Positions 1-64,000 of a DNA stretch of 64,000 bases are shown here, one piece after another. Source of the DNA: Bradyrhizobium retamae (GTDB lineage: Bacteria > Pseudomonadota > Alphaproteobacteria > Rhizobiales > Xanthobacteraceae); NCBI RefSeq assembly GCF_001440415.1, contig NZ_LLYA01000024.1, positions 62,001 to 126,000 of the forward strand. The letters are read 5' to 3'. The notes under the pieces were generated by a model. That model was not told where the DNA came from. It was given only the letters and a program-made list of their open reading frames with translations, and did not search any database. The position numbers were made by a program, and so were the translations under genes. Each line of letters begins with the position of its first letter. The first letter of the stretch is position 1.

Positions 1-226
1 TATCCTCCGGCAACCGGAGCGCGTTGCGCTGCACGCGGAGCCTTTCATCGCTCCCCGTCCCAGCGCTCGTGATGGCAAGCCGCCGGGGACCGCAAAGTCA
101 CGGCAGCAGGCAGAAAATCATGGAACTGAAGAGCGTGAGAACTCGTTCAGAATGGACACGCTCCTGATCGCATCAAAATTTTGAACAGGAGGATGCAGGC
201 ACCAATCGCCGCAACGGAGGTTAGCA

Positions 227-454
227 ATGCCGCATACCGCTGGAACGACGGATCACGTTTACAAGATCCTGGATCTCGCCGGATCGTCCGAAAAGAGCAT
301 CGAGGATGCCATTCAGAACGCCATCACCCGCGCATCAAAAACCATTCGCGAATTGAAATGGTTCGAGGTGGTGCAGACCAGAGGCCATATCGAAAATGGG
401 TCTGTTCGGCACTACCAGGTCACCTTGCGCGTTGGATTTACGCTGGAGGAGTAA
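227..454 (+). CDS. Dodecin family flavin-binding protein
   Basis: A 75-residue protein with the length and pattern of dodecins, small proteins that assemble into hollow dodecamers and store or sequester flavins. Visible features are the N-terminal beta strand [11 protein letters not shown], a single amphipathic helix (about residues 22-41), the conserved Trp45 expected to stack on the isoalloxazine ring, and a C-terminal strand containing [10 protein letters not shown]. An ACGGAGG ribosome binding site at 214-220 fixes the ATG start. It stands alone, convergent with the antiporter gene on the other strand. The exact ligand (FMN, FAD or riboflavin) cannot be read from sequence. Confidence 0.88.
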
Positions 455-513
455 TTTCCGGACGAAGTGGTCGCACCAGCGGTTGCGGACTCGGCGGAGC
501 GGCGTAGCAAGAA

Positions 514-2307
514 TCAGACCCCCGCCACCGACGACCAGATCTCCGCAAGCTTGCGCTTGAAGGCCTGCCAACTTGTCAGGGGCACGACCTTCTCTTCATC
601 TTCCGGCAGCCGCAGGCCAACCACGTTGACGCGGCCGCCGCTGATATTGCGCGCGACAAGGACGATGGGATCGAGCGCCAGCTCCGCACCTTCCTTCGGC
701 GCGTGGTCGAGATGGATATCGAAATAATCCGACAGCGTCAGCTTGGCCTGATCCTCGCTGATGGCGATACCATAGACCTCCGCCAGTTCACTCAGCGTGT
801 GCTCGCCCGACACCATGAAGTCCCCGAGCAGATGCGGGTCGGGCGCCGTGCTCGGCGGCATATCGACAAAGAAACGATCCAGCGCCTCGGCCTTTTCCGG
901 CGGCGCCAGCAGATAGATGTAATCGCCGGCCGCGATCGGGTCAGCCTCGGCGGGCGAGAGAATCCGCTCGTCGCGGATGACGAGCGTCGGTTTCGACCAG
1001 GATGGAATGAGGCCACGGCGGAAATACAGGCTCTTCGCCCGCACGGGATAACCGACCAGTTGCTGCTCGAGCTGGCCGGGCAGATCGAGCTCCACGCGCC
1101 GCGGACCGCGCTCCACGCGCGGCAGCGCCACGTGCAGCCAGCGCGCCGCCGGCGCCAGCGTCCAGCCCTGCAGCAACAGCGAGATGACGACCACGACAAA
1201 GGCGACGTCGAAGTACAGATAGGCTTTGGGCAGTCCGACCAGCATCGGGATCGAGGCAAGAAAGATCGCGACCGCGCCGCGCAGACCGGTCCAGGCGATG
1301 AAGATCCTCTCCCGCCAATTGAACCGGAACGGCGCCAGAGAAAGGAACACCGCGAGCGGCCGCGCCACCAACATCAGCACCAGCGCCACGGCCACGGCCG
1401 GAACGACGCTGTCCACCAGGCGCTGCGGCGACGCCAGAAGCCCAAGCAGGACGAACATCACGATCTGCGCGAGCCAGGTCGCGGCGTCGAGAAAGGTCAC
1501 CACCGAATTGTGGGCGCGCGTCGGCCGGTTGCCGATGATGATGCCGGCGAGATAGACGGCAAGAAATCCCGAGGCCTGCGAGATCTGCGCTGCGCCGAAG
1601 ATCACCAGCGCCGCCGTCGTGACAAAGGGCGCATGCAGGCCCTGTGGCAGCGCCACGCGATTGAGCGCCCGCACTATCAAATGGCCGCCGATCACGCCGA
1701 CGATGGCCCCGAGCAACCCTCCCCGAGCGAGTTCGATGGCGACATGCCCGGGTGAGCTTTCGCCGATCGAAATGAACTCGACCAGCATCAGGGTGAGGAA
1801 GATCGCGAACGGATCGTTAGTGCCGGATTCGGCTTCCAGCGTCGCTCCGACACGGGGGCGCAGGCGCAGGCCCTGCGTGTGCACGAGCAGGAACACCGCC
1901 GCAGCATCCGTCGACGCCACCACGGCTCCGACCAGCAGCGCCTCGGTCCAGTTCAGATCGAGCGCATATTTGGCCGCCGGCGCCGTGACCAGCGCCGTGA
2001 GCAACACGCCGATCGTCGCCAGCACCATCGATGGCGCCAGCACGGTGCGGATACTTTGAAACTTGGTTCGCAAGCCGCCGTCGAACAGGATCAGCGCGAG
2101 CGCCACTGATCCCACCAGGTAAGTGGAGCGGACATCGTTGAACGGCAGTTGGCCCGGCCCGGCATCGCCTGCCAGCATGCCGATCAGGAGGAACACCAGC
2201 AGCAGCGGCGCCCCGAAGCGCAACGCAAGCAGGCTCGAGAGGATGCCCGCCATCACCAGAATGGCGCCCAGAAAGATGGCGATGCTGACCGAGTCGAGAG
2301 AAGCCAT
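514..2307 (-). CDS. Potassium/proton antiporter (CPA1, NhaP2/CvrA type)
   Basis: Inner-membrane cation/proton antiporter of 597 residues. The first ~385 residues are a run of hydrophobic helices of the Na/H exchanger fold, with STDAAAVF at residues 132-139 and ESGTNDP at 160-166, the ion-site motifs of the CPA1 family. The soluble C-terminal third looks like a TrkA-C regulatory domain plus a CorC/HlyC-like tail, the layout of NhaP2/CvrA proteins that export K+ in exchange for protons. I chose the ATG at 2307 because GGAGG lies just upstream; an upstream in-frame start at 2328 would add seven basic residues. Cation preference is inferred from domain layout only. Confidence 0.88.
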   Translation of the reverse strand: MASLDSVSIAIFLGAILVMAGILSSLLALRFGAPLLLVFLLIGMLAGDAGPGQLPFNDVRSTYLVGSVALALILFDGGLRTKFQSIRTVLAPSMVLATIGVLLTALVTAPAAKYALDLNWTEALLVGAVVASTDAAAVFLLVHTQGLRLRPRVGATLEAESGTNDPFAIFLTLMLVEFISIGESSPGHVAIELARGGLLGAIVGVIGGHLIVRALNRVALPQGLHAPFVTTAALVIFGAAQISQASGFLAVYLAGIIIGNRPTRAHNSVVTFLDAATWLAQIVMFVLLGLLASPQRLVDSVVPAVAVALVLMLVARPLAVFLSLAPFRFNWRERIFIAWTGLRGAVAIFLASIPMLVGLPKAYLYFDVAFVVVVISLLLQGWTLAPAARWLHVALPRVERGPRRVELDLPGQLEQQLVGYPVRAKSLYFRRGLIPSWSKPTLVIRDERILSPAEADPIAAGDYIYLLAPPEKAEALDRFFVDMPPSTAPDPHLLGDFMVSGEHTLSELAEVYGIAISEDQAKLTLSDYFDIHLDHAPKEGAELALDPIVLVARNISGGRVNVVGLRLPEDEEKVVPLTSWQAFKRKLAEIWSSVAGV

Positions 2308-2529
2308 GAACCTCCGATGTCGTCGCAAATACTTGCAATTGCATCCTTATCGTTGCCACACTTGATCGCCAACCCATTTCTGCGATCGCGGCAATGTGCC
2401 AGATTTACCGGCCTGACCTGCCCGCGTAGCGGCGTATCGATGGCATCCGCACGTCGCCTGTGAGAATCTGCCTGCTATTCGCGATCACCTTTGTCTGATG
2501 GGGCCAGAGCCTCGAACGAGAATTTTCTG

Positions 2530-3840
2530 ATGGACCTGAAAGAGATCATCGAGATCCTGCACAACGCCGCGCGTTCGGTCGGCGCGGAGGTCACCTCACC
2601 CTGGTTCTATCTGCAACTGGGACTGATCCTGACGGCCGCAGGCATCGCCTGGGCCGGCGCCACCGCCGTGCGCTCCAGGATAGACGTTTCGTCGGTTGCA
2701 ATGGGCTGGCCGGCGCCGTTCCGGCTGTTCGTCCGCATGCTGGTCGGTAGCACGTCGACGGCGGTGTTCGCGCTTCTGATGACGCTGGCGCGCGGGGTCA
2801 TGATCGCGTCGACCTGGCCGAGCCGCAGCTATCTGCTCGCGGTTGCCGCCAAGCTCGCCTTCGCGTGGCTGGTCATCAACCTCGTTACCTCGGTGATCCG
2901 CAACACTTTCGTGGTCCGGCTGGTGTCGATCTCGGCCTGGCTGGTCGTGGCCCTGAGCATTCTGGGCCAGCTCGAGCCGGTGGTCGAGGCGCTCGATTCG
3001 GTCTCGATCGTGCTCGGCGATCTCAGGTTGACGCCGCTGCTCCTGATCAAGCTCGGCGCGCTCCTGATCGTGGCGCTGTGGCTGACCAACATCGCCAGCA
3101 ATTTTGTGGAAGGCCGCATCACCCGGTCGGGCGATCTGACGCCGTCGATCCAGGTGCTGCTGGTCAAGATCGTCCGGTTCACGCTGATGGTGTTTGCCAT
3201 TGCAGTTGCCCTGAGCGCGGTCGGCATCAACCTCGCGGCGCTCGCGGTGTTCACCGGCGCGGCCGGCGTCGGTATCGGTCTCGGTCTGCAGAAGATCGTC
3301 GCCAACTTCATCAGCGGCATCATCCTCTTGGTCGACAAGTCGGTGAAGCCGGGCGATCTCGTCACCATTGGCGACAACACCGGGCGCATCAGCACGATGA
3401 AGACGCGCTACATCTCGGTTGCCGCCGGCGACGGCCGCGAGTTCCTGATCCCGAACGAAGACCTGGTGACACAGAAGGTCGTGAACTGGACCTATACCGA
3501 CAAGAACACGCTGGTGAAGGTGCTGTTCAGCACCAATTACGACGCCGATCCGCGGGCGGTGTGCAAACTGGCCATCGACATTGCCGGCGCCGTGCCGCGC
3601 GCCATCAAGAACAAGCCCCCGAACTGCATCCTGACCGAGTTCGCCGAGGCCGGGATGAAGTTCTCGCTGACCTTCTGGTTGCCGGATCCTGACGGACTCG
3701 ACAACGTCAAGAGCGACGTGATGCTGGAGCTGTGGGACGCGTTCAAGCGGGAGGGCATCCGCGTTCCCTATCCGGTCCGCGAAATCCGCGTCCGCGGCGG
3801 CGCGCTGCCGGTCGAGCCCGTAGTGGAAGTTTCCGGCTAG
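2530..3840 (+). CDS. MscS-family mechanosensitive ion channel
   Basis: Inner-membrane channel of 436 residues that would open under membrane tension to relieve osmotic downshock. Several hydrophobic helices fill the first half; the pore-lining helix is the Gly/Ala-rich stretch around residues 232-262 (GAAGVGIGLGLQKI), followed by the MscS beta domain (VDKSVKPGDLV) and the alpha/beta C-terminal domain. Its length is above that of E. coli MscS, so extra N-terminal helices are present. An upstream TTG at 2491 is in frame, but the ATG at 2530 gives a more usual N-terminus; neither has a strong ribosome binding site. Confidence 0.87.
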   Translation: MDLKEIIEILHNAARSVGAEVTSPWFYLQLGLILTAAGIAWAGATAVRSRIDVSSVAMGWPAPFRLFVRMLVGSTSTAVFALLMTLARGVMIASTWPSRSYLLAVAAKLAFAWLVINLVTSVIRNTFVVRLVSISAWLVVALSILGQLEPVVEALDSVSIVLGDLRLTPLLLIKLGALLIVALWLTNIASNFVEGRITRSGDLTPSIQVLLVKIVRFTLMVFAIAVALSAVGINLAALAVFTGAAGVGIGLGLQKIVANFISGIILLVDKSVKPGDLVTIGDNTGRISTMKTRYISVAAGDGREFLIPNEDLVTQKVVNWTYTDKNTLVKVLFSTNYDADPRAVCKLAIDIAGAVPRAIKNKPPNCILTEFAEAGMKFSLTFWLPDPDGLDNVKSDVMLELWDAFKREGIRVPYPVREIRVRGGALPVEPVVEVSG

Positions 3841-3957
3841 ATGCAGGCCTTTTAAAGCCGCGCCGTGGCCCAACCTCGGCTTGCGCTGACCGGTTGGATC
3901 ATTAAATTAGGCATTCAAAATCAACCCCTTTTTCCGTTCCAGAAGCAAGACCCGCCC

Positions 3958-4782
3958 ATGAGCTATATCGAAGCCACCGACACCTCCTTGCGAAAAACCG
4001 GCCAGATCAAGCTGCATGGCGCAAGCGGCTTCGCCGGCATGCGCAGGGCCGGCGCGTTGGTGGCCAGATGCCTCGACGAGCTCACCGACGTCGTCAAGGC
4101 GGGCGTTCCGACGTCGCGGATCGACGAATTCGTGCGCGACTTCGCCTTCAGCCATGGCGCCTATCCGGCGACGCTGATGTATCGTGGTTACCGCTACTCG
4201 ACCTGCACCTCGATCAATCACGTGGTCTGCCACGGCATGCCGGGCGACCGCGCGCTGAAGGAAGGTGACATCGTCAATATCGACGTCACTTTCATCGTCG
4301 ACGGCTGGTATGGCGATTCCAGCCGGATGTATGTGATCGCCCCGATCGCCCGCAAGGCCGAGCGGCTGATCGAAGTCACCTATGAGGCGATGATGCGCGG
4401 CATCGCCGCGGTGAAGCCCGGCGCCACCACCGGCGACATCGGCCATGCCATCCAGAGTTTTGTCGAGCCGCAGGGCATGAGCGTGGTGCGCGATTTCTGT
4501 GGCCATGGCCTCGGGCGCATGTTCCATGACGAGCCCAACATCATCCATATCGGCCGGCCCGGTGAAGGCGTGATGCTCAAGCCCGGCATGTTCTTCACCA
4601 TCGAGCCGATGATCAATCTCGGCAAGCCGCATGTAAAAATCCTGTCCGACGGCTGGACCGCGGTGACGCGTGACCGCTCGCTCTCGGCGCAATTCGAGCA
4701 TTCGGTCGGCGTGACCGCGACCGGCGTCGAAATCTTCACGCTGTCGGAGCGCAACGGCGAGAAGCCGCTGGCGGCCACCTAA
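3958..4782 (+). CDS. map: Type I methionine aminopeptidase
   Basis: Cytosolic metalloprotease that removes initiator methionine from nascent proteins. All five metal ligands of the pita-bread fold are visible: Asp in NIDVT, Asp in YGDSS, His in GHGLGRMFH, Glu in FTIEPM and Glu in QFEHSV. From the ATG at 3958 the product is 274 residues, close to typical alphaproteobacterial Map; a GTG at 3865 would add 31 unrelated residues. It precedes, on the same strand but separated by about 260 bases, the metallo-hydrolase gene. A second map copy elsewhere is common in this group, so essentiality of this copy is not certain. Confidence 0.92.
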   Translation: MSYIEATDTSLRKTGQIKLHGASGFAGMRRAGALVARCLDELTDVVKAGVPTSRIDEFVRDFAFSHGAYPATLMYRGYRYSTCTSINHVVCHGMPGDRALKEGDIVNIDVTFIVDGWYGDSSRMYVIAPIARKAERLIEVTYEAMMRGIAAVKPGATTGDIGHAIQSFVEPQGMSVVRDFCGHGLGRMFHDEPNIIHIGRPGEGVMLKPGMFFTIEPMINLGKPHVKILSDGWTAVTRDRSLSAQFEHSVGVTATGVEIFTLSERNGEKPLAAT

Positions 4783-4883
4783 ATTCCGCTTCGGCCCAAC
4801 CCGGCTACATCGAACGCAGTCGGCTCAACTTTTTGGTTGCGATGAACGACGCGACTGCTTGAACGAGGCTGCCAAAGCGGCCT

Positions 4884-4903
4884 GTTGCAAGTCGTTCTCA
4901 ATA
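4884..4903. promoter_or_regulatory. Possible Fur-like site upstream of the MBL hydrolase
   Basis: The segment reads TTGCAA-GTCG-TTCTCAAT, resembling the TGCAA-N-TCTCA pattern found in proteobacterial Fur-type boxes. It lies about 145 bases upstream of the metallo-hydrolase start. The match is by eye only and the spacing to the gene is long, so this is a weak suggestion. Confidence 0.2.
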
Positions 4904-5046
4904 CGACATCGCCTTCCTGCGGCCAGTCAACTAATCCTGATCTTTGCGGAATAGGCCGGGCGCGCCGGTGTAGGACTCGGCACGGGGCGCCTTCCGGCAG
5001 CGAGAGCCTCTAGCGGGTTAGGGATCAACCAAAGGGAGCAAGAGCA

Positions 5047-6006
5047 ATGTTCGAGATTTCACGTCGCGATCTGGTCCTCGGGAGCACGGGGGCAGCGCTC
5101 GTTTTCGGCCTCAAGGGACCGGTCTCGTTCATCGGCGCGGCGCATGCGCAGCGCGCGGCGGACAGCCTCAAATTCAAGGTCGGCGACATCGAGGCCTTCA
5201 GCCTGCATGAGGGCAGTGTCGAGCGCGTCCTCAATGAAGGCTTCGTCAAGAACGCCTCGCTCGACGACGTCAAGAAGGCTCTGACGGCCGGCGGGATCGG
5301 TCCGGACAAATTCGACAATCCATTCACCGTCACGGCGATCCGGACCGGCGGCAAGGTCGTGCTGTTCGACACCGGCTTTGGCGGCAATGGCCCAGCAACG
5401 GTCGGCAAGCTCGCCGACAACATGAAGGCGGCGGGCCTCGACCCGGCGGCCGTCTCCACGGTGGTGATCTCGCATTTCCATCCCGACCACATTTCGGGGC
5501 TGTGGGTGAAGGAGACCAACGCGCAGGTATTTCCGAACGCGGAAATCCTGATGCCCGAGGTGGAGTACAAGTTCTGGACCGATCCGGCGCTGGTGGAAAA
5601 GATGCCGGAAGCCTTCCGCCCGCACGTCAAGCGGATTCAGGCGACCTTCCCGACCTGGAAGAACATCAAACAGTACAATGACGGCGCCGACCTTGCGCCC
5701 GGCGTGAAGGCCATCGCCACGCCCGGCCATACCATCGGCCACATGTCGTTCCTGGTCGCATCGGGCGGGCAGCAATTGTTCATCCAGAGCGACGTGACCG
5801 GCATCCACCAATTGTTCGTCAAGAATCCCGGCTGGTTCTCGATGTTCGATTCGGACGGGCCGAAGGCGGAAGCCACGCGCCGTGCGTTCTTCGATCGCGT
5901 CATCGCCGAAAAGGGCATGATCACGGGCTATCACTTCGGCTTCCCGAACGTCGGCACGCTCGCAAAGGACGGCAACGGCTACGCGTTCGCGGCCGTGAAA
6001 GCGTGA
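5047..6006 (+). CDS. Tat-exported metallo-beta-lactamase-fold hydrolase
   Basis: A 319-residue binuclear zinc hydrolase likely exported folded through the Tat pathway: the N-terminus carries SRRDLVLGS, then a hydrophobic stretch and an AHA cleavage site near residue 36. The metallo-beta-lactamase ligands are complete: H143, H145, D147, H148, H228, D249 and H296. The layout fits quorum-quenching lactonase or arylsulfatase-like periplasmic members rather than true beta-lactamases. A GGGAG ribosome binding site precedes the ATG. A strong rho-independent terminator follows directly at 6033-6059, so it is probably a single-gene transcript. The substrate cannot be assigned. Confidence 0.85.
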   Translation: MFEISRRDLVLGSTGAALVFGLKGPVSFIGAAHAQRAADSLKFKVGDIEAFSLHEGSVERVLNEGFVKNASLDDVKKALTAGGIGPDKFDNPFTVTAIRTGGKVVLFDTGFGGNGPATVGKLADNMKAAGLDPAAVSTVVISHFHPDHISGLWVKETNAQVFPNAEILMPEVEYKFWTDPALVEKMPEAFRPHVKRIQATFPTWKNIKQYNDGADLAPGVKAIATPGHTIGHMSFLVASGGQQLFIQSDVTGIHQLFVKNPGWFSMFDSDGPKAEATRRAFFDRVIAEKGMITGYHFGFPNVGTLAKDGNGYAFAAVKA

Positions 6007-6032
6007 CCGCGGCAAGTTTTGAATGACCCGAG

Positions 6033-6059
6033 GGCGCCGTGCTCTGTGCGGCGCCTTTT
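6033..6059 (+). terminator. Rho-independent terminator after the MBL hydrolase
   Basis: Perfect 7-base stem GGCGCCG (6033-6039) and CGGCGCC (6049-6055) with a 9-base loop, followed by TTTT. It ends the upstream transcript and argues that RadC starts at 6120, downstream of the hairpin. Confidence 0.8.
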
Positions 6060-6119
6060 CCTTCTGGTACCCGCAATTCCGGGTTGCAAAAGCTGGGCAG
6101 CACGGCATGTTTACGGCCG

Positions 6120-6833
6120 ATGCCAGCCAAGACCAGCAATCCCCCGGATCAACCCGCCGATACGCCGCACTATCACGGCCACCGCGAACGCTTGCGCGAG
6201 CGCTTCTATGCCGCCGGGCCGGAGGCGCTGAGCGACTACGAGCTGCTGGAGATGGCGCTGTTTCCGGCCCTGCCCCGGCGCGATACCAAGCCGCTGGCGA
6301 AAGCACTCTTGAAAAAATTCGGTTCGTTCGCCGAGGTCATCCATGCGCCGGTGGCGCGCCTGCGCGAGGTCGACGGCATCGGCGAAGCCTCGATCAACCA
6401 GATCAAGCTGCTCGCCGCAGCGGCGAGCCGGGTCGCGAAAGGCGAGATCAAGCGCAAGATTGCGCTCTCGTCCTGGAACGACGTGATCGATTATTGCCGG
6501 AGCGGGATGGCGTTTGCCGACAAGGAGCAGTTTCGCCTGCTGTTCCTTGACAAGCGCAATCAACTGATCGCCGACGAGGTGCAGCAGACGGGCACCGTCG
6601 ACCACACCCCGGTCTATCCGCGCGAAGTGATCAAGCGGGCGCTCGAACTATCGGCGACCGCGCTGATCCTGGTGCACAACCACCCCTCCGGCGATCCCAC
6701 GCCCTCGCAGGCCGATATCCAGATGACCAAGGCGATCGTCGAGATCGCAAAGCCGCTCGGCATCTCCGTGCACGACCACATCATCGTCGGCAAGAACGGT
6801 CACACCAGCCTGAAAGGGCTGAAGCTGATGTAG
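6120..6833 (+). CDS. radC: RadC / UPF0758 JAB-domain protein
   Basis: A 237-residue member of the RadC family: an N-terminal helix-hairpin-helix-like DNA-binding part (residues ~15-100) followed by a JAB1/MPN-type domain. The JAMM metal site is intact: H186 and H188 in [11 protein letters not shown] and D199. Once called a DNA repair gene, RadC's biochemical role remains unproven. The ATG at 6120 sits after the preceding terminator; a start at 6039 would place the hairpin inside the gene. Short sequences matching two separate parts of this gene recur at 10493-10528 and 16971-17050, remnants of a second copy. Confidence 0.9.
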
Positions 6834-7055
6834 CGTATTGCTACCGCTCAATAATCGTTTATCGCGAACGAAGCGACCAGCATTGTGCCGCGGCAGGACC
6901 TCGCACGGAGAAATCACGACCGATGATATCGAAATCAGGTGATCGCAACGCGCAGTTGCGCTAATATCAACGCGTCGAACATTCCGCGGCGCGCACTCTC
7001 GCATCGACGGACCGACCAACTAACGTCGGATAGGTTTTCGCATCGGAGGACCGTC

Positions 7056-7631
7056 ATGACCAGCACTTCAGACAGCGTAAAGAGCCCTCAGGCCGCTTCA
7101 GATACGGCACCGCTACGCGCGAAGTGGGGGTGGATCGTCGCACTCGGCGTCGTCTATCTGCTCGCCGGGTTTATCGCGCTTGGCAGCGTCGCGATGGCCA
7201 CCTTCGTGAGCGTTCTCGTGGTCGGCGTGATGATGATCATCGCCGGCGTCGCCGAGGTGTTTGGCGCCTTCCAGATCAAGAGCTGGGGCAAATTCCTGCT
7301 CTGGGCCCTGCTCGGCGTGCTCTACATCATCGCCGGCTTCGTCACGTTCCAGAATCCGCTGCTGGCCGCAGTGCTACTGACCCTCGTTCTCGGCGCAGCG
7401 CTGTTGGTCTCGGGCATCATGCGGATCGTGCTGGCTTTCAGCATGAAACGGGAAGCGCCCTGGATCTGGGTGGCGCTATCCGGCGTGATCACGCTACTGC
7501 TCGGCGTGCTGATCCTGCTGCGCTGGCCGGTTTCGAGTCTCTATATCCTCGGCCTGTTCCTCGCCATCGATCTCATCATGGCTGGCGCTGGTTGGATCGG
7601 GCTCGGCTTCGGCCTGCGCCGCGCTCGCTGA
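7056..7631 (+). CDS. HdeD family membrane protein
   Basis: A 191-residue integral membrane protein with about six hydrophobic helices, regularly spaced, in the pattern of the HdeD/DUF308 family linked to acid resistance in enterobacteria. The cytosolic N-terminus is short and polar (about 24 residues). Start is set by CGGAGGA at 7044-7050; an upstream in-frame ATG at 6939 lacks such a site. First gene in a closely spaced forward run with the LapA-domain protein and the patatin. Function in this organism is inferred from family membership only. Confidence 0.85.
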   Translation: MTSTSDSVKSPQAASDTAPLRAKWGWIVALGVVYLLAGFIALGSVAMATFVSVLVVGVMMIIAGVAEVFGAFQIKSWGKFLLWALLGVLYIIAGFVTFQNPLLAAVLLTLVLGAALLVSGIMRIVLAFSMKREAPWIWVALSGVITLLLGVLILLRWPVSSLYILGLFLAIDLIMAGAGWIGLGFGLRRAR

Positions 7632-7689
7632 GGTGTGGTTGGCAGGCTGCGCGTGGCGCAGTCTCTTGATCGACGAAAGGGAGGCGCCC

Positions 7690-7920
7690 ATGCGCTGGAT
7701 CCACCTCGCCGTGATCATTCTGTTCGTCGTGGCGACCATTATCTTCGCGCTGCAGAACCTCGAGGTCGTCACCATGTCCTTCCTCGGCCTGAATGCCCGC
7801 GTGCCGCTCGCTGTGCTGGTCGCCGTCGCCTACCTGCTGGGCGCGGCGACAGGTGGCAGTCTGTTCGCACTACTGCGCCGATCTTACGAAGGGTCGAGAG
7901 GAAGTATCGGGGCGTCCTGA
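7690..7920 (+). CDS. LapA-domain (DUF1049) small membrane protein
   Basis: A 76-residue protein with two transmembrane helices (residues ~4-24 and ~38-60) joined by a short loop carrying FALQNLEVV and FLGLNARVPL, the hallmark of LapA/DUF1049 proteins that take part in envelope or lipopolysaccharide assembly. A GGGAGG ribosome binding site just upstream chooses the ATG at 7690 over the earlier in-frame codon. It lies 58 bases after the HdeD gene and 39 bases before the patatin gene, suggesting co-transcription. Confidence 0.82.
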   Translation: MRWIHLAVIILFVVATIIFALQNLEVVTMSFLGLNARVPLAVLVAVAYLLGAATGGSLFALLRRSYEGSRGSIGAS

Positions 7921-7959
7921 ATTGAGTGTCGTTTCATCTTCCGGCCACCGAGGGTGACG

Positions 7960-8988
7960 ATGGACGAAACAACGCGCGAACCCGTTCTGGTGGACCTTGC
8001 TTTGCAGGGCGGAGGCTCCCACGGCGCCTTCACCTGGGGCGTGCTCGACCGTCTGATCGAGGAGCCGTGGCTGCGGATCGAGGCAATCTCCGGCACGTCG
8101 GCGGGCGCAATGAATGCAGCCCTGGTGGCCGACGGGTGGACGCAAGGCGGTGCCGATGGCGCGCGGGCGGCGCTCGCGGCCTTTTGGCGAAGCGTGTCGC
8201 GCGCTGCCGCGTTCAGCCCGCTGCAGCGCTCGCCGCTCGACCGACTGATGGGCCGCTGGACGCTCGACACCTCACCCGCCTATGTCGCCATGGACCTGAT
8301 GGCCCGCGTGCTTTCGCCTTATGATCTCAATCCGCTCGGCCTCAACCCGCTGCGTGCCATCCTCGCCGAAAGCATCGATTTCGAGCGACTGGCCCGGGCA
8401 TCAATCAGGCTGTTCGTCACCGCGACCAATGTGCGCACCGGCCGCGGCCGCATCTTCCGCAATGCGGAGATCACGGCCGACGTCCTGCTTGCCTCGGCTT
8501 GTCTACCGACCATGTTCCAGGCGATCGAGATCGACGGTGAACCCTATTGGGATGGCGGCTATGCCGGCAATCCGACCCTCACGCCGCTGGTGCGCGAAAG
8601 CGACGCTCATGACACCATCCTGGTGCAGATCAATCCGCGCGAACGACCGAAACCGCCGCGTACGGCAAACGAAATTCTCAACCGCCTCAACGAAATCTCC
8701 TTCAACTCGCCGCTCATGAAGGAATTGCGCATGATCGCGCTGCTGCGCCAGGTGGCGGACCCCGGACACGGCGAGGGCGCGCGCTGGGCCGGAATGCGCA
8801 CGCACCGGATCATGACCGACACGCTCACGGAGTTCGGCGCATCATCTAAGCTCAACGCTGAATGGGAGTTCGTTTCGCTGCTCAAGGAAGAAGGACGCAA
8901 GAGCGCCGACGCATTCCTCAAGGCGCATGCTGGCGACCTCGGCCGGCGCTCCACCGCCGATCTCGATGCACTGCTTGCGGAGTGCTGA
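7960..8988 (+). CDS. Patatin-like phospholipase
   Basis: A 342-residue lipid acyl hydrolase. The oxyanion hole motif GGGSHG (residues 17-22), the nucleophile S47 in GTSAG and the catalytic D198 in WDGGYAG form the complete Ser-Asp dyad. No signal peptide is visible, so it is probably cytosolic or peripheral. GAGGG upstream supports the ATG at 7960; a GTG two codons earlier is possible. The next gene begins six bases after its stop. Natural lipid substrate unknown; related bacterial patatins act on phospholipids or on poly(3-hydroxybutyrate) granule-associated lipids. Confidence 0.88.
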   Translation: MDETTREPVLVDLALQGGGSHGAFTWGVLDRLIEEPWLRIEAISGTSAGAMNAALVADGWTQGGADGARAALAAFWRSVSRAAAFSPLQRSPLDRLMGRWTLDTSPAYVAMDLMARVLSPYDLNPLGLNPLRAILAESIDFERLARASIRLFVTATNVRTGRGRIFRNAEITADVLLASACLPTMFQAIEIDGEPYWDGGYAGNPTLTPLVRESDAHDTILVQINPRERPKPPRTANEILNRLNEISFNSPLMKELRMIALLRQVADPGHGEGARWAGMRTHRIMTDTLTEFGASSKLNAEWEFVSLLKEEGRKSADAFLKAHAGDLGRRSTADLDALLAEC

Positions 8989-8993
8989 GGGCG

Positions 8994-10457
8994 ATGACCC
9001 TGTTGGGACTTCTCGGCATCCTGATCGGGCTCGGCGTGCTGATCTTGTTCGCCTATCGAGGCTGGAGCGTGCTGCTGCTCGCGCCGCTTGCCGCACTGGT
9101 TGCCGCACTGTTTTCCCGCGAGCCGCTGCTGGCACACTGGACCCAGACCTTCATGGTCAGCGCGGCAGGCTTTCTGGCTCAGTTCTTTCCGCTGTTTCTG
9201 CTCGGCGCCCTGTTCGGCAAACTGATGGAAGACAGCGGCTCGGTCGCCGCGATCGCGACCTTCATGACGCGGCGGCTGGGCAGGCGGCGGGCTGTGCTCG
9301 CAGTGGTGCTCGCCGGAGCGCTCGTCACATATGGCGGCGTCAGTCTGTTTGTCGCCTTCTTCGTGCTCGCACCGATGGCGCACGAGCTGTTTCGCAACGC
9401 CGGCATCCCGCGGCGGCTGATGCCGGCGGCAATCGTGCTCGGCACCTCCACCTTCACGATGTCGGCGCTGCCCGGCACGCCATCGATCCAGAACGCGATC
9501 CCGATGCCGTTCTTCGGCACCACGCCGTTCGCCGCGCCCGGCCTTGGCATTCTGGCATCGTTGATCATGCTCGGCTTCGGCCTGTGGTGGCTCAACCGCG
9601 AAGTGGCCAACTCAAAAAGAAACGGCGAAGGCTTCGGCGACGGCGTGCCGATGCCTTCCGCCCGTCTTGCCACGGACGAAAAGCTGCGCGAACGCGCCAC
9701 CACCGCGCGGGAGTTCGATCCAGCGGAGATCGTACACGGTGCGGTGACCGACGTTCCGCCGTCAGTTGTACCCGCCGCGCTGCCGCTCATTGTGGTGATT
9801 ATCGTCAATCTCGCGATGTCGCTGCTTATCCTGCCGGCGCTGGACACCCGCTTTCTCGCCGAGGTTCGCTGGGGCGAAACGTCGCTTGCGGCCGTCGGCG
9901 GCGTATGGGCTGTCATCACAGCCCTCGCCTGCGCAATCGTGGCGGTCCTCGCCGTCAGCCATCGGCGATTGCCGGCCCTGCGTGCAACCATGGACGCCGG
10001 CGCCAACGCCGCCGTGCTACCGGCCCTGAGCGTTGCGAGCCTGGTCGGCTTCGGCGCCGTGGTGGCGGCGATGCCCGCCTTTGATGTCGTGCGCGACACC
10101 GTGCTCGGGATCGGCGGCGGTCCGCTGGTCTCGCTCGCGGTGGCGACCAACGTGCTCGCCGCGCTCACGGGGTCGGCATCGGGCGGGCTGACCATTGCGC
10201 TCGACGCACTCGGGGCGACGTATATGACGCGCGCGGCGGAGATCGGACTCGATCCCGCGCTGCTGCATCGCGTGGCGGTGATCAGTTCGGGTACGCTCGA
10301 CAGCCTGCCGCATAACGGCGCGGTCGTCACGCTGCTCGCCGTCTGCGGATCGACGCACCGGGACAGCTATCGCGACATCGTCATGGTCGGCATCGTCGGC
10401 GCACTCATCGCCCTCGTTGCCGTCATCGCGCTCGGCTCGGTGGCGGGATCGTTCTGA
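8994..10457 (+). CDS. GntP/CitM-like inner-membrane permease
   Basis: A 487-residue secondary transporter with about twelve hydrophobic helices. The arrangement (paired halves, Gly-rich re-entrant loops such as TGSASGGLTIALDALG and STFTMSALPGTPSIQN) matches the GntP family of gluconate and related hydroxy-acid/proton symporters. A polar central loop near residues 205-250 divides the halves. Start at 8994 follows the patatin stop by five bases with GAGGG as ribosome binding site. Substrate is not readable; gluconate, lactate-like acids or D-glycerate are all possible. Confidence 0.8.
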   Translation: MTLLGLLGILIGLGVLILFAYRGWSVLLLAPLAALVAALFSREPLLAHWTQTFMVSAAGFLAQFFPLFLLGALFGKLMEDSGSVAAIATFMTRRLGRRRAVLAVVLAGALVTYGGVSLFVAFFVLAPMAHELFRNAGIPRRLMPAAIVLGTSTFTMSALPGTPSIQNAIPMPFFGTTPFAAPGLGILASLIMLGFGLWWLNREVANSKRNGEGFGDGVPMPSARLATDEKLRERATTAREFDPAEIVHGAVTDVPPSVVPAALPLIVVIIVNLAMSLLILPALDTRFLAEVRWGETSLAAVGGVWAVITALACAIVAVLAVSHRRLPALRATMDAGANAAVLPALSVASLVGFGAVVAAMPAFDVVRDTVLGIGGGPLVSLAVATNVLAALTGSASGGLTIALDALGATYMTRAAEIGLDPALLHRVAVISSGTLDSLPHNGAVVTLLAVCGSTHRDSYRDIVMVGIVGALIALVAVIALGSVAGSF

Positions 10458-10492
10458 GCCATCGGCGCGGCCTGCCGTCTCAGGGTGAATAA

Positions 10493-10528
10493 TGCACAAC
10501 CACCCTTCCAGCGATCCGACGCCCTCGC
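10493..10528 (+). pseudogene. radC remnant, JAMM-motif fragment
   Basis: Thirty-six bases that match 6673-6708 of the intact radC at 33 positions and encode HNHPSSDPTPS, the RadC metal-site motif. There is no open frame around it. The matching 3' end of radC reappears at 16971-17050 in the same orientation, so both pieces probably descend from one gene now split by about 6.4 kb. Confidence 0.65.
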
Positions 10529-10529
10529 T

Positions 10530-10626
10530 CTCGGGTTGATCGTTCGCAAGTGCAACAATGCTCAGCCGGGACATCGTAGAACGCCAACAGAGCGTCGCGA
10601 TCCTTGATCAGGCAATCGACGGCCTT
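10530..10626 (-). pseudogene. IS256-family transposase remnant (frameshifted)
   Basis: Read on the minus strand, this segment encodes KDRDALLAFYDVPAEH, then, after a one-base shift, HLRTINP. In intact IS256/mutator transposases the same region runs KDRD-LLAFYDFPAEHW-HLRT-NPIES. Both the frameshift and loss of everything on either side show a dead scrap. It abuts the radC fragment at 10528, so the two broken ends were probably joined by an insertion followed by deletion. No terminal inverted repeats can be seen. Confidence 0.75.
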
Positions 10627-10847
10627 CCGGCAGCCTTCCGGCGTCGCGCCAGTGATGACCAGGATGCATGGCGGCTGGTCCGCCAGCCGGGCCGATGCAT
10701 TCAAGACCTTAGTCTAAATTGTCGCAGTACCACAGGATTGGGTTTGACTTGCGGCCGAGAGACTCGAAAGATCAAGACGAAATGGAGGCGGGCCAGGTCG
10801 AACGGCTGAAAGACCATCTGTACAGTGACGGATGACGAGAGGCGCGA

Positions 10848-11849
10848 GTGTCCAGGCTTCTCAAGATAGACAGTTTGCAAACCCACTTCTTCTCAGCGGC
10901 CGGTGTGGTCAAGGCCGTCGACGGTATCAGCTTTGATGTCAATCAGGGCGAGACGATGGCTATCGTCGGTGAGTCTGGATGCGGCAAGTCCGTCAGCGCA
11001 CTCTCAATCCTGCGGCTGGTTGCCGATCCGCCCGGCCGTATCATTGGCGGTAGCATTCGCTTCCAGGACCGAGACCTTCTCAAGCTGAGCGATGAGGAAA
11101 TCCGAGAGGTCCGAGGCAAAGACATTGCCATGGTGTTTCAGGAGCCGATGACCTCGCTCAATCCAGTACTGACGATCGGGAGACAGCTCACCGAGACCAT
11201 GGAGCAGCACCTCGACATGACCCGGGGCCAAGCGGTCGCGCGTGCGATCGAGCTGTTGGGCATGGTGGGGATATCGGATCCGGAGCGTCGACTGAGGCAG
11301 TATCCGCATCACTTCAGCGGCGGCATGCGCCAACGCGTGATGATCGCCATGGCCTTGTGCTGCGAGCCCAAGCTGATCATCGCCGACGAACCGACGACGG
11401 CGCTCGACGTGACGGTTCAGGCGCAGATTCTCGAGCTGATGAAGGATCTGACGCAGCGTCTGGGCGTGGCGCTGATCATCATCACCCACAATCTTGGTAT
11501 CGTCGCGCGCTATGCTGACAGGGTCAATGTCATGTACGCGGGCAGGATCATCGAGAGTGGAACTGCGCACGACATCTATCACCATCCCCACCATCCATAC
11601 ACGCTGGCGCTGCTGCGTTCGGTGCCGCGCATGGATCAGCCGCGCCGGGCTCGGCTCGATCCGGTGCAGGGACAGCCGCCCGACCTTTCGCGCCTCGGCG
11701 TCGGCTGCTCGTTCCAACCGCGCTGCGGCTTTGCCATTGCGCGCTGCGCGAGTCAGTCACCTCCCTTGGAGCGGATCGACGGCGGCGATCATCTCGCGGC
11801 ATGCTTTGAGGCGCATAGCGTAGCCGAATCGATGGCGAGATCGTCATGA
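10848..11849 (+). CDS. Peptide ABC transporter ATPase, DppD type
   Basis: A 333-residue cytosolic ATP-binding subunit of a dipeptide/oligopeptide-type importer. Walker A is GESGCGKS at residues 41-48, the ABC signature is FSGGMRQ at 156-162, and Walker B is [12 protein letters not shown]. The C-terminal oligopeptide extension with a Cys-rich [15 protein letters not shown] segment is present. The start is a GTG behind a GAGAGG-like site. It opens a five-gene operon (ATPase, ATPase, binding protein, two permeases) and its stop overlaps the next start (ATGA at 11846). Confidence 0.9.
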
Positions 11850-12943
11850 CCCCCATGGAACCAACCGGCGCGGTACGGCAGAGCGCCGAAGCGGCGGTAC
11901 AGGCGTCGATCGTCGTGCCGGACGTCGCGCTCGAGCATAGGCGCCAATCGGAACGGCGCGTCGCCCTGGCGCCGGAGTTGGTCACGATTCGCAACCTGAA
12001 AATGCACTTTCCGGTGATTGAGGGCGCTCTCTTCTCCAAAGAGGTCGCTCGCGTGAAGGCTGTCGACGGAATCAACCTCACCATCCGCAAAGGAGAGACG
12101 CTCGGATTGGTCGGCGAGTCGGGTTGCGGCAAGACCACCACTGGTCGGTGCATCCTGCGGCTCGAGCATCCGACCGGAGGCGAGATCCTGTTCGACGGCA
12201 AGAATCTGGTCGATCTCGATCAGAAATCGATGCGGGCCCTGCGGCAGAAGATCCAGGTCATCTTCCAGGATCCTTACAGCTCTCTCAATCCGCGCATGAA
12301 GATCGGGGAGATCATCTCCGAGCCGATGAAGGTGCACGGGACCGAGCCGAACAAGGCAGCTCGCGACGCGCGGGTCGCGGAATTGCTCCGCCTGTGTGGC
12401 CTGGATCCCAAGTTTGCCGACCGCTATCCCCACGAAATGAGCGGCGGCCAACGCCAGCGGGTCGGCATCGCACGTGCCCTGTCGGTACGTCCGGAATTCA
12501 TCATCTGCGACGAGGCGATCTCAGCATTGGATGTGTCGATTCAGGCGCAGATCATCAACCTGCTGGAGGACCTGCGGGACCAGTTCGGACTGACCTATCT
12601 GTTCATCGCGCACGACCTCAGCGTCGTCCGCCACCTGTGCCATCGCGTCGCAGTCATGTATCTCGGCAAGATCGTCGAACTGGCGGATTGCGACGAGTTG
12701 TACGGCAATCCTCTGCACCCCTATACTCAGGCGCTTCTCGCGGCTGTGCCGGTGCCGGATCCCGACTTGGAGAGGGCGCGCGCCCATCGGATCGTGAAAG
12801 GCGAAGTGCCGAGTCCGATGAATCCGCCGAGGGGGTGCGTGTTTCATCCGCGCTGTCCGCTTGCGGTCGACAGTTGTGCGAAGATTGTCCCGGAGTTCAG
12901 GGAACTGCGGCCCGGCCATTGGGTGGCTTGTTCCGTAATTTGA
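11846..12943 (+). CDS. Peptide ABC transporter ATPase, DppF type
   Basis: Second ATPase (365 residues) of the peptide-type importer. Walker [11 protein letters not shown]-loop [15 protein letters not shown], signature MSGGQRQRV and a Walker B with an ISALDVS D-loop ([11 protein letters not shown]) are all visible, and the C-terminus has the Cys-containing oligopeptide domain ([12 protein letters not shown]). About 45 extra N-terminal residues precede the domain. The gene starts within the stop codon of the DppD-type gene, so translation is coupled. The pair would form the heterodimeric motor for the two permeases downstream. Confidence 0.9.
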
Positions 12944-13033
12944 ATGAAAGCCCCGTAAGAAGGGCGACCGACCAGGGGCGTAAAGCCCGGCCCATAAAAG
13001 CCAGGAGGAGTGTGTTCCAGAGGGAGAAAGATC

Positions 13034-14647
13034 ATGAACCTTGCGAAATATCTCAGGGCCGCGTCAATAATCGCGGTCGGCGCGGCCGTTGCCATCGGCT
13101 TCTCCGGAGCTCCAGGTCAGGCTGCGCCTAAGAAAGGCGGGATACTGAACTTTGTGGTGCCGGACGAGCCGCCGAGCTGGGACGGTCACCGCGAGACGAC
13201 GTTCGCGCTGATCCATCCCTTTGCGCCGTTCTATAGCCTGCTCATCAAGGTCAATCCGGAAAATCCGTCCTCACCGACGGACTTCGTGTGCGACCTGTGC
13301 ACGGAAATGCCAACTCCGACCGACGGTGGCAGGACCTACACGTTCAAGATCAAGCAGGGCGTGAAATTCCACGACGGAACGCCATTGACGGCGCAGGACG
13401 TCGTCGCATCATACAAAAAGATCATCTTCCCACCGGAGGGCACGACCAGCGCGCGCGTGGCCTATTTCGTCATGGTCGACAGCGTGAGCGCGCCGGACGA
13501 CCACACGGTCGTATTCAAACTCAAGTATCCATCGGGCGCCTTCATCCCGGCGCTGGCGACGCCTTACAACTTCATCTACTCGAAGGCGAAGCTCGACCAG
13601 GACATCCGCTGGTACGAGAAGAATGTCATGGGGTCAGGGCCCTTCAAGTTCGCGGGAAGAGAGGCAGGCGCCTCCGTGCGCGGCGAGCGCAACAACGACT
13701 ACCACGTTCCCGGGCAGCCCTATCTCGACGGCTTCGAGGCGATCTTCTCCAATAAGCAGGCGGTGCGCGTGCAAGCGATCCGCGGCGACCGAGCCGCAAT
13801 CGAGTTCCGCGGCTTCCCGCCGAAGAGCCGCGACGACCTCGTCGAAGCACTCGGCGGGGACATCACGGTCCAGGAGAGCGACTGGAACTGCGTGCTCCTG
13901 TTCACCCCCAACCACAAGAAGAAGCCGTTCGACGACGTCCGCGTTCGCCGCGCGCTCACGCTGGCGGTCGACCGCTGGGACGGATCGAAGAGCCTTTCGC
14001 GCATCGCCATCGTGAAGGCGGTTGGCGGTGTCGTGTTCCCGGGTCACCCGCTGGCGGCGACGAAGGCGGAGCTCGAACAGATCCCTGGCTTTTGGCCGGA
14101 CATCAACAAGTCGCGTGCCGAGGCGAAGCGGCTGCTGCAGGAGGCCGGCGTTTCGGACTTGACGTTTGTGTTGTCCAACCGCGCCGTCGACCAGCCATAT
14201 ACGATCGTGGGCACGTGGCTCATCGACCAGTGGCGGCAGATCGGCGTGACGGTCGAGCAGAAAATGGAGCCGACAGGACCCTTCTACGCGCGGCTCAGGT
14301 CACAGGATTTCGACGTGACGATGGACTTCAACTGCCAGTCGGTCGTCAATCCGCTGCTCGACATAGGCAAGTTCCTGTCGACGGACATCGGCAACGAGAG
14401 CTATGGCGGGTACACCGATCGCGATCTCGACAAGATCTTCGAGGCAATGAACCGTGCTCCCGAGGAGGCCGAGCAGCGCAAGCTGATGCGGCAGTTCGAG
14501 AAGCGCGTGCTTGACGAGCAGGCGCACTCGTTCGTCACGCTGTGGTGGAACCGGATCATTCCGCACCGATCCTACGTGAAGGGCTGGAAGATCAGTCCCA
14601 GCCACTACCTCAATCAGGATCTCGCCAACGTATGGCTCGACAAGTAA
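13034..14647 (+). CDS. Peptide-type ABC transporter substrate-binding protein
   Basis: A 537-residue periplasmic solute receptor of the DppA/OppA (SBP_bac_5) family. An N-terminal Sec signal peptide (basic MNLAKYLR, hydrophobic stretch, cleavage near GQAA at residue ~33) is followed by the typical KKGGILNFVVPDEPPSWDGH start of the mature domain and by YTFKIKQGVKFHDGTPLTAQDV. AGAGGGAGA before the ATG at 13034 settles the start. It lies between the ATPase and permease genes. The ligand may be a peptide, an opine or another amine-containing compound; sequence alone does not decide. Confidence 0.9.
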   Translation: MNLAKYLRAASIIAVGAAVAIGFSGAPGQAAPKKGGILNFVVPDEPPSWDGHRETTFALIHPFAPFYSLLIKVNPENPSSPTDFVCDLCTEMPTPTDGGRTYTFKIKQGVKFHDGTPLTAQDVVASYKKIIFPPEGTTSARVAYFVMVDSVSAPDDHTVVFKLKYPSGAFIPALATPYNFIYSKAKLDQDIRWYEKNVMGSGPFKFAGREAGASVRGERNNDYHVPGQPYLDGFEAIFSNKQAVRVQAIRGDRAAIEFRGFPPKSRDDLVEALGGDITVQESDWNCVLLFTPNHKKKPFDDVRVRRALTLAVDRWDGSKSLSRIAIVKAVGGVVFPGHPLAATKAELEQIPGFWPDINKSRAEAKRLLQEAGVSDLTFVLSNRAVDQPYTIVGTWLIDQWRQIGVTVEQKMEPTGPFYARLRSQDFDVTMDFNCQSVVNPLLDIGKFLSTDIGNESYGGYTDRDLDKIFEAMNRAPEEAEQRKLMRQFEKRVLDEQAHSFVTLWWNRIIPHRSYVKGWKISPSHYLNQDLANVWLDK

Positions 14648-14756
14648 CCGCCCGGCGGCGGTCGACGACAGCAGCGGTTTCCAGGGCTCTTGCCAGAGCA
14701 AGGCAGTGAATGGGAAACCGCCGCGACACCGCGAGCGAAGTGCTGCAGCAGCGATC

Positions 14757-15728
14757 ATGTACCAGTACATCCTCAAGCGACTCCTGTTGATGATCCCGAC
14801 GCTGCTCGGCGCCGCGCTGCTCGTGTTCCTCCTCTTGCGGCTGGTGCCGGGCGACGTCTGCGTGCTGCGCATGGCGGGTGGGGCCGGATACGTCGATCCC
14901 AAGGCGATCGATCTCTGCCACGCCGAGCTGGGCCTTGATCGCTCCTATGTAGTGCAGTTCCTGGATTTCATCTGGGGCTTCGTCCGATTCGATTTCGGCA
15001 AGTCGATGTGGACCGGACGCCCGATCGTGGAAGAGGTCGCGCTGCGCTTCGAACTTTCGCTGCAGATCGCGATCATGGCCACGCTTACCGCCATCATGCT
15101 GGCCATTCCGCTCGGCACGATCTCCGCCGTCAAACAGAACACCTGGATCGACTACGTGGTGCGCGCCTTCAGTATCGCCGGAATCGCGATGCCTTCCTTC
15201 TGGCTCGGCGTCCTGATCATCCTTGGCCTGCTGATCACCAGCAAGTCGGTGTTCGGAAGTCCCTGGATGCCGCCGATTAAATATGTGCCGCTCTGGGTCG
15301 ACCCCTTGCACAACCTGAGCATGACCATCTTCCCGGCCCTGGCGACCGGCTACCGCTATTCCGCCGTTGCGACACGTATGACGCGTTCGGCGCTGCTCGA
15401 AGTACTGCGCGAGGATTACGTCCGCACGGCGCGCGCCAAGGGGCTCGTCCAGAAGCTTATCATCCGGCGCCATGCGCTCGGAAACGCGCTACTGCCGGTG
15501 GTGACGATCATCGGCATTGAATTCGCGTTCCTGATGGGCGGTCTGGTGGTCACCGAGCAGGTGTTCAACCTCAACGGGCTAGGCAAGCTGTTTGTCGCTT
15601 CCGTGACCAATCACGATTACACGATGACCCAGGCACTGGTCATGTTGGTGGCTGCGATATTCGTGGTCACCAACTTTGTTGTGGACATCGTCTACGCGTG
15701 GCTCGACCCGCGGATTCGGTACAAATGA
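14757..15728 (+). CDS. Peptide-type ABC transporter permease, DppB type
   Basis: A 323-residue inner-membrane permease with six helices. The N-terminal MYQYILKRLLLMIPTL and the coupling-helix EAA motif around VRTARAKGL are characteristic of DppB-like subunits. I chose the ATG at 14757 because it gives the conserved N-terminus; an upstream ATG at 14710 region would add unrelated residues. It is followed 22 bases later by the DppC-type gene. Confidence 0.9.
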   Translation: MYQYILKRLLLMIPTLLGAALLVFLLLRLVPGDVCVLRMAGGAGYVDPKAIDLCHAELGLDRSYVVQFLDFIWGFVRFDFGKSMWTGRPIVEEVALRFELSLQIAIMATLTAIMLAIPLGTISAVKQNTWIDYVVRAFSIAGIAMPSFWLGVLIILGLLITSKSVFGSPWMPPIKYVPLWVDPLHNLSMTIFPALATGYRYSAVATRMTRSALLEVLREDYVRTARAKGLVQKLIIRRHALGNALLPVVTIIGIEFAFLMGGLVVTEQVFNLNGLGKLFVASVTNHDYTMTQALVMLVAAIFVVTNFVVDIVYAWLDPRIRYK

Positions 15729-15750
15729 TGGCTGGAATCAGAGGCTTTGC

Positions 15751-16653
15751 ATGACTATCGCGACCGACCTCGGGACGAAGGTCGAGCTGACGGATGAGCG
15801 GAAGGCACCGAGCAGGCTTTCGGCGATCGGTCGTTTTGCACGCCGCAATCCACTGGGCGCCGCCGGCGGCGCAGTCATCATCGTCATGGTGCTGGTTGCG
15901 ATGTTTGCCGATTTCATCGCCCCGTACAACCCGGTCGCCAACGCATTCGATCGCATGCACGAGCCACCGAGTCTCGAGAACTGGCTCGGTACGGATCAAT
16001 ACGGACGCGACGTGTTCTCGCGCATCGTCTACGGGGCGCGCACTGCCCTGCTCGTCGGATTTGCGTCGTCGTTCGTCGGCGCCACCTTCGGCTTGGTGCT
16101 TGGGGTAGCGAGCGCCTATTTCAGCGGCAAGATCGATCTGATCCTCCAGCGCATCATCGATATATTCATGGCGTTCCCGCTGATCATCATGGCGCTCGCC
16201 GTCATCGCAATCTTCGGGACAGGGGCGCAGAACGTGATCATCGCGATCACCATACCGTTCATTCCGCGCTGCGCCCGCGTCGTTCGCTCGAGTGCGCTGG
16301 CGATCCGCGAACTTCCCTACATCGACGCCGCCCGCGCCAACGGCTTCAGCCACACCCGGATCATTCTGCGGCACATGATTCCGAATGTAATGGCGCCGTT
16401 TCTCATCATGATCACCGCCTTCGTGGGTCAGGCAATCTTGCTCGAAGCATCGCTTTCCTATCTCGGTCTCGGAGTGCAGGAGCCGACGCCGGCATGGGGC
16501 CTGATGCTTCAGGGCGGCGCCGAGGAATACGCCGAGAGCGCACCCTGGATAGCCATCTTCCCGGGCATCGCCATCAGTCTTGCGGTGTTCGGCTTCAGCC
16601 TGTTCGGCGATGCGCTACGCGACGAGTTCGATCCCAGGCTGCGATCCCTGTAA
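15751..16653 (+). CDS. Peptide-type ABC transporter permease, DppC type
   Basis: A 300-residue partner permease. A cytosolic N-terminal ~25 residues leads to the first helix, then the periplasmic segment GTDQYGRDVFSRIVYGAR, which is diagnostic of DppC/OppC proteins, and the EAA loop near YIDAARANGFSHTRIILRHM (split here only by family knowledge). It closes the operon. Its stop at 16651-16653 is immediately followed by a fragment of an unrelated aminotransferase-like gene, marking the right junction of the transporter segment. Confidence 0.9.
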   Translation: MTIATDLGTKVELTDERKAPSRLSAIGRFARRNPLGAAGGAVIIVMVLVAMFADFIAPYNPVANAFDRMHEPPSLENWLGTDQYGRDVFSRIVYGARTALLVGFASSFVGATFGLVLGVASAYFSGKIDLILQRIIDIFMAFPLIIMALAVIAIFGTGAQNVIIAITIPFIPRCARVVRSSALAIRELPYIDAARANGFSHTRIILRHMIPNVMAPFLIMITAFVGQAILLEASLSYLGLGVQEPTPAWGLMLQGGAEEYAESAPWIAIFPGIAISLAVFGFSLFGDALRDEFDPRLRSL

Positions 16654-16941
16654 ACAGCAGGCAGCACGCCTGCGGCCGGCGGGGGGTTCGTGCTCTGGGT
16701 GGAGCTGCCGACCTCAATCAGCAGTCGCGTCGTTTTGGAGGAGGCGCTCCGCGCGGGGATTTGCTTTGTGCCCGGTGAGGCATTCGCTGCGAGCAAGCGT
16801 TATCGCAGGTGCCTCCGTCTGAGCTGCGGCCACATGTGGGACCTGCGCATGGAACGGGCCGTGAGGACGATCGGCGCGATTTCCCAACGTCACCATGAGG
16901 GAGGACGAAGAGGCAAACCACGAGGAACTCGTGCCGAATAG
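16654..16941 (+). pseudogene. MocR-type regulator/aminotransferase C-terminal fragment
   Basis: The frame reads PAAGGGFVLWVELP, then LEEALRAGICFVPGEAF and RCLRLSCGHMWDLRMERAVRTIG. This is the C-terminal end of GntR/MocR regulators with a fold-type I aminotransferase domain (PLP-dependent). Only about 85 residues remain, with no upstream DNA-binding or PLP-lysine region, since the transporter operon ends directly before it. It is a 5'-truncated remnant, not an intact gene. Confidence 0.72.
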
Positions 16942-16970
16942 CGTCATTGCCTCAGTCCGCGGCGCTGCGC

Positions 16971-17050
16971 CACTCGGCATATCCCTGCGCGACCACATCA
17001 TCGTCGGCAGAAACGGTCACGCAAGTTTGAGGGGACTGGAGCTGATCTAA
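16971..17050 (+). pseudogene. radC remnant, 3' end fragment
   Basis: Eighty bases align without gaps to 6754-6833 of the intact radC at about 64 positions and end at the matching stop codon. The frame encodes LGISLRDHIIVGRNGHASL, then RGLELI and stop, compared with [19 protein letters not shown] in RadC. Together with 10493-10528 it brackets the transporter operon; only about 15 codons of RadC are missing between the two pieces. Confidence 0.78.
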
Positions 17051-17104
17051 TGCTGTTTAGCTGAGGATGGCGCGCGAGAAGCATATTGGGATCAGTGCGC
17101 CGAG

Positions 17105-18037
17105 ATGATGGAGCCTCGGATGCAGACGACACGCCGAACGTTCCTGCAAGCTTCCTTGGCGACGGCCGCTGCCGCGCATTTGCCAAGCTCGTTGCATGCC
17201 CAGCAAGGCCAGCCCGCGCGCCGTCCTATTCCCTCGAGCCGCGAGGAGATGCCGATCGTCGGACTAGGGACCTGGATTACCTTCAACGTCGGCAACGATC
17301 CGGTGCTCAGGGACGAATGCGCTGCTGTCATGGCCGCCTTCTTCGAGGGTGGCGGCCGCATGATCGATTCCTCCCCCATGTATGGGTCGTCGCAGCCGGT
17401 GGTAGGCTACGGCCTTCAAAAGCTCGGGCGGCCGCCCGCAATATTCTCGGCCGAAAAGGTCTGGACGTCCTCGGCGACGGCAGGCCCGGCCCAGATCGAG
17501 CAGTCGCGTCGCTTCTGGGGCGTGCCAAAGTTCGACCTCGTTCAGGTTCACAACCTGCTCGCCTGGAAGGCGCATCTGCAGACGCTCCTCCAGATGAAAG
17601 CCGCCGGTACGGTGCGTTACGTCGGAATCACCACGTCCGAAGGCCGCCGTCATGATCTTGTCGAACAGATCATGCGAAACGAGCCTATCGATTTTGTGCA
17701 GTTCTCCTACAATGTCGTGGATCGCGAGGCGGAGGCACGACTGCTGCCGCTGGCGGCAGAGCGCGGGATCGCGGTGATTGTGAACCGGCCGTTCCGGCAG
17801 GGCGAGCTGACTAATCGCCTTGGGAAAAAGCCGCTGCCAGAGTGGGCGGCCGAACTCGGGGTGTCGAGCTGGGCCCAGCTCATGCTGAAGTTCATTCTGT
17901 CTCACCCGGCCGTCACCGTCGCAGTTCCCGCGACCACGCGCGTCGACCACGTGCGGGAAAACCTCTCGGCCGCCGCCGGACCGATGCCAGACCTCGCCAC
18001 GCGGCAGCGCATCTCGGCCCACGTGCAGGCGCTTTGA
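17105..18037 (+). CDS. Tat-signal aldo/keto reductase
   Basis: A 310-residue aldo/keto reductase predicted to be exported through Tat: TTRRTFLQAS near the N-terminus, a hydrophobic Ala-rich stretch and a LHAQ cleavage site near residue 36. The AKR catalytic residues are visible as Asp and Tyr in DSSPMYGSS, Lys in AEKVWTS and His in VQVHNLL. Tat-exported AKRs occur in several alphaproteobacteria, but their cofactor source in the periplasm is unclear. Two ATG codons stand side by side at 17105 and 17108. The stop overlaps the start of the DUF6064 gene (TGATG). Confidence 0.85.
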   Translation: MMEPRMQTTRRTFLQASLATAAAAHLPSSLHAQQGQPARRPIPSSREEMPIVGLGTWITFNVGNDPVLRDECAAVMAAFFEGGGRMIDSSPMYGSSQPVVGYGLQKLGRPPAIFSAEKVWTSSATAGPAQIEQSRRFWGVPKFDLVQVHNLLAWKAHLQTLLQMKAAGTVRYVGITTSEGRRHDLVEQIMRNEPIDFVQFSYNVVDREAEARLLPLAAERGIAVIVNRPFRQGELTNRLGKKPLPEWAAELGVSSWAQLMLKFILSHPAVTVAVPATTRVDHVRENLSAAAGPMPDLATRQRISAHVQAL

Positions 18038-18720
18038 TGTCGGAGTGGTGGACCTATCGCGCGGAGGATTTCCTGCTGTTTTCGCCGCGCGTCTACTGGC
18101 GGATGTTCGAAACGCACAATGCGGCGCTTTGGCCTCTGCACGTCGTGACGCTTGCCACCGGCCTGCTCATCATCCTGCTCATCACGTGGCGGCCGGGAAT
18201 CTGGGCACGTTGGATCGTACTCATCCTGGCGGTTCTCTGGATCTTCGTCGGGTGGTCGTTCCTGTGGAATCGTTATTCAAGCATCAACTGGGCTGCCGCC
18301 TATATCGCGCTGGCTTTCGCCGTCGAAGCTGGACTGCTCCTCATCTTGTCTTTGCGCGATGGTCTTGCCTTTGACCGCCGCGGGCCAGTCGCTTGGACAG
18401 GATATCTCATTCTTGCCTTCGCGATTGCCGGACAGCCATTGCTTGCGCCTCTGCAGGGACGTGGCTGGGCCTCATCCGAGGTCTTTGGCATCGCGCCGGA
18501 TCCGACGGCGATCGCGACGCTCGGCGTTCTGCTCCTTGCCCGCGGCGGGCTTGTGCCATGGCTGCTGCCGATCCCCGTGCTCTGGTGCCTGCTGAGCGGC
18601 ATAACGCTGCGGACGATGGGAGAGCCGCAAGCGTGGGCTCCTTATGCCGCCGTGGCGCTTGCCGCTGCAGCCTGGATCTGGACGATCATCCGCCAGCGCG
18701 GATCGCTTCCGGCCGCGTGA
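18037..18720 (+). CDS. DUF6064 family membrane protein
   Basis: A 227-residue inner-membrane protein with about six hydrophobic helices. The N-terminal pattern YRAEDFLLFSPRVYWRMFE followed by a first helix with PLHV is the DUF6064 signature. The helices are connected by short loops, and a Trp-rich segment (WSFLWNRYSSINWAAAY) lies in the middle. It starts within the aldo/keto reductase stop codon, so the two are translationally coupled and may work together. No biochemical function is known for the family. Confidence 0.78.
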   Translation: MSEWWTYRAEDFLLFSPRVYWRMFETHNAALWPLHVVTLATGLLIILLITWRPGIWARWIVLILAVLWIFVGWSFLWNRYSSINWAAAYIALAFAVEAGLLLILSLRDGLAFDRRGPVAWTGYLILAFAIAGQPLLAPLQGRGWASSEVFGIAPDPTAIATLGVLLLARGGLVPWLLPIPVLWCLLSGITLRTMGEPQAWAPYAAVALAAAAWIWTIIRQRGSLPAA

Positions 18721-18731
18721 AGGCACCTGCG

Positions 18732-19229
18732 TCAGACGATCTGGCAGACGTTGTAGGCGATGCCGCCCTCGACCAAGTATCCCGACCCGACGCAGACGAT
18801 GTCGTTCATCCAGGCATATTGTTCCGCCCCGGTTTCGAACAGCGGATTGGTGCGGAAGTAATAGCGCGACGGGTCAACCTGATATCGTTTCGCGGGATCA
18901 GCCATTTCTGACCGCAATTCGGGCGGCGTGATCCAGCGTCCGCCGTAGGTCATGTGCACCAGCGCGCCGTCATGTGTGCGCAGCGTCAGGCGGACGTCGA
19001 GCGACATCGCGCCATCGGTGCGGAACAGCGCCCAGTCGCCGCCGCCGGGCACCACCTCGCCGCGCAGCTTTGGGCCTTCGAAGGTGCCGCCGGCCGTGCC
19101 GAACAGGATGCGGCGACCGAGCGGGCCATCGCCGATGTTCAGTTTCGGATTGAGATCGACGACGATGTCGAACAATGATGCCGTCCTGATCGCGGCGACC
19201 GGTTTGACGCGTGGATCTACTGTCATCAT
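18732..19229 (-). CDS. DUF3237 family protein
   Basis: A 165-residue cytosolic beta-barrel-like protein. The motifs LFDIVVDL, GRRILFGTAGGTFEGPKLRGEVVPGGGDW and YFRTNPLFETG are those of DUF3237, a family of unknown function often found beside catabolic and short-chain dehydrogenase genes. It is transcribed with the upstream SnoaL-like gene (24 bases apart) away from the TetR regulator. Two consecutive Met codons open the frame; either could start it. Confidence 0.82.
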   Translation of the reverse strand: MMTVDPRVKPVAAIRTASLFDIVVDLNPKLNIGDGPLGRRILFGTAGGTFEGPKLRGEVVPGGGDWALFRTDGAMSLDVRLTLRTHDGALVHMTYGGRWITPPELRSEMADPAKRYQVDPSRYYFRTNPLFETGAEQYAWMNDIVCVGSGYLVEGGIAYNVCQIV

Positions 19230-19253
19230 CGGGGCCTGGTTCGCGGGAGGAAG

Positions 19254-19724
19254 TCATTCGGCGGCAAGCTGCCGGACGCCGGCATCGCCAAATATCCTGC
19301 GGCGTACCGCGTCGGTCGAGACGCCGGACTGCGCGCAGAGTTCGGCAAGGTCGAAGAAGAATCGCTCGTGGACAATCCGGTCGTCCTTGAACGCAAACTG
19401 GATGAACACCGGGAGGTCTGCGCGCCTGCCGTTCGGCACCACGCCGAAACGATCGCCGGTCATTGTCATCTGCACGCGGCACCAACAGACGAGCGTATCG
19501 TCATTGGCGGCGTGGCCCTGCAGGACGACATTGTAATCCGGGAATGAAGCGAAGAACCGGCTCAGCATCTTCTCATTGTCGGCAAGGCCACGGGCGGTGG
19601 TTCCGAAGGCCGGGTTTTCCAGCACCATGTCGTCGTGGAGGACCTTTAACGCCGCCGGCACGTCCTGACGGCTCTTTGCCTTCGCCAGGGCCTGCGCCAA
19701 TTCGAACATTCGATCGCTGTTCAT
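19254..19724 (-). CDS. SnoaL-like (NTF2-fold) polyketide-cyclase family protein
   Basis: A 156-residue protein with the NTF2-like alpha+beta barrel pattern: N-terminal helix FELAQALAKAKSRQDVPAAL, then DDMVLENPAFG, FFASFPDYNVVLQG and a C-terminal strand FKDDRIVHERFFFDLAEL. Such proteins are isomerases, hydratases or cyclases on small hydrophobic substrates. GGGAGGAGGG precedes the ATG at 19724, so the upstream frame extension to 19769 is not used. It is divergent from the TetR gene and is the likely regulated target along with the DUF3237 gene. Confidence 0.8.
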   Translation of the reverse strand: MNSDRMFELAQALAKAKSRQDVPAALKVLHDDMVLENPAFGTTARGLADNEKMLSRFFASFPDYNVVLQGHAANDDTLVCWCRVQMTMTGDRFGVVPNGRRADLPVFIQFAFKDDRIVHERFFFDLAELCAQSGVSTDAVRRRIFGDAGVRQLAAE

Positions 19725-19783
19725 GCCCTCCTCCCATTCCTTCCCTTGAGCTCTTCTGCTCGAATTCACACCAGATGTATTTC

Positions 19784-19800
19784 ACATACTGCATGTATGT
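19784..19800. promoter_or_regulatory. Palindromic operator candidate for the TetR regulator
   Basis: ACATAC (19784-19789), five bases, GTATGT (19795-19800): a perfect inverted repeat centred in the short divergent region between the SnoaL-like gene and the TetR gene. Its position and AT-rich surroundings fit a TetR operator controlling both directions. Confidence 0.5.
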
Positions 19801-19843
19801 TATATGTTAGTAGGATCATAGGCGTCAAGTGGTATGTGGGGGC

Positions 19844-20452
19844 ATGCAGGAAGCTGGACGCGAACGAACCCGCCGCGAGGAGTACACGGAAGCCACGAGG
19901 CAGGCGCTGCTGGCGGCCGGCCGGGACATTTTTGCGAGCGAGGGCTATCAGGCGGCGGGAATCGAGGCGATCTCGCGCGCCGCGCGCGTGACGCGCGGCG
20001 CCTTCTACCACCACTTCGAGGACAAGAAGGCGCTGTTCGACGCCGTCGTCGTCGCCCTGCAGATCGAGGCCGCGGCCAGGATCGAAGCGCGAGCGAAGAT
20101 GGAGCGCAAGATATGGGACCGCCTGACCGAGGGCATCGAAGCCTATCTAGACGCCTGCCTCGAACCGGCCTATGCGCGCATCGTCATCCAGGAAGCGCCG
20201 GCCGTGCTCGGCAATGCGCGCTACCGGGAGATCGAGGAAGCCCATCCGATGGCCCTGCTCACCGCGACGCTTGCCGCGCTAAAACGCCAGGGCGAGCTCG
20301 ATTTCGAGGATATCGAGCTCCTGAGCCGCATGGTCGATGCGATGATCTGCGAGGTAGCGCTGCTGCTGCCCGGGGCAGAGAATCCGAAAAGGCTCCGAGC
20401 CCGCGGGCAAAAGATCATCGGCAGCCTGCTCGGCGCCTTCCGCACCACTTGA
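19844..20452 (+). CDS. TetR family transcriptional regulator
   Basis: A 202-residue repressor. The N-terminal helix-turn-helix domain is clear: RQALLAAGRDIFASEGYQAAGIEAISRAA, split by the turn, then VTRGAFYHHFEDKKALFDAV (residues ~20-65), the standard TetR recognition-helix pattern. The C-terminal ligand domain is less conserved but contains a TetR_C-like block around VIQEAPAVLG. An ATG at 19844 and an in-frame GTG at 19829 are both possible; neither has an ideal site. Divergent from the SnoaL/DUF3237 pair with a palindrome between. Confidence 0.87.
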   Translation: MQEAGRERTRREEYTEATRQALLAAGRDIFASEGYQAAGIEAISRAARVTRGAFYHHFEDKKALFDAVVVALQIEAAARIEARAKMERKIWDRLTEGIEAYLDACLEPAYARIVIQEAPAVLGNARYREIEEAHPMALLTATLAALKRQGELDFEDIELLSRMVDAMICEVALLLPGAENPKRLRARGQKIIGSLLGAFRTT

Positions 20453-20466
20453 GCGCAAGCGCGCTC
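20451..20466. terminator. Hairpin between convergent genes
   Basis: GAGCGC (20451-20456), loop AAGC, GCGCTC (20461-20466). The stem overlaps the ends of both the TetR gene and the convergent unknown gene, so it could serve as a bidirectional terminator, although no T tract follows. Confidence 0.35.
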
Positions 20467-20842
20467 ACGGCGCGACCCATCGTTGCACCGCCTCGGCGGT
20501 GTCGGCCGGTGTGGTGTTAAAGCAGATGCGCGTTTGCGGCGCGGCGAGGTGAACCAGGTTGATGATCCGCTCGAACAAGTGCAGCCGCTCTCGCGGCTCG
20601 CGCAGCCCGGCGCCGATCATGACGCAGTCATAATGCTTTGCGCCCAGCGCCGCGGCGGCGACCGCTTCGGCGGTATCGCCGAGATCGATCAGGCAGCTAT
20701 CGGCCTCATAGCCCATCGCGCGAAGCTGCTCGATCTGAGCTCCAACATAGCTCGTCATCAGTTCAGCCGTGAGCCCCGGGAAGGCGCTAAAGTCGACGAA
20801 GGAAGGCTCGATGCCGATGGCGAGCACGGTCTTTTTGGCCAT
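20465..20842 (-). CDS. Conserved protein of unknown function
   Basis: A 125-residue cytosolic protein. From the ATG at 20842 (GGAGC upstream) it begins MAKKTVLAIGIEPSFVDF and alternates strands and helices in a Rossmann-like or flavodoxin-like way: a beta strand, then the helix AELMTSYVGAQIEQLRAMGY, the strand SCLIDL, the helix around TAEAVAAAALGAK, the strand YDCVMIGAGLREPRE and the C-terminal segment RICFNTTPADTAEAVQRW. I recognise it as a protein that recurs in Bradyrhizobium but know no function. A longer upstream reading frame exists but lacks coding character. Confidence 0.7.
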   Translation of the reverse strand: MAKKTVLAIGIEPSFVDFSAFPGLTAELMTSYVGAQIEQLRAMGYEADSCLIDLGDTAEAVAAAALGAKHYDCVMIGAGLREPRERLHLFERIINLVHLAAPQTRICFNTTPADTAEAVQRWVAP

Positions 20843-21020
20843 GCGGCTGCTCCAGGCAAAATTATCTCCGGGGAAACGCGCGCATCGCCAAGCTGGTTCC
20901 GGCTTCGATGTTGACATTATTATTCGACATGCACCGAAGCATTCTTGTCGAAAAATCAGCCATTGTGATCCGCATCGCCGCTCCAACGAGCACGTGCTTA
21001 ATATTTCACAGGAGAACATT

Positions 21021-21332
21021 ATGGCTGCTACCAACAACGCAAACCAGAACCTGATCGTCACCGCATTCTGGGAAGTCAATTCGGGTGAGGAAGCCACCGT
21101 CGCGGAGCTTCTGAAAGATTTTCTGCCGCAGGCACAGCGTGAGCCCGGCGTGAAGGCATTCCAGATTCACCAGAACATCGCAAAGCCACGAGAATTCTTC
21201 TTTTACGAGGTATTCGCAGGCGAAGCGGCCTTCGCCGAGCATCAGCAGACCGATCACTTCAAGAACATCATTCTCGGGCAGGCGATTCCGAAACTCGCCA
21301 AACGCGAGCGGTCGCAATTCCGGTTCATCTGA
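21021..21332 (+). CDS. ABM-domain (antibiotic biosynthesis monooxygenase-like) protein
   Basis: A 103-residue protein of the dimeric alpha-beta barrel fold: strand LIVTAFWEVN, helix EEATVAELLKDFLPQAQ, strand GVKAFQIHQN, then EFFFYEVFAGEAAFAEHQQTDHF, split as strand and helix with a His pair. Family members are cofactor-free monooxygenases or heme-degrading enzymes, and many are uncharacterised. AGGAG at 21010-21014 gives the ATG. It is a single gene convergent with the sigma-factor gene, three bases apart. Confidence 0.82.
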   Translation: MAATNNANQNLIVTAFWEVNSGEEATVAELLKDFLPQAQREPGVKAFQIHQNIAKPREFFFYEVFAGEAAFAEHQQTDHFKNIILGQAIPKLAKRERSQFRFI

Positions 21333-21334
21333 AG

Positions 21335-22612
21335 TCAGAACGACTTCGGCGCGCCACTGCTCGTCTCAGTGGCCCGCCGCCGCAACAATTCGCGTTCGCG
21401 CTTGTTGGTCGCAAGCGTTGACGCGAGCTCGAACGCAGCGCGGGCTTCTGCAACGCGGCCGAGTTTGTGCAGCAGATCGCCGCGGACGCTTGGGAAGAGG
21501 TGATAGGTCTTCAGCGCGGGCTCGCCGGCCAATCCGTCCACGATCGCGAGCGCAGCCGCCGGCCCTTCGGCCATACCGATAGCCACGGCGCGGTTGAGCT
21601 CGATGATCGGCGAGCGCACCAGCGCGCCCAATTTGGCGTAGAGCTCGGCGATGCGCGGCCACTCGGTTTCATCAGGTGTAACGGCCCTGGCGTGACAGGC
21701 GACGATCGCCGCCTGCAGTGCATAGAATCCGCCCCCGCCGCCGAGCTCGTGCGCTCGTGCCAGCGCCAGCAATCCCCGGCGGATCTGAAGCCGGTCCCAC
21801 AGCGCGCGGTTCTGATCCATCAAGAGGATCGGATCGCCGGCTGCGTCGGTGCGCGCCGCGGTGCGCGAAGCATTCAGCTCCATCAGCGCGAGCAGGCCGT
21901 GGGCTTCGGCTTCCTGCGGCGCGACCAGCGTCAGCACCCGGCCCATGCGCAGCGCGTCGTTGCAGAGCTGCGGCCGTAGCCATTCGTCGCCGCGGGCGGC
22001 CGTATAGCCTTCGTTGAAGATGAGATAGACGACCTCCAGCACCGAGGCGAGTCGTTCCGAAAGCTGCTCGCCGCGTGGCGTTTCGTAGGCCAGTCCGGAT
22101 TCGGACAGCGTCCGCTTCGCCCGCACGATGCGCTGGGCGATGGTCGCTTCCGGCTGCAGGAAGGCGCGCGCGATCTCTTCCGTGGTCAGACCGCAGATCA
22201 TTCGGAGCGCCAGCGCCGCGCGCGCCTCGCGCGACAGTTTTGGATGGCAGGCGGTGAAGATCAGCCGCAGCAACTCGTCACCAATATCGTCGTCGAGTGC
22301 GACGTCCGGGTCTGGCATCGCCAGTTGCTCCTGCTCGAGGTCGCGCGTCAGCATCTCATGCTTGCGCGCGAGCATGCTGCGGCGGCGCAGATGATCCAGC
22401 GCACGGCGCTTGGCCAGCGCCATCAGCCACGCCCCGGGCTTCTCCGGCACGCCGCCGGCGGGCCAATGCTCCAGCGCCGCGACCAAGGCTTCCTGGGTCA
22501 AATCCTCCGCCAGCGGCACATCGCGCAGCATTCGCGACAGCCCTGTGATCAGGCGCGGCTGTTCGATGCGCCAGACCGCAAGGATGGTGCGATTGACGTC
22601 GGCGGCCGTCAT
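21335..22612 (-). CDS. ECF sigma factor with C-terminal TPR-like domain (ECF42 type)
   Basis: A 425-residue sigma-70 family factor. Region 2 (LPLAEDLTQEALVAALEHWP) and region 4 (LTTEEIARAFLQPEATIAQRIVRAKRTL, split) occupy the first ~180 residues; the remaining half is a helical DUF6596/TPR-like extension containing LYAKLGALVRSPIIELNRAVA. This long architecture is the ECF42 group, in which the extension replaces an anti-sigma factor and a DGPF/YciI-like protein is encoded next door, exactly as here at 22644-23042. It lies downstream of that gene, probably co-transcribed. Target genes are unknown. Confidence 0.88.
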   Translation of the reverse strand: MTAADVNRTILAVWRIEQPRLITGLSRMLRDVPLAEDLTQEALVAALEHWPAGGVPEKPGAWLMALAKRRALDHLRRRSMLARKHEMLTRDLEQEQLAMPDPDVALDDDIGDELLRLIFTACHPKLSREARAALALRMICGLTTEEIARAFLQPEATIAQRIVRAKRTLSESGLAYETPRGEQLSERLASVLEVVYLIFNEGYTAARGDEWLRPQLCNDALRMGRVLTLVAPQEAEAHGLLALMELNASRTAARTDAAGDPILLMDQNRALWDRLQIRRGLLALARAHELGGGGGFYALQAAIVACHARAVTPDETEWPRIAELYAKLGALVRSPIIELNRAVAIGMAEGPAAALAIVDGLAGEPALKTYHLFPSVRGDLLHKLGRVAEARAAFELASTLATNKRERELLRRRATETSSGAPKSF

Positions 22613-22643
22613 CGCCGCCGACCAGATCGGCTATGCCGCGCCA

Positions 22644-23042
22644 TCAAGCGTGCGCGGGGGATTCGACGTCGCCGCAGGTCGTTTCCAGGCCGTGGCCGGC
22701 CATGGCGCGCAGTTCGCAGGTGCCTTCCCAGCCGGGCATGTGGTCGAGATGAAGCTGCATGAATTCCTGGGCCATGGCCAGCGCTTCCGCCTTGTCGCGG
22801 AACTCGAAGATGGCGTAGCCACCGACCACTTCCTTGGCCTCCACGAACGGGCCGTCGGTGACTCGCAGCTTGCCGCCGTCGATCGAGACCCGCGCCCCCT
22901 GCTGCAACGGGGTCAGCCCGCCCATGTCGATCATCCGGCCGGCCTTGATCTCGCGTTCGGCAAGCTTGCCCATCGCTTCCATCAGGGCGGGCGTCGGGGC
23001 CTTCATCGGTTGCGGGGAAGTAACGATGGACATGAAACGCAT
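22644..23042 (-). CDS. YciI-like DGPF-domain protein, ECF42 partner
   Basis: A 132-residue protein of the YCII-related/DGPF family: MRFMSIVTS at the N-terminus, the VTDGPFVEAKEVVGGYAIF motif in the middle and GTCELRAM near the end. The fold is a dimeric ferredoxin-like barrel. Genes for such proteins nearly always accompany ECF42 sigma factors and are thought to be regulated by or to act with them; the biochemical activity is not known. AGGAG precedes the ATG at 23042. The sigma-factor gene starts 31 bases after this stop. Confidence 0.88.
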   Translation of the reverse strand: MRFMSIVTSPQPMKAPTPALMEAMGKLAEREIKAGRMIDMGGLTPLQQGARVSIDGGKLRVTDGPFVEAKEVVGGYAIFEFRDKAEALAMAQEFMQLHLDHMPGWEGTCELRAMAGHGLETTCGDVESPAHA

Positions 23043-23168
23043 GAACAACTCCTGTGCTGCGAGTTGGCGGCATCAGGCCGGCCATTCCGTCTCGCTACAG
23101 GGAACGACGATCCGGCCGCGGCCGGATCGACATGCGCTAGAAAAAAATCCAGGTTCCGGGGATACCGC

Positions 23169-23870
23169 CTATTGCCCCCGGATCATGATCAGGGGATCGG
23201 CGGTATCCGGCACGCGCCGCCACTGCGCATTGTCGTCGGCCTCGAACTGCCAGCTCTCGCCTCTGGCCGACATCAGGATCATCTGTCCGCGCTCCAGCCG
23301 CCATTGGTTTGGCGCGAAGGCCGCAACCGCCGGATCGCATTTCGGCTTCAGGAACACCTGGAAATTATCCCCGGTCGCCTCTGTGTTGGTCAGCGTCAGG
23401 CCGCAGACCGTCTGTCCATTGCCGCGAACCATCGACCAGTCGCCGATCATCTGGTCCATCGACTTGGCGAGCGAGCGGGCGGCCGCGAGGTTCTGCAGGA
23501 TGTAGACGCCCTCGCCAGTCCGCAAGCCTTCGAAGATGCCGCTCTCGACCTCGGTGAAGTCGATTACCGGCTGGCCTGCCGCATCCTGCAGCCGCACGAT
23601 GTCCAGCCCCTTGATATTCCAGGCCGTGATGTCCTTGGTGAACGGCAACGCCTTGGCGCAACCGGGCTCAAGCTCGAGCTTGAGCCCTTGCGGCGTCGCA
23701 TCGCCCTTCATCGTGACGACGCAAGTCTTGCTGCGCTCGGTGGTGGCAAGTTCCCACTGCCCGATCATTTCCTTCTTCAGGGCAGCGGCATCCTGCGCCG
23801 AGACCTGCGGCGCAAGCGCGAGCAGCGCCGTCAGCGCTGCTGCCGTAATGCCTGAACGCCTAAGCAACAT
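23169..23870 (-). CDS. Tandem AprI/Inh-type metalloprotease inhibitor
   Basis: A 233-residue periplasmic protein with a Sec signal peptide (hydrophobic stretch, cleavage after VSAQ near residue 26) and two consecutive AprI/Inh beta-barrel domains. Domain 1 (~30-125) has a Cys pair at KTCVVTM and LEPGCAK; domain 2 (~130-233) repeats it at QTVCGLTL and FLKPKCDP, and both carry WELAT/WSMVR-type start strands. The family plugs serralysin-type metalloproteases with its N-terminal trunk. Most described members have one domain, so the duplication is notable. Its stop adjoins the dehydrogenase gene. Confidence 0.8.
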   Translation of the reverse strand: MLLRRSGITAAALTALLALAPQVSAQDAAALKKEMIGQWELATTERSKTCVVTMKGDATPQGLKLELEPGCAKALPFTKDITAWNIKGLDIVRLQDAAGQPVIDFTEVESGIFEGLRTGEGVYILQNLAAARSLAKSMDQMIGDWSMVRGNGQTVCGLTLTNTEATGDNFQVFLKPKCDPAVAAFAPNQWRLERGQMILMSARGESWQFEADDNAQWRRVPDTADPLIMIRGQ

Positions 23871-24862
23871 CAGCGTCCCTTCACCGGAATTTCCGGAACG
23901 GGCGTCAGCGGCGCCTTGCCGGCAAACCAGTTTTTCAGGTTATCGACGACAAGCTGATCCATGGCATTGCGCGTTACCACCGAAGCTGAGCCGATATGTG
24001 GCAACAGCACGACATTTTGCATGGCCATTAACTCGTCCGGCACGTTCGGCTCGTTGGCAAACACATCGAGTCCGGCGGCGAGAATGGTGCCGGATTTCAG
24101 CGCCGCGACCAGCGCCGGCTCGTCGACGACGGAACCGCGGGCGACGTTGATCAAAACGCCGCGCGGACCAAGCGCCTGCAACACGTCGGCATTGATCATC
24201 TTGGCGGTCGAGGCGCCGCCGGGCACGATGACGATCAGCGTATCAACCGCCTTCGCCATCTCGATCAGGTCGGGATAATGCTGGTAGGACACGGCCGACG
24301 ACGGATTGCGCGAATGATAGCAAACCGGCACGCGCGAGGCCTCGAGCCGGCGGCCGATCGCCTGTCCGATGCGACCCATGCCGACGATGCCGATCTTGCG
24401 GTCGCGCAGCGAACCGGCGCTCAAGGGATAGTTCTGGGTCTGCCATAGGCCGGAGCGCAGATAGCGGTCGGCCTTGACGAATTCGCGCAAGGTCGCGATC
24501 AGTAGCCCCATCGCGACGTCGGCGACTTCTTCCGTCAGCACATCGGGCGTGTTGGTGACGACGATATTGTGCTCCCTCGCATAAGCCGAGTCGACGTGGT
24601 CGTAGCCGACGCCGAAGCTCGCGACGATTTCAAGCTTCGGAAATTGCGACAGCGCCTTCGCGTCCGCCGGCACCATGTGATAGGTGACCGCCATGCCGCG
24701 GATCTTTGCGACCGTATCGGGCGTCAAGCGCTCGAGGTCAGCCCGGCTCTCCGCCATATGCAGGACGTACTGATCCGGAAAGCCATTCTCCAGGATCGGC
24801 CTGACAGGTCCGTAGATCAACAGATCGATCTTCTCGGACGAAACATTCGCGGCAGCCATCAA
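23870..24862 (-). CDS. D-isomer-specific 2-hydroxyacid dehydrogenase
   Basis: A 330-residue NAD(P)H-dependent reductase. The Rossmann motif GIVGMGRIGQAIG, the catalytic Arg in NVARGSVVDE, Glu in ANEPNVP and His in LLPHIGSAS are all present, so it should be active, reducing an alpha-keto acid such as glyoxylate or hydroxypyruvate or oxidising a D-2-hydroxyacid. Its start overlaps the stop of the ABC permease, making it the last gene of the uptake operon. Two Met codons open the frame. The transporter link suggests it acts on the imported compound or its product. Confidence 0.88.
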   Translation of the reverse strand: MMAAANVSSEKIDLLIYGPVRPILENGFPDQYVLHMAESRADLERLTPDTVAKIRGMAVTYHMVPADAKALSQFPKLEIVASFGVGYDHVDSAYAREHNIVVTNTPDVLTEEVADVAMGLLIATLREFVKADRYLRSGLWQTQNYPLSAGSLRDRKIGIVGMGRIGQAIGRRLEASRVPVCYHSRNPSSAVSYQHYPDLIEMAKAVDTLIVIVPGGASTAKMINADVLQALGPRGVLINVARGSVVDEPALVAALKSGTILAAGLDVFANEPNVPDELMAMQNVVLLPHIGSASVVTRNAMDQLVVDNLKNWFAGKAPLTPVPEIPVKGR

Positions 24863-25647
24863 TTTTCCTTTCCAAGCGCGCTCTCATGCCAGCGCCGTAG
24901 TACCAGATGCGAAACTAGCGCCAGCAGCCCATAGATGACAATCCCGGCCACCGACAGCAACAACAACGCCGCGAACATTCGGGGAATGTTGAGGCGATAA
25001 CCGGATTCGGCGATCCGGAAGGCAAGACCGGAGCCGGCGCCTGCCGTGCCCGCGGCGATTTCGGCTACCACGGCGCCGATCAGCGACAGGCCGCCCGCGA
25101 TCCGCAAGCCACCGAGGATGAACGGCAGCGCCGCCGGCAATTTCAGGTACCGCAGCGTCTGAAGCCTTGACGCGCCATAGAGCTGAAACAGCCCGGCCAG
25201 ATTGCGGTCCACCGAATTCAGCCCGAGCGTGGTGTTGGACAGAACCGGAAAAAAAGCGACGATCCAGGCGCAGACAATGACCGCGGTCTGCTGCGGCAGA
25301 TAGATCAGCAATAACGGCGCAATTGCGATCACCGGCGTGACCTGCAGGATCACCGCATAGGGAAACAGCGAATATTCCAGCCATTTCGATTGGTTGAACA
25401 CCAGCCCCAGCGCGACGCCGCCGATGGCTGCGGCGATGAAACCTTCCAGCGTGGTGAGCAAGGTGATGCCGAGCGATTCCGACAGCACCGGCCAGTCGCT
25501 GACGAGCGTCTGAAACACGGTTGTCGGGCTCGGCAACACATAGGGCTGGATATCGTTGACGCGGACAACGAATTCCCACAACGCCAGGCCCGCCGCGAGC
25601 ACGACGACGGGAAGCAGCATGCGGCCGATGTTCTGCACGGAACTCAT
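24859..25647 (-). CDS. NitT/TauT-type ABC transporter permease
   Basis: A 262-residue inner-membrane permease with about six helices and a BPD_transp_1 domain; the EAA-like cytosolic loop runs around FQLYGASRLQTLRYLKLPAALP. Similar proteins import nitrate, taurine, aliphatic sulfonates or thiamine precursors. It starts at 25647 (MSSVQNIGRM), overlapping the ATPase stop by four bases, and its stop overlaps the dehydrogenase start. Confidence 0.88.
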   Translation of the reverse strand: MSSVQNIGRMLLPVVVLAAGLALWEFVVRVNDIQPYVLPSPTTVFQTLVSDWPVLSESLGITLLTTLEGFIAAAIGGVALGLVFNQSKWLEYSLFPYAVILQVTPVIAIAPLLLIYLPQQTAVIVCAWIVAFFPVLSNTTLGLNSVDRNLAGLFQLYGASRLQTLRYLKLPAALPFILGGLRIAGGLSLIGAVVAEIAAGTAGAGSGLAFRIAESGYRLNIPRMFAALLLLSVAGIVIYGLLALVSHLVLRRWHESALGKEN

Positions 25648-26456
25648 GCGCTGCGCTGCCCGGAATAGGAAGGCGCCAGCGCATTCGAGACCTCGCGGCA
25701 ATAGCCGGCATAGTCGGCCGAGGTGCGAAACTCCTCCCCCCGCGGCTCCGGCGTCGCGATGCGAAACTCGCCGCGGATGCGCCCGGGACGCGCCGTCAGC
25801 ACGATCACCCGCTGCGACAGGTAGACCGACTCGAACACCGAATGGGTGACGAAAATGACGGTCTTGTGCAGCTTGCGCCACAGCGCCAGCAGGTCGTTGT
25901 TGAGCCGAAAACGCGTGATCTCGTCGAGCGCTGCGAACGGCTCGTCCAGCAGGAGAATGTCCGGATCGGTGACCAGCGCCCGCGCCAATGAGACCCGCAT
26001 CTTCATGCCGCCCGACAGTTCACGGGGGTATGCATCCGCAAATTCGGCAAGGCCGACCTGCGCCAGCGCCTCCTCGATACGCCGGTCGGCTTCGGCCGGC
26101 GCCGCATGCGCAAGCTTCAGCGGCAGGCAAACGTTGTCGCGCACGCTAGCCCACGGCATCAGCGTGGGCTCCTGAAACACGAAACCGATGGGATGCCGCC
26201 CATCCGCCTTGTTGGCGCGATGGGGAACGTTCACCGTGCCCGCACTCGGCGCACCGAGCCCCGCGATCAGCCGCAGCGCGGTGGATTTTCCGCAGCCGGA
26301 AGGCCCGAGCAGCGAGACGAAGTCGCCCTTTGCGACATCAAGATCGAGCGGCCCCAGCGCGGTCACGCCATTGTCATAGGTCTTGCTTACCGCGCGCAGA
26401 CGCACTGCAAGGCCCGCCGCTTCGCTATCCATCTCCGACAAAGCGGGCCCGACCAT
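25644..26456 (-). CDS. NitT/TauT-type ABC transporter ATPase
   Basis: A 270-residue ATP-binding subunit. Walker A GPSGCGKST, Q-loop VFQEPTLMPW, signature LSGGMKMRVSLARAL and Walker B LLLDEPFAALD are all intact. The C-terminus is short, typical for this importer group. An internal Met at residue 9 (26432) is an alternative start. It lies six bases downstream of the binding-protein gene and overlaps the permease start. Confidence 0.88.
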   Translation of the reverse strand: MVGPALSEMDSEAAGLAVRLRAVSKTYDNGVTALGPLDLDVAKGDFVSLLGPSGCGKSTALRLIAGLGAPSAGTVNVPHRANKADGRHPIGFVFQEPTLMPWASVRDNVCLPLKLAHAAPAEADRRIEEALAQVGLAEFADAYPRELSGGMKMRVSLARALVTDPDILLLDEPFAALDEITRFRLNNDLLALWRKLHKTVIFVTHSVFESVYLSQRVIVLTARPGRIRGEFRIATPEPRGEEFRTSADYAGYCREVSNALAPSYSGQRSA

Positions 26457-26462
26457 CTCGCG

Positions 26463-27482
26463 TCAGTTCTTCGGCCGCAGATCGAGACCGACGGCCTTGT
26501 TGACGAAGCGAAGCGTGTAGGCCTGGCGGTAGTCGATATCGCGGCGAACCACGCCGGCCCGCACCATCTTGTCGAAGAAGCTCGCCACGCGCGCATCGTT
26601 CATGGCGCCGATGCCGTCGCGCAACGTATCGCCGGAATCGACGATGCCGTATTCCTTCATCTTGGCGACGGAATAGCTGAGCAGCTCGTCGGTCATTTCG
26701 GGGTTGATCTTCTTGATCATCGCGTTGCCGGCGGAATTGTCGCCGTAGAGATAGTTGTACCAGCCGATGACGGAGGCATCGACAAAGCGCTGCACCAGGT
26801 CCGGCTTCTTGTCGACGATCTCGCGGCGGGTCTCGATCAGCGTCGAATAGGCATTGAAGCCGTGATCGGCCAGCAGGATCACGCCAGGCTTGAAGCCGGC
26901 GGCCTTCTCGACGGCGTAGGGCTCGGAGGTAACGTAACCCTGCATCGCGCTCTGCTTGTTCACGATGAAAGGCTGCGGATTGAAGGTGTAGGGCTTTACC
27001 TTGCTCTCGCTGAACCCATATTCGGACTTCAGCCACTGGAAGTAGCTCGCGACACCTTCCTTGGACACCAGCAGCGTCAGCGGCTTGAGATCTTCGAGTT
27101 TCGCAATTTTGGTTTCCGGATGGGTGAGGAATACTTGCGGATCCTTCTGGAAGATCGCGGCGACCGCAATCAGCGGCACGTTATTGGCAACGGCGTCGAA
27201 CGATTGCAGCGTGTTCGCGCTCATGAAGAAATCGAGCTTGCCGGCGGTCAGCAGGATGCGGTTGTTGGTGTTGGGCCCGCCGGGAACGATGGTGACGTCG
27301 AGGCCGTATTTCTTGTAGGTGTCGTCGGCGACCGCCTGGAAGAAGCCGCCATGCTCGGCCTCCGCGACCCAATTGGTTCCGAACGACACCTTGTCGAGGG
27401 TTTCGCCACGCGCTTGCGTCGGTCCTGCGGCCAACGCCAAAAGACCTGCGGTTAACGTTCGCAGCAAAAAGGCCGGGTTCAT
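26463..27482 (-). CDS. NMT1/THI5-like ABC substrate-binding protein
   Basis: A 339-residue periplasmic solute receptor of the NMT1/THI5 family, which binds pyrimidine thiamine precursors, riboflavin-like or sulfonate ligands. The chosen ATG at 27482 leads into a signal peptide (LLRTLTAGLLALAAGPTQARG). The mature part begins VSFGTNWVAEAEHGGFFQAV, split after the conserved W, typical of the family's ligand-facing first loop. First gene of a four-gene minus-strand operon. A creatininase-family gene diverges from its promoter, suggesting a cyclic amide or related ligand, but this is only contextual. Confidence 0.85.
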   Translation of the reverse strand: MNPAFLLRTLTAGLLALAAGPTQARGETLDKVSFGTNWVAEAEHGGFFQAVADDTYKKYGLDVTIVPGGPNTNNRILLTAGKLDFFMSANTLQSFDAVANNVPLIAVAAIFQKDPQVFLTHPETKIAKLEDLKPLTLLVSKEGVASYFQWLKSEYGFSESKVKPYTFNPQPFIVNKQSAMQGYVTSEPYAVEKAAGFKPGVILLADHGFNAYSTLIETRREIVDKKPDLVQRFVDASVIGWYNYLYGDNSAGNAMIKKINPEMTDELLSYSVAKMKEYGIVDSGDTLRDGIGAMNDARVASFFDKMVRAGVVRRDIDYRQAYTLRFVNKAVGLDLRPKN

Positions 27483-27622
27483 GGTTGGACTCCGTCGATC
27501 ATTCTGGCCCATGATGAGAGGCTAAGGACAACGTCCCCAAGAGGATTTGTCCAGGGATCGGACCATTCCCGGACTATCTAACAAACTACTCTGCAAATTC
27601 ATCCAAAGAAACGCTTCGCTCG

Positions 27623-28432
27623 ATGGCCTCAACCGTTCCGCCCCGCGACTGGACCGACATCCGCTGGCCCGACATTGCCACGGCCGACGCCGCGCGCTGG
27701 ATCGCGGTGCTGCCATTGGCAGCCACCGAACAGCACGGCCCGCATCTGCCGCTGGAAACGGACGTCCTGATCGGCGAGGCCTATCTGGCGCGGGTGCGCG
27801 AGCTGTTGCCTGTCGCGCTGCCCGTCACCTTTCTGCCGCTGCAGCCGGTCGGCATCTCCACCGAGCACATCGATTTTCCGGGCACGCTGACGCTGCCGAC
27901 CGAGGCCGCATTGAAGGAGTGGACGGCGATCGGCGAGCGCGTCGCGCGATGCGGAATCCGCAAGCTCGTGATTGTGACGAGCCATGGCGGCAACAGCGCG
28001 GCGATGTCGCTGGTCGCGCAGGATCTGCGCGCACATCACAGGCTGCTCGTGGTGACCACGAGCTGGTCGCGCTTCGGCGCGCCGGACGGCTTGTTTTCCG
28101 CGGAAGAGCTGCGTCACGGCATTCATGGCGGCGCGGTCGAGACCTCCATCATGCTGGCGCGCTATCCGCACACGGTGCGGAGCGAGGCGATCGCCGATTT
28201 TCGCCCTGCCAGTATCTCGATGGAGAAGGAATTTCGTTGGCTCTCGGCGCATCGGCCGGTCCCTTTCGCGTGGCAGGCGCAGGACCTTAACGAAAGCGGC
28301 GCAGTGGGCGACGCCACCAAAGCCACTGCGGAGAAGGGCGAACAACTGCTCGATCACGGCGCGCGGGCGTTCTGCGAACTGCTCGATGACGTCGACAAAT
28401 TCGATCCGGAATTGTTTCTTCGTAAAGCATAA
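27623..28432 (+). CDS. Creatininase-family amidohydrolase
   Basis: A 269-residue metal-dependent amidohydrolase. The ligand motifs are visible: ATEQHGPHLPLETDV (Glu, His and Asp), the SHGGNSAAM segment with a His, and a Glu in HGGAVETS. The family includes creatininase, the formamide hydrolase step of riboflavin/F420 synthesis and mycofactocin maturation enzyme MftE; here no such pathway surrounds it. It is divergent from the NMT1-like uptake operon 140 bases away and probably processes the imported substrate. Confidence 0.85.
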   Translation: MASTVPPRDWTDIRWPDIATADAARWIAVLPLAATEQHGPHLPLETDVLIGEAYLARVRELLPVALPVTFLPLQPVGISTEHIDFPGTLTLPTEAALKEWTAIGERVARCGIRKLVIVTSHGGNSAAMSLVAQDLRAHHRLLVVTTSWSRFGAPDGLFSAEELRHGIHGGAVETSIMLARYPHTVRSEAIADFRPASISMEKEFRWLSAHRPVPFAWQAQDLNESGAVGDATKATAEKGEQLLDHGARAFCELLDDVDKFDPELFLRKA

Positions 28433-28584
28433 AATCGCGATCTATTATCCTAACCATCTGAAATATCGAGGAAATAAACGACGAAACCATATTTCCGGCC
28501 GCCGTCTCGAACCGCCTTTCAACGCGCTCCGTCCAACTGGGCATGCGGACCACAATGGCCGCGTAACACAGGATGGAGATTTCC

Positions 28585-28842
28585 ATGTCGATCAAGACCA
28601 AGTTCGCCGCTCTCGCTCTCGCTACTCTTGCCGTTACCGGCGGCATGGCTTCCACACAGGCTCAGGCCAAGCCGCTGCACTGGGGTGTCGGCGCCGGCCT
28701 CGTGGGCGCAGCCATCGTCGGCACTGCCATCGCAGCTTCGGGTCCCCACTACTACTATGACGGCTATCGCCGCTGCGGCTGGGTTCGCCAGTTCGACGCT
28801 TTCGGCAATTACATCGGCCGCGTCCGGACCTGCGCATACTGA
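28585..28842 (+). CDS. Small secreted protein of unknown function
   Basis: An 85-residue protein with a clean Sec signal peptide (MSIKTKFAALALATLAVTGG, cleavage near TQAQA at residue ~29). The mature part has a Gly-rich hydrophobic stretch (GAGLVGAAIVGTAIAAS), then HYYYDGYRRCGWVRQFDAFGNY and two Cys that could form a disulfide. This arrangement recurs in many small rhizobial envelope proteins, whose function I do not know. GGAG lies eight bases upstream of the ATG at 28585. No partner genes nearby. Confidence 0.72.
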   Translation: MSIKTKFAALALATLAVTGGMASTQAQAKPLHWGVGAGLVGAAIVGTAIAASGPHYYYDGYRRCGWVRQFDAFGNYIGRVRTCAY

Positions 28843-28920
28843 TTTCCGCGCTGACTCGGTTGCTGTCTGAGAAGCGACTTCTTCAACGAACCACTTCAGA
28901 CCCTGCAAGCGCTTCTCGTG

Positions 28921-28972
28921 TTTAACGCGTTTTCTTCACGCGAACCGGAAGGCCACTTCGCTCGAAAACGCT
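28921..28972 (-). repeat. Dispersed intergenic palindrome element (copy 1)
   Basis: On the minus strand this reads AGCGTTTTCGAGCGAAGTGG, a few variable bases, then CCGGTTCGCGTGAAGAAAACGCGT. Nearly the same sequence recurs at 58706-58756. The ends GCGTTTTC and GAAAACGC are inverted. I recognise it as an abundant intergenic element in Bradyrhizobium and Rhodopseudomonas genomes. Confidence 0.7.
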
Positions 28973-29425
28973 TCTGTCGTGGATCAGCGTCCGGCACGGG
29001 CGCCTCATCCACCCCCGTGCCGCACCCGACCCGCCCGGTTGTCCCCCCGGGCGGGTCACCTTTTTGCTGCAGACCGACAACCTGAAGAGTCGCTATCTTC
29101 ACGCGCGCGAACCGGCATCCGTCCCGGATCGCCCGAGCCAAGTTTTCGTTCGAAACATCCGCTCCTGCGGCTGCGTTGCGCGGATGTCACGTGACGATGT
29201 CATTCAGACGAAGCGGTTCAATCCTTGTTGTAGTTGCGAATTGCTCGCAATAAGGATTGTCCAACGGATTGCCTGTTCCCGATCTGGGGCTGGAACCACC
29301 GACCAATCCACAAGAACGGGCGGGCTGATAATTCTAACCGATTTCCTTGGTAGGCAGCGCGCCGGCAAATCTGCAGTGATGATGAGAGAAGTCGCCGGAA
29401 TGTTCGCGCTGGAAGTACAGAAATC
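28973..29425. other. Intergenic region without a recognisable gene
   Basis: About 450 bases upstream of the fused porin. A CCCGCCCGGTTGTCCCCCCGGGCGGG stretch (too long to be a simple site; stem GCCCGG/CCGGGC near 29030-29057) forms a GC-rich hairpin that could end transcription from the left. The only longer open frames here do not look like protein-coding sequence. The promoter of the porin gene must lie in it, but no clear consensus can be picked. Confidence 0.5.
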
Positions 29426-31429
29426 ATGAGCCGTCGCAGCCGATCCCGAGAGTATCTGCTGGCAGGCGTAGGCCTGAGCCTGCTCGCATTTGACGGCGTT
29501 GCCGCCGCTGCAGATATGCCGTTGAAGGCACCGGCGCTGAGAGCCGTCTACAACTGGAGCGGATTCTATCTCGGCGGCCATGTCGGTTATGGCGGCGGCA
29601 GCCTTGGCCCTGATGCCAGTCCCCTGCCGCTGCAAGGCGTGTTCTTTCCCCACAGCATCACCGGCCTGATCGGCGGCTATCAGGCCGGTTACAATTTTCA
29701 GCTCCCGAACAACCTGGTGTTGGGGGGCGAAGCCGATGTTTCGTTCCTGAGCACGCTTGATCGTCCGAGGCTTGCGCCGGCTCTCTTCAACACGACCTTC
29801 GACTATATTGCCACGGCACGGGGCCGCGTCGGTTACGCCTTCGGAACGCTGTTGCCCTACGTGACCGGCGGCGTCGCCTGGGCTAGGGCCCATGTCGACA
29901 TCAATGATGTCGACGGAAGCGTGTTATCTACGCGTGGGCATACACATCTCGGCTGGACCGCAGGCGCTGGCATCGAGTATGCCGCCGACGCCAGATGGAG
30001 CGCAAAACTCGAATACGACTACATCTATCTGGGCGCCCGAGCCTATGGACTTGCGGACGTGCCGCTGCCGGACGTCAGGGTCGATCCAAAGGTCCATACG
30101 GTCAAGCTCGGATTGAACTACAAGATCTGGGACGGGCCGGGTTCTGCGACATCGAGCGATTACGCCATCAGGCCCCCCACCCCTCCAGCGTCCAAGGACT
30201 GGAACGTCCACGCCCAGACGACATTCCTTCCGCAGGGCTATCCAAGCTTCCGCTCGCCGTATCACGGTACGAACAGCCTGCCGGGCGCCGGACGCGTCAG
30301 AGAGACCTGGACGGTCGGAGCCTTTCTCGGCTGGCGGTTGTGGGACGGCGGAGAGCTCTACTTTGGTCCGGAGCTTGCGCAGGGCTTCGGAATCGGCGGC
30401 ACATTAGGCTTGGCAGGTTTTTCAAACGGCGAAGCGCAAAAAGGCGGCGCCGAATATCCGAGATTCCGCGCACAGCGCTATTTCTTCCGGCAGACGTTCG
30501 GGCTGGGCGGCGAACAGGAAGAAGTGGCCGATGCGGCCAATCAGTTGCCGGGCAAGCGCGACATCGACCGGATCACGGTAACGGTCGGGCGATTTGCCGT
30601 CGGAGATTTTTTTGACGGCAATTCCTACGCAAAAGACCCGCGTGTGGATTTCATGAACTGGGCAATGTGGGCGTCCGCGGCCTATGACTTTCCGGCCGAT
30701 CTCCCCGGATTTACCCGCGGCGCGGTGGTCGAACTCAATCGCAAGGACTGGGCGGTCCGCGCGGGCGTGTTTCAGGTGCCCTCTGCTCCCAACAGCGATG
30801 TCCTCACCTTCAAGACCGGCGGAGCTGTTGTCGAGTTCGAAGAACGTCACACTGTGTTCGATCAGCCCGGCAAATTGCGGCTCGGCATCTTCGCCAATCG
30901 CGGCAATACCGGCAACTACCGCAATGCGCTGGCGATCAGCGCCGCAGATCCGACGCTCGACATCAACGACATCATGCCCAGCATCCGGCGCGAAAACCTG
31001 AAATACGGTTTCTACGTCAACGCCGAACAACAGATCATGAATGATGTCGGCCTGTTCGCCCGCGCGAGCTGGAACGACGGCCGCAACGAAATCCTGTCCT
31101 TTACCGACATCGACCGCAGCGTTTCGGCAGGCCTGTCAGTCAAGGGCAGCTATTGGGGACGCCCGAGCGATACGTTCGGTTTGGGCGGCGCAATCAATGG
31201 TCTCTCCAGCGCGCACCGCGATTTCCTGGCGGCCGGCGGTCTCGGCCTGCTGATCGGCGACGGCCGTCTCAGCTACAGCAACGAACGAATCCTCGAGACC
31301 TACTACGCCTACGCCATCGACAAGAACTTCACGCTCACCGCCGACTACCAGTTCATCACCAATCCCGCCTACAATGCCGACCGCGGCCCGGTCCATGTGT
31401 TCTCCGGCAGGCTGCACGGAGAGTTCTAG
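29426..31429 (+). CDS. Fused outer-membrane protein: Omp25-like barrel plus carbohydrate-porin domain
   Basis: A 667-residue outer-membrane protein. A signal peptide ends near AAAADMPLKAP, the usual rhizobial Omp start. Residues ~35-235 form an eight-stranded Omp25/RopB-type barrel (WSGFYLGGHVGYGGGS, VGYAFGTLLPYVTGGVAWA, WTAGAGIEYA, KLGLNYKIW at its end). After a Pro-rich linker (RPPTPPASKDW) residues ~270-667 form an OprB-like carbohydrate-selective porin, with DRITVTVGRFAVGDFFDGN and a C-terminal beta strand ending in FSGRLHGEF with terminal Phe. Two complete barrels in one chain are unusual. The frame is open throughout, and no stop or shift suggests a sequencing fusion. Confidence 0.82.
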   Translation: MSRRSRSREYLLAGVGLSLLAFDGVAAAADMPLKAPALRAVYNWSGFYLGGHVGYGGGSLGPDASPLPLQGVFFPHSITGLIGGYQAGYNFQLPNNLVLGGEADVSFLSTLDRPRLAPALFNTTFDYIATARGRVGYAFGTLLPYVTGGVAWARAHVDINDVDGSVLSTRGHTHLGWTAGAGIEYAADARWSAKLEYDYIYLGARAYGLADVPLPDVRVDPKVHTVKLGLNYKIWDGPGSATSSDYAIRPPTPPASKDWNVHAQTTFLPQGYPSFRSPYHGTNSLPGAGRVRETWTVGAFLGWRLWDGGELYFGPELAQGFGIGGTLGLAGFSNGEAQKGGAEYPRFRAQRYFFRQTFGLGGEQEEVADAANQLPGKRDIDRITVTVGRFAVGDFFDGNSYAKDPRVDFMNWAMWASAAYDFPADLPGFTRGAVVELNRKDWAVRAGVFQVPSAPNSDVLTFKTGGAVVEFEERHTVFDQPGKLRLGIFANRGNTGNYRNALAISAADPTLDINDIMPSIRRENLKYGFYVNAEQQIMNDVGLFARASWNDGRNEILSFTDIDRSVSAGLSVKGSYWGRPSDTFGLGGAINGLSSAHRDFLAAGGLGLLIGDGRLSYSNERILETYYAYAIDKNFTLTADYQFITNPAYNADRGPVHVFSGRLHGEF

Positions 31430-31447
31430 TGCCCCTTGAGGCACCCC

Positions 31448-31798
31448 ATGCTCTACTTCGTGATCAAATGCGCCCTGTCCGGCATTATCATCGCGGCGGT
31501 GTCGGAAATCGCCAAGCGCAGCCCGGCGTTCGCTGCGCTCATCGTGTCGCTGCCGCTGCTTTCGCTGTTGAGCTTCCTGTGGCTCTGGCACGACACCGGC
31601 GATGCGGAGCGGATTGCCAGTGTGGCTGAATCGACGTTTTGGTACGTGCTGCCGTCGCTACCGCTGTTCCTGATATTGCCGGCGCTGCTCAGGGCGGGCG
31701 TGGGCTTCTGGCCCAGCCTCGCCGCCGGCTGCGCGGTGACGATTGCTCTTTACTTCCTCACCGCCTGGACGCTCGCCAAATTCGGCATCCGCCTTTGA
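31448..31798 (+). CDS. DUF3147 family membrane protein
   Basis: A 116-residue inner-membrane protein with four predicted helices. MLYFVIKCALSGIIIAAVSEIAKRSP and the SLPLLSLLSFLW segment match DUF3147. Helices three and four (VLPSLPLFLILPALL, AVTIALYFLTAWTLAKFGI) complete it. It starts 16 bases after the porin's stop with GAGGCA upstream, so it may be carried on the same transcript. Function unknown. Confidence 0.82.
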   Translation: MLYFVIKCALSGIIIAAVSEIAKRSPAFAALIVSLPLLSLLSFLWLWHDTGDAERIASVAESTFWYVLPSLPLFLILPALLRAGVGFWPSLAAGCAVTIALYFLTAWTLAKFGIRL

Positions 31799-31863
31799 AG
31801 CGGCAAATTCTCCCGGCCGCGCTCCCTTCGCCTCCGCGCGGCAGCGGGGAAACCGCCGGGATT

Positions 31864-33495
31864 TTATCCCGCTGGCTGGAACGAAACTGCGCGCGCCATC
31901 GCCCATGCATCGCGGAAGCGCGGATCCTGGGTGCCTTCGATCAACTCGCCCGGACGTAGCTGTGGATAGAGCTGCGCGAATGACAACGTGTCATTCGTGG
32001 AGGATCGCTGCGAGAAGTGGATCGTCCGCAATTGCCGCGGATGGTCGAGGCCGGCCGCGGCGATCAGCTCGGACAGGGCGTGCAGGGTGGCGTGATGATA
32101 GTTGTAGACCCGTTCAATCTTGTGCGGCACCACCAGCGCGCGGGCGCGGAGCGGATCCTGGGTGCTCACGCCAGTCGGGCATCGATCGGTATGGCAGCTC
32201 AGCGACTGGATGCAGCCGAGCGCGAACATGAACCCGCGCGCAGAATTGCACCAGTCGGCGCCGATCGCCATCGCACGCGCCATGTCGAATGCGGTCGCGA
32301 TCTTGCCGGCGGCACCGATCTTGACGCGGTCACGCGCACTGATGCCGATCAGTGCATTATGGACGAAATTGACGCCCTCCCGCATCGGCATGCCCAAATG
32401 GTCCATGAATTCCAGCGGCGCAGCACCGGTGCCGCCTTCATTGCCGTCCACCACGATGAAATCAGGATATATCCCGGTTTGCAGCATCGCCTTGCAGATC
32501 GCCAGGAATTCCCAGGGATGACCGACGCACAGCTTGAACCCGACCGGCTTGCCGCCGGATAGTCGCCGCATCTCGCCGATGAAAACCATCATTTCCAGCG
32601 GCGTCGAGAACGCGCGGTGCGTGGCCGGCGAAATGCAATCCTCGCCCATGGGGATACCGCGAATTTTGGAGATCTCTTCAGAGACCTTGGCCGCCGGAAG
32701 GACCCCGCCATGTCCGGGCTTGGCTCCTTGGCTGATCTTGAGTTCGACCATCTTGATCTGATCGTCGCTGGAGACGCGGGCAAATTCTTCCGGGTTGAAT
32801 GTGCCGTCGCGGTTGCGGCAGCCGAAATAGCCCGAGCCGATTTCCCAGATGATGTCACCGCCGTGCTCGCGGTGGTAAGGACTGACGCCGCCCTCGCCGG
32901 TGTCATGCGCAAAGCTGCCCTTTTTCGCACCAGCGTTCAGCGCCCGCACGGCGTTGGGGCTGAGCGCCCCAAAACTCATCGCCGAGATGTTGAAGACCGA
33001 GGCCGAGTACGGCTTAGTGCAATCCGGACCACCGATGGTGACGCGAAACTGCTCGACGGCACCCGCCTTCGGCAACATCGAATGGTGCATCCATTCGTAG
33101 CCGTCGCGATAGACGTCCTCCTGGGTGCCGAACGGCCGCTTATCGAGCTCCATCTTGGCACGCTGATACACCAGAGCGCGGGTGTCGCGGGAAAACGGCT
33201 TGCCGTCCTTCTCGCTCTCGAAGAAGTACTGCCGTATCTCCGGCCGAATTTCTTCGAGCAAAAAACGAATGTGCGCCGAGATCGGATAATTGCGCAACAC
33301 CGCGTGGTTCTTCTGCACGAGATCGCGAATGCCCAGCAATGTAAGCGCGCCGAAGACCACGATCGGCAGCAGCAGCAACTCCCACACTTTCAGATTATTG
33401 TCGAAGATCCCGATGCCGATCAGCAATGCCGTGATGACGGCGCAGATCGTCAGCACGATGTAGCGTGGCGAGAACGGAAGCAGCAGCGTTTCCAT
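31864..33495 (-). CDS. FMN-binding glutamate-synthase-family protein
   Basis: A 543-residue flavoenzyme carrying only the central FMN/Fe-S synthase domain of glutamate synthase. Two N-terminal hydrophobic helices (residues ~10-60) would anchor it in the membrane. The catalytic barrel shows GEGGVSPYHREHGGD, EISKIRGIPMGEDCISPATH, VVDGNEGGTGAAPLEFMDHLG (split) and a Cys cluster GCIQSLSCHTDRCPTGV for an iron-sulfur centre. There is no glutaminase domain, so it cannot be a normal GltB; related proteins occur in many alphaproteobacteria, and one branch makes methylated glutamate in methylotrophs. The reaction here is unknown. Confidence 0.85.
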   Translation of the reverse strand: METLLLPFSPRYIVLTICAVITALLIGIGIFDNNLKVWELLLLPIVVFGALTLLGIRDLVQKNHAVLRNYPISAHIRFLLEEIRPEIRQYFFESEKDGKPFSRDTRALVYQRAKMELDKRPFGTQEDVYRDGYEWMHHSMLPKAGAVEQFRVTIGGPDCTKPYSASVFNISAMSFGALSPNAVRALNAGAKKGSFAHDTGEGGVSPYHREHGGDIIWEIGSGYFGCRNRDGTFNPEEFARVSSDDQIKMVELKISQGAKPGHGGVLPAAKVSEEISKIRGIPMGEDCISPATHRAFSTPLEMMVFIGEMRRLSGGKPVGFKLCVGHPWEFLAICKAMLQTGIYPDFIVVDGNEGGTGAAPLEFMDHLGMPMREGVNFVHNALIGISARDRVKIGAAGKIATAFDMARAMAIGADWCNSARGFMFALGCIQSLSCHTDRCPTGVSTQDPLRARALVVPHKIERVYNYHHATLHALSELIAAAGLDHPRQLRTIHFSQRSSTNDTLSFAQLYPQLRPGELIEGTQDPRFRDAWAMARAVSFQPAG

Positions 33496-33810
33496 GGAAC
33501 TCCCTCACCCAAATTATCCTTGCCGGACGGCAGCTTAGTTCAATGGCCGGAACGGGCGCTACACGATATACGAAGCGACCTTCACGGAAGTGACGGCGAC
33601 TTGAAAAATAAACGGGATGCTCCCGGTCCGAATAAACCTGTCGCCTTTGTGCAGTGCAGCGTAATGACGTGGAGCCGAGTGCAGTCCTTGCCGCACAACC
33701 TCGTTGTGCACCGGCACGCACGCTCTATCAATCGTCGCGTCGGCAACGAGCCGAGCGACGTTACGGGAGGGTTATAGCAGTGAGGGAAAGGGGCGGGCTA
33801 TGGGGAGCCT
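33496..33810. other. Intergenic region, no gene seen
   Basis: About 315 bases between two minus-strand genes. It contains no open frame with coding character. The promoter of the glutamate-synthase-like gene should lie close to 33500-33560; the only distinctive structure is the double palindrome that follows at 33811-33850. Confidence 0.5.
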
Positions 33811-33850
33811 GTCATTCCGGGCCGCGTCGCAGACGCGAACCCGGAATGAC
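33811..33850. repeat. Double-hairpin intergenic palindrome
   Basis: Outer stem GTCATTCCGGG (33811-33821) pairs with CCCGGAATGAC (33840-33850). Inside it CGCGTC (33823-33828) pairs with GACGCG (33832-33837) around GCA. This nested palindrome is a familiar dispersed element in Bradyrhizobium-type genomes and sits just downstream of the ferredoxin reductase stop, so it could also act as a terminator. Confidence 0.7.
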
Positions 33851-33858
33851 GGTGACCG

Positions 33859-34632
33859 TCAGCGCTCAACGAACGCCTTTTCGATCACGAAATGGCCGGG
33901 CGTGTTTCCGCTGCCTTCGATGAACCCGCCGGATTCGAACATCTGCTTCAGCTCTTCCAGCATGGCCGGGCTGCCGCACATCATGATGCGATCGGTCTCG
34001 ATATTGAGCGGCGGCTGGTGGATGTCGTTGAACAACTGCTCGGATGAGATCAGGTCGGTAATGCGGCCGCGATTGCGGAACGGCTCGCGGGTCACGGTCG
34101 GATAGTACAAGAGCTTCTCCGACAGCAGCGGCCCGAACAACTCGTCGTCGCGCAGCTTGGCGACCAGATCTTCACCATAAGCAAGTTCGGAGACCTGACG
34201 GCAGCCGTGCACGAGCACGATGGTCTCGAACCGCTCATAGACGTCGGGATCCTTGATCAGGCTGGCGAATGGGGCGAGGCCCGTGCCGGTCGAGAGCAGC
34301 AGCAAGCGCTTGCCCGGAATCAGATTGTCGGTGATCAGCGTGCCGGTCGCCTTGCGGCCGACCAGAATCTCGTCGCCCTCGCGGATCTTCTGCAGCTTCG
34401 AGGTCAGCGGCCCGTCCGCAACCTTGATGGAGAAGAATTCGAGCTCTTCCTCGTGATTGGCGCTCGCCATGCTGTAGGCGCGCAGCAGCGGCCGGCCCTC
34501 GACCTCGAGGCCGATCATTGCGAACTGGCCGTTCTGGAAGCGGAAACCGGAATCGCGGGTAGCCCGGAAGCTGAAAAGGGTATCGGTCCAGTGGCGGACA
34601 GAAAGGACTTTCTCTCTATAGAACGCGCTCAT
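33859..34632 (-). CDS. fpr: Ferredoxin--NADP+ reductase
   Basis: A 257-residue bacterial-type ferredoxin/flavodoxin-NADP reductase. The FAD motif RAYSMAS, the NADP motif GTGLAPFAS and the C-terminal FVIEKAFVER extension of the subclass found in rhizobia and Rhodobacter are all visible. It passes electrons from NADPH to ferredoxin or flavodoxin, supporting oxidative-stress defence or assimilatory reactions, in the cytosol. It is a single gene. The ATG at 34632 follows TCTATAGAGAG-type sequence without a strong ribosome binding site. Confidence 0.9.
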   Translation of the reverse strand: MSAFYREKVLSVRHWTDTLFSFRATRDSGFRFQNGQFAMIGLEVEGRPLLRAYSMASANHEEELEFFSIKVADGPLTSKLQKIREGDEILVGRKATGTLITDNLIPGKRLLLLSTGTGLAPFASLIKDPDVYERFETIVLVHGCRQVSELAYGEDLVAKLRDDELFGPLLSEKLLYYPTVTREPFRNRGRITDLISSEQLFNDIHQPPLNIETDRIMMCGSPAMLEELKQMFESGGFIEGSGNTPGHFVIEKAFVER

Positions 34633-34920
34633 GTGTTTTCGTTCTTCCTGACGTCTCGATGTAGAACGTTTCGGTCTTCGGGCCTCAAAGTGCCAAAATC
34701 AGCGAAATCAGCGGCGATTTGGCGCTTCATTTGCGCACACGAGACACATAGTCAATATGACCTGCAGCACAATTGAGAACTCGGAATGGCTGTCGGCCTA
34801 ATTTGCAAAAAGGTTCGATCGCCTTCGTTAACGCTTTCTCGCGCAATTAACTTGCTGAATTCGGCACCGATCTGGCAATAAAAGACTACGTCGAATTAAG
34901 AACGTTTCAAAAGAGATCGC

Positions 34921-35919
34921 ATGCGAAGCCCAACTGAGTTTCGAAAAGGAAAACCGGGCTTCTATCCGGACCAGGCGGTCTATGCAGAGTTTGCGGCTGC
35001 CGAATTCGGGCTGGCGTTTCGCGACCTCGACGGCGGCTCGGGATTGATCTTCAGCATCGCCGCGCGCGACAGGCTGCTTCATTTCGGCGCCGGCCGATGC
35101 TCCTGGTATCCGCAGAACAACGCGACGGCTTCGACACTGGCGTCGGACAAGTTCTTTGCCAGCAGGATTCTCCGAGACGCCGGTGTGCCCGCGCTCGGCG
35201 GCGAGTATTTCTTCCTGCACAATCGCCACCGCGCGCATCGCCCGGCGGGCCATGAACGCAGCGACGCGATTGCCGGCTTCAAGGCATTGGGTGGATCGGC
35301 CTTCGTCAAGCCGCTCACTGGAGCGCGCGGCGATTTCGCGCAAGCGGTTCACGGCGAAGCAGCGCTCGTTCGCTATCTCGATGCGGTGATGAAGTATTAT
35401 GACGCCGTTCTGATCCAGCCGATCGTCGATGGCACCGAGTATCGCGTTTTCCTGCTCGACGATGACGCGCTCTACTGCGCGCGAAAACGCCCGCCGTTCA
35501 TCTCGGGCGACGGCGTGCGCACGTTCCGCGAACTGCTGGCGGCCCATAATGACGCTTTGCGGGCCCGCGGCCTTTCGCCGGCTTCGCTGTCCGATCACGA
35601 CCCGTCACTCGACACTGTGCCGGCAAATGGCGAACGGCGCGAGATCCCCGGGCGGATGAATCTCAGTGCTGGCGGCACGATGGTACTGGCGGATGCACCG
35701 TCCGAGGGGGCCATCGTGCTGGCGCGGCAGGCTGCGCGCGCGATCGGACTTCGCGTAGCGGCCATCGACATGTTCGTAGATATCGGTGGCCAACCGGATT
35801 CCATGCAGGTCATCGAGGTCAATTCCAACCCGGCGATCCGGCTGCTGGAGAATTCCGACCGCGGCGACCTAATCCTGAAGATCTGGCATCACACCTTCTC
35901 GACCATGGGATTGCTCTAG
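34921..35919 (+). CDS. CphA-like ATP-grasp ligase (first half of a split cyanophycin-synthetase-like pair)
   Basis: A 332-residue ATP-grasp enzyme. From about residue 75 it follows the ATP-grasp domain of cyanophycin synthetase: ASTLASDKFFASRILRDAGVP, FVKPLTGARG, GTEYRVFLLDDDAL, the SGDGVRTFRELLAAHN motif, GRMNLSAGGTM, then AARAIGLRVAAIDMFVD and EVNSNPAIR, which holds metal and phosphate ligands. It lacks the long N-terminal domain and the Mur-ligase part of CphA; the latter is replaced by the next gene, which starts in this gene's stop codon. It should join an amino acid or small acid to an acceptor through an acyl phosphate. No polymer-degrading cyanophycinase gene is nearby. Confidence 0.78.
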   Translation: MRSPTEFRKGKPGFYPDQAVYAEFAAAEFGLAFRDLDGGSGLIFSIAARDRLLHFGAGRCSWYPQNNATASTLASDKFFASRILRDAGVPALGGEYFFLHNRHRAHRPAGHERSDAIAGFKALGGSAFVKPLTGARGDFAQAVHGEAALVRYLDAVMKYYDAVLIQPIVDGTEYRVFLLDDDALYCARKRPPFISGDGVRTFRELLAAHNDALRARGLSPASLSDHDPSLDTVPANGERREIPGRMNLSAGGTMVLADAPSEGAIVLARQAARAIGLRVAAIDMFVDIGGQPDSMQVIEVNSNPAIRLLENSDRGDLILKIWHHTFSTMGLL

Positions 35920-37235
35920 TGTTCGACCTGCCGAAATATGGTGACGGCGTCTGCCTCGCGCGCATGGCAGAGCTGTTGGACATGCTGGCCGTCGATCGCG
36001 CGCGGCTGCGGCGCATCTCGGTGGTGGTGACCGGCTCTAATGGCAAAGGCAGCACGGCGGCGATGTGCGCTCGAATCGGCCGCGCTTACGGTTTGCGCAC
36101 GGGTCTCTTCACTTCCCCGCATCTGTTTCGCTTCAACGAACGGATACAGGTCGACAACGTCGAAATCGACGACGACGCGCTCGCCCTTCTGAAGCGTAAG
36201 GTAGCGGCGGTCGTCGCCGACGTCTCGAGCCGTCGCGGTGAACAATTCGGCGCTTTCGAAGCGCTGTTCGCGCTCGCCTGCTTGCACTTCCAGAAGAGCG
36301 AATGCGATTTCGCGGTGTTCGAAGCTGGCATCGGCGGACGCTACGATCCAGTCCGCCTGATCGGCGCGCGCGAGACCTGCGTCACGTCGGTCGATTACGA
36401 GCATGTCGAATTGCTCGGAAACTCGCTTGAACTAATCGCCTCCGACAAGAGCGACGCCTGCGCCGCCGGCGGCACGATCATCTATGGTGAAAACTGCCGC
36501 GACCTGCGGCGACATCTCGTCGAGTATCATCGCTGGCGCGGCTGCACCCCACTGTTCGTCCGTGACGAGATCAGTGTCGACAACGAGGCCCAGTCCGCGT
36601 CGGGGCAGCATTTCGATTTCCAGTTCGGCTATCATGATTTTCGCCGCATCGAGCTTGGCCTGCCCGGAGCGTTCCAGTTCAACAACGCCGCCATCGCGGT
36701 CACGCTATTCCTGCTCTGGCTGCAACGCGAGCAGCCGCGCAAGGCCCCCGAGCGGATCGAAGCGGCCATCCGTTCGGGCCTGCGCAATGTCCGCTGGCCC
36801 GGCCGCCTGGAGGTCATCGAGCAAGACCCGCTCACGGTGATCGACGTCGGCCATACGCCGGACGGCATCCGGCAATCGCACGCGAGCCTCACGGCTATTC
36901 ATGGCGGCGACGATTGGATTCTCGTCACTGGCGCCTCGCGCGACAAGAAAGCCGACGAGATCGTCGGCGTGCTGGCGCCGTCGTTCGATACGATCATCTG
37001 CACAGCGGCGCACCACAAGGGCGCGGACCCGCAAGCCATCGCCGCCGCCGCGCGACTTGGCAATTCCGACGCAACCCTTCATGTCGCGGCGACAATCGCG
37101 GATGCCGTGGGGCTCTCGCAGGAGATGGCTCTGGAACAAAAGCGCAGAGTGTATGTGGCGGGTGGATTATTCCTGGCGATCGAATACGCAACCGTCGCAA
37201 AGGGCGGCCGCGCGGAGGATTTGGAATTTTTCTGA
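35919..37235 (+). CDS. FolC/Mur-ligase-family enzyme paired with the ATP-grasp ligase
   Basis: A 438-residue amide ligase. The P-loop TGSNGKGST (about residues 40-48), SPHLFRFNERI, EAGIGGRYDPVRL, TSVDYEHVELLG and a retained Lys in IASDKSD follow folylpolyglutamate synthase, as does WPGRLEV. The usual DGAHNP signature is replaced by DVGHTPDG, and DATN by DPVR, so it is a divergent branch, not the housekeeping FolC. The start is a GTG whose first base is the last base of the upstream TAG, so translation is coupled. Gene order matches the ATP-grasp-then-Mur domain order of CphA. The product is unknown. Confidence 0.78.
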   Translation: MFDLPKYGDGVCLARMAELLDMLAVDRARLRRISVVVTGSNGKGSTAAMCARIGRAYGLRTGLFTSPHLFRFNERIQVDNVEIDDDALALLKRKVAAVVADVSSRRGEQFGAFEALFALACLHFQKSECDFAVFEAGIGGRYDPVRLIGARETCVTSVDYEHVELLGNSLELIASDKSDACAAGGTIIYGENCRDLRRHLVEYHRWRGCTPLFVRDEISVDNEAQSASGQHFDFQFGYHDFRRIELGLPGAFQFNNAAIAVTLFLLWLQREQPRKAPERIEAAIRSGLRNVRWPGRLEVIEQDPLTVIDVGHTPDGIRQSHASLTAIHGGDDWILVTGASRDKKADEIVGVLAPSFDTIICTAAHHKGADPQAIAAAARLGNSDATLHVAATIADAVGLSQEMALEQKRRVYVAGGLFLAIEYATVAKGGRAEDLEFF

Positions 37236-37325
37236 ACGTGGCGCACAATCTGTGCAATCGAGCAGCTATTCCGCGGACAGTGCACTGGAAAGCGCCAGAA
37301 TGCGACACCGAGGGGAGAAAGCACC

Positions 37326-38327
37326 ATGAGCGACATCGTCAATCGTCAGATCCTGCTGGTCGAAAAGCCGACCGGGAAGCTCGGGCCGGAGCATTTCAAG
37401 ATGGTCAACGGCGCGGTGCCCGAACCGAAAGATGGCGAGGCGCTGGTGCGGACGCGCTATATTTCGCTTGATGCCGCCAACCGCGCGTGGATGCACGGTG
37501 CCACCTATCGCGCCGCCGTCGAGGCCAACACGGTGATGGCTGGTGGCAGCATCGCGGAGGTCGTCGCCTCGAAGGCTTCGAGCCTCGCGCCGGGCGATAT
37601 CGTATTCGGCGATACCGGCTGGCAGGATTATGCCGCCGTGCCGGCAAAGCATCTGAACAAGATGCCGAAGATGGAGCCGATGACGCATCTGCTCAGCGTC
37701 TACGGCATCGCCGGCCTCACCGCCTATTTTGGTCTCCTGCATGTCGGCAAGCCGAAGCAAGGCGAGACCGTCGTCGTGTCGGCTGCCGCCGGCTCCGTCG
37801 GATCGATCGTCGGGCAAATCGCCAAGATCAAGGGCTGCAACGTCATCGGCATCGCCGGCGGCAAGGACAAGTGCCAGTGGCTCACGTCCGAACTCGGCTT
37901 TGACGCCGCGGTCGATTACAAGGACGGCGCCACCTTCAAGGCGCTGCGATCAGCCGCGCCGAAGGGCATCGACGTCTATTTCGACAATGTCGGCGGCGAG
38001 ATTCTCGAAGCCTGCCTTTCGCTGATGAACAACCGCGGCCGTATCGCCTGCTGCGGCGCGCTTTCGCAATATGACGGCGTACCGTCGGCCCACGGTCCGC
38101 GCGGCGTGCCCGGCCTGATCGTGGTGAAGCGCCTCATCATGCAGGGCTTCATCGTGATGGATTATATGGACCAGAGCGCCGCGGCGCTTGCCGATCTGCA
38201 GTCCTGGGTCGCCTCCGGCAAGTTGAAAGTGCAGGAGGACGTGATCGACGGAATCGAGAACACGCCGAAAGCGCTGATCGGCCTGCTCGCCGGCGAGAAC
38301 CGCGGCAAGAGGATGGTGAGGGTGTAA
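37326..38327 (+). CDS. NADP-dependent MDR oxidoreductase (CurA/PTGR-like)
   Basis: A 333-residue zinc-independent medium-chain reductase. The coenzyme-binding motif AAAGSVGSIVGQIAKIKGC, the ISLDAANRAWM start of the catalytic domain and the FDNVGGEILEA block place it with CurA, leukotriene B4 12-hydroxydehydrogenase and prostaglandin reductase types, which reduce the alpha-beta double bond of enones. Zinc-binding Cys residues are absent. GGGGAGAAAG precedes the ATG. It is a single gene, 90 bases after the ligase gene, and not clearly part of that unit. Confidence 0.88.
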   Translation: MSDIVNRQILLVEKPTGKLGPEHFKMVNGAVPEPKDGEALVRTRYISLDAANRAWMHGATYRAAVEANTVMAGGSIAEVVASKASSLAPGDIVFGDTGWQDYAAVPAKHLNKMPKMEPMTHLLSVYGIAGLTAYFGLLHVGKPKQGETVVVSAAAGSVGSIVGQIAKIKGCNVIGIAGGKDKCQWLTSELGFDAAVDYKDGATFKALRSAAPKGIDVYFDNVGGEILEACLSLMNNRGRIACCGALSQYDGVPSAHGPRGVPGLIVVKRLIMQGFIVMDYMDQSAAALADLQSWVASGKLKVQEDVIDGIENTPKALIGLLAGENRGKRMVRV

Positions 38328-38390
38328 CCCGAGCAGAGGGGCACTCTGCGATCGCGAATTTCCGGTAGGGTGGCGGCGGGGGTGTAGCTA

Positions 38391-39173
38391 ATGGCTGAAA
38401 TTCGCTTCGATGACGGCTCCAGCTATGAGCGCATGATGGGCGTCTGAAGCCGACTCGCCGGCGAGATCTTTCTCGATTGGCTGGCCCCGCCGATGGGCGT
38501 GCGATGGATCGACGTCGGCTGCGGCAACGGTGCCTTCACCGACATCCTGGTCGAGCGATGCGCTCCGGTGGACGTTCAGGGTATTGATCCGTCCGAAGGG
38601 CAACTTGCATTTGCACGCAGCAGACTAGCGGCGCGCCTGGCGAAGTTTCGCCAAGGCGACGCCATGGCGCTTCCCTTTCCCGCTGACAGCTTCGATGCAG
38701 CCGTCATGGCGTTGGTCCTGGTATTCGTTCCCGATCCAGCCAAAGGCGTCGAGGAAATGGTTCGAGTGGTCAGCCCGGGCGGCACAGTCGCGGCCTACAT
38801 GTGGGACATGTTGGGTGGCGGATTTCCCCTGGATCCGATCCACGTCGAGATGCGTGCGATGGGTCTTGCGCCTCCACGCCCGTCGCGGATGGACGCATCC
38901 ACAATGCCAGCGCTGCAGGACTTGTGGACAGGTGCCGGTCTCGAGGCCGTGGAGACGCGGGAGATCTCGGTACAGCGGACTTTTGCGCATTTCGACGAAT
39001 TCTGGAAAATTAACCTGGAAGCCCCTTCGATCGCCCCCATCATTGCCACGATGGAATCTGCAGACGCAGAAGCACTCAAGAGGCGGGTGCGCACTCGCCT
39101 CCATGAGGATGCGGGGGGACGCATCATTTGTGACGCGCGCGCGCATGCGATAAAGGGACGCCGGCCGAGGTAA
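38391..39173 (+). pseudogene. SAM-dependent methyltransferase interrupted by an in-frame TGA
   Basis: From the ATG at 38391 the frame reads MAEIRFDDGSSYERMMGV, stops at TGA (38445-38447), then continues in the same frame SRLAGEIFLDWLAPP and the class I methyltransferase motif I VDVGCGNGAF-like WIDVGCGNGAFTDIL. In intact relatives the stop position is Trp (YERxMGxWSR), so one G-to-A change would explain it. Downstream motifs (GIDPSEGQLAFAR, FPADSFDAAVMALVLVFVP) are intact. Restart at the ATG at 38493 would lose the first helix but keep motif I. The start has weak ribosome binding. Confidence 0.75.
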
Positions 39174-39180
39174 CTGACTG

Positions 39181-42100
39181 CTAAGACGACACGCTCGGCA
39201 CTTTCGGCGTCGCCTGCACGCCCGCCCTCTTCGCCTTCCGCTCCTTCAGCCAGTTCTCGAACCGCTGGATCACAACGAAGAACGTCGGCACGAACAGCAC
39301 CGCCAGGCACGTTGACGCCAGCATGCCCGAGAACACGGTGATGCCAATCGATTTTCGCGCATTCGCGCCGGCGCCGGTGGCGAGCACCAAGGGCACGACG
39401 CCGAGGATGAAAGCGAACGACGTCATCAGGATCGGACGGAAACGGGCCCGCGCCGCCTCGACCGCGGATTCCAACAGCGGCTTGCGGTCGCGCACGTGGA
39501 GCTCGAGCGCCACCTCGACGATCAGGATGGCGTTCTTGGCCGACAGCGCGATCAACAGGATAATGCCGATCTGGGTGTAGAGGTTGTTCTCGATCCTCAG
39601 CCCACTCAGCACCAGCATCGGCCCGAGCAGCGACAGCGGCACCGCGAGAATGACCGAGATCGGCGCGTACCAGCTCTCGTATTGTCCAGCCAGCACGAGA
39701 TACACCAGCAGCAGGGCGAGTCCAAACGCCCAGTAGATCTGGCCGCCGACGACCTTCTCCTGGTACGACATCGCCGTCCACTCGAAGCCGGTGCCCGGCG
39801 GCAGGGTCTTGGCGGCGATCTCTTCCATCAGATTCATCGACTGGCCGGAGCTGTAACCCGTGGCCGGCAGCCCGATGATGGTTGCCGACGGATAGAGATT
39901 GTAGAGACTGATCAGCGACGGGCCGACGGCGGGCGTAATCTTCGCCACGGCGCCGAGTGGGATCATGTCGCCCTGGCTGTTGCGTACCGTCAGCTTTTCG
40001 ATGTCGCGCGGCGTCAGGCGGAATTGCGCGTCTCCCTGTGCGTAGACCTGGAAGGTGCGGCCGAACTTGTTGAACTGGTTGACGAAGCTCGAACCCATGT
40101 AGGACGACAATGTCGAGAAGATCTGGTCGGTCGTGACATGCATGGTCTGCGCCTTGACCCTATCAACCTCGACGTCGAACTGCGGCACCATCGAACGGAA
40201 TGGCGAACTGACCCGCTGCAGCGCGCTTTGCGACGCCGCATTGGAAACCATCGCGCCCGTGATTGCCTGCAGCTTGCTAAAATCGGAATTGCCGTCGCGG
40301 AGCTGCACCTGCATCGCAAAGCCGGCGGCATTGCCGATGCCCTGGATCGGCGGCGGCGGGACCACCAGGATCTGCGCCTCCTCGATCACAGACAGTTTTT
40401 CGTTCAGGCCGACGAACAGCGACCGCAGATCCTCGCCCTCGCCGCGCGCACTCCATTCCTTGAGGATCAGATAGGCCACGCCGGCATTGGCGAGGCTGGA
40501 AGAATTGTCGAGCGCGGAAATGCCCGCGATCGTGATCACCTGATCGACGCCCGCGGTTTTACTGGTGATGTCGCTGACGCGGGTGAGCACACGCTGAGTG
40601 CGGTCGAGCGCCGCGCCATCCGGCAATTGCACCGCCACCAGCAGATAGCCCTGGTCCTCGATCGGGATAAAGCCGGTCGGCACCCGCGACAGGCCGTAGC
40701 CGCCGATCGCGATCAGGATCAGCGCGCAGATGACGGATACATTGCTGTGCGCGACCAGACGGCTGATCACCCGGCCATACCAGGCCTCCAGACGGTTATA
40801 GACCGCGTTGAACCCCCGGTAAAAGAAGTTGCGCTGTTCCGGCGGCGCGGGCCGGCGCAGCCACAGGGCGCATTGCGTCGGCTTCAGCGTCGCCGCGTTG
40901 ATGGCGCTGAGCAGCGCGGTCGCGGCAATGACCAGCGCGAATTGCGCGTACATCCGGCCCGTCAACCCCGGCAGGAATGCCGAGGGCAAAAACACCGAGA
41001 TCAGCACCAGCGTAATGCCGATGATCGGCGCGAATAGCACATCCATCGCGCTGATCGCGGCGTCATGGCCGGACATCCCCTTCTCGATATTATGAGCTGC
41101 GCCCTCGACCACGATGATGGCGTCATCCACCACGATGCCGATCGCGAGCACGATCGCAAACAGCGTCGAGATGTTGACGGTGAAGCCGAGCGCGGCCATC
41201 GCCGCGAACGCGCCGATGATGGTCACCGGCACCGTCGTCGCCGGCACCAGCATCGCGCGCCAGTCCTGCAGGAAGATCAGGATCACGACGAGCACGAGCA
41301 AGCCGGCCTCAATGAGCGTCTTGTAGACCTCGTTGATCGATTCGGAGACGAATTTGGTGGTGTTGAACGGCGTGTCGTACTTGATGTCCTGTGGAAATCC
41401 CTTCGCCAACTCCGCCATTTTTCTCTGAACCGCCTGCTCGACTTCGAGCGCGTTGGCGCCCGGCGACTGGAACACGCCGATGCCGGTGGCCGGCTTGTTG
41501 TTGAGTGAGAACATCTGGCTGTAGGTTTGGGCGCCGAGTTCAACCCAGCCGACGTCGCGCACGCGCGTGATGTCGCCGCTACTGCCGGTCTTGACGATCA
41601 CGTTTTCGAACTCAGTAGTGTCGTCGAGCCGGCCGCTGACGTTCAGCGTATATTGGAACGCCTGCCCTGCAGGCGCCGGCGGCGCCCCGACCTGGCCTGC
41701 TGTGACCTGCTGGCTCTGCTGCTGGATCGCCGAGATCACGTCCTGCGGCATCAGGTTGCGCGCCTGCAGCTTGTTCGGATCGAGCCAGACCCGCATCGAA
41801 TACTGGCCGGCCCCGAACACAGTCACATTCCCAACGCCGGGCAGGCGCGACAGCTCGTCGCGAATGTTGATGGTGGCGTAGTTGCTCAGGAACAGGCTGT
41901 CATAGGTCGCTTTCGGTGATGTCAGCGTCACGAACAAGAGGATTGCCGTCGATCGCTTCTGGACGGTGACTCCCTGGTTCTGCACCGATTGCGGCAGTTG
42001 CGAGAGCGCGCTCGAGACCCGGTTCTGCACCAGCACCTGCGCGAAGTTGAGGTCGGTGCCGATCTTGAAGGTAACCGTCAACGAATAGGAGCCGTCGGCG

Positions 42101-42351
42101 CCGCTGTAAGACTGCATGTAGAGCATGTCCTCGACGCCATTGACCTGCTGCTCGATCGGCAGCGCTACCGTGTCGATCACGGTTTTCGCGCTGGCGCCGG
42201 GATAGCGGGTGGTAACCTGCACCGTGGGCGGCACGACATCGGGATACTGCGCAACGGCGAGCCGGAACAGGCTGACGCCGCCGATCAGGATCATCAGGAT
42301 CGCGATGACGTTGGAAAGAACGGGCCGTTCGATGAAAAATTTTGAAATCAT
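39181..42351 (-). CDS. RND efflux pump inner-membrane transporter (HAE1 family)
   Basis: A 1056-residue AcrB-type drug/proton antiporter. It shows the N-terminal MISKFFIERPVLSNVIAILM helix, large periplasmic loops between helices 1-2 and 7-8, the proton-relay Asp pair in GIVVDDAIIVVEG and the GFIPIEDQGYL porter motif. It exports hydrophobic drugs, dyes or plant compounds by trimer rotation. It follows the adaptor gene nine bases away, with no outer-membrane TolC-type gene alongside, so it must share one encoded elsewhere. Confidence 0.95.
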   Translation of the reverse strand: MISKFFIERPVLSNVIAILMILIGGVSLFRLAVAQYPDVVPPTVQVTTRYPGASAKTVIDTVALPIEQQVNGVEDMLYMQSYSGADGSYSLTVTFKIGTDLNFAQVLVQNRVSSALSQLPQSVQNQGVTVQKRSTAILLFVTLTSPKATYDSLFLSNYATINIRDELSRLPGVGNVTVFGAGQYSMRVWLDPNKLQARNLMPQDVISAIQQQSQQVTAGQVGAPPAPAGQAFQYTLNVSGRLDDTTEFENVIVKTGSSGDITRVRDVGWVELGAQTYSQMFSLNNKPATGIGVFQSPGANALEVEQAVQRKMAELAKGFPQDIKYDTPFNTTKFVSESINEVYKTLIEAGLLVLVVILIFLQDWRAMLVPATTVPVTIIGAFAAMAALGFTVNISTLFAIVLAIGIVVDDAIIVVEGAAHNIEKGMSGHDAAISAMDVLFAPIIGITLVLISVFLPSAFLPGLTGRMYAQFALVIAATALLSAINAATLKPTQCALWLRRPAPPEQRNFFYRGFNAVYNRLEAWYGRVISRLVAHSNVSVICALILIAIGGYGLSRVPTGFIPIEDQGYLLVAVQLPDGAALDRTQRVLTRVSDITSKTAGVDQVITIAGISALDNSSSLANAGVAYLILKEWSARGEGEDLRSLFVGLNEKLSVIEEAQILVVPPPPIQGIGNAAGFAMQVQLRDGNSDFSKLQAITGAMVSNAASQSALQRVSSPFRSMVPQFDVEVDRVKAQTMHVTTDQIFSTLSSYMGSSFVNQFNKFGRTFQVYAQGDAQFRLTPRDIEKLTVRNSQGDMIPLGAVAKITPAVGPSLISLYNLYPSATIIGLPATGYSSGQSMNLMEEIAAKTLPPGTGFEWTAMSYQEKVVGGQIYWAFGLALLLVYLVLAGQYESWYAPISVILAVPLSLLGPMLVLSGLRIENNLYTQIGIILLIALSAKNAILIVEVALELHVRDRKPLLESAVEAARARFRPILMTSFAFILGVVPLVLATGAGANARKSIGITVFSGMLASTCLAVLFVPTFFVVIQRFENWLKERKAKRAGVQATPKVPSVSS

Positions 42352-42360
42352 GGCCGGCTC

Positions 42361-43560
42361 CTACTTGGCCGACGCCGGCTGAGCTTCGACTATTTTCACT
42401 TGCGGATCGACCTTCTGGCCGGGTATCGCACGCAATAGCCCGGCGGTAATCACGCGGTCATCGGCCTTGAGGCCTTCCTCAATGACGCGTAGTTCGCCTT
42501 CTAGCGGCCCGACGCGCACCTTGCGCTGCTCGACGACATTTTCGCCGTTCACGACCAGCACGTAGCGGCCGGACTGATCGCTGCCGAGCGCGACGTCAGG
42601 CACGAGCAGCGCGTTCTGCACCTGGTCCAAAGGCACGCGAATTCGGACGAAGAATCCCGGCAGCAGCGCGCGATCCGCATTGGGCAGCACGCCGCGCACG
42701 GGCAGCGTGCCGGTCGACTGGTTCAGCGTCGTGGCGGCGTAGTCGAGCTTGCCCTTGTGCGGAAAGCCGGTCTCGGTCTGTAATCCGACCTCGATCGGTA
42801 CTTGCCTGAGATCATCGGGCGTCAGGCCGCGCCGGCGCGCTTCCTCGCGGATCCGCAGCACGTCCTGTTCGTTGACGTTGAAATTCACATAGATCGGGTC
42901 GAGCGCCACGATGGTGGCGAGTTGCGTCGGCGACGAGGCACCGACGAGTTCACCGACAGAGACGAGATGCGCGCTGACGACGCCGTCGAACGGCGCGACC
43001 ACATTGGTGTAGCCGTAGTTGACTGCCGCGATCTTGGTATTGACCTGGGCCTGCAGCAGGCTCGCCTGCGCATTGTCGCGGGCCGCGGTGGAATTATCCA
43101 GCGTGGCCTGGGAAACGGCCTGCCGCTGCACCAACTCCTGCTGGCGCTTGAAATCCGCCTCGGTCTGTCGCACCGAGGCCTGCGCGCCGGATTCCGCGGC
43201 CTGCGCCTGTTCGAGCTTCAGCTTGTAGGTGTCCGGCTCGATCGTGAACAGGGATGTGCCTTCTTTGACGTAGGCGCCGTCCGTGTAGTTGATCGATTGC
43301 AGAAAACCCTGCACGCGCGCGACCAGATCGACATTCTTGATCGCCGCCGTATTGCCGGTCGCTTCGAGATAGCGCGTGAAAGGCCGCTGCAGGGGCGGCG
43401 CAACTTCGACCTTCGGCGGCGGCGGAGGGACAAAAGTATTTTGTTCGCAGGCACTTAAGATGCCCATTGCAGCAACGGCGAAAGCTGCACGGCAGGCGGC
43501 AGCGCCTTTTTGCGCGGCGGTGCGGTGTGATCTCAAGCGTGCAGGCGAACGCAAAGCCAT
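42361..43560 (-). CDS. RND efflux periplasmic adaptor lipoprotein
   Basis: A 399-residue membrane-fusion protein. From the ATG at 43560 it has an Arg-rich start, a hydrophobic stretch and a lipobox LSAC near residue 38, followed by a Pro-rich linker. The helical hairpin (residues ~100-175, coiled coil QAQAAESGAQASVRQTEADFKRQQ, split) is flanked by the two biotinyl-lipoyl halves, and the beta-barrel region carries FDGVVSAHLVSVGELV. It bridges the AcrB-like pump to an outer-membrane channel. An upstream extension to 43704 is in frame but would put the signal in the interior. Confidence 0.9.
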   Translation of the reverse strand: MALRSPARLRSHRTAAQKGAAACRAAFAVAAMGILSACEQNTFVPPPPPKVEVAPPLQRPFTRYLEATGNTAAIKNVDLVARVQGFLQSINYTDGAYVKEGTSLFTIEPDTYKLKLEQAQAAESGAQASVRQTEADFKRQQELVQRQAVSQATLDNSTAARDNAQASLLQAQVNTKIAAVNYGYTNVVAPFDGVVSAHLVSVGELVGASSPTQLATIVALDPIYVNFNVNEQDVLRIREEARRRGLTPDDLRQVPIEVGLQTETGFPHKGKLDYAATTLNQSTGTLPVRGVLPNADRALLPGFFVRIRVPLDQVQNALLVPDVALGSDQSGRYVLVVNGENVVEQRKVRVGPLEGELRVIEEGLKADDRVITAGLLRAIPGQKVDPQVKIVEAQPASAK

Positions 43561-43757
43561 CATTTTTGGTGCCTCAATCCGTCTTGTTCTGGAAAAGGCT
43601 TTATTCGGAAATCGGCTTTCCGCCATCCCATGAAAATAGCAACAATCCGCTTGCGGCGAAACCGGAAAGCGAAAATGATGCGTCCGGAATTTTTCTGAAA
43701 GCACATTTCATTTTGGCTGAAGCGGCGGCTTCCGGCGACGACAAAGGATTTATTCAA

Positions 43758-44615
43758 ATGATCAAGACGTTGACGCGCGCAAGAAAGCTTGGATCATTAC
43801 TGGCAACCGCGACATTCGCAATTGCAGCACCCGTGCTTGCGCAAGCGCCAAGCCAGGCGCAACGCGACGCAATCAAGTCGCAATGCCGTTCCGATTACAT
43901 CGCGCGTTGCTCCAGCGTGCCGCCGGGCGGTGAGGCCGCGCTGCAATGCCTGCAAAAGAACATGTCGAGCCTTTCATCGAACTGCCAGAGCGCGGTGCGC
44001 GCGGTGGAAGCGGCGGCGGCCAAGCCCGCGGAGACGGCCAAGCCCGTCGACACCGCCAAGCCGGCCGAAGCCGCGCCGCAGAAATCTGCGGCACCGGCCG
44101 CCGCGACAGCGGCGCCGTCCAAATCCGGCGAACCGAAGGCTGCACCCGCCGCCCCCGCTGCCGGACAGCCGACTAGCGCCCAGATTTCCGCCATTCGCAG
44201 CGCGTGCCGCTCCGATTATCCGAAGGTCTGCGCGGGCGTACCGACCGGTGGCGCTCCTGCGCTGCAATGCCTGGAAAAGAACAAGGGGAAACTCTCGGCC
44301 GGTTGCGAGAAGGCGGTCGCCGCCGCCAGTGGCGGTGGAGCAGCAGCCGCAACGCCCGCAGCCGGCGGGGTTCCGGCCGCGGCGGGAGCCGCGGCTACCG
44401 TTGCGCCAACGGCGGCGCCGACCGTGATCGTGCTGCGACCGATGCGGCCGCGCGAAGAGCTGTTCGTGCTGCGCTCGGCCTGCGGTGCTGACGTGCGCAC
44501 GATTTGCGGCGGCGTGCCCGCCGGCGGTGGCCGGATCGTGCAGTGTCTTGCGACCAACGCTGCCCAGCTTTCGCCTGCCTGCAAGGAAGTGCTGTCGCAA
44601 TTCGCGGCGCGCTAA
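43758..44615 (+). CDS. Secreted protein with three GLG1-type Cys-rich repeats
   Basis: A 285-residue exported protein. A signal peptide (GSLLATATFAIAAPVLAQA) is followed by three ~43-residue repeats, each with four Cys in the order C-x7-C-x13-C-x10-C and a shared core: SQCRSDYIARCSSVPPGG, SACRSDYPKVCAGVPTGG, SACGADVRTICGGVPAGG. Two linkers of Ala/Pro/Lys separate them. The pattern is that of the Golgi apparatus protein 1 (GLG1) cysteine-rich repeat found in eukaryotes and many alphaproteobacteria. It is divergent from the adaptor gene with about 200 bases between. Function unknown; disulfides imply a periplasmic or surface role. Confidence 0.82.
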   Translation: MIKTLTRARKLGSLLATATFAIAAPVLAQAPSQAQRDAIKSQCRSDYIARCSSVPPGGEAALQCLQKNMSSLSSNCQSAVRAVEAAAAKPAETAKPVDTAKPAEAAPQKSAAPAAATAAPSKSGEPKAAPAAPAAGQPTSAQISAIRSACRSDYPKVCAGVPTGGAPALQCLEKNKGKLSAGCEKAVAAASGGGAAAATPAAGGVPAAAGAAATVAPTAAPTVIVLRPMRPREELFVLRSACGADVRTICGGVPAGGGRIVQCLATNAAQLSPACKEVLSQFAAR

Positions 44616-44820
44616 ATCCCGCAGCCTGCGGCGATCTTTCGCTGCAGCCGAGCTTATCGCGTCTTCGGCGGAAAGCGGTTTCAAACCTGAAATGCCCTAA
44701 TGGCGCGACGGGTACCGGTTCGTGCGCTAACGTTAAGGTAGATGCGGGCCGCAGAACGGTTCCCGGCGATATTTTCCTCTAGCGCAAATATCCGGCACAG
44801 ATTAGTCTCCACCCCAAATT

Positions 44821-44838
44821 AGTAAGTATACTGTCGAT
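44821..44838. promoter_or_regulatory. Shared operator motif upstream of the monooxygenase operon
   Basis: AGTAAGTATACTGTCGAT, with the palindromic core AGTATACT at 44825-44832. Fifteen of sixteen bases of the TAAGTATACTGTC[AG]AT part match the site before the gentisate dioxygenase gene at 48902-48919. TATACT also reads as a -10 box. GGGAGGAAG follows as the ribosome binding site of the GTG-started gene at 44851. The likely binder is the MarR protein encoded at 47685-48221. Confidence 0.65.
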
Positions 44839-44850
44839 TGGGAGGAAGAC

Positions 44851-45990
44851 GTGCGTATCGCCGTCATTGGCGGAGGCCCCGGCGGCCTCTACTTCGCCTA
44901 TCTCTGGAAGCGCCGTCATCCGGACGCGCAAATCGACCTGTTCGAACAGAACCCCGAAGGCGCGACCTGGGGGTTTGGCGTGGTGTTCTCCGAGCAGGCG
45001 CTGGAATTTTTGCGCGCCGATGACCCCGAGACGGTCGACGCCATCACGCCGCGGATGGAGAGCTGGAAGAACATCACGCTCAATTTGCGTGGTGAGAGCG
45101 TCGAGATCGACGGCGTCGGCTTCTCCTCGATCGGCCGGCTCGAACTGCTCACCATCCTGCAGCAGCGCGTGCGCGGGGCAGGCGTGACGGCGCGGTACGA
45201 CACCACGATCCAGTCGATCGGCGAACTCGGCGGATACGACCTGATCGTTGCCGCCGACGGACTGAACTCGCTGGTGCGCCGCGAGTTTGAGAAGGAATTC
45301 GGCGCCTCGGTTTCGCATTCGACCAACAAATTCGCCTGGTACGGCACCAGCAAACGCTTTGCCACGCTGTCGCAGACGTTTGTGAGGACCGATCTGGGCT
45401 TCTTCAACGCGCATCACTATCGCTATTCGCCCGCCATGAGCACGTTCCTGGTCGAATGCGATGCGGCGACCTGGCAGGCCTATGGCTTCGAGCACATGAC
45501 GATCGAACAGTCGCAGGCGATCTGCGAAAAGATTTTTGCGGAGACCCTCGACGGTCACTCGCTGGTGTCGAACAAATCGGTGTGGCGCAATTTTCCCTGG
45601 ATCTGGAACGAGAACTGGTCCCACCGCAACATGGTGCTGATCGGAGACGCCTTGCACACCGCGCATTTCTCGATTGGCTCAGGCACGCGGCTCGCCATCG
45701 AAGACGCGATCGCGCTAACCAAGGCGCTGGAGGCGGATAACGATATTCCCGCAGGCCTCGCCCGCTACCAGGCCGAGCGCAAGCCGATCGTGCAGAAGCT
45801 GGTGACGGCGGCGCGCACCAGCGCCGACTGGTACGAACATTTCCCCGAACACATGAAGCTCGACCTGATGGATTTTGCCTACAGCTACATCACCCGCTCC
45901 GGGCGGATCGCCGACGCGCGGCTGCGCGCGATGTCGCCGGAATTCATGACGCGTTACGAGGCGGCGAAGAAAATCGGGAGCCAGGCATGA
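44851..45990 (+). CDS. FAD-dependent aryl-CoA monooxygenase (salicylyl-CoA 5-hydroxylase type)
   Basis: A 379-residue class A flavoprotein monooxygenase. The N-terminal GGGPGGLYFAYLWKRRHP Rossmann motif, a central AADGLNS motif and the FAD ribityl motif VLIGDALHTAHFSIGSGT are visible. Its length and N-terminal half fit the salicylyl-CoA 5-hydroxylase and 2-aminobenzoyl-CoA monooxygenase group, which hydroxylate CoA-activated ortho-substituted benzoates. The start is a GTG with GGGAGG upstream. Its stop overlaps the aryl-CoA ligase start (ATGA), as expected if the ligase makes its substrate. With the gentisate dioxygenase nearby, I infer conversion of salicylate or a related acid to gentisate. 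Confidence 0.85.
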   Translation: MRIAVIGGGPGGLYFAYLWKRRHPDAQIDLFEQNPEGATWGFGVVFSEQALEFLRADDPETVDAITPRMESWKNITLNLRGESVEIDGVGFSSIGRLELLTILQQRVRGAGVTARYDTTIQSIGELGGYDLIVAADGLNSLVRREFEKEFGASVSHSTNKFAWYGTSKRFATLSQTFVRTDLGFFNAHHYRYSPAMSTFLVECDAATWQAYGFEHMTIEQSQAICEKIFAETLDGHSLVSNKSVWRNFPWIWNENWSHRNMVLIGDALHTAHFSIGSGTRLAIEDAIALTKALEADNDIPAGLARYQAERKPIVQKLVTAARTSADWYEHFPEHMKLDLMDFAYSYITRSGRIADARLRAMSPEFMTRYEAAKKIGSQA

Positions 45991-47600
45991 CGTCCGAAAT
46001 TTCCGATCTGGTCCCCCGCGACAACCCTGGCGCACGCGAGATCGGCTTTGCGATCCCGGAACGCTATAACGCGAGCCGCATCCTGTTCGATAATCTTGCG
46101 GCCGGTCGCCGCGGCCGGCTGGCGCTGACCGGCCCCGGCGGCACGCGCACCTATGCGGAGCTCTGCGCCGAGGCCGCGCAATGGGGCCACGGCTTTCAAT
46201 CGCTGCGCTTGAAGCGTGGCGACCGCATCCTGATGTTCCTCGACGACACGCCGGCCTACCCGGCGGCATTTTTCGGCGCGGTGCGCTCCGGCTTGGTGCC
46301 GCTGTTGATCAACACGCTGACGCCGCCGGAGCTCCTGCAGTTCTATCTCTCGGACGCCGGCGCAACTGTAGCCGTCGCCGAGGCAGAGTTTACGACGCGG
46401 TTCAACGCGGAGGCCTGCAGGGATACGCCGCTGCAAACCCTTGTTGTGGTCAATGGCGTAGCGGGCGAGCACGCCGTGCCGAACACGGTCGACGCGGCAA
46501 AGTGGCTGCAAGGCTTCGCCACCGATCTTCCGGAAGCCGACACCCACCGCGACGAGATGGCGTTCTGGATGTATTCGTCGGGCTCGACCGGCCGCCCCAA
46601 GGGCATCGTGCATCTGCAGCACGACATGGCCTATAGCGAGCAGGCGTTTGCCCGCAGTGTGCTCAAGCTCGGGCCCGACGACATCTGCTTCTCGGTGCCG
46701 AAAATTTTCTTCGCCTACGGTTTCGGCAACGCCATCACCTTCCCGTTCTCGGTCGGTGCCGCGACGCTGCTGCTGCCGGGACAACCGAAGCCAGCAGCGA
46801 TCTTCGCGGCGATCGAAAAATACCGGCCTACCGTGTTCTACGGATTGCCGACGCTTTACACCTCGCTGACCAAGGCCGAGGGTGCGGCGACAACCGATTT
46901 CTCGTCGCTGCGGATGGCGCTGTCGGCGGCCGAAGTCTTATCGGCGGAAGTGTTCAACGGCTGGAAAAAGCTGACGGGGCTCGAGATCATCGAAGGGCTC
47001 GGCTCGACGGAAGTCCTGCACATCTATCTCTCCAACCTCCCCGAAAAGAAAAAACTCGGCGCCGCCGGCCTGCGCGTGCCCGGCTATGAAATCCTGCTCA
47101 GGGACAAGGACGGCCGCGAAGTCGCCGACAACGAGGAGGGAATCTTGTGGGTACGCGGCGATTCCAACACGCCGCTGTACTGGAACCGGCCGGACAAGTC
47201 CGCCGAGACCATTCGCGAGGAGGGGTGGATCTATACCGGCGATCGCTTCGTGCGTGATGCCGACGGCTTCCATTTCTTCCGCGGCCGCGCCGACGACCTG
47301 GTCAAGATTTCAGGCCAGTGGGTCTATCCGCTGGAGGTCGAGCTCTGTCTTGCCGAGCATCCCGACATCAGGGAATGCGCGGTGTTTGCGGCCGAGCTGC
47401 CGGACCGCCGGATGACCCTGAAAGCGGTGGTGGTGATGAACAAGGGCGAGTTCGACAGCAATGATGCGACGAAGAAGCTGCAGGATTACGTCAAGGCAAA
47501 GCTATTGCCTTACAAATATCCGCGCGAGATCCGGTTCATCGAGGAACTGCCGAAGACCGGCACAGGCAAGATCGACCGCCAGGCGTTAATAAAGATGTAG
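45987..47600 (+). CDS. Benzoate/2-aminobenzoate-type CoA ligase
   Basis: A 537-residue adenylate-forming acyl-CoA ligase. Core motifs are YSSGSTGRPKGIVH, YGLPTLYTSL, GLGSTEVLHIYLSN and TGDRFVRDADGFHFFRGRADD; the C-terminal Lys is in TGTGKIDRQ. The STEVLHIY motif is that of benzoate-CoA and anthranilate-CoA ligases. It activates an aromatic acid with ATP and CoA for the flavin monooxygenase encoded immediately upstream. Translation is coupled by the four-base overlap. Confidence 0.9.
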   Translation: MTSEISDLVPRDNPGAREIGFAIPERYNASRILFDNLAAGRRGRLALTGPGGTRTYAELCAEAAQWGHGFQSLRLKRGDRILMFLDDTPAYPAAFFGAVRSGLVPLLINTLTPPELLQFYLSDAGATVAVAEAEFTTRFNAEACRDTPLQTLVVVNGVAGEHAVPNTVDAAKWLQGFATDLPEADTHRDEMAFWMYSSGSTGRPKGIVHLQHDMAYSEQAFARSVLKLGPDDICFSVPKIFFAYGFGNAITFPFSVGAATLLLPGQPKPAAIFAAIEKYRPTVFYGLPTLYTSLTKAEGAATTDFSSLRMALSAAEVLSAEVFNGWKKLTGLEIIEGLGSTEVLHIYLSNLPEKKKLGAAGLRVPGYEILLRDKDGREVADNEEGILWVRGDSNTPLYWNRPDKSAETIREEGWIYTGDRFVRDADGFHFFRGRADDLVKISGQWVYPLEVELCLAEHPDIRECAVFAAELPDRRMTLKAVVVMNKGEFDSNDATKKLQDYVKAKLLPYKYPREIRFIEELPKTGTGKIDRQALIKM

Positions 47601-47605
47601 CCACC

Positions 47606-47683
47606 CGTCGTTGCGAGCGAAGCGAAGCAATCCATTCCTCCGCTTGTGGCGCTGTAGATTGCATCGCTGCGCTCGCAATGACG
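47606..47683. repeat. Dispersed palindromic repeat, TTGCGAGCG family
   Basis: CGTCGTTGCGAGCG (47606-47619) and CGCTCGCAATGACG (47670-47683) are inverted with one mismatch, enclosing GAAGCGAAGCAATCCA-like and GATTGCATCGCTG segments that also partly pair. It separates the convergent ligase and MarR genes and may serve as their terminator. The family is common in Bradyrhizobium intergenic DNA. Confidence 0.7.
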
Positions 47684-47684
47684 A

Positions 47685-48221
47685 TCAGCTAACCCCTGTC
47701 CCTAACGCCCCCTCACCCTGCTTCCCCAGATGCTCCAGCGCGTCCTCGGCGCGCAGCGGCACGCGCGAGGCTTCATTGTTGAGATCGACGAGTTGCGTCA
47801 GGAGCGTCAGCAGGGTCTTGCGGTCGGCAGGCTTCAGCGGCTGCAGCATCCTGAGCTGCGCGCGCTCAACCGACGGCATGATGTCGCGTAGCACGGCTGC
47901 GCCCGATTTCGAGAGATAGAGCAGCTTGACGCGCTTGTCCTCGCGCGAGGGCTTGCGCTCGATCAGCGCCTTGCTCTCCAGCCGTTCGATGACGTTACCG
48001 AGGGTCGAGCGGTCGAACGCGATCACCGCCGACAGCCGGGTGGCATCGATGCCCGGATGGGTGTGGATCGCCACCAGCGACGCATATTGCACCGGCGTCA
48101 GGTCGAATGCGCTGCACTCCTCGACGAAGATAGAGACCGCGATCTGCTGCATCCGCCGGAACAGATAGCCGGGCGCGGTATAGACCGCGTCCATGGTGAT
48201 CGGTTGTGACTTACTCGGCAT
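47685..48221 (-). CDS. MarR family regulator of the aromatic-acid genes
   Basis: A 178-residue winged-helix regulator. The DNA-binding part carries LTPVQYASLVAIHTHPGIDATRL (split), IAFDRSTLGNVIERLESKALIERKPSREDKRVKLLYL in parts, the MarR wing with the conserved Asp-Lys-Arg. I picked the ATG at 48221, inside the end of the isomerase gene, since the two are co-directional; a start at 48245 would lengthen it by eight residues. Its place among the gentisate-type genes and the shared operator at 44821 and 48902 suggest it represses them until an aryl-CoA or aromatic acid binds. Confidence 0.87.
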   Translation of the reverse strand: MPSKSQPITMDAVYTAPGYLFRRMQQIAVSIFVEECSAFDLTPVQYASLVAIHTHPGIDATRLSAVIAFDRSTLGNVIERLESKALIERKPSREDKRVKLLYLSKSGAAVLRDIMPSVERAQLRMLQPLKPADRKTLLTLLTQLVDLNNEASRVPLRAEDALEHLGKQGEGALGTGVS

Positions 48222-48843
48222 CGGGCTGCCTGTCCGGTGCGGCATCGGTGAATGCCTTTATTTGCTTTGCCGCGGCTTCCGCCTCGAGCAGGCGGGAAAA
48301 AACCGAAACGTCGACGCCGAAGCGCCGCGCGTTGGCAAGCTGCGGCACCAGGCAGAGGTCGGCAACCGTCGGCGTGTCGCCGAAACAGAACGGCCCGTTC
48401 TCGCCCTTGATCAGGGTCTCGCAGGCAGCGAGGCCTTCGCGATTGGCCCAAGCCGCCCACTCCGTCACCTTCTCTTCCGGCAGGCCGAGCTGGCGTAGCC
48501 GGGCCAGCACCTTCAAATTCTGCACCGGATGGATGTCGCAGGCGATGGCGAGCGCAAAGGCGCGCACCTTTGCGCGGCGCAGCGGATCCTTTGGCAATAG
48601 CGGCGGGCTGGGATGGGTCTCGTCCAGCCAATCGATGATGGCCAGCGACTGGGTCAGCACCGCGCCGTCGTCGCCCTCCAGCGTCGGCACCAGCCCCTGC
48701 GGGTTGATCGCGAGATAGCCCGGCGCAATCTGTTCGCCCTTGCGAAGGTGATGCGGCAGGTGCTCTGCCGTGAGCCCCTTGAGGTTGAGCGCGATCCTGA
48801 CGCGGTATGCCGCGCTGCTGCGGAAATAGCCATGCAGCTTCAT
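48211..48843 (-). CDS. maiA: Maleylacetoacetate/maleylpyruvate isomerase
   Basis: A 210-residue zeta-class glutathione S-transferase. YFRSSAAYRVRIALNLKGL at the N-terminus is the variant of the SSxxWRVRIAL active-site motif, and NPQGLVPTLEGDDGAVLTQSLAIIDWLDE completes the GSH site. In a locus with gentisate dioxygenase, the natural role is cis-trans isomerisation of maleylpyruvate to fumarylpyruvate. GGGAGGTTCCG precedes the ATG. The next enzyme, fumarylpyruvate hydrolase, is not in the window. Gene symbol is used in the broad family sense; it could equally be called nagL. Confidence 0.85.
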   Translation of the reverse strand: MKLHGYFRSSAAYRVRIALNLKGLTAEHLPHHLRKGEQIAPGYLAINPQGLVPTLEGDDGAVLTQSLAIIDWLDETHPSPPLLPKDPLRRAKVRAFALAIACDIHPVQNLKVLARLRQLGLPEEKVTEWAAWANREGLAACETLIKGENGPFCFGDTPTVADLCLVPQLANARRFGVDVSVFSRLLEAEAAAKQIKAFTDAAPDRQPDAE

Positions 48844-48885
48844 CGGAACCTCCCTGATTCTTCTGGCCTGTTCGGGTTTACCACA

Positions 48886-48913
48886 TTGACGCTATCGATA
48901 TTGTAAGTATACT
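48886..48913 (+). promoter_or_regulatory. Sigma-70-like promoter of the gentisate dioxygenase gene
   Basis: TTGACG (48886-48891), 16-base spacer, TATACT (48908-48913), about 37 bases upstream of the ATG. The -10 box is inside the AGTATACT operator core, so a bound repressor would block RNA polymerase directly. Confidence 0.6.
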
Positions 48914-48919
48914 GTCAAT
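48902..48919. promoter_or_regulatory. Shared operator motif upstream of gentisate dioxygenase
   Basis: TGTAAGTATACTGTCAAT, matching the site at 44821-44838 at 16 of 18 positions. A wider inverted repeat ATTGAC (48885-48890) / GTCAAT (48914-48919) flanks it. Confidence 0.65.
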
Positions 48920-48949
48920 CTACCGACAAGGAATGACGGGAGGCTTGCC

Positions 48950-49990
48950 ATGGAAGCCGTGCAGAAGACGCCGGAACGCGAGGCGTTCTACAAGAAGATC
49001 GACGGCGACAATCTCTCCGCGTTGTGGAACGTGCTGGGCGACCTCGTCACGCCGGAGCCGCGCAGCGCCTGCCGGCCTCACTTATGGAAGTTCGATTCGA
49101 TCCGCTACTACATGACCGAGGCCGGCAAGCTGATCACCGCCAAGGAAGCCGAGCGGCGGGTTCTGGTGCTGGAAAATCCGGGGCTACGCGGCCAGTCGAA
49201 GGTCACGACCTCGCTGTTTGCCGGCGTGCAGATGGTGGTCCCGGGCGATGTCGCGCCCGCTCATCGGCATAGCCAATCGGCCTTGCGCTTCGTGCTCGAA
49301 GGCAAGGGCGCCCATACCACCGTCGATGGCGAGCGCACGGCGATGGAGGCCGGCGATTTCATCATCACGCCGTCGATGACCTGGCACGATCATTCCAACG
49401 AGACGAATGAGCCGATGTTCTGGCTCGACGGTCTCGATATCCCGATGGTGCAGTTCTTCGATGCTTCGTTTGCCGAAGGGTCAAATGAGGACCAGCAGAA
49501 GATCTCCAAGCCCGCCGGCGACAGCTTTGCGCGCTACGGCCACAATTTGCTGCCGGTCGACGAGAAGCGAAAATCCAAGACCTCGCCGATCTTCAACTAT
49601 CCCTATAGTTACACCCGCGAGGCGCTGGAGCGCGCCAAGGCGCGCGACGAATGGGACGCCTGCCACGGGCTGAAACTGAAATTCTCCAATCCCGAGACGG
49701 GCGATTTCGCGATGCCGACCATCGGCACCTTCATCCAGTTACTGCCGAAGGGTTTCAAGACCGCGCGCTACCGCTCGACCGATGCCACCGTATTCGCCGC
49801 GATCGAAGGCAAGGGCCGCACCCGGATCGGCGACCAGACGTTCGAATGGGGCGCGCGCGATCTGTTCGTGGTGCCGAGCTGGCACTGGGTCACGCACGAA
49901 GCGGATGTTGATTCAGTGCTGTTCTCTTTCTCCGACCGCCCGGTGCAGCAGAAGATCGACCTGTTCCGCGAAGATCGCGGGAATGCGTGA
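48950..49990 (+). CDS. Gentisate 1,2-dioxygenase
   Basis: A 346-residue bicupin ring-cleavage enzyme that opens gentisate between C1 and C2 to maleylpyruvate with non-heme Fe(II) and O2. The first cupin has the iron-ligand motif PAHRHSQSALRFVLEGKG; the second runs from about residue 240 (GTFIQLLPKGFKTARYRSTDATVFAAIEGKGRTRI, in pieces) with fewer ligands, as is usual. The N-terminal ALWNVLGDLVTPEPRS segment is typical for the family. GGGAGG precedes the ATG. It is monocistronic, controlled by the site just upstream. Confidence 0.9.
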   Translation: MEAVQKTPEREAFYKKIDGDNLSALWNVLGDLVTPEPRSACRPHLWKFDSIRYYMTEAGKLITAKEAERRVLVLENPGLRGQSKVTTSLFAGVQMVVPGDVAPAHRHSQSALRFVLEGKGAHTTVDGERTAMEAGDFIITPSMTWHDHSNETNEPMFWLDGLDIPMVQFFDASFAEGSNEDQQKISKPAGDSFARYGHNLLPVDEKRKSKTSPIFNYPYSYTREALERAKARDEWDACHGLKLKFSNPETGDFAMPTIGTFIQLLPKGFKTARYRSTDATVFAAIEGKGRTRIGDQTFEWGARDLFVVPSWHWVTHEADVDSVLFSFSDRPVQQKIDLFREDRGNA

Positions 49991-50006
49991 GGTAATGCGA
50001 GAATTC

Positions 50007-50093
50007 GTAGGGTGGGCAAAGCGAAGCGTGCCCACCACTTCCATCTCCGCAAGAATGGTGGGCACGTCGCTGACGCTCCTTTGCCCACCCTAC
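50007..50093. repeat. Dispersed palindromic repeat, GTAGGGTGGGC family
   Basis: Outer arms GTAGGGTGGGCAAAG (50007-50021) and CTTTGCCCACCCTAC (50079-50093) pair perfectly over 15 bases, and inner CGTGCCCACCA / TGGTGGGCACG pair over 11. It lies between the dioxygenase and the convergent permease. This is one of the best-known Bradyrhizobium intergenic repeats, probably a non-autonomous miniature element or transcription terminator. Confidence 0.75.
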
Positions 50094-50121
50094 AAGTCCG
50101 TAATGACGGCAGCTCAACCAT

Positions 50122-50949
50122 TCACCGCCAATGTAACAACCGCGCTTCCAGCACGTTGATCGCCTTGCCCACCGCAAGCCCGAACAGCGACAGGATCACG
50201 ACGCCGGCGAGGAGCTGATCGGTCTGCATCAGATTGCCGGCCTGCAGCACGAAGGCGCCGATGCCGAACTGCGCGCCGATCATTTCCGCGCTGACAACGA
50301 GTAGCAGCGCGACCGACGCCGTAATGCGGAAACCCGCGAGGATCGAGGGCAGCGCGCCGGGCCAGATCACTCTGATGACGATGGCATGGAACGGCACGTT
50401 AAAACTCTGCGCCATTCGGATCAGGTTGCGCGGTACCGCGTCGACGCCGCTATAGACCGAAATCGCGGTGGAGAAGAACACCCCTAACGCAATGGTCGCG
50501 ATCTTCGGCTCTTCGCCGATCCCGAGCCAGAGGATCAGGAGCGGCAGCAGCGCGATCTTCGGAATCGGAAACAGCGCGGAGATGAAGGTGATGCCGACGC
50601 CGCGCGCCAGGGTCGAGAGGCCGATTGCAAAACCGACGATCACGCCGGCCATCGTGCCGATCAGCCAGCCTGAGCCGATGCGAACGACGGAAGCGGAAAC
50701 GTGCTGCCAGAGTGCGCCACTGACGGCGAGTTTGTAGATCGCGACCGCGATCGCTGATGGCGCCGGCAGGAACAGCGGATTGACCCAGCCGGCGCTGCCG
50801 GCGAGTTGCCACAGCGCGATCGCCAGCGCCAGCGCGATCCAGCCGGAAGCGCGGCCACCGCCCGGCATAAAACCCGCGCCGCGGAAGGCGACGGGCCGCG
50901 CAACGCTCCCGTCCTGCTGCGCATCCTGCGAGGGTGCGCGCTCAAGCAT
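50122..50949 (-). CDS. NitT/TauT-type ABC transporter permease
   Basis: A 275-residue inner-membrane permease of the nitrate/taurine/sulfonate group. Six helices are visible, with PKIALLPLLILWLGIGEEPKI (split) and the EAA-like RMAQSFNVPFHAIVIRVIWP loop. The start at 50949 overlaps the ATPase stop by eight bases, with GAGG upstream. Third gene of a minus-strand operon after the binding protein and the ATPase. Confidence 0.88.
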   Translation of the reverse strand: MLERAPSQDAQQDGSVARPVAFRGAGFMPGGGRASGWIALALAIALWQLAGSAGWVNPLFLPAPSAIAVAIYKLAVSGALWQHVSASVVRIGSGWLIGTMAGVIVGFAIGLSTLARGVGITFISALFPIPKIALLPLLILWLGIGEEPKIATIALGVFFSTAISVYSGVDAVPRNLIRMAQSFNVPFHAIVIRVIWPGALPSILAGFRITASVALLLVVSAEMIGAQFGIGAFVLQAGNLMQTDQLLAGVVILSLFGLAVGKAINVLEARLLHWR

Positions 50950-51715
50950 TTTGAACCTCACGCTCGGCATCGATCGCCTCCTCGCGGATCAGCGACCACA
51001 ACTGGTTCTGCAACGTCAGCAACTTGCCGCGGGCGTCGATGCCGCCGCGTTCGGCACGCGTCATCGGGATGCTCACGACCTCGCGCACGCGGCCGGGTCG
51101 GCGCGACAGCACCACCACACGGTCGGCAAGCCGCACCGCCTCTTCCAGATTATGCGTGACGTAGACCGCGCCCATCGCGCCATCGGCGAGCAGCCGGACA
51201 AAGTCCTCCATCAGCAATTCGCGGGTCTGAGAATCCAGCGCCGACAGTGGCTCGTCCATCAGAAGAATCGCAGGCCGCACCGCAAGCGCCCGCGCGATGC
51301 CGACGCGCTGGCGCATGCCGCCGGACAATTGCTTCGGATAGGCGCCGCGAAAATCAGACAGGCCGGTGCGGCGCAGCGCGTCATCGACGACGGCTTGGCG
51401 CGCGGCGGCATCGAGCGCGGTATGAACCAGCGGGAACGCAACATTCGCTTCCACCGTGCACCAAGGCAGCAGTGCAAAATCCTGGAACACGAAGGTCAGC
51501 GGATTGAGACTGTTGTCCGGTGGCGCGCCGCGCAGCTCTGCCCGCCCCTCGCTCGGCCGCAACAGTCCGCCCAGGATCGACAGCAACGTGCTCTTGCCGC
51601 AGCCTGACGGCCCGACGATCGCGACCACCTCGCCGGAGGCGACGGTGAACGACACGCGGTCGAGTACGTCGAGGCCGCCGAAGCGATGACTGATATGATC
51701 GGCGATCAGGTCCAT
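50942..51715 (-). CDS. NitT/TauT-type ABC transporter ATPase
   Basis: A 257-residue ATP-binding subunit. Walker A GPSGCGKST, Q-loop VFQDFALLPW, signature [15 protein letters not shown] and Walker B ILLMDEPLSALD are complete. It pairs with the permease encoded downstream (overlapping by eight bases) and the binding protein encoded upstream 42 bases away. Confidence 0.9.
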   Translation of the reverse strand: MDLIADHISHRFGGLDVLDRVSFTVASGEVVAIVGPSGCGKSTLLSILGGLLRPSEGRAELRGAPPDNSLNPLTFVFQDFALLPWCTVEANVAFPLVHTALDAAARQAVVDDALRRTGLSDFRGAYPKQLSGGMRQRVGIARALAVRPAILLMDEPLSALDSQTRELLMEDFVRLLADGAMGAVYVTHNLEEAVRLADRVVVLSRRPGRVREVVSIPMTRAERGGIDARGKLLTLQNQLWSLIREEAIDAEREVQNA

Positions 51716-51757
51716 GTGGGTCCTAGTTCGATGCCAAACCCGTCGTTGCGAGTCTTC

Positions 51758-52762
51758 TCAATCCGCCTTCACATATTCCTTCTCGATGATCGCATCCGCG
51801 GCAAATCCCTTGTCGACAAAGCCCTGCTCCTGCAGCCACGCGATCTGGTTATCGACGTTCTTGACGTCGAGCTTGCCGTCGGGATCGATATAGGCGCAAT
51901 TGCCGACCACCTGCTCGACCGGCAGATTGGTGTACTTGGCGATGATCTCGAGTAGCGGCTTTGTCTTGTCGTTGATCTCGGCCTTGCCGTCCTTCACGGA
52001 GGCCAGGATCACGTCGTGATACTCGCGGTCGGCGCGCACCAGCGCGCCCAAAAGCTTCGTCACCAGCGCCTTGTTGGCAAGCGTCTTCGGTGAAGCAAAC
52101 ACCGCGCCTAACTGCCACGGCGTCTCATCGCCCACCCAACCGAGAAACTTGGCGCCACCGGAATCCACCAGCGCCCGTGCGGTCGAGATCGGCAGCAGGG
52201 CCGCATCGACGGTTTCGCCCTTCAGCGCCGCGGCGGCATTGGACAGCGACTGCAGCGGCATCACCTTCACGTCCGCAAGCTTAAAGCCATATTTGTCGGC
52301 GAGCAGCCCCAGCGAATAGTGAAAGCTGGAGCCGACTTGAGTGACCGCAATGCGCTTGCCGGCGAGATCCTTCGGCGTCTTCAACCCCGCGGCATAGGCG
52401 TTGTTGCTGGCGAAATAGCCGATCAGCGGATAGCCGGCCTTCTCGCGGCTCATGCCGCCGATCACCTTCAGCGTGCCCTTGCCGGCGAGATTATAGAGCC
52501 CGGCGGTAAATGCCGTAATGCCGAAGTCGACGTCGCCGGAGGTGGTCGCCACCGCGATCGGCTGCGCCGCATCAAAGAATTTCAGCTCGATGTCGAGCCC
52601 GGCGTCGCGGAAATAGCCCTTGTCCTGCGCGATAAACACCGGCGCCGAGGATGACAGCCGCAGCACGCCGATTTTTGCCTTGAGCGCATCATCGGCCCGT
52701 GCCACCCCGCCCGCCGCCATCGCCAACAGGCCCGCCAGCGCGAGCCGCGCAAACTTCATCAT
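51758..52762 (-). CDS. NitT/TauT-type ABC substrate-binding protein
   Basis: A 334-residue periplasmic receptor of the NMT1/SsuA fold. A signal peptide (FARLALAGLLAMAAGGVARA) is followed by KIGVLRLSSSAPVFIAQDKGYF, in the family pattern of ligand recognition, and TSGDVDFGITAFTAGLYNL, FKLADVKVMPLQSL. The compounds handled by such proteins include sulfonates, aromatic acids and nitrate. Its neighbourhood with gentisate-pathway genes suggests an aromatic acid, but the ligand is not provable here. Two Met codons open the frame. Confidence 0.85.
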   Translation of the reverse strand: MMKFARLALAGLLAMAAGGVARADDALKAKIGVLRLSSSAPVFIAQDKGYFRDAGLDIELKFFDAAQPIAVATTSGDVDFGITAFTAGLYNLAGKGTLKVIGGMSREKAGYPLIGYFASNNAYAAGLKTPKDLAGKRIAVTQVGSSFHYSLGLLADKYGFKLADVKVMPLQSLSNAAAALKGETVDAALLPISTARALVDSGGAKFLGWVGDETPWQLGAVFASPKTLANKALVTKLLGALVRADREYHDVILASVKDGKAEINDKTKPLLEIIAKYTNLPVEQVVGNCAYIDPDGKLDVKNVDNQIAWLQEQGFVDKGFAADAIIEKEYVKAD

Positions 52763-52782
52763 CCGGTTTCCTCCGCCTCTTT

Positions 52783-54147
52783 CTATAGTCCATCGGGCAA
52801 GCTCTGGTCCCGTCCGATGAACGCACCCTGTTGTTTCAACGTTTGTTGCAACTTTTCAACTGCAATGTCGCGCGGAATCGTATTGCCTGATAGCGCCAAT
52901 GCTGCGGCGAGACCGGCTGCCTCCCCCATCGCAAAGCAAGCGCCGGAGACCCGCGCCGCCGACTGGCCCTCATGGGTCATCGAGGCGCAGCGTCCGGCCA
53001 TCAGGAGATTGTCTATGCCCTCAGGCACCAGCATGCGATACGGCAATTCGTTGAAGCCGCGCGATTCCGGGATCGGCGGAAACTTGAAGAGGACGTCGCC
53101 GGCGACATGCTGCTCCATCGGCCAGCCATTGACGCCGATGGAATCCTCGAACGAGGCGCAGCCGAGCACATCCTCGCCCGACAGCATATAGCCGCCGACC
53201 ACCCGGCGCGTCTCGCGGATGCCGAGCTGCGGCGGCAGGTCGACGATGTAGGATTTTTCGAAGCCGGGCACGGTGCGCAGGAATTCGAATGCCTGCACGG
53301 CCTGACGGCGGCCTTCGATCTCGCCGCGTGTCATCTGATCAGGATCGATGCCGCTGACCGCCGTGCCGTCCTCGCGCGCGAGCTGGGTAAAATTCACCCG
53401 CCACTCGATCGCCGAACGCTGCGGCCGCACGATCGCGAACTTGCGCGGAAAACGATGCGTGCCCGCGGCTTCGGCCTTTTCCATCAGCGCCGGGATAGTC
53501 CGCCACGCCTCGCCTGCCCTTTCGGGATCGATGCCGTTGAGGCGCAGCATCATCGATGGGTAAAGCATGCTGCCGGCATTGTCGCCGACTTCGAAGGGTG
53601 TGCCCGCCCAGGCCGCGAGATCGCCGTCGCCTGAGCAATCGATGAATATGCCCGCGCGCACTGCCTGACGCCCCGCCTTGGTTTCCACTATCAGCGCGTG
53701 GATGCGCTTCTCATCATCCATCACCACACCGGCGCCAAGTGCGTGAAAGAGGATATCGACCTTGTGGGCGGCCAATAGATCGTCGGCCGCGATCTTGTAG
53801 GCCGCGGTGTCATAGGCCTGCGCAAAAATCTTGCCGAGGATCAGATGCGGCGCGTTGAGCCCATCGAGCCGGTCGATCCGCGCGAGCAGGTCGGACGCAA
53901 TCCCCTGCACCACCCGGCGCATCTCGCCATGCACGTTGGCATGCAGTCCGCAAAAATTGGTCACGCCGGCGGCGGTGCCCATGCCGCCGAGAAAGCCGTA
54001 GCGTTCGATCAGGAGCGTGCGCCTACCGGCGCGCGCAGCGGCCACGGCGGCCGCGATGCCGGCGGGCCCGCCACCGAGGACGGCAACATCATATTCGCCA
54101 TAGACTGGTACCCGGCGCGCGGGTTCTTCGATCGTTTTGGCCGACAC
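52783..54147 (-). CDS. FAD-dependent oxidoreductase (FAD_oxidored family)
   Basis: A 454-residue flavoprotein. The N-terminal dinucleotide fold VAVLGGGPAGIAAAVAAARAG, then LLIERYGFLGGMGTAAGV and the FAD-binding GVNGWPMEQHVAGD region match the FAD_oxidored family, whose members oxidise organic acids and other small molecules and often sit beside ABC transporters. I chose a GTG at 54147 because GGAAGG lies just upstream; an upstream GTG at 54183 is also in frame. It is 20 bases upstream of the binding-protein gene and divergent from the LysR regulator. Confidence 0.8.
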   Translation of the reverse strand: MSAKTIEEPARRVPVYGEYDVAVLGGGPAGIAAAVAAARAGRRTLLIERYGFLGGMGTAAGVTNFCGLHANVHGEMRRVVQGIASDLLARIDRLDGLNAPHLILGKIFAQAYDTAAYKIAADDLLAAHKVDILFHALGAGVVMDDEKRIHALIVETKAGRQAVRAGIFIDCSGDGDLAAWAGTPFEVGDNAGSMLYPSMMLRLNGIDPERAGEAWRTIPALMEKAEAAGTHRFPRKFAIVRPQRSAIEWRVNFTQLAREDGTAVSGIDPDQMTRGEIEGRRQAVQAFEFLRTVPGFEKSYIVDLPPQLGIRETRRVVGGYMLSGEDVLGCASFEDSIGVNGWPMEQHVAGDVLFKFPPIPESRGFNELPYRMLVPEGIDNLLMAGRCASMTHEGQSAARVSGACFAMGEAAGLAAALALSGNTIPRDIAVEKLQQTLKQQGAFIGRDQSLPDGL

Positions 54148-54254
54148 TGGTCGCCTTCCGTCCCTGTTTCTTGTTGCCGGCACTATGAATTGACACGTAA
54201 CGGACTACAATCCGGCAAATTGCGCGATTAGCTTTCTCGAAACGTGAAAAGTGG

Positions 54255-55139
54255 ATGGATACGCTCACCAATCTCCAGGCCTTTTTGGCCTCCGCCGAGG
54301 CCGGCGGCTTTTCAGCCGCGGCCCGCAAGCTCAACGTTTCGACCTCGGTCGTGTCGAAGCGAGTCACGCAGCTCGAGGACCAGATCGGCATCGCGCTGTT
54401 CCGCCGCTCGACCCGCCAGTTGCGATTGACTGAAGCAGGCCAGCGCTATCTGCATCGCGCGCGCGGCGTGGTGGCTGACGCCAGCGATCTTCTCGCACGC
54501 ATGGGCGAGAAGGACCGCGACCTCGTCGATCACCTTCGCATCAAGGCCCCCACCTCGCTTACCATCGCCCGGCTTGCCGATGCATTCAGCGCCTTCCAGA
54601 CGCAGAATCCGCGGCTGAAGCTTGAAATCGTGCTGATCGACCGGCCGGTCGATCCAGTGACGGAAGGATTTGATATCGCCATCGGCGCGTTTCCGCATGC
54701 ATTCGGCGGCGTCGTTGACGAGCCGCTCTGCTCGCTCAAGCGGCTGCTATGCGCCTCGCCCGCCTATCTCGCAGCCCATGGCGTGCCCCAGCACCCGCGC
54801 GAACTGGTCGATCATCATTGCCTGAGCTTTCTCCCCACCGGATCAGAATGGACGTTTGACGGGCCGCGTGGCCGAACCAGCATCCAGGTGCGCCCGCTGT
54901 TGAGCTCAAACGAAGGCCATGTGCTGGTGAAAAGCGCGATCGCAGGCAACGGCATTGCCTTGATCTCGCACTATCTCGTGGACGATGCGCTGCGGAGCGG
55001 CACATTGCAGGCACTGCTGCCGGATTTTGCGATTCCCGAACTGTGGGTCAAGGCAGCCATTCCCGAGCGGCGGGTGAATGCCGCGGCCGTGCAGGCGCTG
55101 CTGCAGCATTTGAGACGCGCGCTCTCGCCGGCGCTGTAA
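54255..55139 (+). CDS. LysR family transcriptional regulator
   Basis: A 294-residue LTTR. The helix-turn-helix is at residues ~1-60 (MDTLTNLQAFLASAEAGGFSAAARKLNVSTSVVSKRVTQLEDQIG, in pieces), followed by the coiled-coil linker and a type 2 periplasmic-binding-like effector domain with PTSLTIARLADAF and LLCASPAYL. It is divergent from the FAD oxidoreductase-transporter genes with 107 bases between starts, the usual setting for an LTTR controlling its neighbours. Confidence 0.88.
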   Translation: MDTLTNLQAFLASAEAGGFSAAARKLNVSTSVVSKRVTQLEDQIGIALFRRSTRQLRLTEAGQRYLHRARGVVADASDLLARMGEKDRDLVDHLRIKAPTSLTIARLADAFSAFQTQNPRLKLEIVLIDRPVDPVTEGFDIAIGAFPHAFGGVVDEPLCSLKRLLCASPAYLAAHGVPQHPRELVDHHCLSFLPTGSEWTFDGPRGRTSIQVRPLLSSNEGHVLVKSAIAGNGIALISHYLVDDALRSGTLQALLPDFAIPELWVKAAIPERRVNAAAVQALLQHLRRALSPAL

Positions 55140-55153
55140 GGCGCAGGAGGCGC

Positions 55154-55960
55154 TTACGTTCCGACCTGCAGCGGCGAAGTGAGCTTGCGCAACGCCGCGA
55201 TCACCGAGAGCGCGGTGATGCGGCCGGTTTTCGGATTTTCCGAGGGAATGTTCTCGATCGACATCGTGAACGAGGCCGAGTCGGATTCGACCCTGATCTG
55301 GTGGCAGTTCCGCGTCACCGCCGGATCGGCCCAGATTTCGATCGTGGTGCGGTCGGGCCCGATGCCGGCCAGCGACAAGGCCGCCACCACGTTCACATTG
55401 GCGGGAAAGGCGGCGGCCGCATCGCGCGCCGAGCCCTTGAAGACACGCAGCGCGGATGTCAGGCCCTCCATGGAGATCCCGTTCTCGACGAGATAAGGCG
55501 CGCCGGCGAGACCTCGGGGCGGCTTGCGCGTAACCATCTGCACCGAATGGATGGTTCCTTCGGCGGCGGCTGAAACCGCGTCGAAGCCGATCAAGGCGCC
55601 GGTCGGCACGATGATCTGGCCGCCATGCGCCCGGGCCAGATCGGCGAGATCGGGTCGCGGCAATAGTGCGCTGGCGCTCAACACCATCACCTGCTTGCCG
55701 GCGGTTAGCATCGGCCGGCAGATCTGGTCGAGAATTTCAGCCGGCGCGCATTCGACAACGAGGTCGGCATGTGCGGGCAAGTCATCGAGCGAAACCAGCG
55801 GACACGAAATACTCTCGCGCTCAAGCCAGGCCTGCGCTTTCGCCTGATCCCTGGTCGCGATGCCGCAGAGAACGAGACCCGGCATACCCTGCGCAAGCTT
55901 GCGCGCCACCGTTCGGCCGATCTCGCCCAGTCCGGCAATGGCGATGCGTTTAGAGGACAT
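55154..55960 (-). CDS. nadX: L-aspartate dehydrogenase
   Basis: A 268-residue NAD(P)-dependent amino-acid dehydrogenase. The Rossmann motif IAGLGEIGRTVARKL opens the protein, and the aspartate dehydrogenase domain has PTGALIGFDAVSAAAEG, TRKPPRGLAGAPYL and FPANVNVVAALSLAGIGPDRT, the latter part carrying the catalytic His region IWADPAVTRNCHQI. The family makes iminoaspartate for NAD synthesis or aspartate from oxaloacetate and ammonia, but here no nad genes are near. Its start is immediately after the stop of the enoyl-CoA hydratase gene (TAGATG). Confidence 0.85.
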   Translation of the reverse strand: MSSKRIAIAGLGEIGRTVARKLAQGMPGLVLCGIATRDQAKAQAWLERESISCPLVSLDDLPAHADLVVECAPAEILDQICRPMLTAGKQVMVLSASALLPRPDLADLARAHGGQIIVPTGALIGFDAVSAAAEGTIHSVQMVTRKPPRGLAGAPYLVENGISMEGLTSALRVFKGSARDAAAAFPANVNVVAALSLAGIGPDRTTIEIWADPAVTRNCHQIRVESDSASFTMSIENIPSENPKTGRITALSVIAALRKLTSPLQVGT

Positions 55961-56758
55961 CTACCCGGCTCCCCATCTCGCAGCCCGCTTCTCCGCAAAC
56001 GACGCGAGCCCCTCCGACGCCTCCGCCGTCTGGCGCCGCGCCGAGTGCATTTTCACCAGCCGCGCGTAGGCCTCGTCGTCGACGCCCATGCCGCCGAACG
56101 AGCTCTCCATCGCCAGCCGCTTGGTTTCGGCCAGCGCTTCGGGACCGTTGGCGAGCAGTTGCTCGACCACCTTGGCGCCTGCCATTTCCAGCTCCGCCAG
56201 CGGCACCACCTCATGCACCAACCCGATACGGCGGGCCTCTTCCGCGCCGAACCGTTCGCCGGTCAGCGCATAGCGGCGGACCTGGCGGACGCCGATGGCG
56301 TCGCAGAGTTGCGGAATGATGATTGCGGCGGTCAGGCCCCAGCGCACTTCGGTGATCGAGAACAGCGCATTGTCGGCGGCGATCACGACGTCGCAGGCCG
56401 AGATCACGCCGGTGCCGCCGCCGAAACAGCCGCCCTGCACCAGCGCGACCGTCGGGATTGGCAGCGTATTCAACCGCTGCACGGCCTCGAACGTCGCGCG
56501 CGACACGGCCTCGTTCTCGTCAGCCGATTTCGGCCGCACGCCGTTGATCCATTTCAGGTCGGCGCCGGCCTGGAAATGCTTGCCATTGCCCTTGAGCACG
56601 ACGACGCGAAGATTTTGCTTCTTGCCGAGATCGTCCATCGCCGCGAGCACGCCGCCGATCAGTGCGCCATCATAGGCGTTGTTCACCTCGGGGCGATTGA
56701 GGGTGACCGTTGCGACGCCGCGCGCGTCGAGATTCCATAAAACCGGATTGGCAGTCAT
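55961..56758 (-). CDS. Enoyl-CoA hydratase/isomerase family protein
   Basis: A 265-residue crotonase-fold enzyme. VTLNRPEVNNAYDGALIGG, the oxyanion-hole segments NGKHFQAGADLKW and PTVALVQGGCFGGGTGVISACD, and the GLVHEVVPLAEL block are present. Of the two usual active-site acids, the position after the GG motif holds a Thr-Gly-Val run, so the reaction may differ from hydration. The ATG at 56758 has GGGA upstream. It forms a two-gene unit with the aspartate dehydrogenase gene. Confidence 0.85.
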   Translation of the reverse strand: MTANPVLWNLDARGVATVTLNRPEVNNAYDGALIGGVLAAMDDLGKKQNLRVVVLKGNGKHFQAGADLKWINGVRPKSADENEAVSRATFEAVQRLNTLPIPTVALVQGGCFGGGTGVISACDVVIAADNALFSITEVRWGLTAAIIIPQLCDAIGVRQVRRYALTGERFGAEEARRIGLVHEVVPLAELEMAGAKVVEQLLANGPEALAETKRLAMESSFGGMGVDDEAYARLVKMHSARRQTAEASEGLASFAEKRAARWGAG

Positions 56759-56929
56759 TCGGCGGTCCCTTTTATCGTCGTTCGTTGTGGGAGGACTATG
56801 CCGAGACAGCGGAAGCTGATCCATCTCTTTTGGCCATGGCAGTGATGCAAACCTTATCGCCGGTTGCGCAGTGTCGCCGGCTTGTGGAAACTACCCCTTC
56901 AGAGGCCGCTTCAGCAGGATTTTCCGTCC

Positions 56930-57904
56930 ATGCGGATTTGCATTTTCGGTGCGGGAGCCGTCGGCAGCCATTTTGCGGTGCGGCTCGCACTGGCAGGACA
57001 TGACGTTTCCTGCGTGATGCGGGGAGCGCATCTGGATGCCGTGAAAGCCAACGGGCTGACCCTGCGGGTTGGAGATGGCGAGTTCAAGGCGAAGGTCAGC
57101 GCATCCAGCGATCCCGCCGCGCTGGGCCGGCAGGACGTCGTGATTTGCACGTTGAAAGCGACAGGCCTCTCCAGCCTCGCCGCTGGGCTGCAGCCGCTGC
57201 TCGGCAGTGACGCCGCCGTGGTGTTCGCGCAGAACGGCATTCCCTGGTGGTACGATATCGGGCTCTCGCCAAGCCATCCGCCGGTGCCGGATCTGGCCTT
57301 CCTCGATCCTGGCGGACGCCTGCGTGCGGCAATCCCGAGAGAGCGCATCGTTGGCGGCGTGGTGTTTTCATCGAATGAAGTCATCGCGCCGGGCGTGGTC
57401 GCTAACCTCTCGCCCGAGCGCAACCGGCTCCTGATCGGCGAGTGCGACGACCGCGCCAGCGAGCGCGTCGCGGAGCTGCGCGCCGCGCTGAACGCAGCTT
57501 CGATCGACTCGCCCGAGGTCACGCAGATCAGGGAGACGATCTGGTCCAAACTCCTGACCAACATGTCGATGTCGGTGCTGTGTTTGCTGACCGGACAGAC
57601 TGCGCGCGCCGTCCGCGACGATCCTGATCTCGCCGACATCGTGCCGCGCCTGCTGGATGAGGCCAACAACGTGGCGCAAAGCTGCTTTCCACAAGCCAAG
57701 CGCGTGACGCGATCCGGCCCCGCGCCCGACCACAAGCCGTCGATCCTGCAGGATTACGAACTCGGGCGCGCTATGGAGATCGACGTTTTGGTCCGCGCGC
57801 CCGCCGCCTTCGCCCGCGCCGCCGGACTTTCGACACCGATGCTCGACATGATGGCCGCGCTGGCGATCCGACAGGCGCGCGACAAGGGGCTCTACCAGAC
57901 CTGA
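56930..57904 (+). CDS. Ketopantoate reductase family protein (PanE/ApbA-like)
   Basis: A 324-residue NADPH-dependent reductase. The N-terminal MRICIFGAGAVGSHFAVRLA Rossmann motif, the ADV-like KATGLSSLAAGLQPLL block, AQNGIPWWYD and the C-terminal helical domain with TIWSKLLTNMSMSVLCLLTG, RAPDHKPSILQDYELGRAMEIDV (in pieces) are typical. The catalytic Lys is in IWSKLL. Genes of this kind outside pan operons usually act on other 2-keto acids. It is followed 23 bases later by the SDR gene. AGCAGGA precedes the ATG. Confidence 0.87.
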   Translation: MRICIFGAGAVGSHFAVRLALAGHDVSCVMRGAHLDAVKANGLTLRVGDGEFKAKVSASSDPAALGRQDVVICTLKATGLSSLAAGLQPLLGSDAAVVFAQNGIPWWYDIGLSPSHPPVPDLAFLDPGGRLRAAIPRERIVGGVVFSSNEVIAPGVVANLSPERNRLLIGECDDRASERVAELRAALNAASIDSPEVTQIRETIWSKLLTNMSMSVLCLLTGQTARAVRDDPDLADIVPRLLDEANNVAQSCFPQAKRVTRSGPAPDHKPSILQDYELGRAMEIDVLVRAPAAFARAAGLSTPMLDMMAALAIRQARDKGLYQT

Positions 57905-57927
57905 GAACAGCAAGTGGAAACCGCATC

Positions 57928-58707
57928 ATGCATGTCAAAGACAAGGTCTGCGTCGTCACGGGAGCCGCGAGCGGCATCGGCGAGGCGGTGGCGCGCGCCT
58001 ATGCGGAGGCCGGCGCGCGTGGCGTCGTCGTCGCCGACCTCAAAACCTCGCGCGAGAAGCTCGCCAAGGTCGCGGGCGACATCGACGGGCTGCCGATCAC
58101 GGCCGACGTCGGACTGGAGGAGGACATCAAGGCACTGATCGCGGCGGCCGAAGACAAGTATGGCCCGGTCGACGTGTTCTTCTCCAACGCCGGCCTCTCG
58201 CGCAAGGGACAGGAGACCGCGTCTGACGCCGACTGGGAGGTGAGCTGGCGCGTCCATGTCATGAGCCATGTGTTCGCGGCCCGCGCGCTGGTGCCCGGCA
58301 TGCTCGCACGCGGCTCCGGCTATCTCCTCAACACCGCGTCCGCGGCGGGTCTGCTGGCGTCGCTGAACTCGATGCCGTACGGGGTGACCAAGAACGCTGC
58401 GGTGGCGCTCGCCGAGCATCTCGCCATTCAGTATGGCGACCACGGCATCCGCGTCTCCGTACTGTGCCCGCAATCGGTGCAAACGGGCATGACGACGCCC
58501 GGCCCCAGCGCGGCGCGGATCGACGGCGTATTGCAGCCGCCGGAGGTGGCGCGCATGGTGATCGAGGCGATGGCGGAAGAACGCTTCCTTATCCTGTCGC
58601 ACCCGCAGGTTGCCGAATACATCCGGCGCAAGGCCTCCAACCGCGACCGCTGGCTCGCCGGCATGCGCCGATTGCGCGACAAGATCTACGGCGGGCCGCA
58701 ACAATAG
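57928..58707 (+). CDS. Short-chain dehydrogenase/reductase
   Basis: A 259-residue SDR. The cofactor motif VTGAASGIGEAVARAY, the FFSNAGLS motif, Ser in NTASAAGLL and the catalytic YGVTK are visible. LCPQSVQTGM follows as the substrate loop. It is the second gene of a unit with the PanE-like reductase and ends in an unusual way: a dispersed repeat begins at its stop codon (58706). Confidence 0.88.
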   Translation: MHVKDKVCVVTGAASGIGEAVARAYAEAGARGVVVADLKTSREKLAKVAGDIDGLPITADVGLEEDIKALIAAAEDKYGPVDVFFSNAGLSRKGQETASDADWEVSWRVHVMSHVFAARALVPGMLARGSGYLLNTASAAGLLASLNSMPYGVTKNAAVALAEHLAIQYGDHGIRVSVLCPQSVQTGMTTPGPSAARIDGVLQPPEVARMVIEAMAEERFLILSHPQVAEYIRRKASNRDRWLAGMRRLRDKIYGGPQQ

Positions 58708-58756
58708 CGTTTTCGAGCGAAGTGGGTGCCGGTTCGCGTAAAGAAAACGCGTCAAA
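58706..58756 (+). repeat. Dispersed intergenic palindrome element (copy 2)
   Basis: AGCGTTTTCGAGCGAAGTGG, three variable bases, CCGGTTCGCGTAAAGAAAACG, CGTCAAA. About nine in ten bases match 28921-28972 read on the minus strand. It begins inside the SDR stop codon and is followed after about ten bases by a long hairpin. Confidence 0.7.
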
Positions 58757-58765
58757 ATAAAGAAT

Positions 58766-58806
58766 CTAGAGCTTCGGTTCTGATTGGATCAGAACCGAAG
58801 CTCTAG
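58766..58806. terminator. Eighteen-base hairpin between convergent genes
   Basis: CTAGAGCTTCGGTTCTGA (58766-58783), loop TTGGA, then the exact reverse complement at 58789-58806. It overlaps the stop codon of the racemase gene. It probably ends transcription from both sides and belongs with the preceding repeat as one composite element. Confidence 0.6.
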
Positions 58807-59537
58807 CCTGAGGCTTTCGGCGCGAACGGCTGCAATATTCCGGTGTAGTTTTTAACGCCCGGCGACGCATAGGAGCCGCGCCGCGAGGTCGTCAGCTTCA
58901 AACCAGCCAGCGCCTCGGCCTGCTTCACCGCGGCTGCCACACCGTCGACGACCGGCACGCCGAACTTCCGCGACAGTTTTTGCGCGAGATCGGCCATGCC
59001 CGCACAGCCGAGCACGATCGCCTCCGCGCCCTTCTCCAGCGCGCGGGCAATCTCGGCTTCAAGCTTCGCTTCCGCGCCGGAGCCCGGCTTTTCGAGATCG
59101 AGCACCGCGACGTCGCAGGCGGTGACCTGCACCCTCTCCGCAAAGCCATAGCGGCGCACCAGCTCTTCGAGCGGCACGATCGAGCGCGGCAGTGTGGTGA
59201 CGATCGCGATGCGTTTTGCGATCTGACCAGCCGTTATCAGGGCGGCCTCGCAAATACCGACCACCGGAAAGGGCGCGGCGGTGCGCGCCGCATCGAGCCC
59301 GGTGTCGTCGAAGCAGGCGATGATGCCAGCGTCAGCATCCCGTGCATTCATCAGCGCCTGTATCAGGCCGGGCACGGCAAACGCCTCGTCGTAATAGCCT
59401 TCGATCGAGACCGGCCCCATCGCCGAGGTCACGGCGGATATTTCGGTGCCTGCTGCGGCGACAACGCGCGCGGCGGCGCCGATTGTTTCCGTCATTGAGG
59501 TAGTCGTGTTCGGGTTGACGATCAGGATTTTTGTCAT
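58803..59537 (-). CDS. Asp/Glu racemase family protein (hydantoin racemase-like)
   Basis: A 244-residue cofactor-independent racemase. MTKILIVNPNTTTSMTET is the family's N-terminus, and the two catalytic Cys are visible as IIACFDDTGLDAAR and IVLGCAGMADL. Closest known members are hydantoin racemase and maleate isomerase/AroM-like proteins. The ATG at 59537 is chosen; the upstream frame extension to 59639 lacks coding signs. Neighbouring genes do not define the substrate. Confidence 0.85.
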   Translation of the reverse strand: MTKILIVNPNTTTSMTETIGAAARVVAAAGTEISAVTSAMGPVSIEGYYDEAFAVPGLIQALMNARDADAGIIACFDDTGLDAARTAAPFPVVGICEAALITAGQIAKRIAIVTTLPRSIVPLEELVRRYGFAERVQVTACDVAVLDLEKPGSGAEAKLEAEIARALEKGAEAIVLGCAGMADLAQKLSRKFGVPVVDGVAAAVKQAEALAGLKLTTSRRGSYASPGVKNYTGILQPFAPKASG

Positions 59538-59578
59538 GACGTATCGTAGTTCAGAAAGCGACGAGCGCAACCATATCC

Positions 59579-59605
59579 GTCGTCCCTGCGGTTCGCAGGG
59601 ACGAC
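59579..59605. repeat. Intergenic hairpin, GTCGTCCCTGCG family
   Basis: GTCGTCCCTGCG (59579-59590), loop GTT, CGCAGGGACGAC (59594-59605): a perfect 12-base stem between the racemase start and the hydrolase stop. The sequence is common in Bradyrhizobium intergenic DNA. Confidence 0.6.
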
Positions 59606-59614
59606 ATCGGAGGG

Positions 59615-60298
59615 CTAACCGATGACCTCGTCTACCCATGCCGCAAACGCATCCAGCGCCTCGTCTGTCACCTCGCGATCGTTCCGCCCCGAACTCTTCA
59701 GCACATGGAAAGAATGATCGGCGCCATCAAGCAAATGCAGCGCCGCGCGCAATCCCAGGCTCTTCACGACCGGCTCGAGCAGTCTGAATTCGGCAAGCGC
59801 GTCGCGCGTGCCTTGTAAGAACAGCATCGGGACTGTGACGTCGGCGAGATGCCTGGCCCGCTCGCTGGACGGCTTGCCGGCCGGATGCAGCGGAAAGCCG
59901 AGAAACACCAACCCGCAGACACCCGGCAACGGCGAAAGCGCCTGCGCCTGCGACGTCATCCGCCCGCCAAACGATCGGCCGCCCGCGATCAGTGGCAGCG
60001 CGGCAAAGCGTCGCCCGGCTTCCGCCACGGCCGCTCGCACCGTTGCATGCGCAACCGCAGGCGGATCGGGCCGCTTGCCGCCTTTTTCCATGTAGGGAAA
60101 CTGATAGCGCAGCGTCGCGATGCCGCGCTCGGCAAGGCCCGCGACAACCGTCTCCATCGACTTGTGTGTCATGCCCGCGCCGGCCCCGTGCGCAAACACG
60201 TAACAGGCGCGGGGCTGTGGCGGCTGCACCAATAGCCCCGAAACGGCCTCGTCGGGGCCGTTGTCGAGTCGCAAGTGTTCCGCCGCTTCTGCCGTCAT
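59615..60298 (-). CDS. Alpha/beta hydrolase of the KANL3/Tex30-like family
   Basis: A 227-residue cytosolic alpha/beta hydrolase. The nucleophile elbow is GGRSFGG, followed by LVFLGFPLHP, the acid region FLQGTRDALAE and the catalytic His in LDGADHSF, giving a complete Ser-Asp-His triad. The family is related to dienelactone hydrolase-like proteins; substrate unknown. Monocistronic or following no close gene. Confidence 0.82.
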   Translation of the reverse strand: MTAEAAEHLRLDNGPDEAVSGLLVQPPQPRACYVFAHGAGAGMTHKSMETVVAGLAERGIATLRYQFPYMEKGGKRPDPPAVAHATVRAAVAEAGRRFAALPLIAGGRSFGGRMTSQAQALSPLPGVCGLVFLGFPLHPAGKPSSERARHLADVTVPMLFLQGTRDALAEFRLLEPVVKSLGLRAALHLLDGADHSFHVLKSSGRNDREVTDEALDAFAAWVDEVIG

Positions 60299-60539
60299 GT
60301 GATCTGTCCGACACTTTTCTGCATGATGGCGACTCTATACTGGAAAACGCCCGGCAAATAATGACCGGCGAGTACCGTATCCCGCGGCCCTCAAGGATTT
60401 GGATTCATGGACAGACCTACGGCGCGACTATAAGATGGCATCATATTCAACCGCACGCCGAGGGTGATTCGCCTTGCGGCGTTTTTTGATAACAGACCGA
60501 TATTGCGCGCCACCGGCGCGGTTTTAATGAGGGCAGGCC

Positions 60540-62387
60540 ATGCGGGGCAAAAGGATTGCGAAAATTGTGATCGCGCTGGCGGTCGTCGGCATCGGTTACG
60601 CCGCCGTCAAGGACGACGTCGCCAAGCTCTGGCAGGATCTTCACGTCAAGATCGTGGAGCATCCCACACCGAAGAAAACCGTCTGGCTCGACCAGGGCAT
60701 CGCCAAGGAAAAGCTGAGCTGGTTCTATCACGCCGATCAGGGAACGCGGACCTTCGGCTTTCCCTACGAATGGTTCATGGCGCTGGAGCAGCCGACCATA
60801 CCGTGGCTGTTGTTCACCTCCCCCGGCCTGTTCAGTGATTCCGCCTATCTCGATCGCTATGGCTTCATTGCCGATACCGTCATCCCCGGCAAGAAGGCAC
60901 TCCCGATCGGCTTCGCGCAGGGCGGTCCGATGTTGGACCCGACCGGTGCGCCGTGGAAGAACCCGCGCAACAAGCAGAACATGACCGGCGTCGGCCTGAC
61001 CTGTGCGGCCTGCCACACCGGCAGCTTCACCTACAAGGACACCGCCGTCGTCATCGACGGCGGACCGGCGCTCACCAACCTGTTCGCGATGAAGCAGGGC
61101 ATGGGCATCTCGCTGTTGCTCACGCGCTACTGGCCAGGTCGGTTCGACCGCTTCGCCGAGCGCATCCTCGGTCCGGACTCCACCGTCGACGACCGCGAGA
61201 CGCTGAAGAACCAGCTCGACCAGGTCCTTGCCCAATACAAGCAGGTCAAGAATCTGGAAGAACGTGTCGCCTCCCAGAGCATCGTGGAAGGATATGGACG
61301 GCTCGACGCGCTGAACCGGATCGGCAACCAGGTGTTTTCGATTGGCCTGAAGAAGCCGGAGAACTATGTCGGCTCCTCCGCGCCGGTGCATTTTCCGCGG
61401 ATCTGGAACACGCCGTGGTTCGACTGGGTGCAGTACAACGGCTCGATCATGCAGCCGATGGTGCGCAACGCCGGCGAGGCGCTTGGCGTATCGGCGGAGC
61501 TCAATCTGACCGAACCGTCAAAGGGTCTATACAAATCGAGCGTCGACCTGAAGTCGCTCGACGAAATGGAGCAGATGATCAAGGGCAAGAAGCCGCCGAA
61601 CGCGAAGGACGGATTCTCAGGCCTGAAATCTCCGAAATGGCCGGGTGATATCCTGCCGCCGATCGACCAGAAGCTGGCCGACAAGGGCGCCGAACTCTAC
61701 AAGACCCATTGCCAGGAATGTCACCGGCCGCCGGTGACGAGCGAGGCGTTCTACGATTTCAACAACAAGGACTGGTGGACCAAGAACGAGGCGGGCGAGG
61801 CAATCCTCAAGGTCGAGAACGTTCCGATTTCGCACATCGGAACCGATCCCGCGCAGGCGGCGGACATGCTGGCCCGCACGGTCGCGGTTCCCGACCATCT
61901 CGGAATCAAAAGCAGCGGTTTTGCGTTCGCACTCGGCGAACTCGTCGAGAAGACCGTCAACACCATCTACGATCAGCAGAAGCCGCCTGTGAGCGTTCCG
62001 GAGCGGAAACGGATGGATGGCTACATGCCGAACGAACTGCGGGGCGAACTGGCCTACAAGGTCCGTCCGCTGAACGGCGTGTGGGCGACGCCGCCCTATC
62101 TGCACAACGGCTCGGTGCCGACCATCGACGATCTGCTCGGCGACCCGGAAAAGCGGCCGACGAAATTCTATCTCGGCAGCCGCGAATACGACCCCGTGAA
62201 GCTCGGTTACAAAACCGACCCGATCGCCAATGGATTCGAATTCGATACATCCATTCGCGGCAACTCGAACAGGGGCCACGAATTCAGGAAGGACTTCAGC
62301 AAGGAAAAGGAGATCAAGGGCGTCATCGGACCGGCGCTGTCGGCCGAGGATCGAAAGGCGCTGATCGAATACCTCAAGACGCTCTGA
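60540..62387 (+). CDS. Di-heme cytochrome c, RoxA-like peroxidase/oxygenase family
   Basis: A 615-residue c-type cytochrome with one N-terminal hydrophobic segment (residues ~5-20) as signal or anchor. Heme sites are CAACH (residues 155-159) and CQECH (391-395), far apart as in RoxA/RoxB rubber oxygenases and MauG-like proteins. YHADQGTRTFGFPYEWFMALEQP near residue 60 and KVRPLNGVWATPPYLHNGS near 510, both read in parts, are shared with that group. It should act in the periplasm, by oxidising a peroxide or an organic substrate. It is monocistronic. RoxA itself cleaves polyisoprene, which is not implied here. Confidence 0.72.
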   Translation: MRGKRIAKIVIALAVVGIGYAAVKDDVAKLWQDLHVKIVEHPTPKKTVWLDQGIAKEKLSWFYHADQGTRTFGFPYEWFMALEQPTIPWLLFTSPGLFSDSAYLDRYGFIADTVIPGKKALPIGFAQGGPMLDPTGAPWKNPRNKQNMTGVGLTCAACHTGSFTYKDTAVVIDGGPALTNLFAMKQGMGISLLLTRYWPGRFDRFAERILGPDSTVDDRETLKNQLDQVLAQYKQVKNLEERVASQSIVEGYGRLDALNRIGNQVFSIGLKKPENYVGSSAPVHFPRIWNTPWFDWVQYNGSIMQPMVRNAGEALGVSAELNLTEPSKGLYKSSVDLKSLDEMEQMIKGKKPPNAKDGFSGLKSPKWPGDILPPIDQKLADKGAELYKTHCQECHRPPVTSEAFYDFNNKDWWTKNEAGEAILKVENVPISHIGTDPAQAADMLARTVAVPDHLGIKSSGFAFALGELVEKTVNTIYDQQKPPVSVPERKRMDGYMPNELRGELAYKVRPLNGVWATPPYLHNGSVPTIDDLLGDPEKRPTKFYLGSREYDPVKLGYKTDPIANGFEFDTSIRGNSNRGHEFRKDFSKEKEIKGVIGPALSAEDRKALIEYLKTL

Positions 62388-62427
62388 GTCATCCGAGCTG
62401 AGTCGTCCGAGCTGAGTCATTCGAGCG
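62386..62427 (+). repeat. Three tandem copies of a 14-base unit
   Basis: GAGTCATCCGAGCT (62386-62399), GAGTCGTCCGAGCT (62400-62413), GAGTCATTCGAGCG (62414-62427), head to tail with one or two changes. The first copy begins inside the stop codon of the cytochrome gene. Confidence 0.7.
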
Positions 62428-62434
62428 CCTTCGC

Positions 62435-62453
62435 GGCCGGGCTTCGCCCGGCC
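62435..62453 (+). terminator. Hairpin after the cytochrome gene
   Basis: GGCCGGGC (62435-62442), loop TTC, GCCCGGCC (62446-62453): a strong GC stem without a T tract, between convergent genes. Confidence 0.5.
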
Positions 62454-62489
62454 GTCGCCACCTGCGCGCCGGCCCCGCCGCGTCGGAAT

Positions 62490-62732
62490 CTAACGGCTGG
62501 CCACCAGCCGCAAATGCGGTTTGATCGTTTCCTCAAGCTCGGCCTTGAGCTGGTGCACGCGCGGATCACCCGAGCGCGCCGCGCACAGCGAATATTGATT
62601 GACCGAGCACGCCAGTGCGCGCCGCTCCTCGGCGGTCCGCGTCACTTCCGGGCTGGACAGTTTCAGCACCATCCCGCCGAGTTGCACGAGCATTTCGTCG
62701 AGCGCCCGACCCATTCCGGCAATTTGATCCAT
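62490..62732 (-). CDS. Small protein of unknown function
   Basis: An 80-residue protein, largely helical: MDQIAGMGRALDEMLVQLGGMVLKLSS, then a polar turn, then RRALACSVNQYSLCAAR and a C-terminal helix HQLKAELEETIKPHLRLV. GAGGGAGTGG upstream of the ATG supports translation. Two Cys are present but no signal peptide. I do not recognise the family. Confidence 0.6.
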   Translation of the reverse strand: MDQIAGMGRALDEMLVQLGGMVLKLSSPEVTRTAEERRALACSVNQYSLCAARSGDPRVHQLKAELEETIKPHLRLVASR

Positions 62733-62959
62733 CGCACCACTCCCTCTGGAAGGAGTAATGATCGGCGCGCCCGGCCGTTCCCGCGCACGCTCGGTTAGGG
62801 ATAATCAGAAGTAAACGGACCGCGATTCGCCCGCATATCGGCTTGAAGGAATCATGATCAATTGAAGGAGGCGGGCCCCGGTCTGCTCTGGAAAACGCCG
62901 CAATTGCGGCGGCCGCGCCCGTTACCTATGCTGCCGTCCTGTTCCGCACGAGGCCCCGC

Positions 62960-63922
62960 ATGATCCCGCCGCTCGATCCCGTCGTCGCCCAGATCATTCC
63001 GCTGCTGCCGCTGCGCGATCCCGCGACCATGACACCGCAGAGCGCGCGCGATGCGCTCCGCGCATTGGCGGCCTCGCGCGCGGCAGTTCCGCCGCCTCCG
63101 GTGATGAGCACGGAAGACGTCAAGGTGAAAGGCGCGGCCGGATTCCTTGCCGCGCGGGCCTACCGGAACTCGAACGAAAAATCGCCGACGGTCGTGTTCT
63201 TTCACGGCGGCGGCTGGGTTGCAGGCGATCTCGAAACCCATGACCGGCAGGCGCGCTGGCTCGCGATCGAGACCGGTGCTGTCGTCGTCTCGGTCGATTA
63301 CCGCCGCCCGCCCGAGGTGCGCTTTCCCGGCGCCTTCGACGATGCCTTCACGGCCACACAGGACGTCATCGCCCGCATCGCCGAATTCGGCGGCGATGCC
63401 GCGCGCGTCGGCATCGCCGGCGACAGCGCGGGCGGCAATCTGGCCGCCACCACCGCGATCGCCTGCCGCGACGCCGGCATCAGGCTATCAGCTCAGTTGC
63501 TGGTCTATCCCGTCACCGACGTTGCCGGAAGTTTCGCAGACGCGACGGAAAACGCCCGCTTCCCCTCGCGCAGCGAGAACGCCGAAGGCTATTTCCTCAC
63601 CCGCGCCACGATGGAGTGGTTTTGCGGCCATTACCTCGAAGACAAAACGCACGGCACCGACTGGCGCGTCTCGCCGCTCCGCGCCAAGAACCTTGCAGGC
63701 GTGGCGCCGGCGATCGTCTGCACCGCGTGGTTCGATCCGCTCCGCGACGAAGGCAAGGCCTACGCCGATGCGCTAAAGGCCGCCGGCGTGCCGATCAGCT
63801 ATTGCGACGGCCTTGGCCTGATCCACGGCTATTTCGGCCTCGGCGAGGCGTCGGAGACCGCGAAGCGAGAAGCGCAGCGGGCGCGGGCGGATTTCAAGGC
63901 GCTGCTCGAAGCGGGCGTCTAG
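62960..63922 (+). CDS. Alpha/beta hydrolase, hormone-sensitive-lipase family esterase
   Basis: A 320-residue carboxylesterase. The oxyanion motif FFHGGGWVAGD, nucleophile GDSAGGN, the acid in ATAWFDPLRDEG-like CTAWFDPLRDEG and His in GLIHGYFGL give a complete catalytic set of the HSL/AcEst family. No signal peptide is visible. It starts at the ATG at 62960 with GAGG upstream. Acts on short-chain acyl esters. Confidence 0.88.
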   Translation: MIPPLDPVVAQIIPLLPLRDPATMTPQSARDALRALAASRAAVPPPPVMSTEDVKVKGAAGFLAARAYRNSNEKSPTVVFFHGGGWVAGDLETHDRQARWLAIETGAVVVSVDYRRPPEVRFPGAFDDAFTATQDVIARIAEFGGDAARVGIAGDSAGGNLAATTAIACRDAGIRLSAQLLVYPVTDVAGSFADATENARFPSRSENAEGYFLTRATMEWFCGHYLEDKTHGTDWRVSPLRAKNLAGVAPAIVCTAWFDPLRDEGKAYADALKAAGVPISYCDGLGLIHGYFGLGEASETAKREAQRARADFKALLEAGV

Positions 63923-63953
63923 CAAGGCGTTGCGCTATCCGGTCCTGGCGTGC

Positions 63954-64000
63954 TGGCGATCCCGGGAAGACTCGAACTTCCGACCTACGGTTTAGGAAAC
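63954..64000 (-). tRNA. tRNA-Arg(CCT), 3' part; runs off the window
   Basis: Read on the minus strand: anticodon loop TTCCTAA (anticodon CCT), 3' anticodon stem ACCGT, five-base variable loop, T arm GGAAG-TTCGAGT-CTTCC, acceptor strand CGGGATC, discriminator G and an encoded CCA at 63954-63956. The 5' half lies beyond the window edge, so the acceptor pairing cannot be checked. Confidence 0.85.

Follow-up and report, generated by a model that had tools for sequence, protein, structure and literature searches.

Gene pair and its chromosomal site

Two overlapping ligase genes, designated P1 and P2, are found in the window, a 64,000-nucleotide stretch of the 8.47-Mb genome of Bradyrhizobium retamae (Table 1). 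P2 starts with a GTG codon, the first G of which is the final base of the P1 stop codon TAG, giving a 1-base overlap. The ATP-grasp gene precedes the gene for the Mur-type ligase, which is the order of the catalytic domains in the cyanophycin synthetase CphA, and a counterpart of the CphA N domain is absent. All this agrees with an earlier note on this DNA, made from the sequence alone, as do the positions of the genes and the four motifs that it quoted, SGDGVRTFREL, NLSAGGT, and EVNSNPAIR in the P1 product and DVGHTPDG in the P2 product.

Table 1. Features of the P1-P2 locus (positions are those of the window)
Feature	Positions	Strand	Remarks
Glu_synthase (glutamate-synthase-domain) gene	31864..33495	-	Conserved flank of the site
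FAD/NAD-binding oxidoreductase gene, ferredoxin-NADP-reductase-like by reading	33859..34632	-	Divergent flank of the site
Conserved promoter-like element CGCAATTAACTTGCTGAA	34842..34859	+	Begins 79 bases 5' of P1
P1, predicted ATP-grasp amide ligase	34921..35919	+	332 aa
P2, predicted FolC-derived Mur-type ligase	35919..37235	+	438 aa
Zinc-binding-dehydrogenase family gene	37326..38327	+	Conserved downstream flank of the site

In the family of the window's genome, the pair occupies a fixed slot, with the divergent Glu_synthase gene on one side and the dehydrogenase gene downstream. The divergent ferredoxin-NADP-reductase-like gene is found at the slot in most loci of this family; it was assigned by reading and is treated here as a flank of the site, with no claim to membership in the pathway. 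Of 50 pair loci examined, some of them on contigs too short to tell, 16 have a convergent SBP_bac_3 binding protein gene and an SDF symporter gene behind P2. The glutamate-related flanks may represent backbone only.

An Rfam scan of positions 31400-38500 shows no family near its gathering score, the THF riboswitch included. The sole match (17.3 bits; gathering score, 50) was rejected as a chance one. Searches against the PADLOC defense-system models (E≤0.001) returned no match for P1, P2, or the lone ATP-grasp protein described below.

Linkage and selection

The linkage of the two genes was followed in two sets of genomes. The first comprises 149 genomes of the family, with 19 carriers of P1 (at least 53% identity), including the window's genome. 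The second consists of 35 P1 loci, among which the closest relatives that have names are Bradyrhizobium species; some genomes are common to both sets (e.g., those of loci L006 and L036). P2 follows P1 directly on the 3' side, in the same orientation, in all 18 loci of the first set (the window's own omitted) and in 34 of the 35 loci of the second, the exception (L068) ending 23 residues into P1. Pooled, the adjacency is seen in 52/52 evaluable loci, among which a contig end cuts one of the genes in L048 and L067 and P1 is broken in L058, a metagenome bin. Each P2 locus retrieved has P1 adjoining. This adjacency is beyond chance, and the conserved linkage lends support to the two-enzyme amide-ligase system proposed in the earlier note. 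Separation of the genes in relatives, which that note regarded as an argument against such a system, is not seen at identities of at least 53% but does occur for four distant P1-like genes that have no adjacent P2.

Both genes are under purifying selection, with dN/dS values of 0.125 to 0.205 in 16 comparisons overall (0.125 to 0.188 for P1 and 0.148 to 0.205 for P2, eight comparisons each). Across 39 loci, which do not all come from separate genomes, the protein distances of P1 and P2 have a correlation of 0.92; the partial correlation is 0.70 with the glutamate-synthase-like and dehydrogenase neighbors removed, and three further partial correlations are 0.32 to 0.50, values that are not independent because the genomes are related and partly duplicate. 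P1 and P2 are intact, overlapping, and jointly conserved ligase genes that are under selection and retain their catalytic letters. Apparent P1-P2 fusions, suggested by long reading frames at L013 and L019, are ruled out by stop codons between the genes at both loci.

P2, a FolC-related ligase

Profile and structure comparisons place P2 with FolC (folylpolyglutamate synthase) and not with the M domain of CphA. P2 scores 251.6 bits with the FolC model TIGR01499, above its subfamily cut-off of 162.65, versus 36.3 bits with the CphA M domain. In sequence searches of solved structures, folylpolyglutamate synthases are matched with an E value of 1.3e-70 and CphA with 1.8e-6. The predicted fold (pLDDT 85.1) has folylpolyglutamate synthases at Foldseek ranks 1 to 16; its Z score is 40.1 for the structure 1JBW (2.6 Å over 394 residues) versus 27.0 for CphA. 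From this sequence and model evidence, the predicted origin of P2 is FolC.

In a phylogenetic tree, for which no root was inferred, 15 P2 rows are split from 21 FolC rows by a branch with 100/100 support. The FolC rows are mostly phylum matches of the P2 profile, i.e., the most P2-like FolCs there, and the FolCs of the window's genome and of the distant pair genome G558 fall on the other side from P2. The canonical folC gene of the window's genome, located elsewhere (G000:C159), scores 347.9 bits, better than P2. P2 is not the genome's folate enzyme, nor is it the only folC, an objection that the earlier note had raised against its own reading.

P2 has the P-loop GSNGKGS and the catalytic letters K43, E135, H162, K177, D309, and H312. 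Of these, K43, K177, E135, and H162 are invariant in all 15 P2 rows and align with the Escherichia coli enzyme, so that the P-loop, E146, H173, and K188 of E. coli FolC are retained; we take the latter three residues to have roles in catalysis, the Glu and His as metal ligands and K188 as the second lysine. The pocket is altered at G111, Y142, P144, R146, T313, and G416 of P2, and the FolC pocket letters GGRLDA[TV]N, Thr122, and HNP are missing. Compared with E. coli FolC, the changes T122 to G, N157 to R, D172 to E, E187 to D, G190 to D, and S403 to G are fixed in all 15 rows, and two more positions are variable (A155 to P, S, or V; N306 to T or S). T122, A155, and N157, presumably located at the pterin pocket, are conserved in 21 or 22 of 22 FolCs; S403 presumably lies near the glutamate site. 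An enzyme that had retained its chemistry while its substrates changed would be expected to show such a pattern, and this signature separates the putatively FolC-derived P2 clade from the FolCs sampled.

The motif DVGHTPDG, which the earlier note took as a diverged active-site signature, is indeed present in P2. Most canonical FolCs sampled have D[GV][AG]HNP, and DYAHKPD is found in a MurE-type ligase that the same genome encodes (L003); as judged from these sequences, the H[T/S]PD form is no mark of CphA. A candidate four-cysteine metal site (C12, C129, C181, and C193, invariant in 25 rows) was rejected, as C181 alone is invariant when the distant pairs are included.

A search of 72,556 plasmid records for P2 matched 107, all at less than 60% identity (33% at best among the matches listed). 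The annotated ones among the 15 listed carry the label folylpolyglutamate synthase or folP.

P1, an ATP-grasp protein

P1 is most similar to the G domain of CphA, in agreement with the earlier note. It matches the ATP-grasp part of the CphA model TIGR02068 with 85.6 bits (E value of 2.1e-24), against a cut-off of 850 for the whole of CphA, and scores lower with GshF (48.3 bits; cut-off 425), the RimK family TIGR00768 (33.7; 143.4), and MptN (28.1; 350). None of the curated models searched covers P1 above its own cut-off. The predicted fold (pLDDT 85.6) has Z scores of 18.4 for CphA, 17.2 for LysX, 17.2 for GshF, and 16.9 for RimK. Sequence and model comparisons suggest that P1 groups with the CphA G domain, GshF, LysX/ArgX, and RimK, CphA1 being on top with a narrow lead in fold. 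Of the superpositions on CphA proposed in the earlier note, those of the single products give 18.4 for P1 and 27 for P2, the latter to be compared with 40 for FolC.

The predicted ATP- and acyl-phosphate-binding residues of P1, K77, K130, R175, K189, N247, and E299, align with K220, K261, R309, R323, N394, and E450 of TeCphA1 in the numbering of the TeCphA1 study (PMC9427784); K189 is Lys or Arg in the distant pairs. According to that study, R309 is an essential residue, His267 in the P-loop of the G domain is catalytically important, and Glu215, which is required in TeCphA1, interacts with the Arg side chain of the primer, although the E215A effect differs between TeCphA1 and SuCphA1 (PMC9427784), making Glu215 a weak criterion. 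The position of His267 is occupied in P1 by Arg136, which is invariant in both P1 alignments (25/25 and 15/15 rows), and that of Glu215 by Thr72.

A tree built from 35 ATP-grasp domains unites P1 with three P1-like relatives in one starred clade (97/98) and keeps six CphA-like proteins separate (100/99), suggesting that P1 sits beside the CphA-like clade and not within it. The P2-bearing P1 rows form a single clade with weak support (55/76). Since P1 falls outside the CphA-like clade and P2 appears to be derived from FolC, the pair looks assembled separately, not split from CphA, and the earlier note's description of it as a split cyanophycin synthetase is not borne out. The components belong to known superfamilies, and the pair matches curated models only as P2 = "FolC." Current models would call P2 FolC and give cyanophycin synthetase as the best match of P1, and both names would be misleading.

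Wider distribution of the pair and of P1-like genes

P2 is found (E≤1e-60) in 4 of 289 genomes of the class, the window's genome and three distant ones (G476, G558, and G661). In these three, P1 lies directly 5' of P2, in the same order as in the window; identity to the window's proteins is 35 to 39% for P2 and 33 to 36% for P1. The neighborhoods in G476 and G558 are unlike that of the window, and the contig of G661 is too short to compare. In G558, the genes accD-folC-P1-P2 all run in one direction, and 15 bases separate folC from the pair. At locus L089, P1 is accompanied by P2.

Searches with P1 (E≤1e-35) detect it in 8 of 385 class genomes, the four pair genomes and four in which the P1-like gene has no adjacent P2. 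In G440, it overlaps thyA, and in G541 it has no recognized partner; P2 is absent within about 9 kb in both. In G503, it is located behind uvrA on a contig that ends 184 bases past its stop codon in an apparent insertion sequence, and in G681 it is followed by an ATP-grasp gene of another clade. The existence of these genes indicates that P1 types are not always in need of P2. The neighbor names accD, folC, thyA, uvrA, and creatininase were confirmed after reading by eye.

In 398 genomes of the phylum, the P2 profile gives 23 matches, comprising P2 proper in 4 and FolC-type proteins (190 to 211 bits) in the other 19. None of these 19 has a P1 gene within 1.5-kb flanks.

A lone ATP-grasp gene in the same slot

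The most unusual feature of the pair is the exchange at its slot. In 7/7 of the same-genus genomes listed as lacking P2 (E≤1e-55; G024, G064, G086, G138, G393, G410, and G1038), the slot holds a lone ATP-grasp gene of a distant clade, the product of which has approximately 30% identity to P1 where aligned. Both flanks are present in 6 of the 7, the contig of G064 ending on the dehydrogenase side. The lone type forms its own starred clade in the ATP-grasp trees, in one of which the rows L156 to L161 were shortened by the profile match. In the six genomes other than G138, the protein is only 266 to 268 aa long, and the three of these six that were examined are missing approximately 49 residues around the GDG region.

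The promoter-like element upstream of P1 matches its pattern exactly in 32 of the 35 loci of the second collection. It is retained in G138 (locus L088), 99 bases 5' of the lone ATP-grasp start, indicating that the coding content there has been swapped behind the same leader. Of the seven genomes of the genus that carry the lone ATP-grasp gene, G138 alone has it: with up to 5 substitutions allowed in the 420 bases upstream, the element is absent 5' of the lone ATP-grasp genes of L156 to L161, as it is at 12 pair loci of other genera, L120, and L121. Its 13-base core occurs once in the window's genome, which is unsurprising at such a length.

In the family sample, the pair is present in 19 and the lone ATP-grasp gene (E≤1e-40) in 8 of the 149 genomes, with no genome carrying both. 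This is no proof of mutual exclusion, because an overlap of about 1.0 genome is expected by chance; the evidence is the common site. Tentatively, the conserved slot could, in Bradyrhizobium and its relatives, hold one of two interchangeable modules, either the ATP-grasp gene with a neofunctionalized FolC or the distant-clade lone ATP-grasp gene, mostly shortened in the seven strains, both feeding one peptide-like metabolite or cofactor from a local glutamate/aspartate pool. The in-place swap makes such a common function directly testable.

Possible functions of the pair

CphA, FolC, and the Mur ligases couple a carboxylate, activated as an acyl phosphate, to an amine. The overlapping ligase genes are conserved together across contexts and are therefore best read as encoding successive amide ligations. 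As suggested by sequence comparisons, P1 and P2 might carry out two ATP-dependent amide (peptide) ligations in one system, giving a small, peptide-like product distinct from both folate and cyanophycin; this reading is given a probability of about 0.48. P2 would activate the carboxylate of a non-pterin acceptor and then attach an amino acid, P1, as a member of the CphA-G/GshB/RimK group, would form a second amide bond, and the outcome would be a short non-ribosomal peptide-like metabolite. The common pathway, the order of the steps, the non-folate acceptor, and the small, non-polymeric product are all inferred. The acceptor is probably not folate, because the FolC pocket is altered in P2 and a better folC is present in the genome. 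Glutamate or aspartate as the building block would be a guess only, prompted by the adjoining Glu_synthase gene and by the amino-acid-type binding protein and dicarboxylate-type symporter genes seen in 16 of 50 loci.

A link to folate is nevertheless conceivable, because folC precedes the pair in G558 and thyA overlaps the P1-like gene in G440. Together with the FolC ancestry predicted for P2 and the weak match of P1 to MptN, these contexts would fit the modification of a folate- or pterin-type cofactor tail, with P2 as an additional folylpolyglutamate synthase and an alpha-glutamate ligase role for P1 similar to that of MptN or CofF. This is unlikely, though it deserves to be kept in mind: P2 has lost letters that are near universal in the 22 FolCs, each folate context is found in one lineage only, and accD and folC adjoin in E. 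coli as well, so that a position behind folC does not in itself mark a gene as folate related. Among the named flanks of the site there is no folate gene, and the Rfam scan brought no THF riboswitch to light.

Quite improbable is the notion that P1 and P2 are unrelated ligases kept adjacent merely by inherited synteny. The whole neighborhood is syntenic in the window's family, so that linkage within it comes by descent and does not count as independent; however, order and tight spacing are kept in two other contexts (L120 and L121) at the low identities of the distant pairs. Still more doubtful is a role of P1 as a RimK-like enzyme that tags a protein or peptide, with P2 supplying or lengthening the tag. 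RimK structures come just behind CphA for the P1 model and there are weak matches to the RimK family, but the score is far below the cut-off (33.7 versus 143.4 bits) and no target-like gene is found among the neighbors followed. A two-protein synthetase of a cyanophycin-like polymer is the least probable of these, as the domain order, the proximity of CphA G domains to P1 in sequence and fold, and the matching of R175 and N247 to R309 (essential) and N394 of TeCphA1 are set against a P2 that is apparently not of M-domain origin, Arg136 and Thr72 in place of His267 and Glu215, the position of P1 outside the CphA-like clade, and the absence of any match to the cyanophycinase model TIGR02069 in the window's genome at E≤0.001, an absence that the earlier note had rightly reported for its stretch. 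With the CphA His and Glu missing from P1 and the cyanophycinase search negative, cyanophycin is an improbable product.

The P2 signature provides metabolite discovery with a defined soil-bacterial gene pair. A literature search, with preprints and most subscription journals outside its scope, found no title or abstract opening on an ATP-grasp/FolC-like pair or on this Bradyrhizobium locus.

Comparison with known systems

Mur-type and ATP-grasp ligases act in one pathway in the synthesis of murein and of archaeal pseudomurein, as described in PMC11915815. Unlike the pair, those sets consist of other subfamilies, and no cell-wall gene is present among the checked flanks of P1-P2.

The C-terminal glutathione synthetase module of GshF, RimK, MptN, and N-acetylglutaminylglutamine synthetase share with P1 the ATP-grasp superfamily and carboxylate-amine chemistry. 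P1 is, however, far under their cut-offs, and we know of no case in which any of them is paired with a FolC-like gene.

CphA1 (TIGR02068; TeCphA1 structure 7WAE) resembles the pair in its ATP-grasp fold, nucleotide- and acyl-phosphate-binding residues of the G domain, all of which have counterparts in P1, and domain order. In contrast to the single N-G-M chain of CphA1, the pair consists of separate ORFs of 332 and 438 aa, with no N domain fused, that score 85.6 and 30.6 bits with TIGR02068 against the cut-off of 850. Its P-loop has Arg for His267, with Thr for Glu215, and its Mur-type partner appears to be derived from FolC instead of being nearest to the CphA M domain.

FolC (TIGR01499; 1JBW and 2VOS) shares with P2 the overall fold, a score above the model cut-off, the P-loop, the catalytic lysines, and the metal-binding letters. 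The differences are in GTNGKG (GSNGKG in P2), GGRLDATN (GGR[YL]D[PSV][VT]R), HNP (H[TS]PD), and S403 of the E. coli enzyme (Gly). Unlike FolC, P2 falls in a clade of its own, coexists with a canonical folC, and is paired with P1.

Variant arrangements of the ATP-grasp and ligase genes

The lone ATP-grasp, a distant-clade gene that occupies the chromosomal site of the P1-P2 pair in same-genus genomes, encodes a putative ligase of just 266 to 268 amino acids in loci L156 to L161. In three genomes, it lacks approximately 49 residues around the GDG loop, compared with the 320-aa form in L088. Elsewhere, an ATP-grasp of this lone type adjoins a creatininase-family amidohydrolase gene (L086) or shares a neighborhood with one (L087).

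Coordinates of the variant arrangements
Locus	Coordinates	Feature
L158	5505-6305	shortened lone ATP-grasp (example)
L058	289-1401	apparently broken P1
L184	8962-10811	thyA and P1-like gene
L121	9998-14657	accD-folC and pair
L186 (G681)	8770-10964	two consecutive ATP-grasp genes
L086	7021-8810	amidohydrolase and lone type
L087	7926-11684	amidohydrolase and lone type

In L058, which comes from a metagenome bin, P1 is represented by two overlapping pieces and is apparently broken; P2 is still found downstream of it.

In L184, the thymidylate synthase gene thyA overlaps at its end with a P1-like ATP-grasp gene, which may indicate a link to folate. In L121, the pair lies immediately behind accD-folC, and a single run of genes holds both a canonical folC and P2.

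In G681, a CphA-like ATP-grasp of the solo type is directly followed by one of the lone type, which replaces the pair in Bradyrhizobium. This tandem combines the same types of enzyme in a third way.
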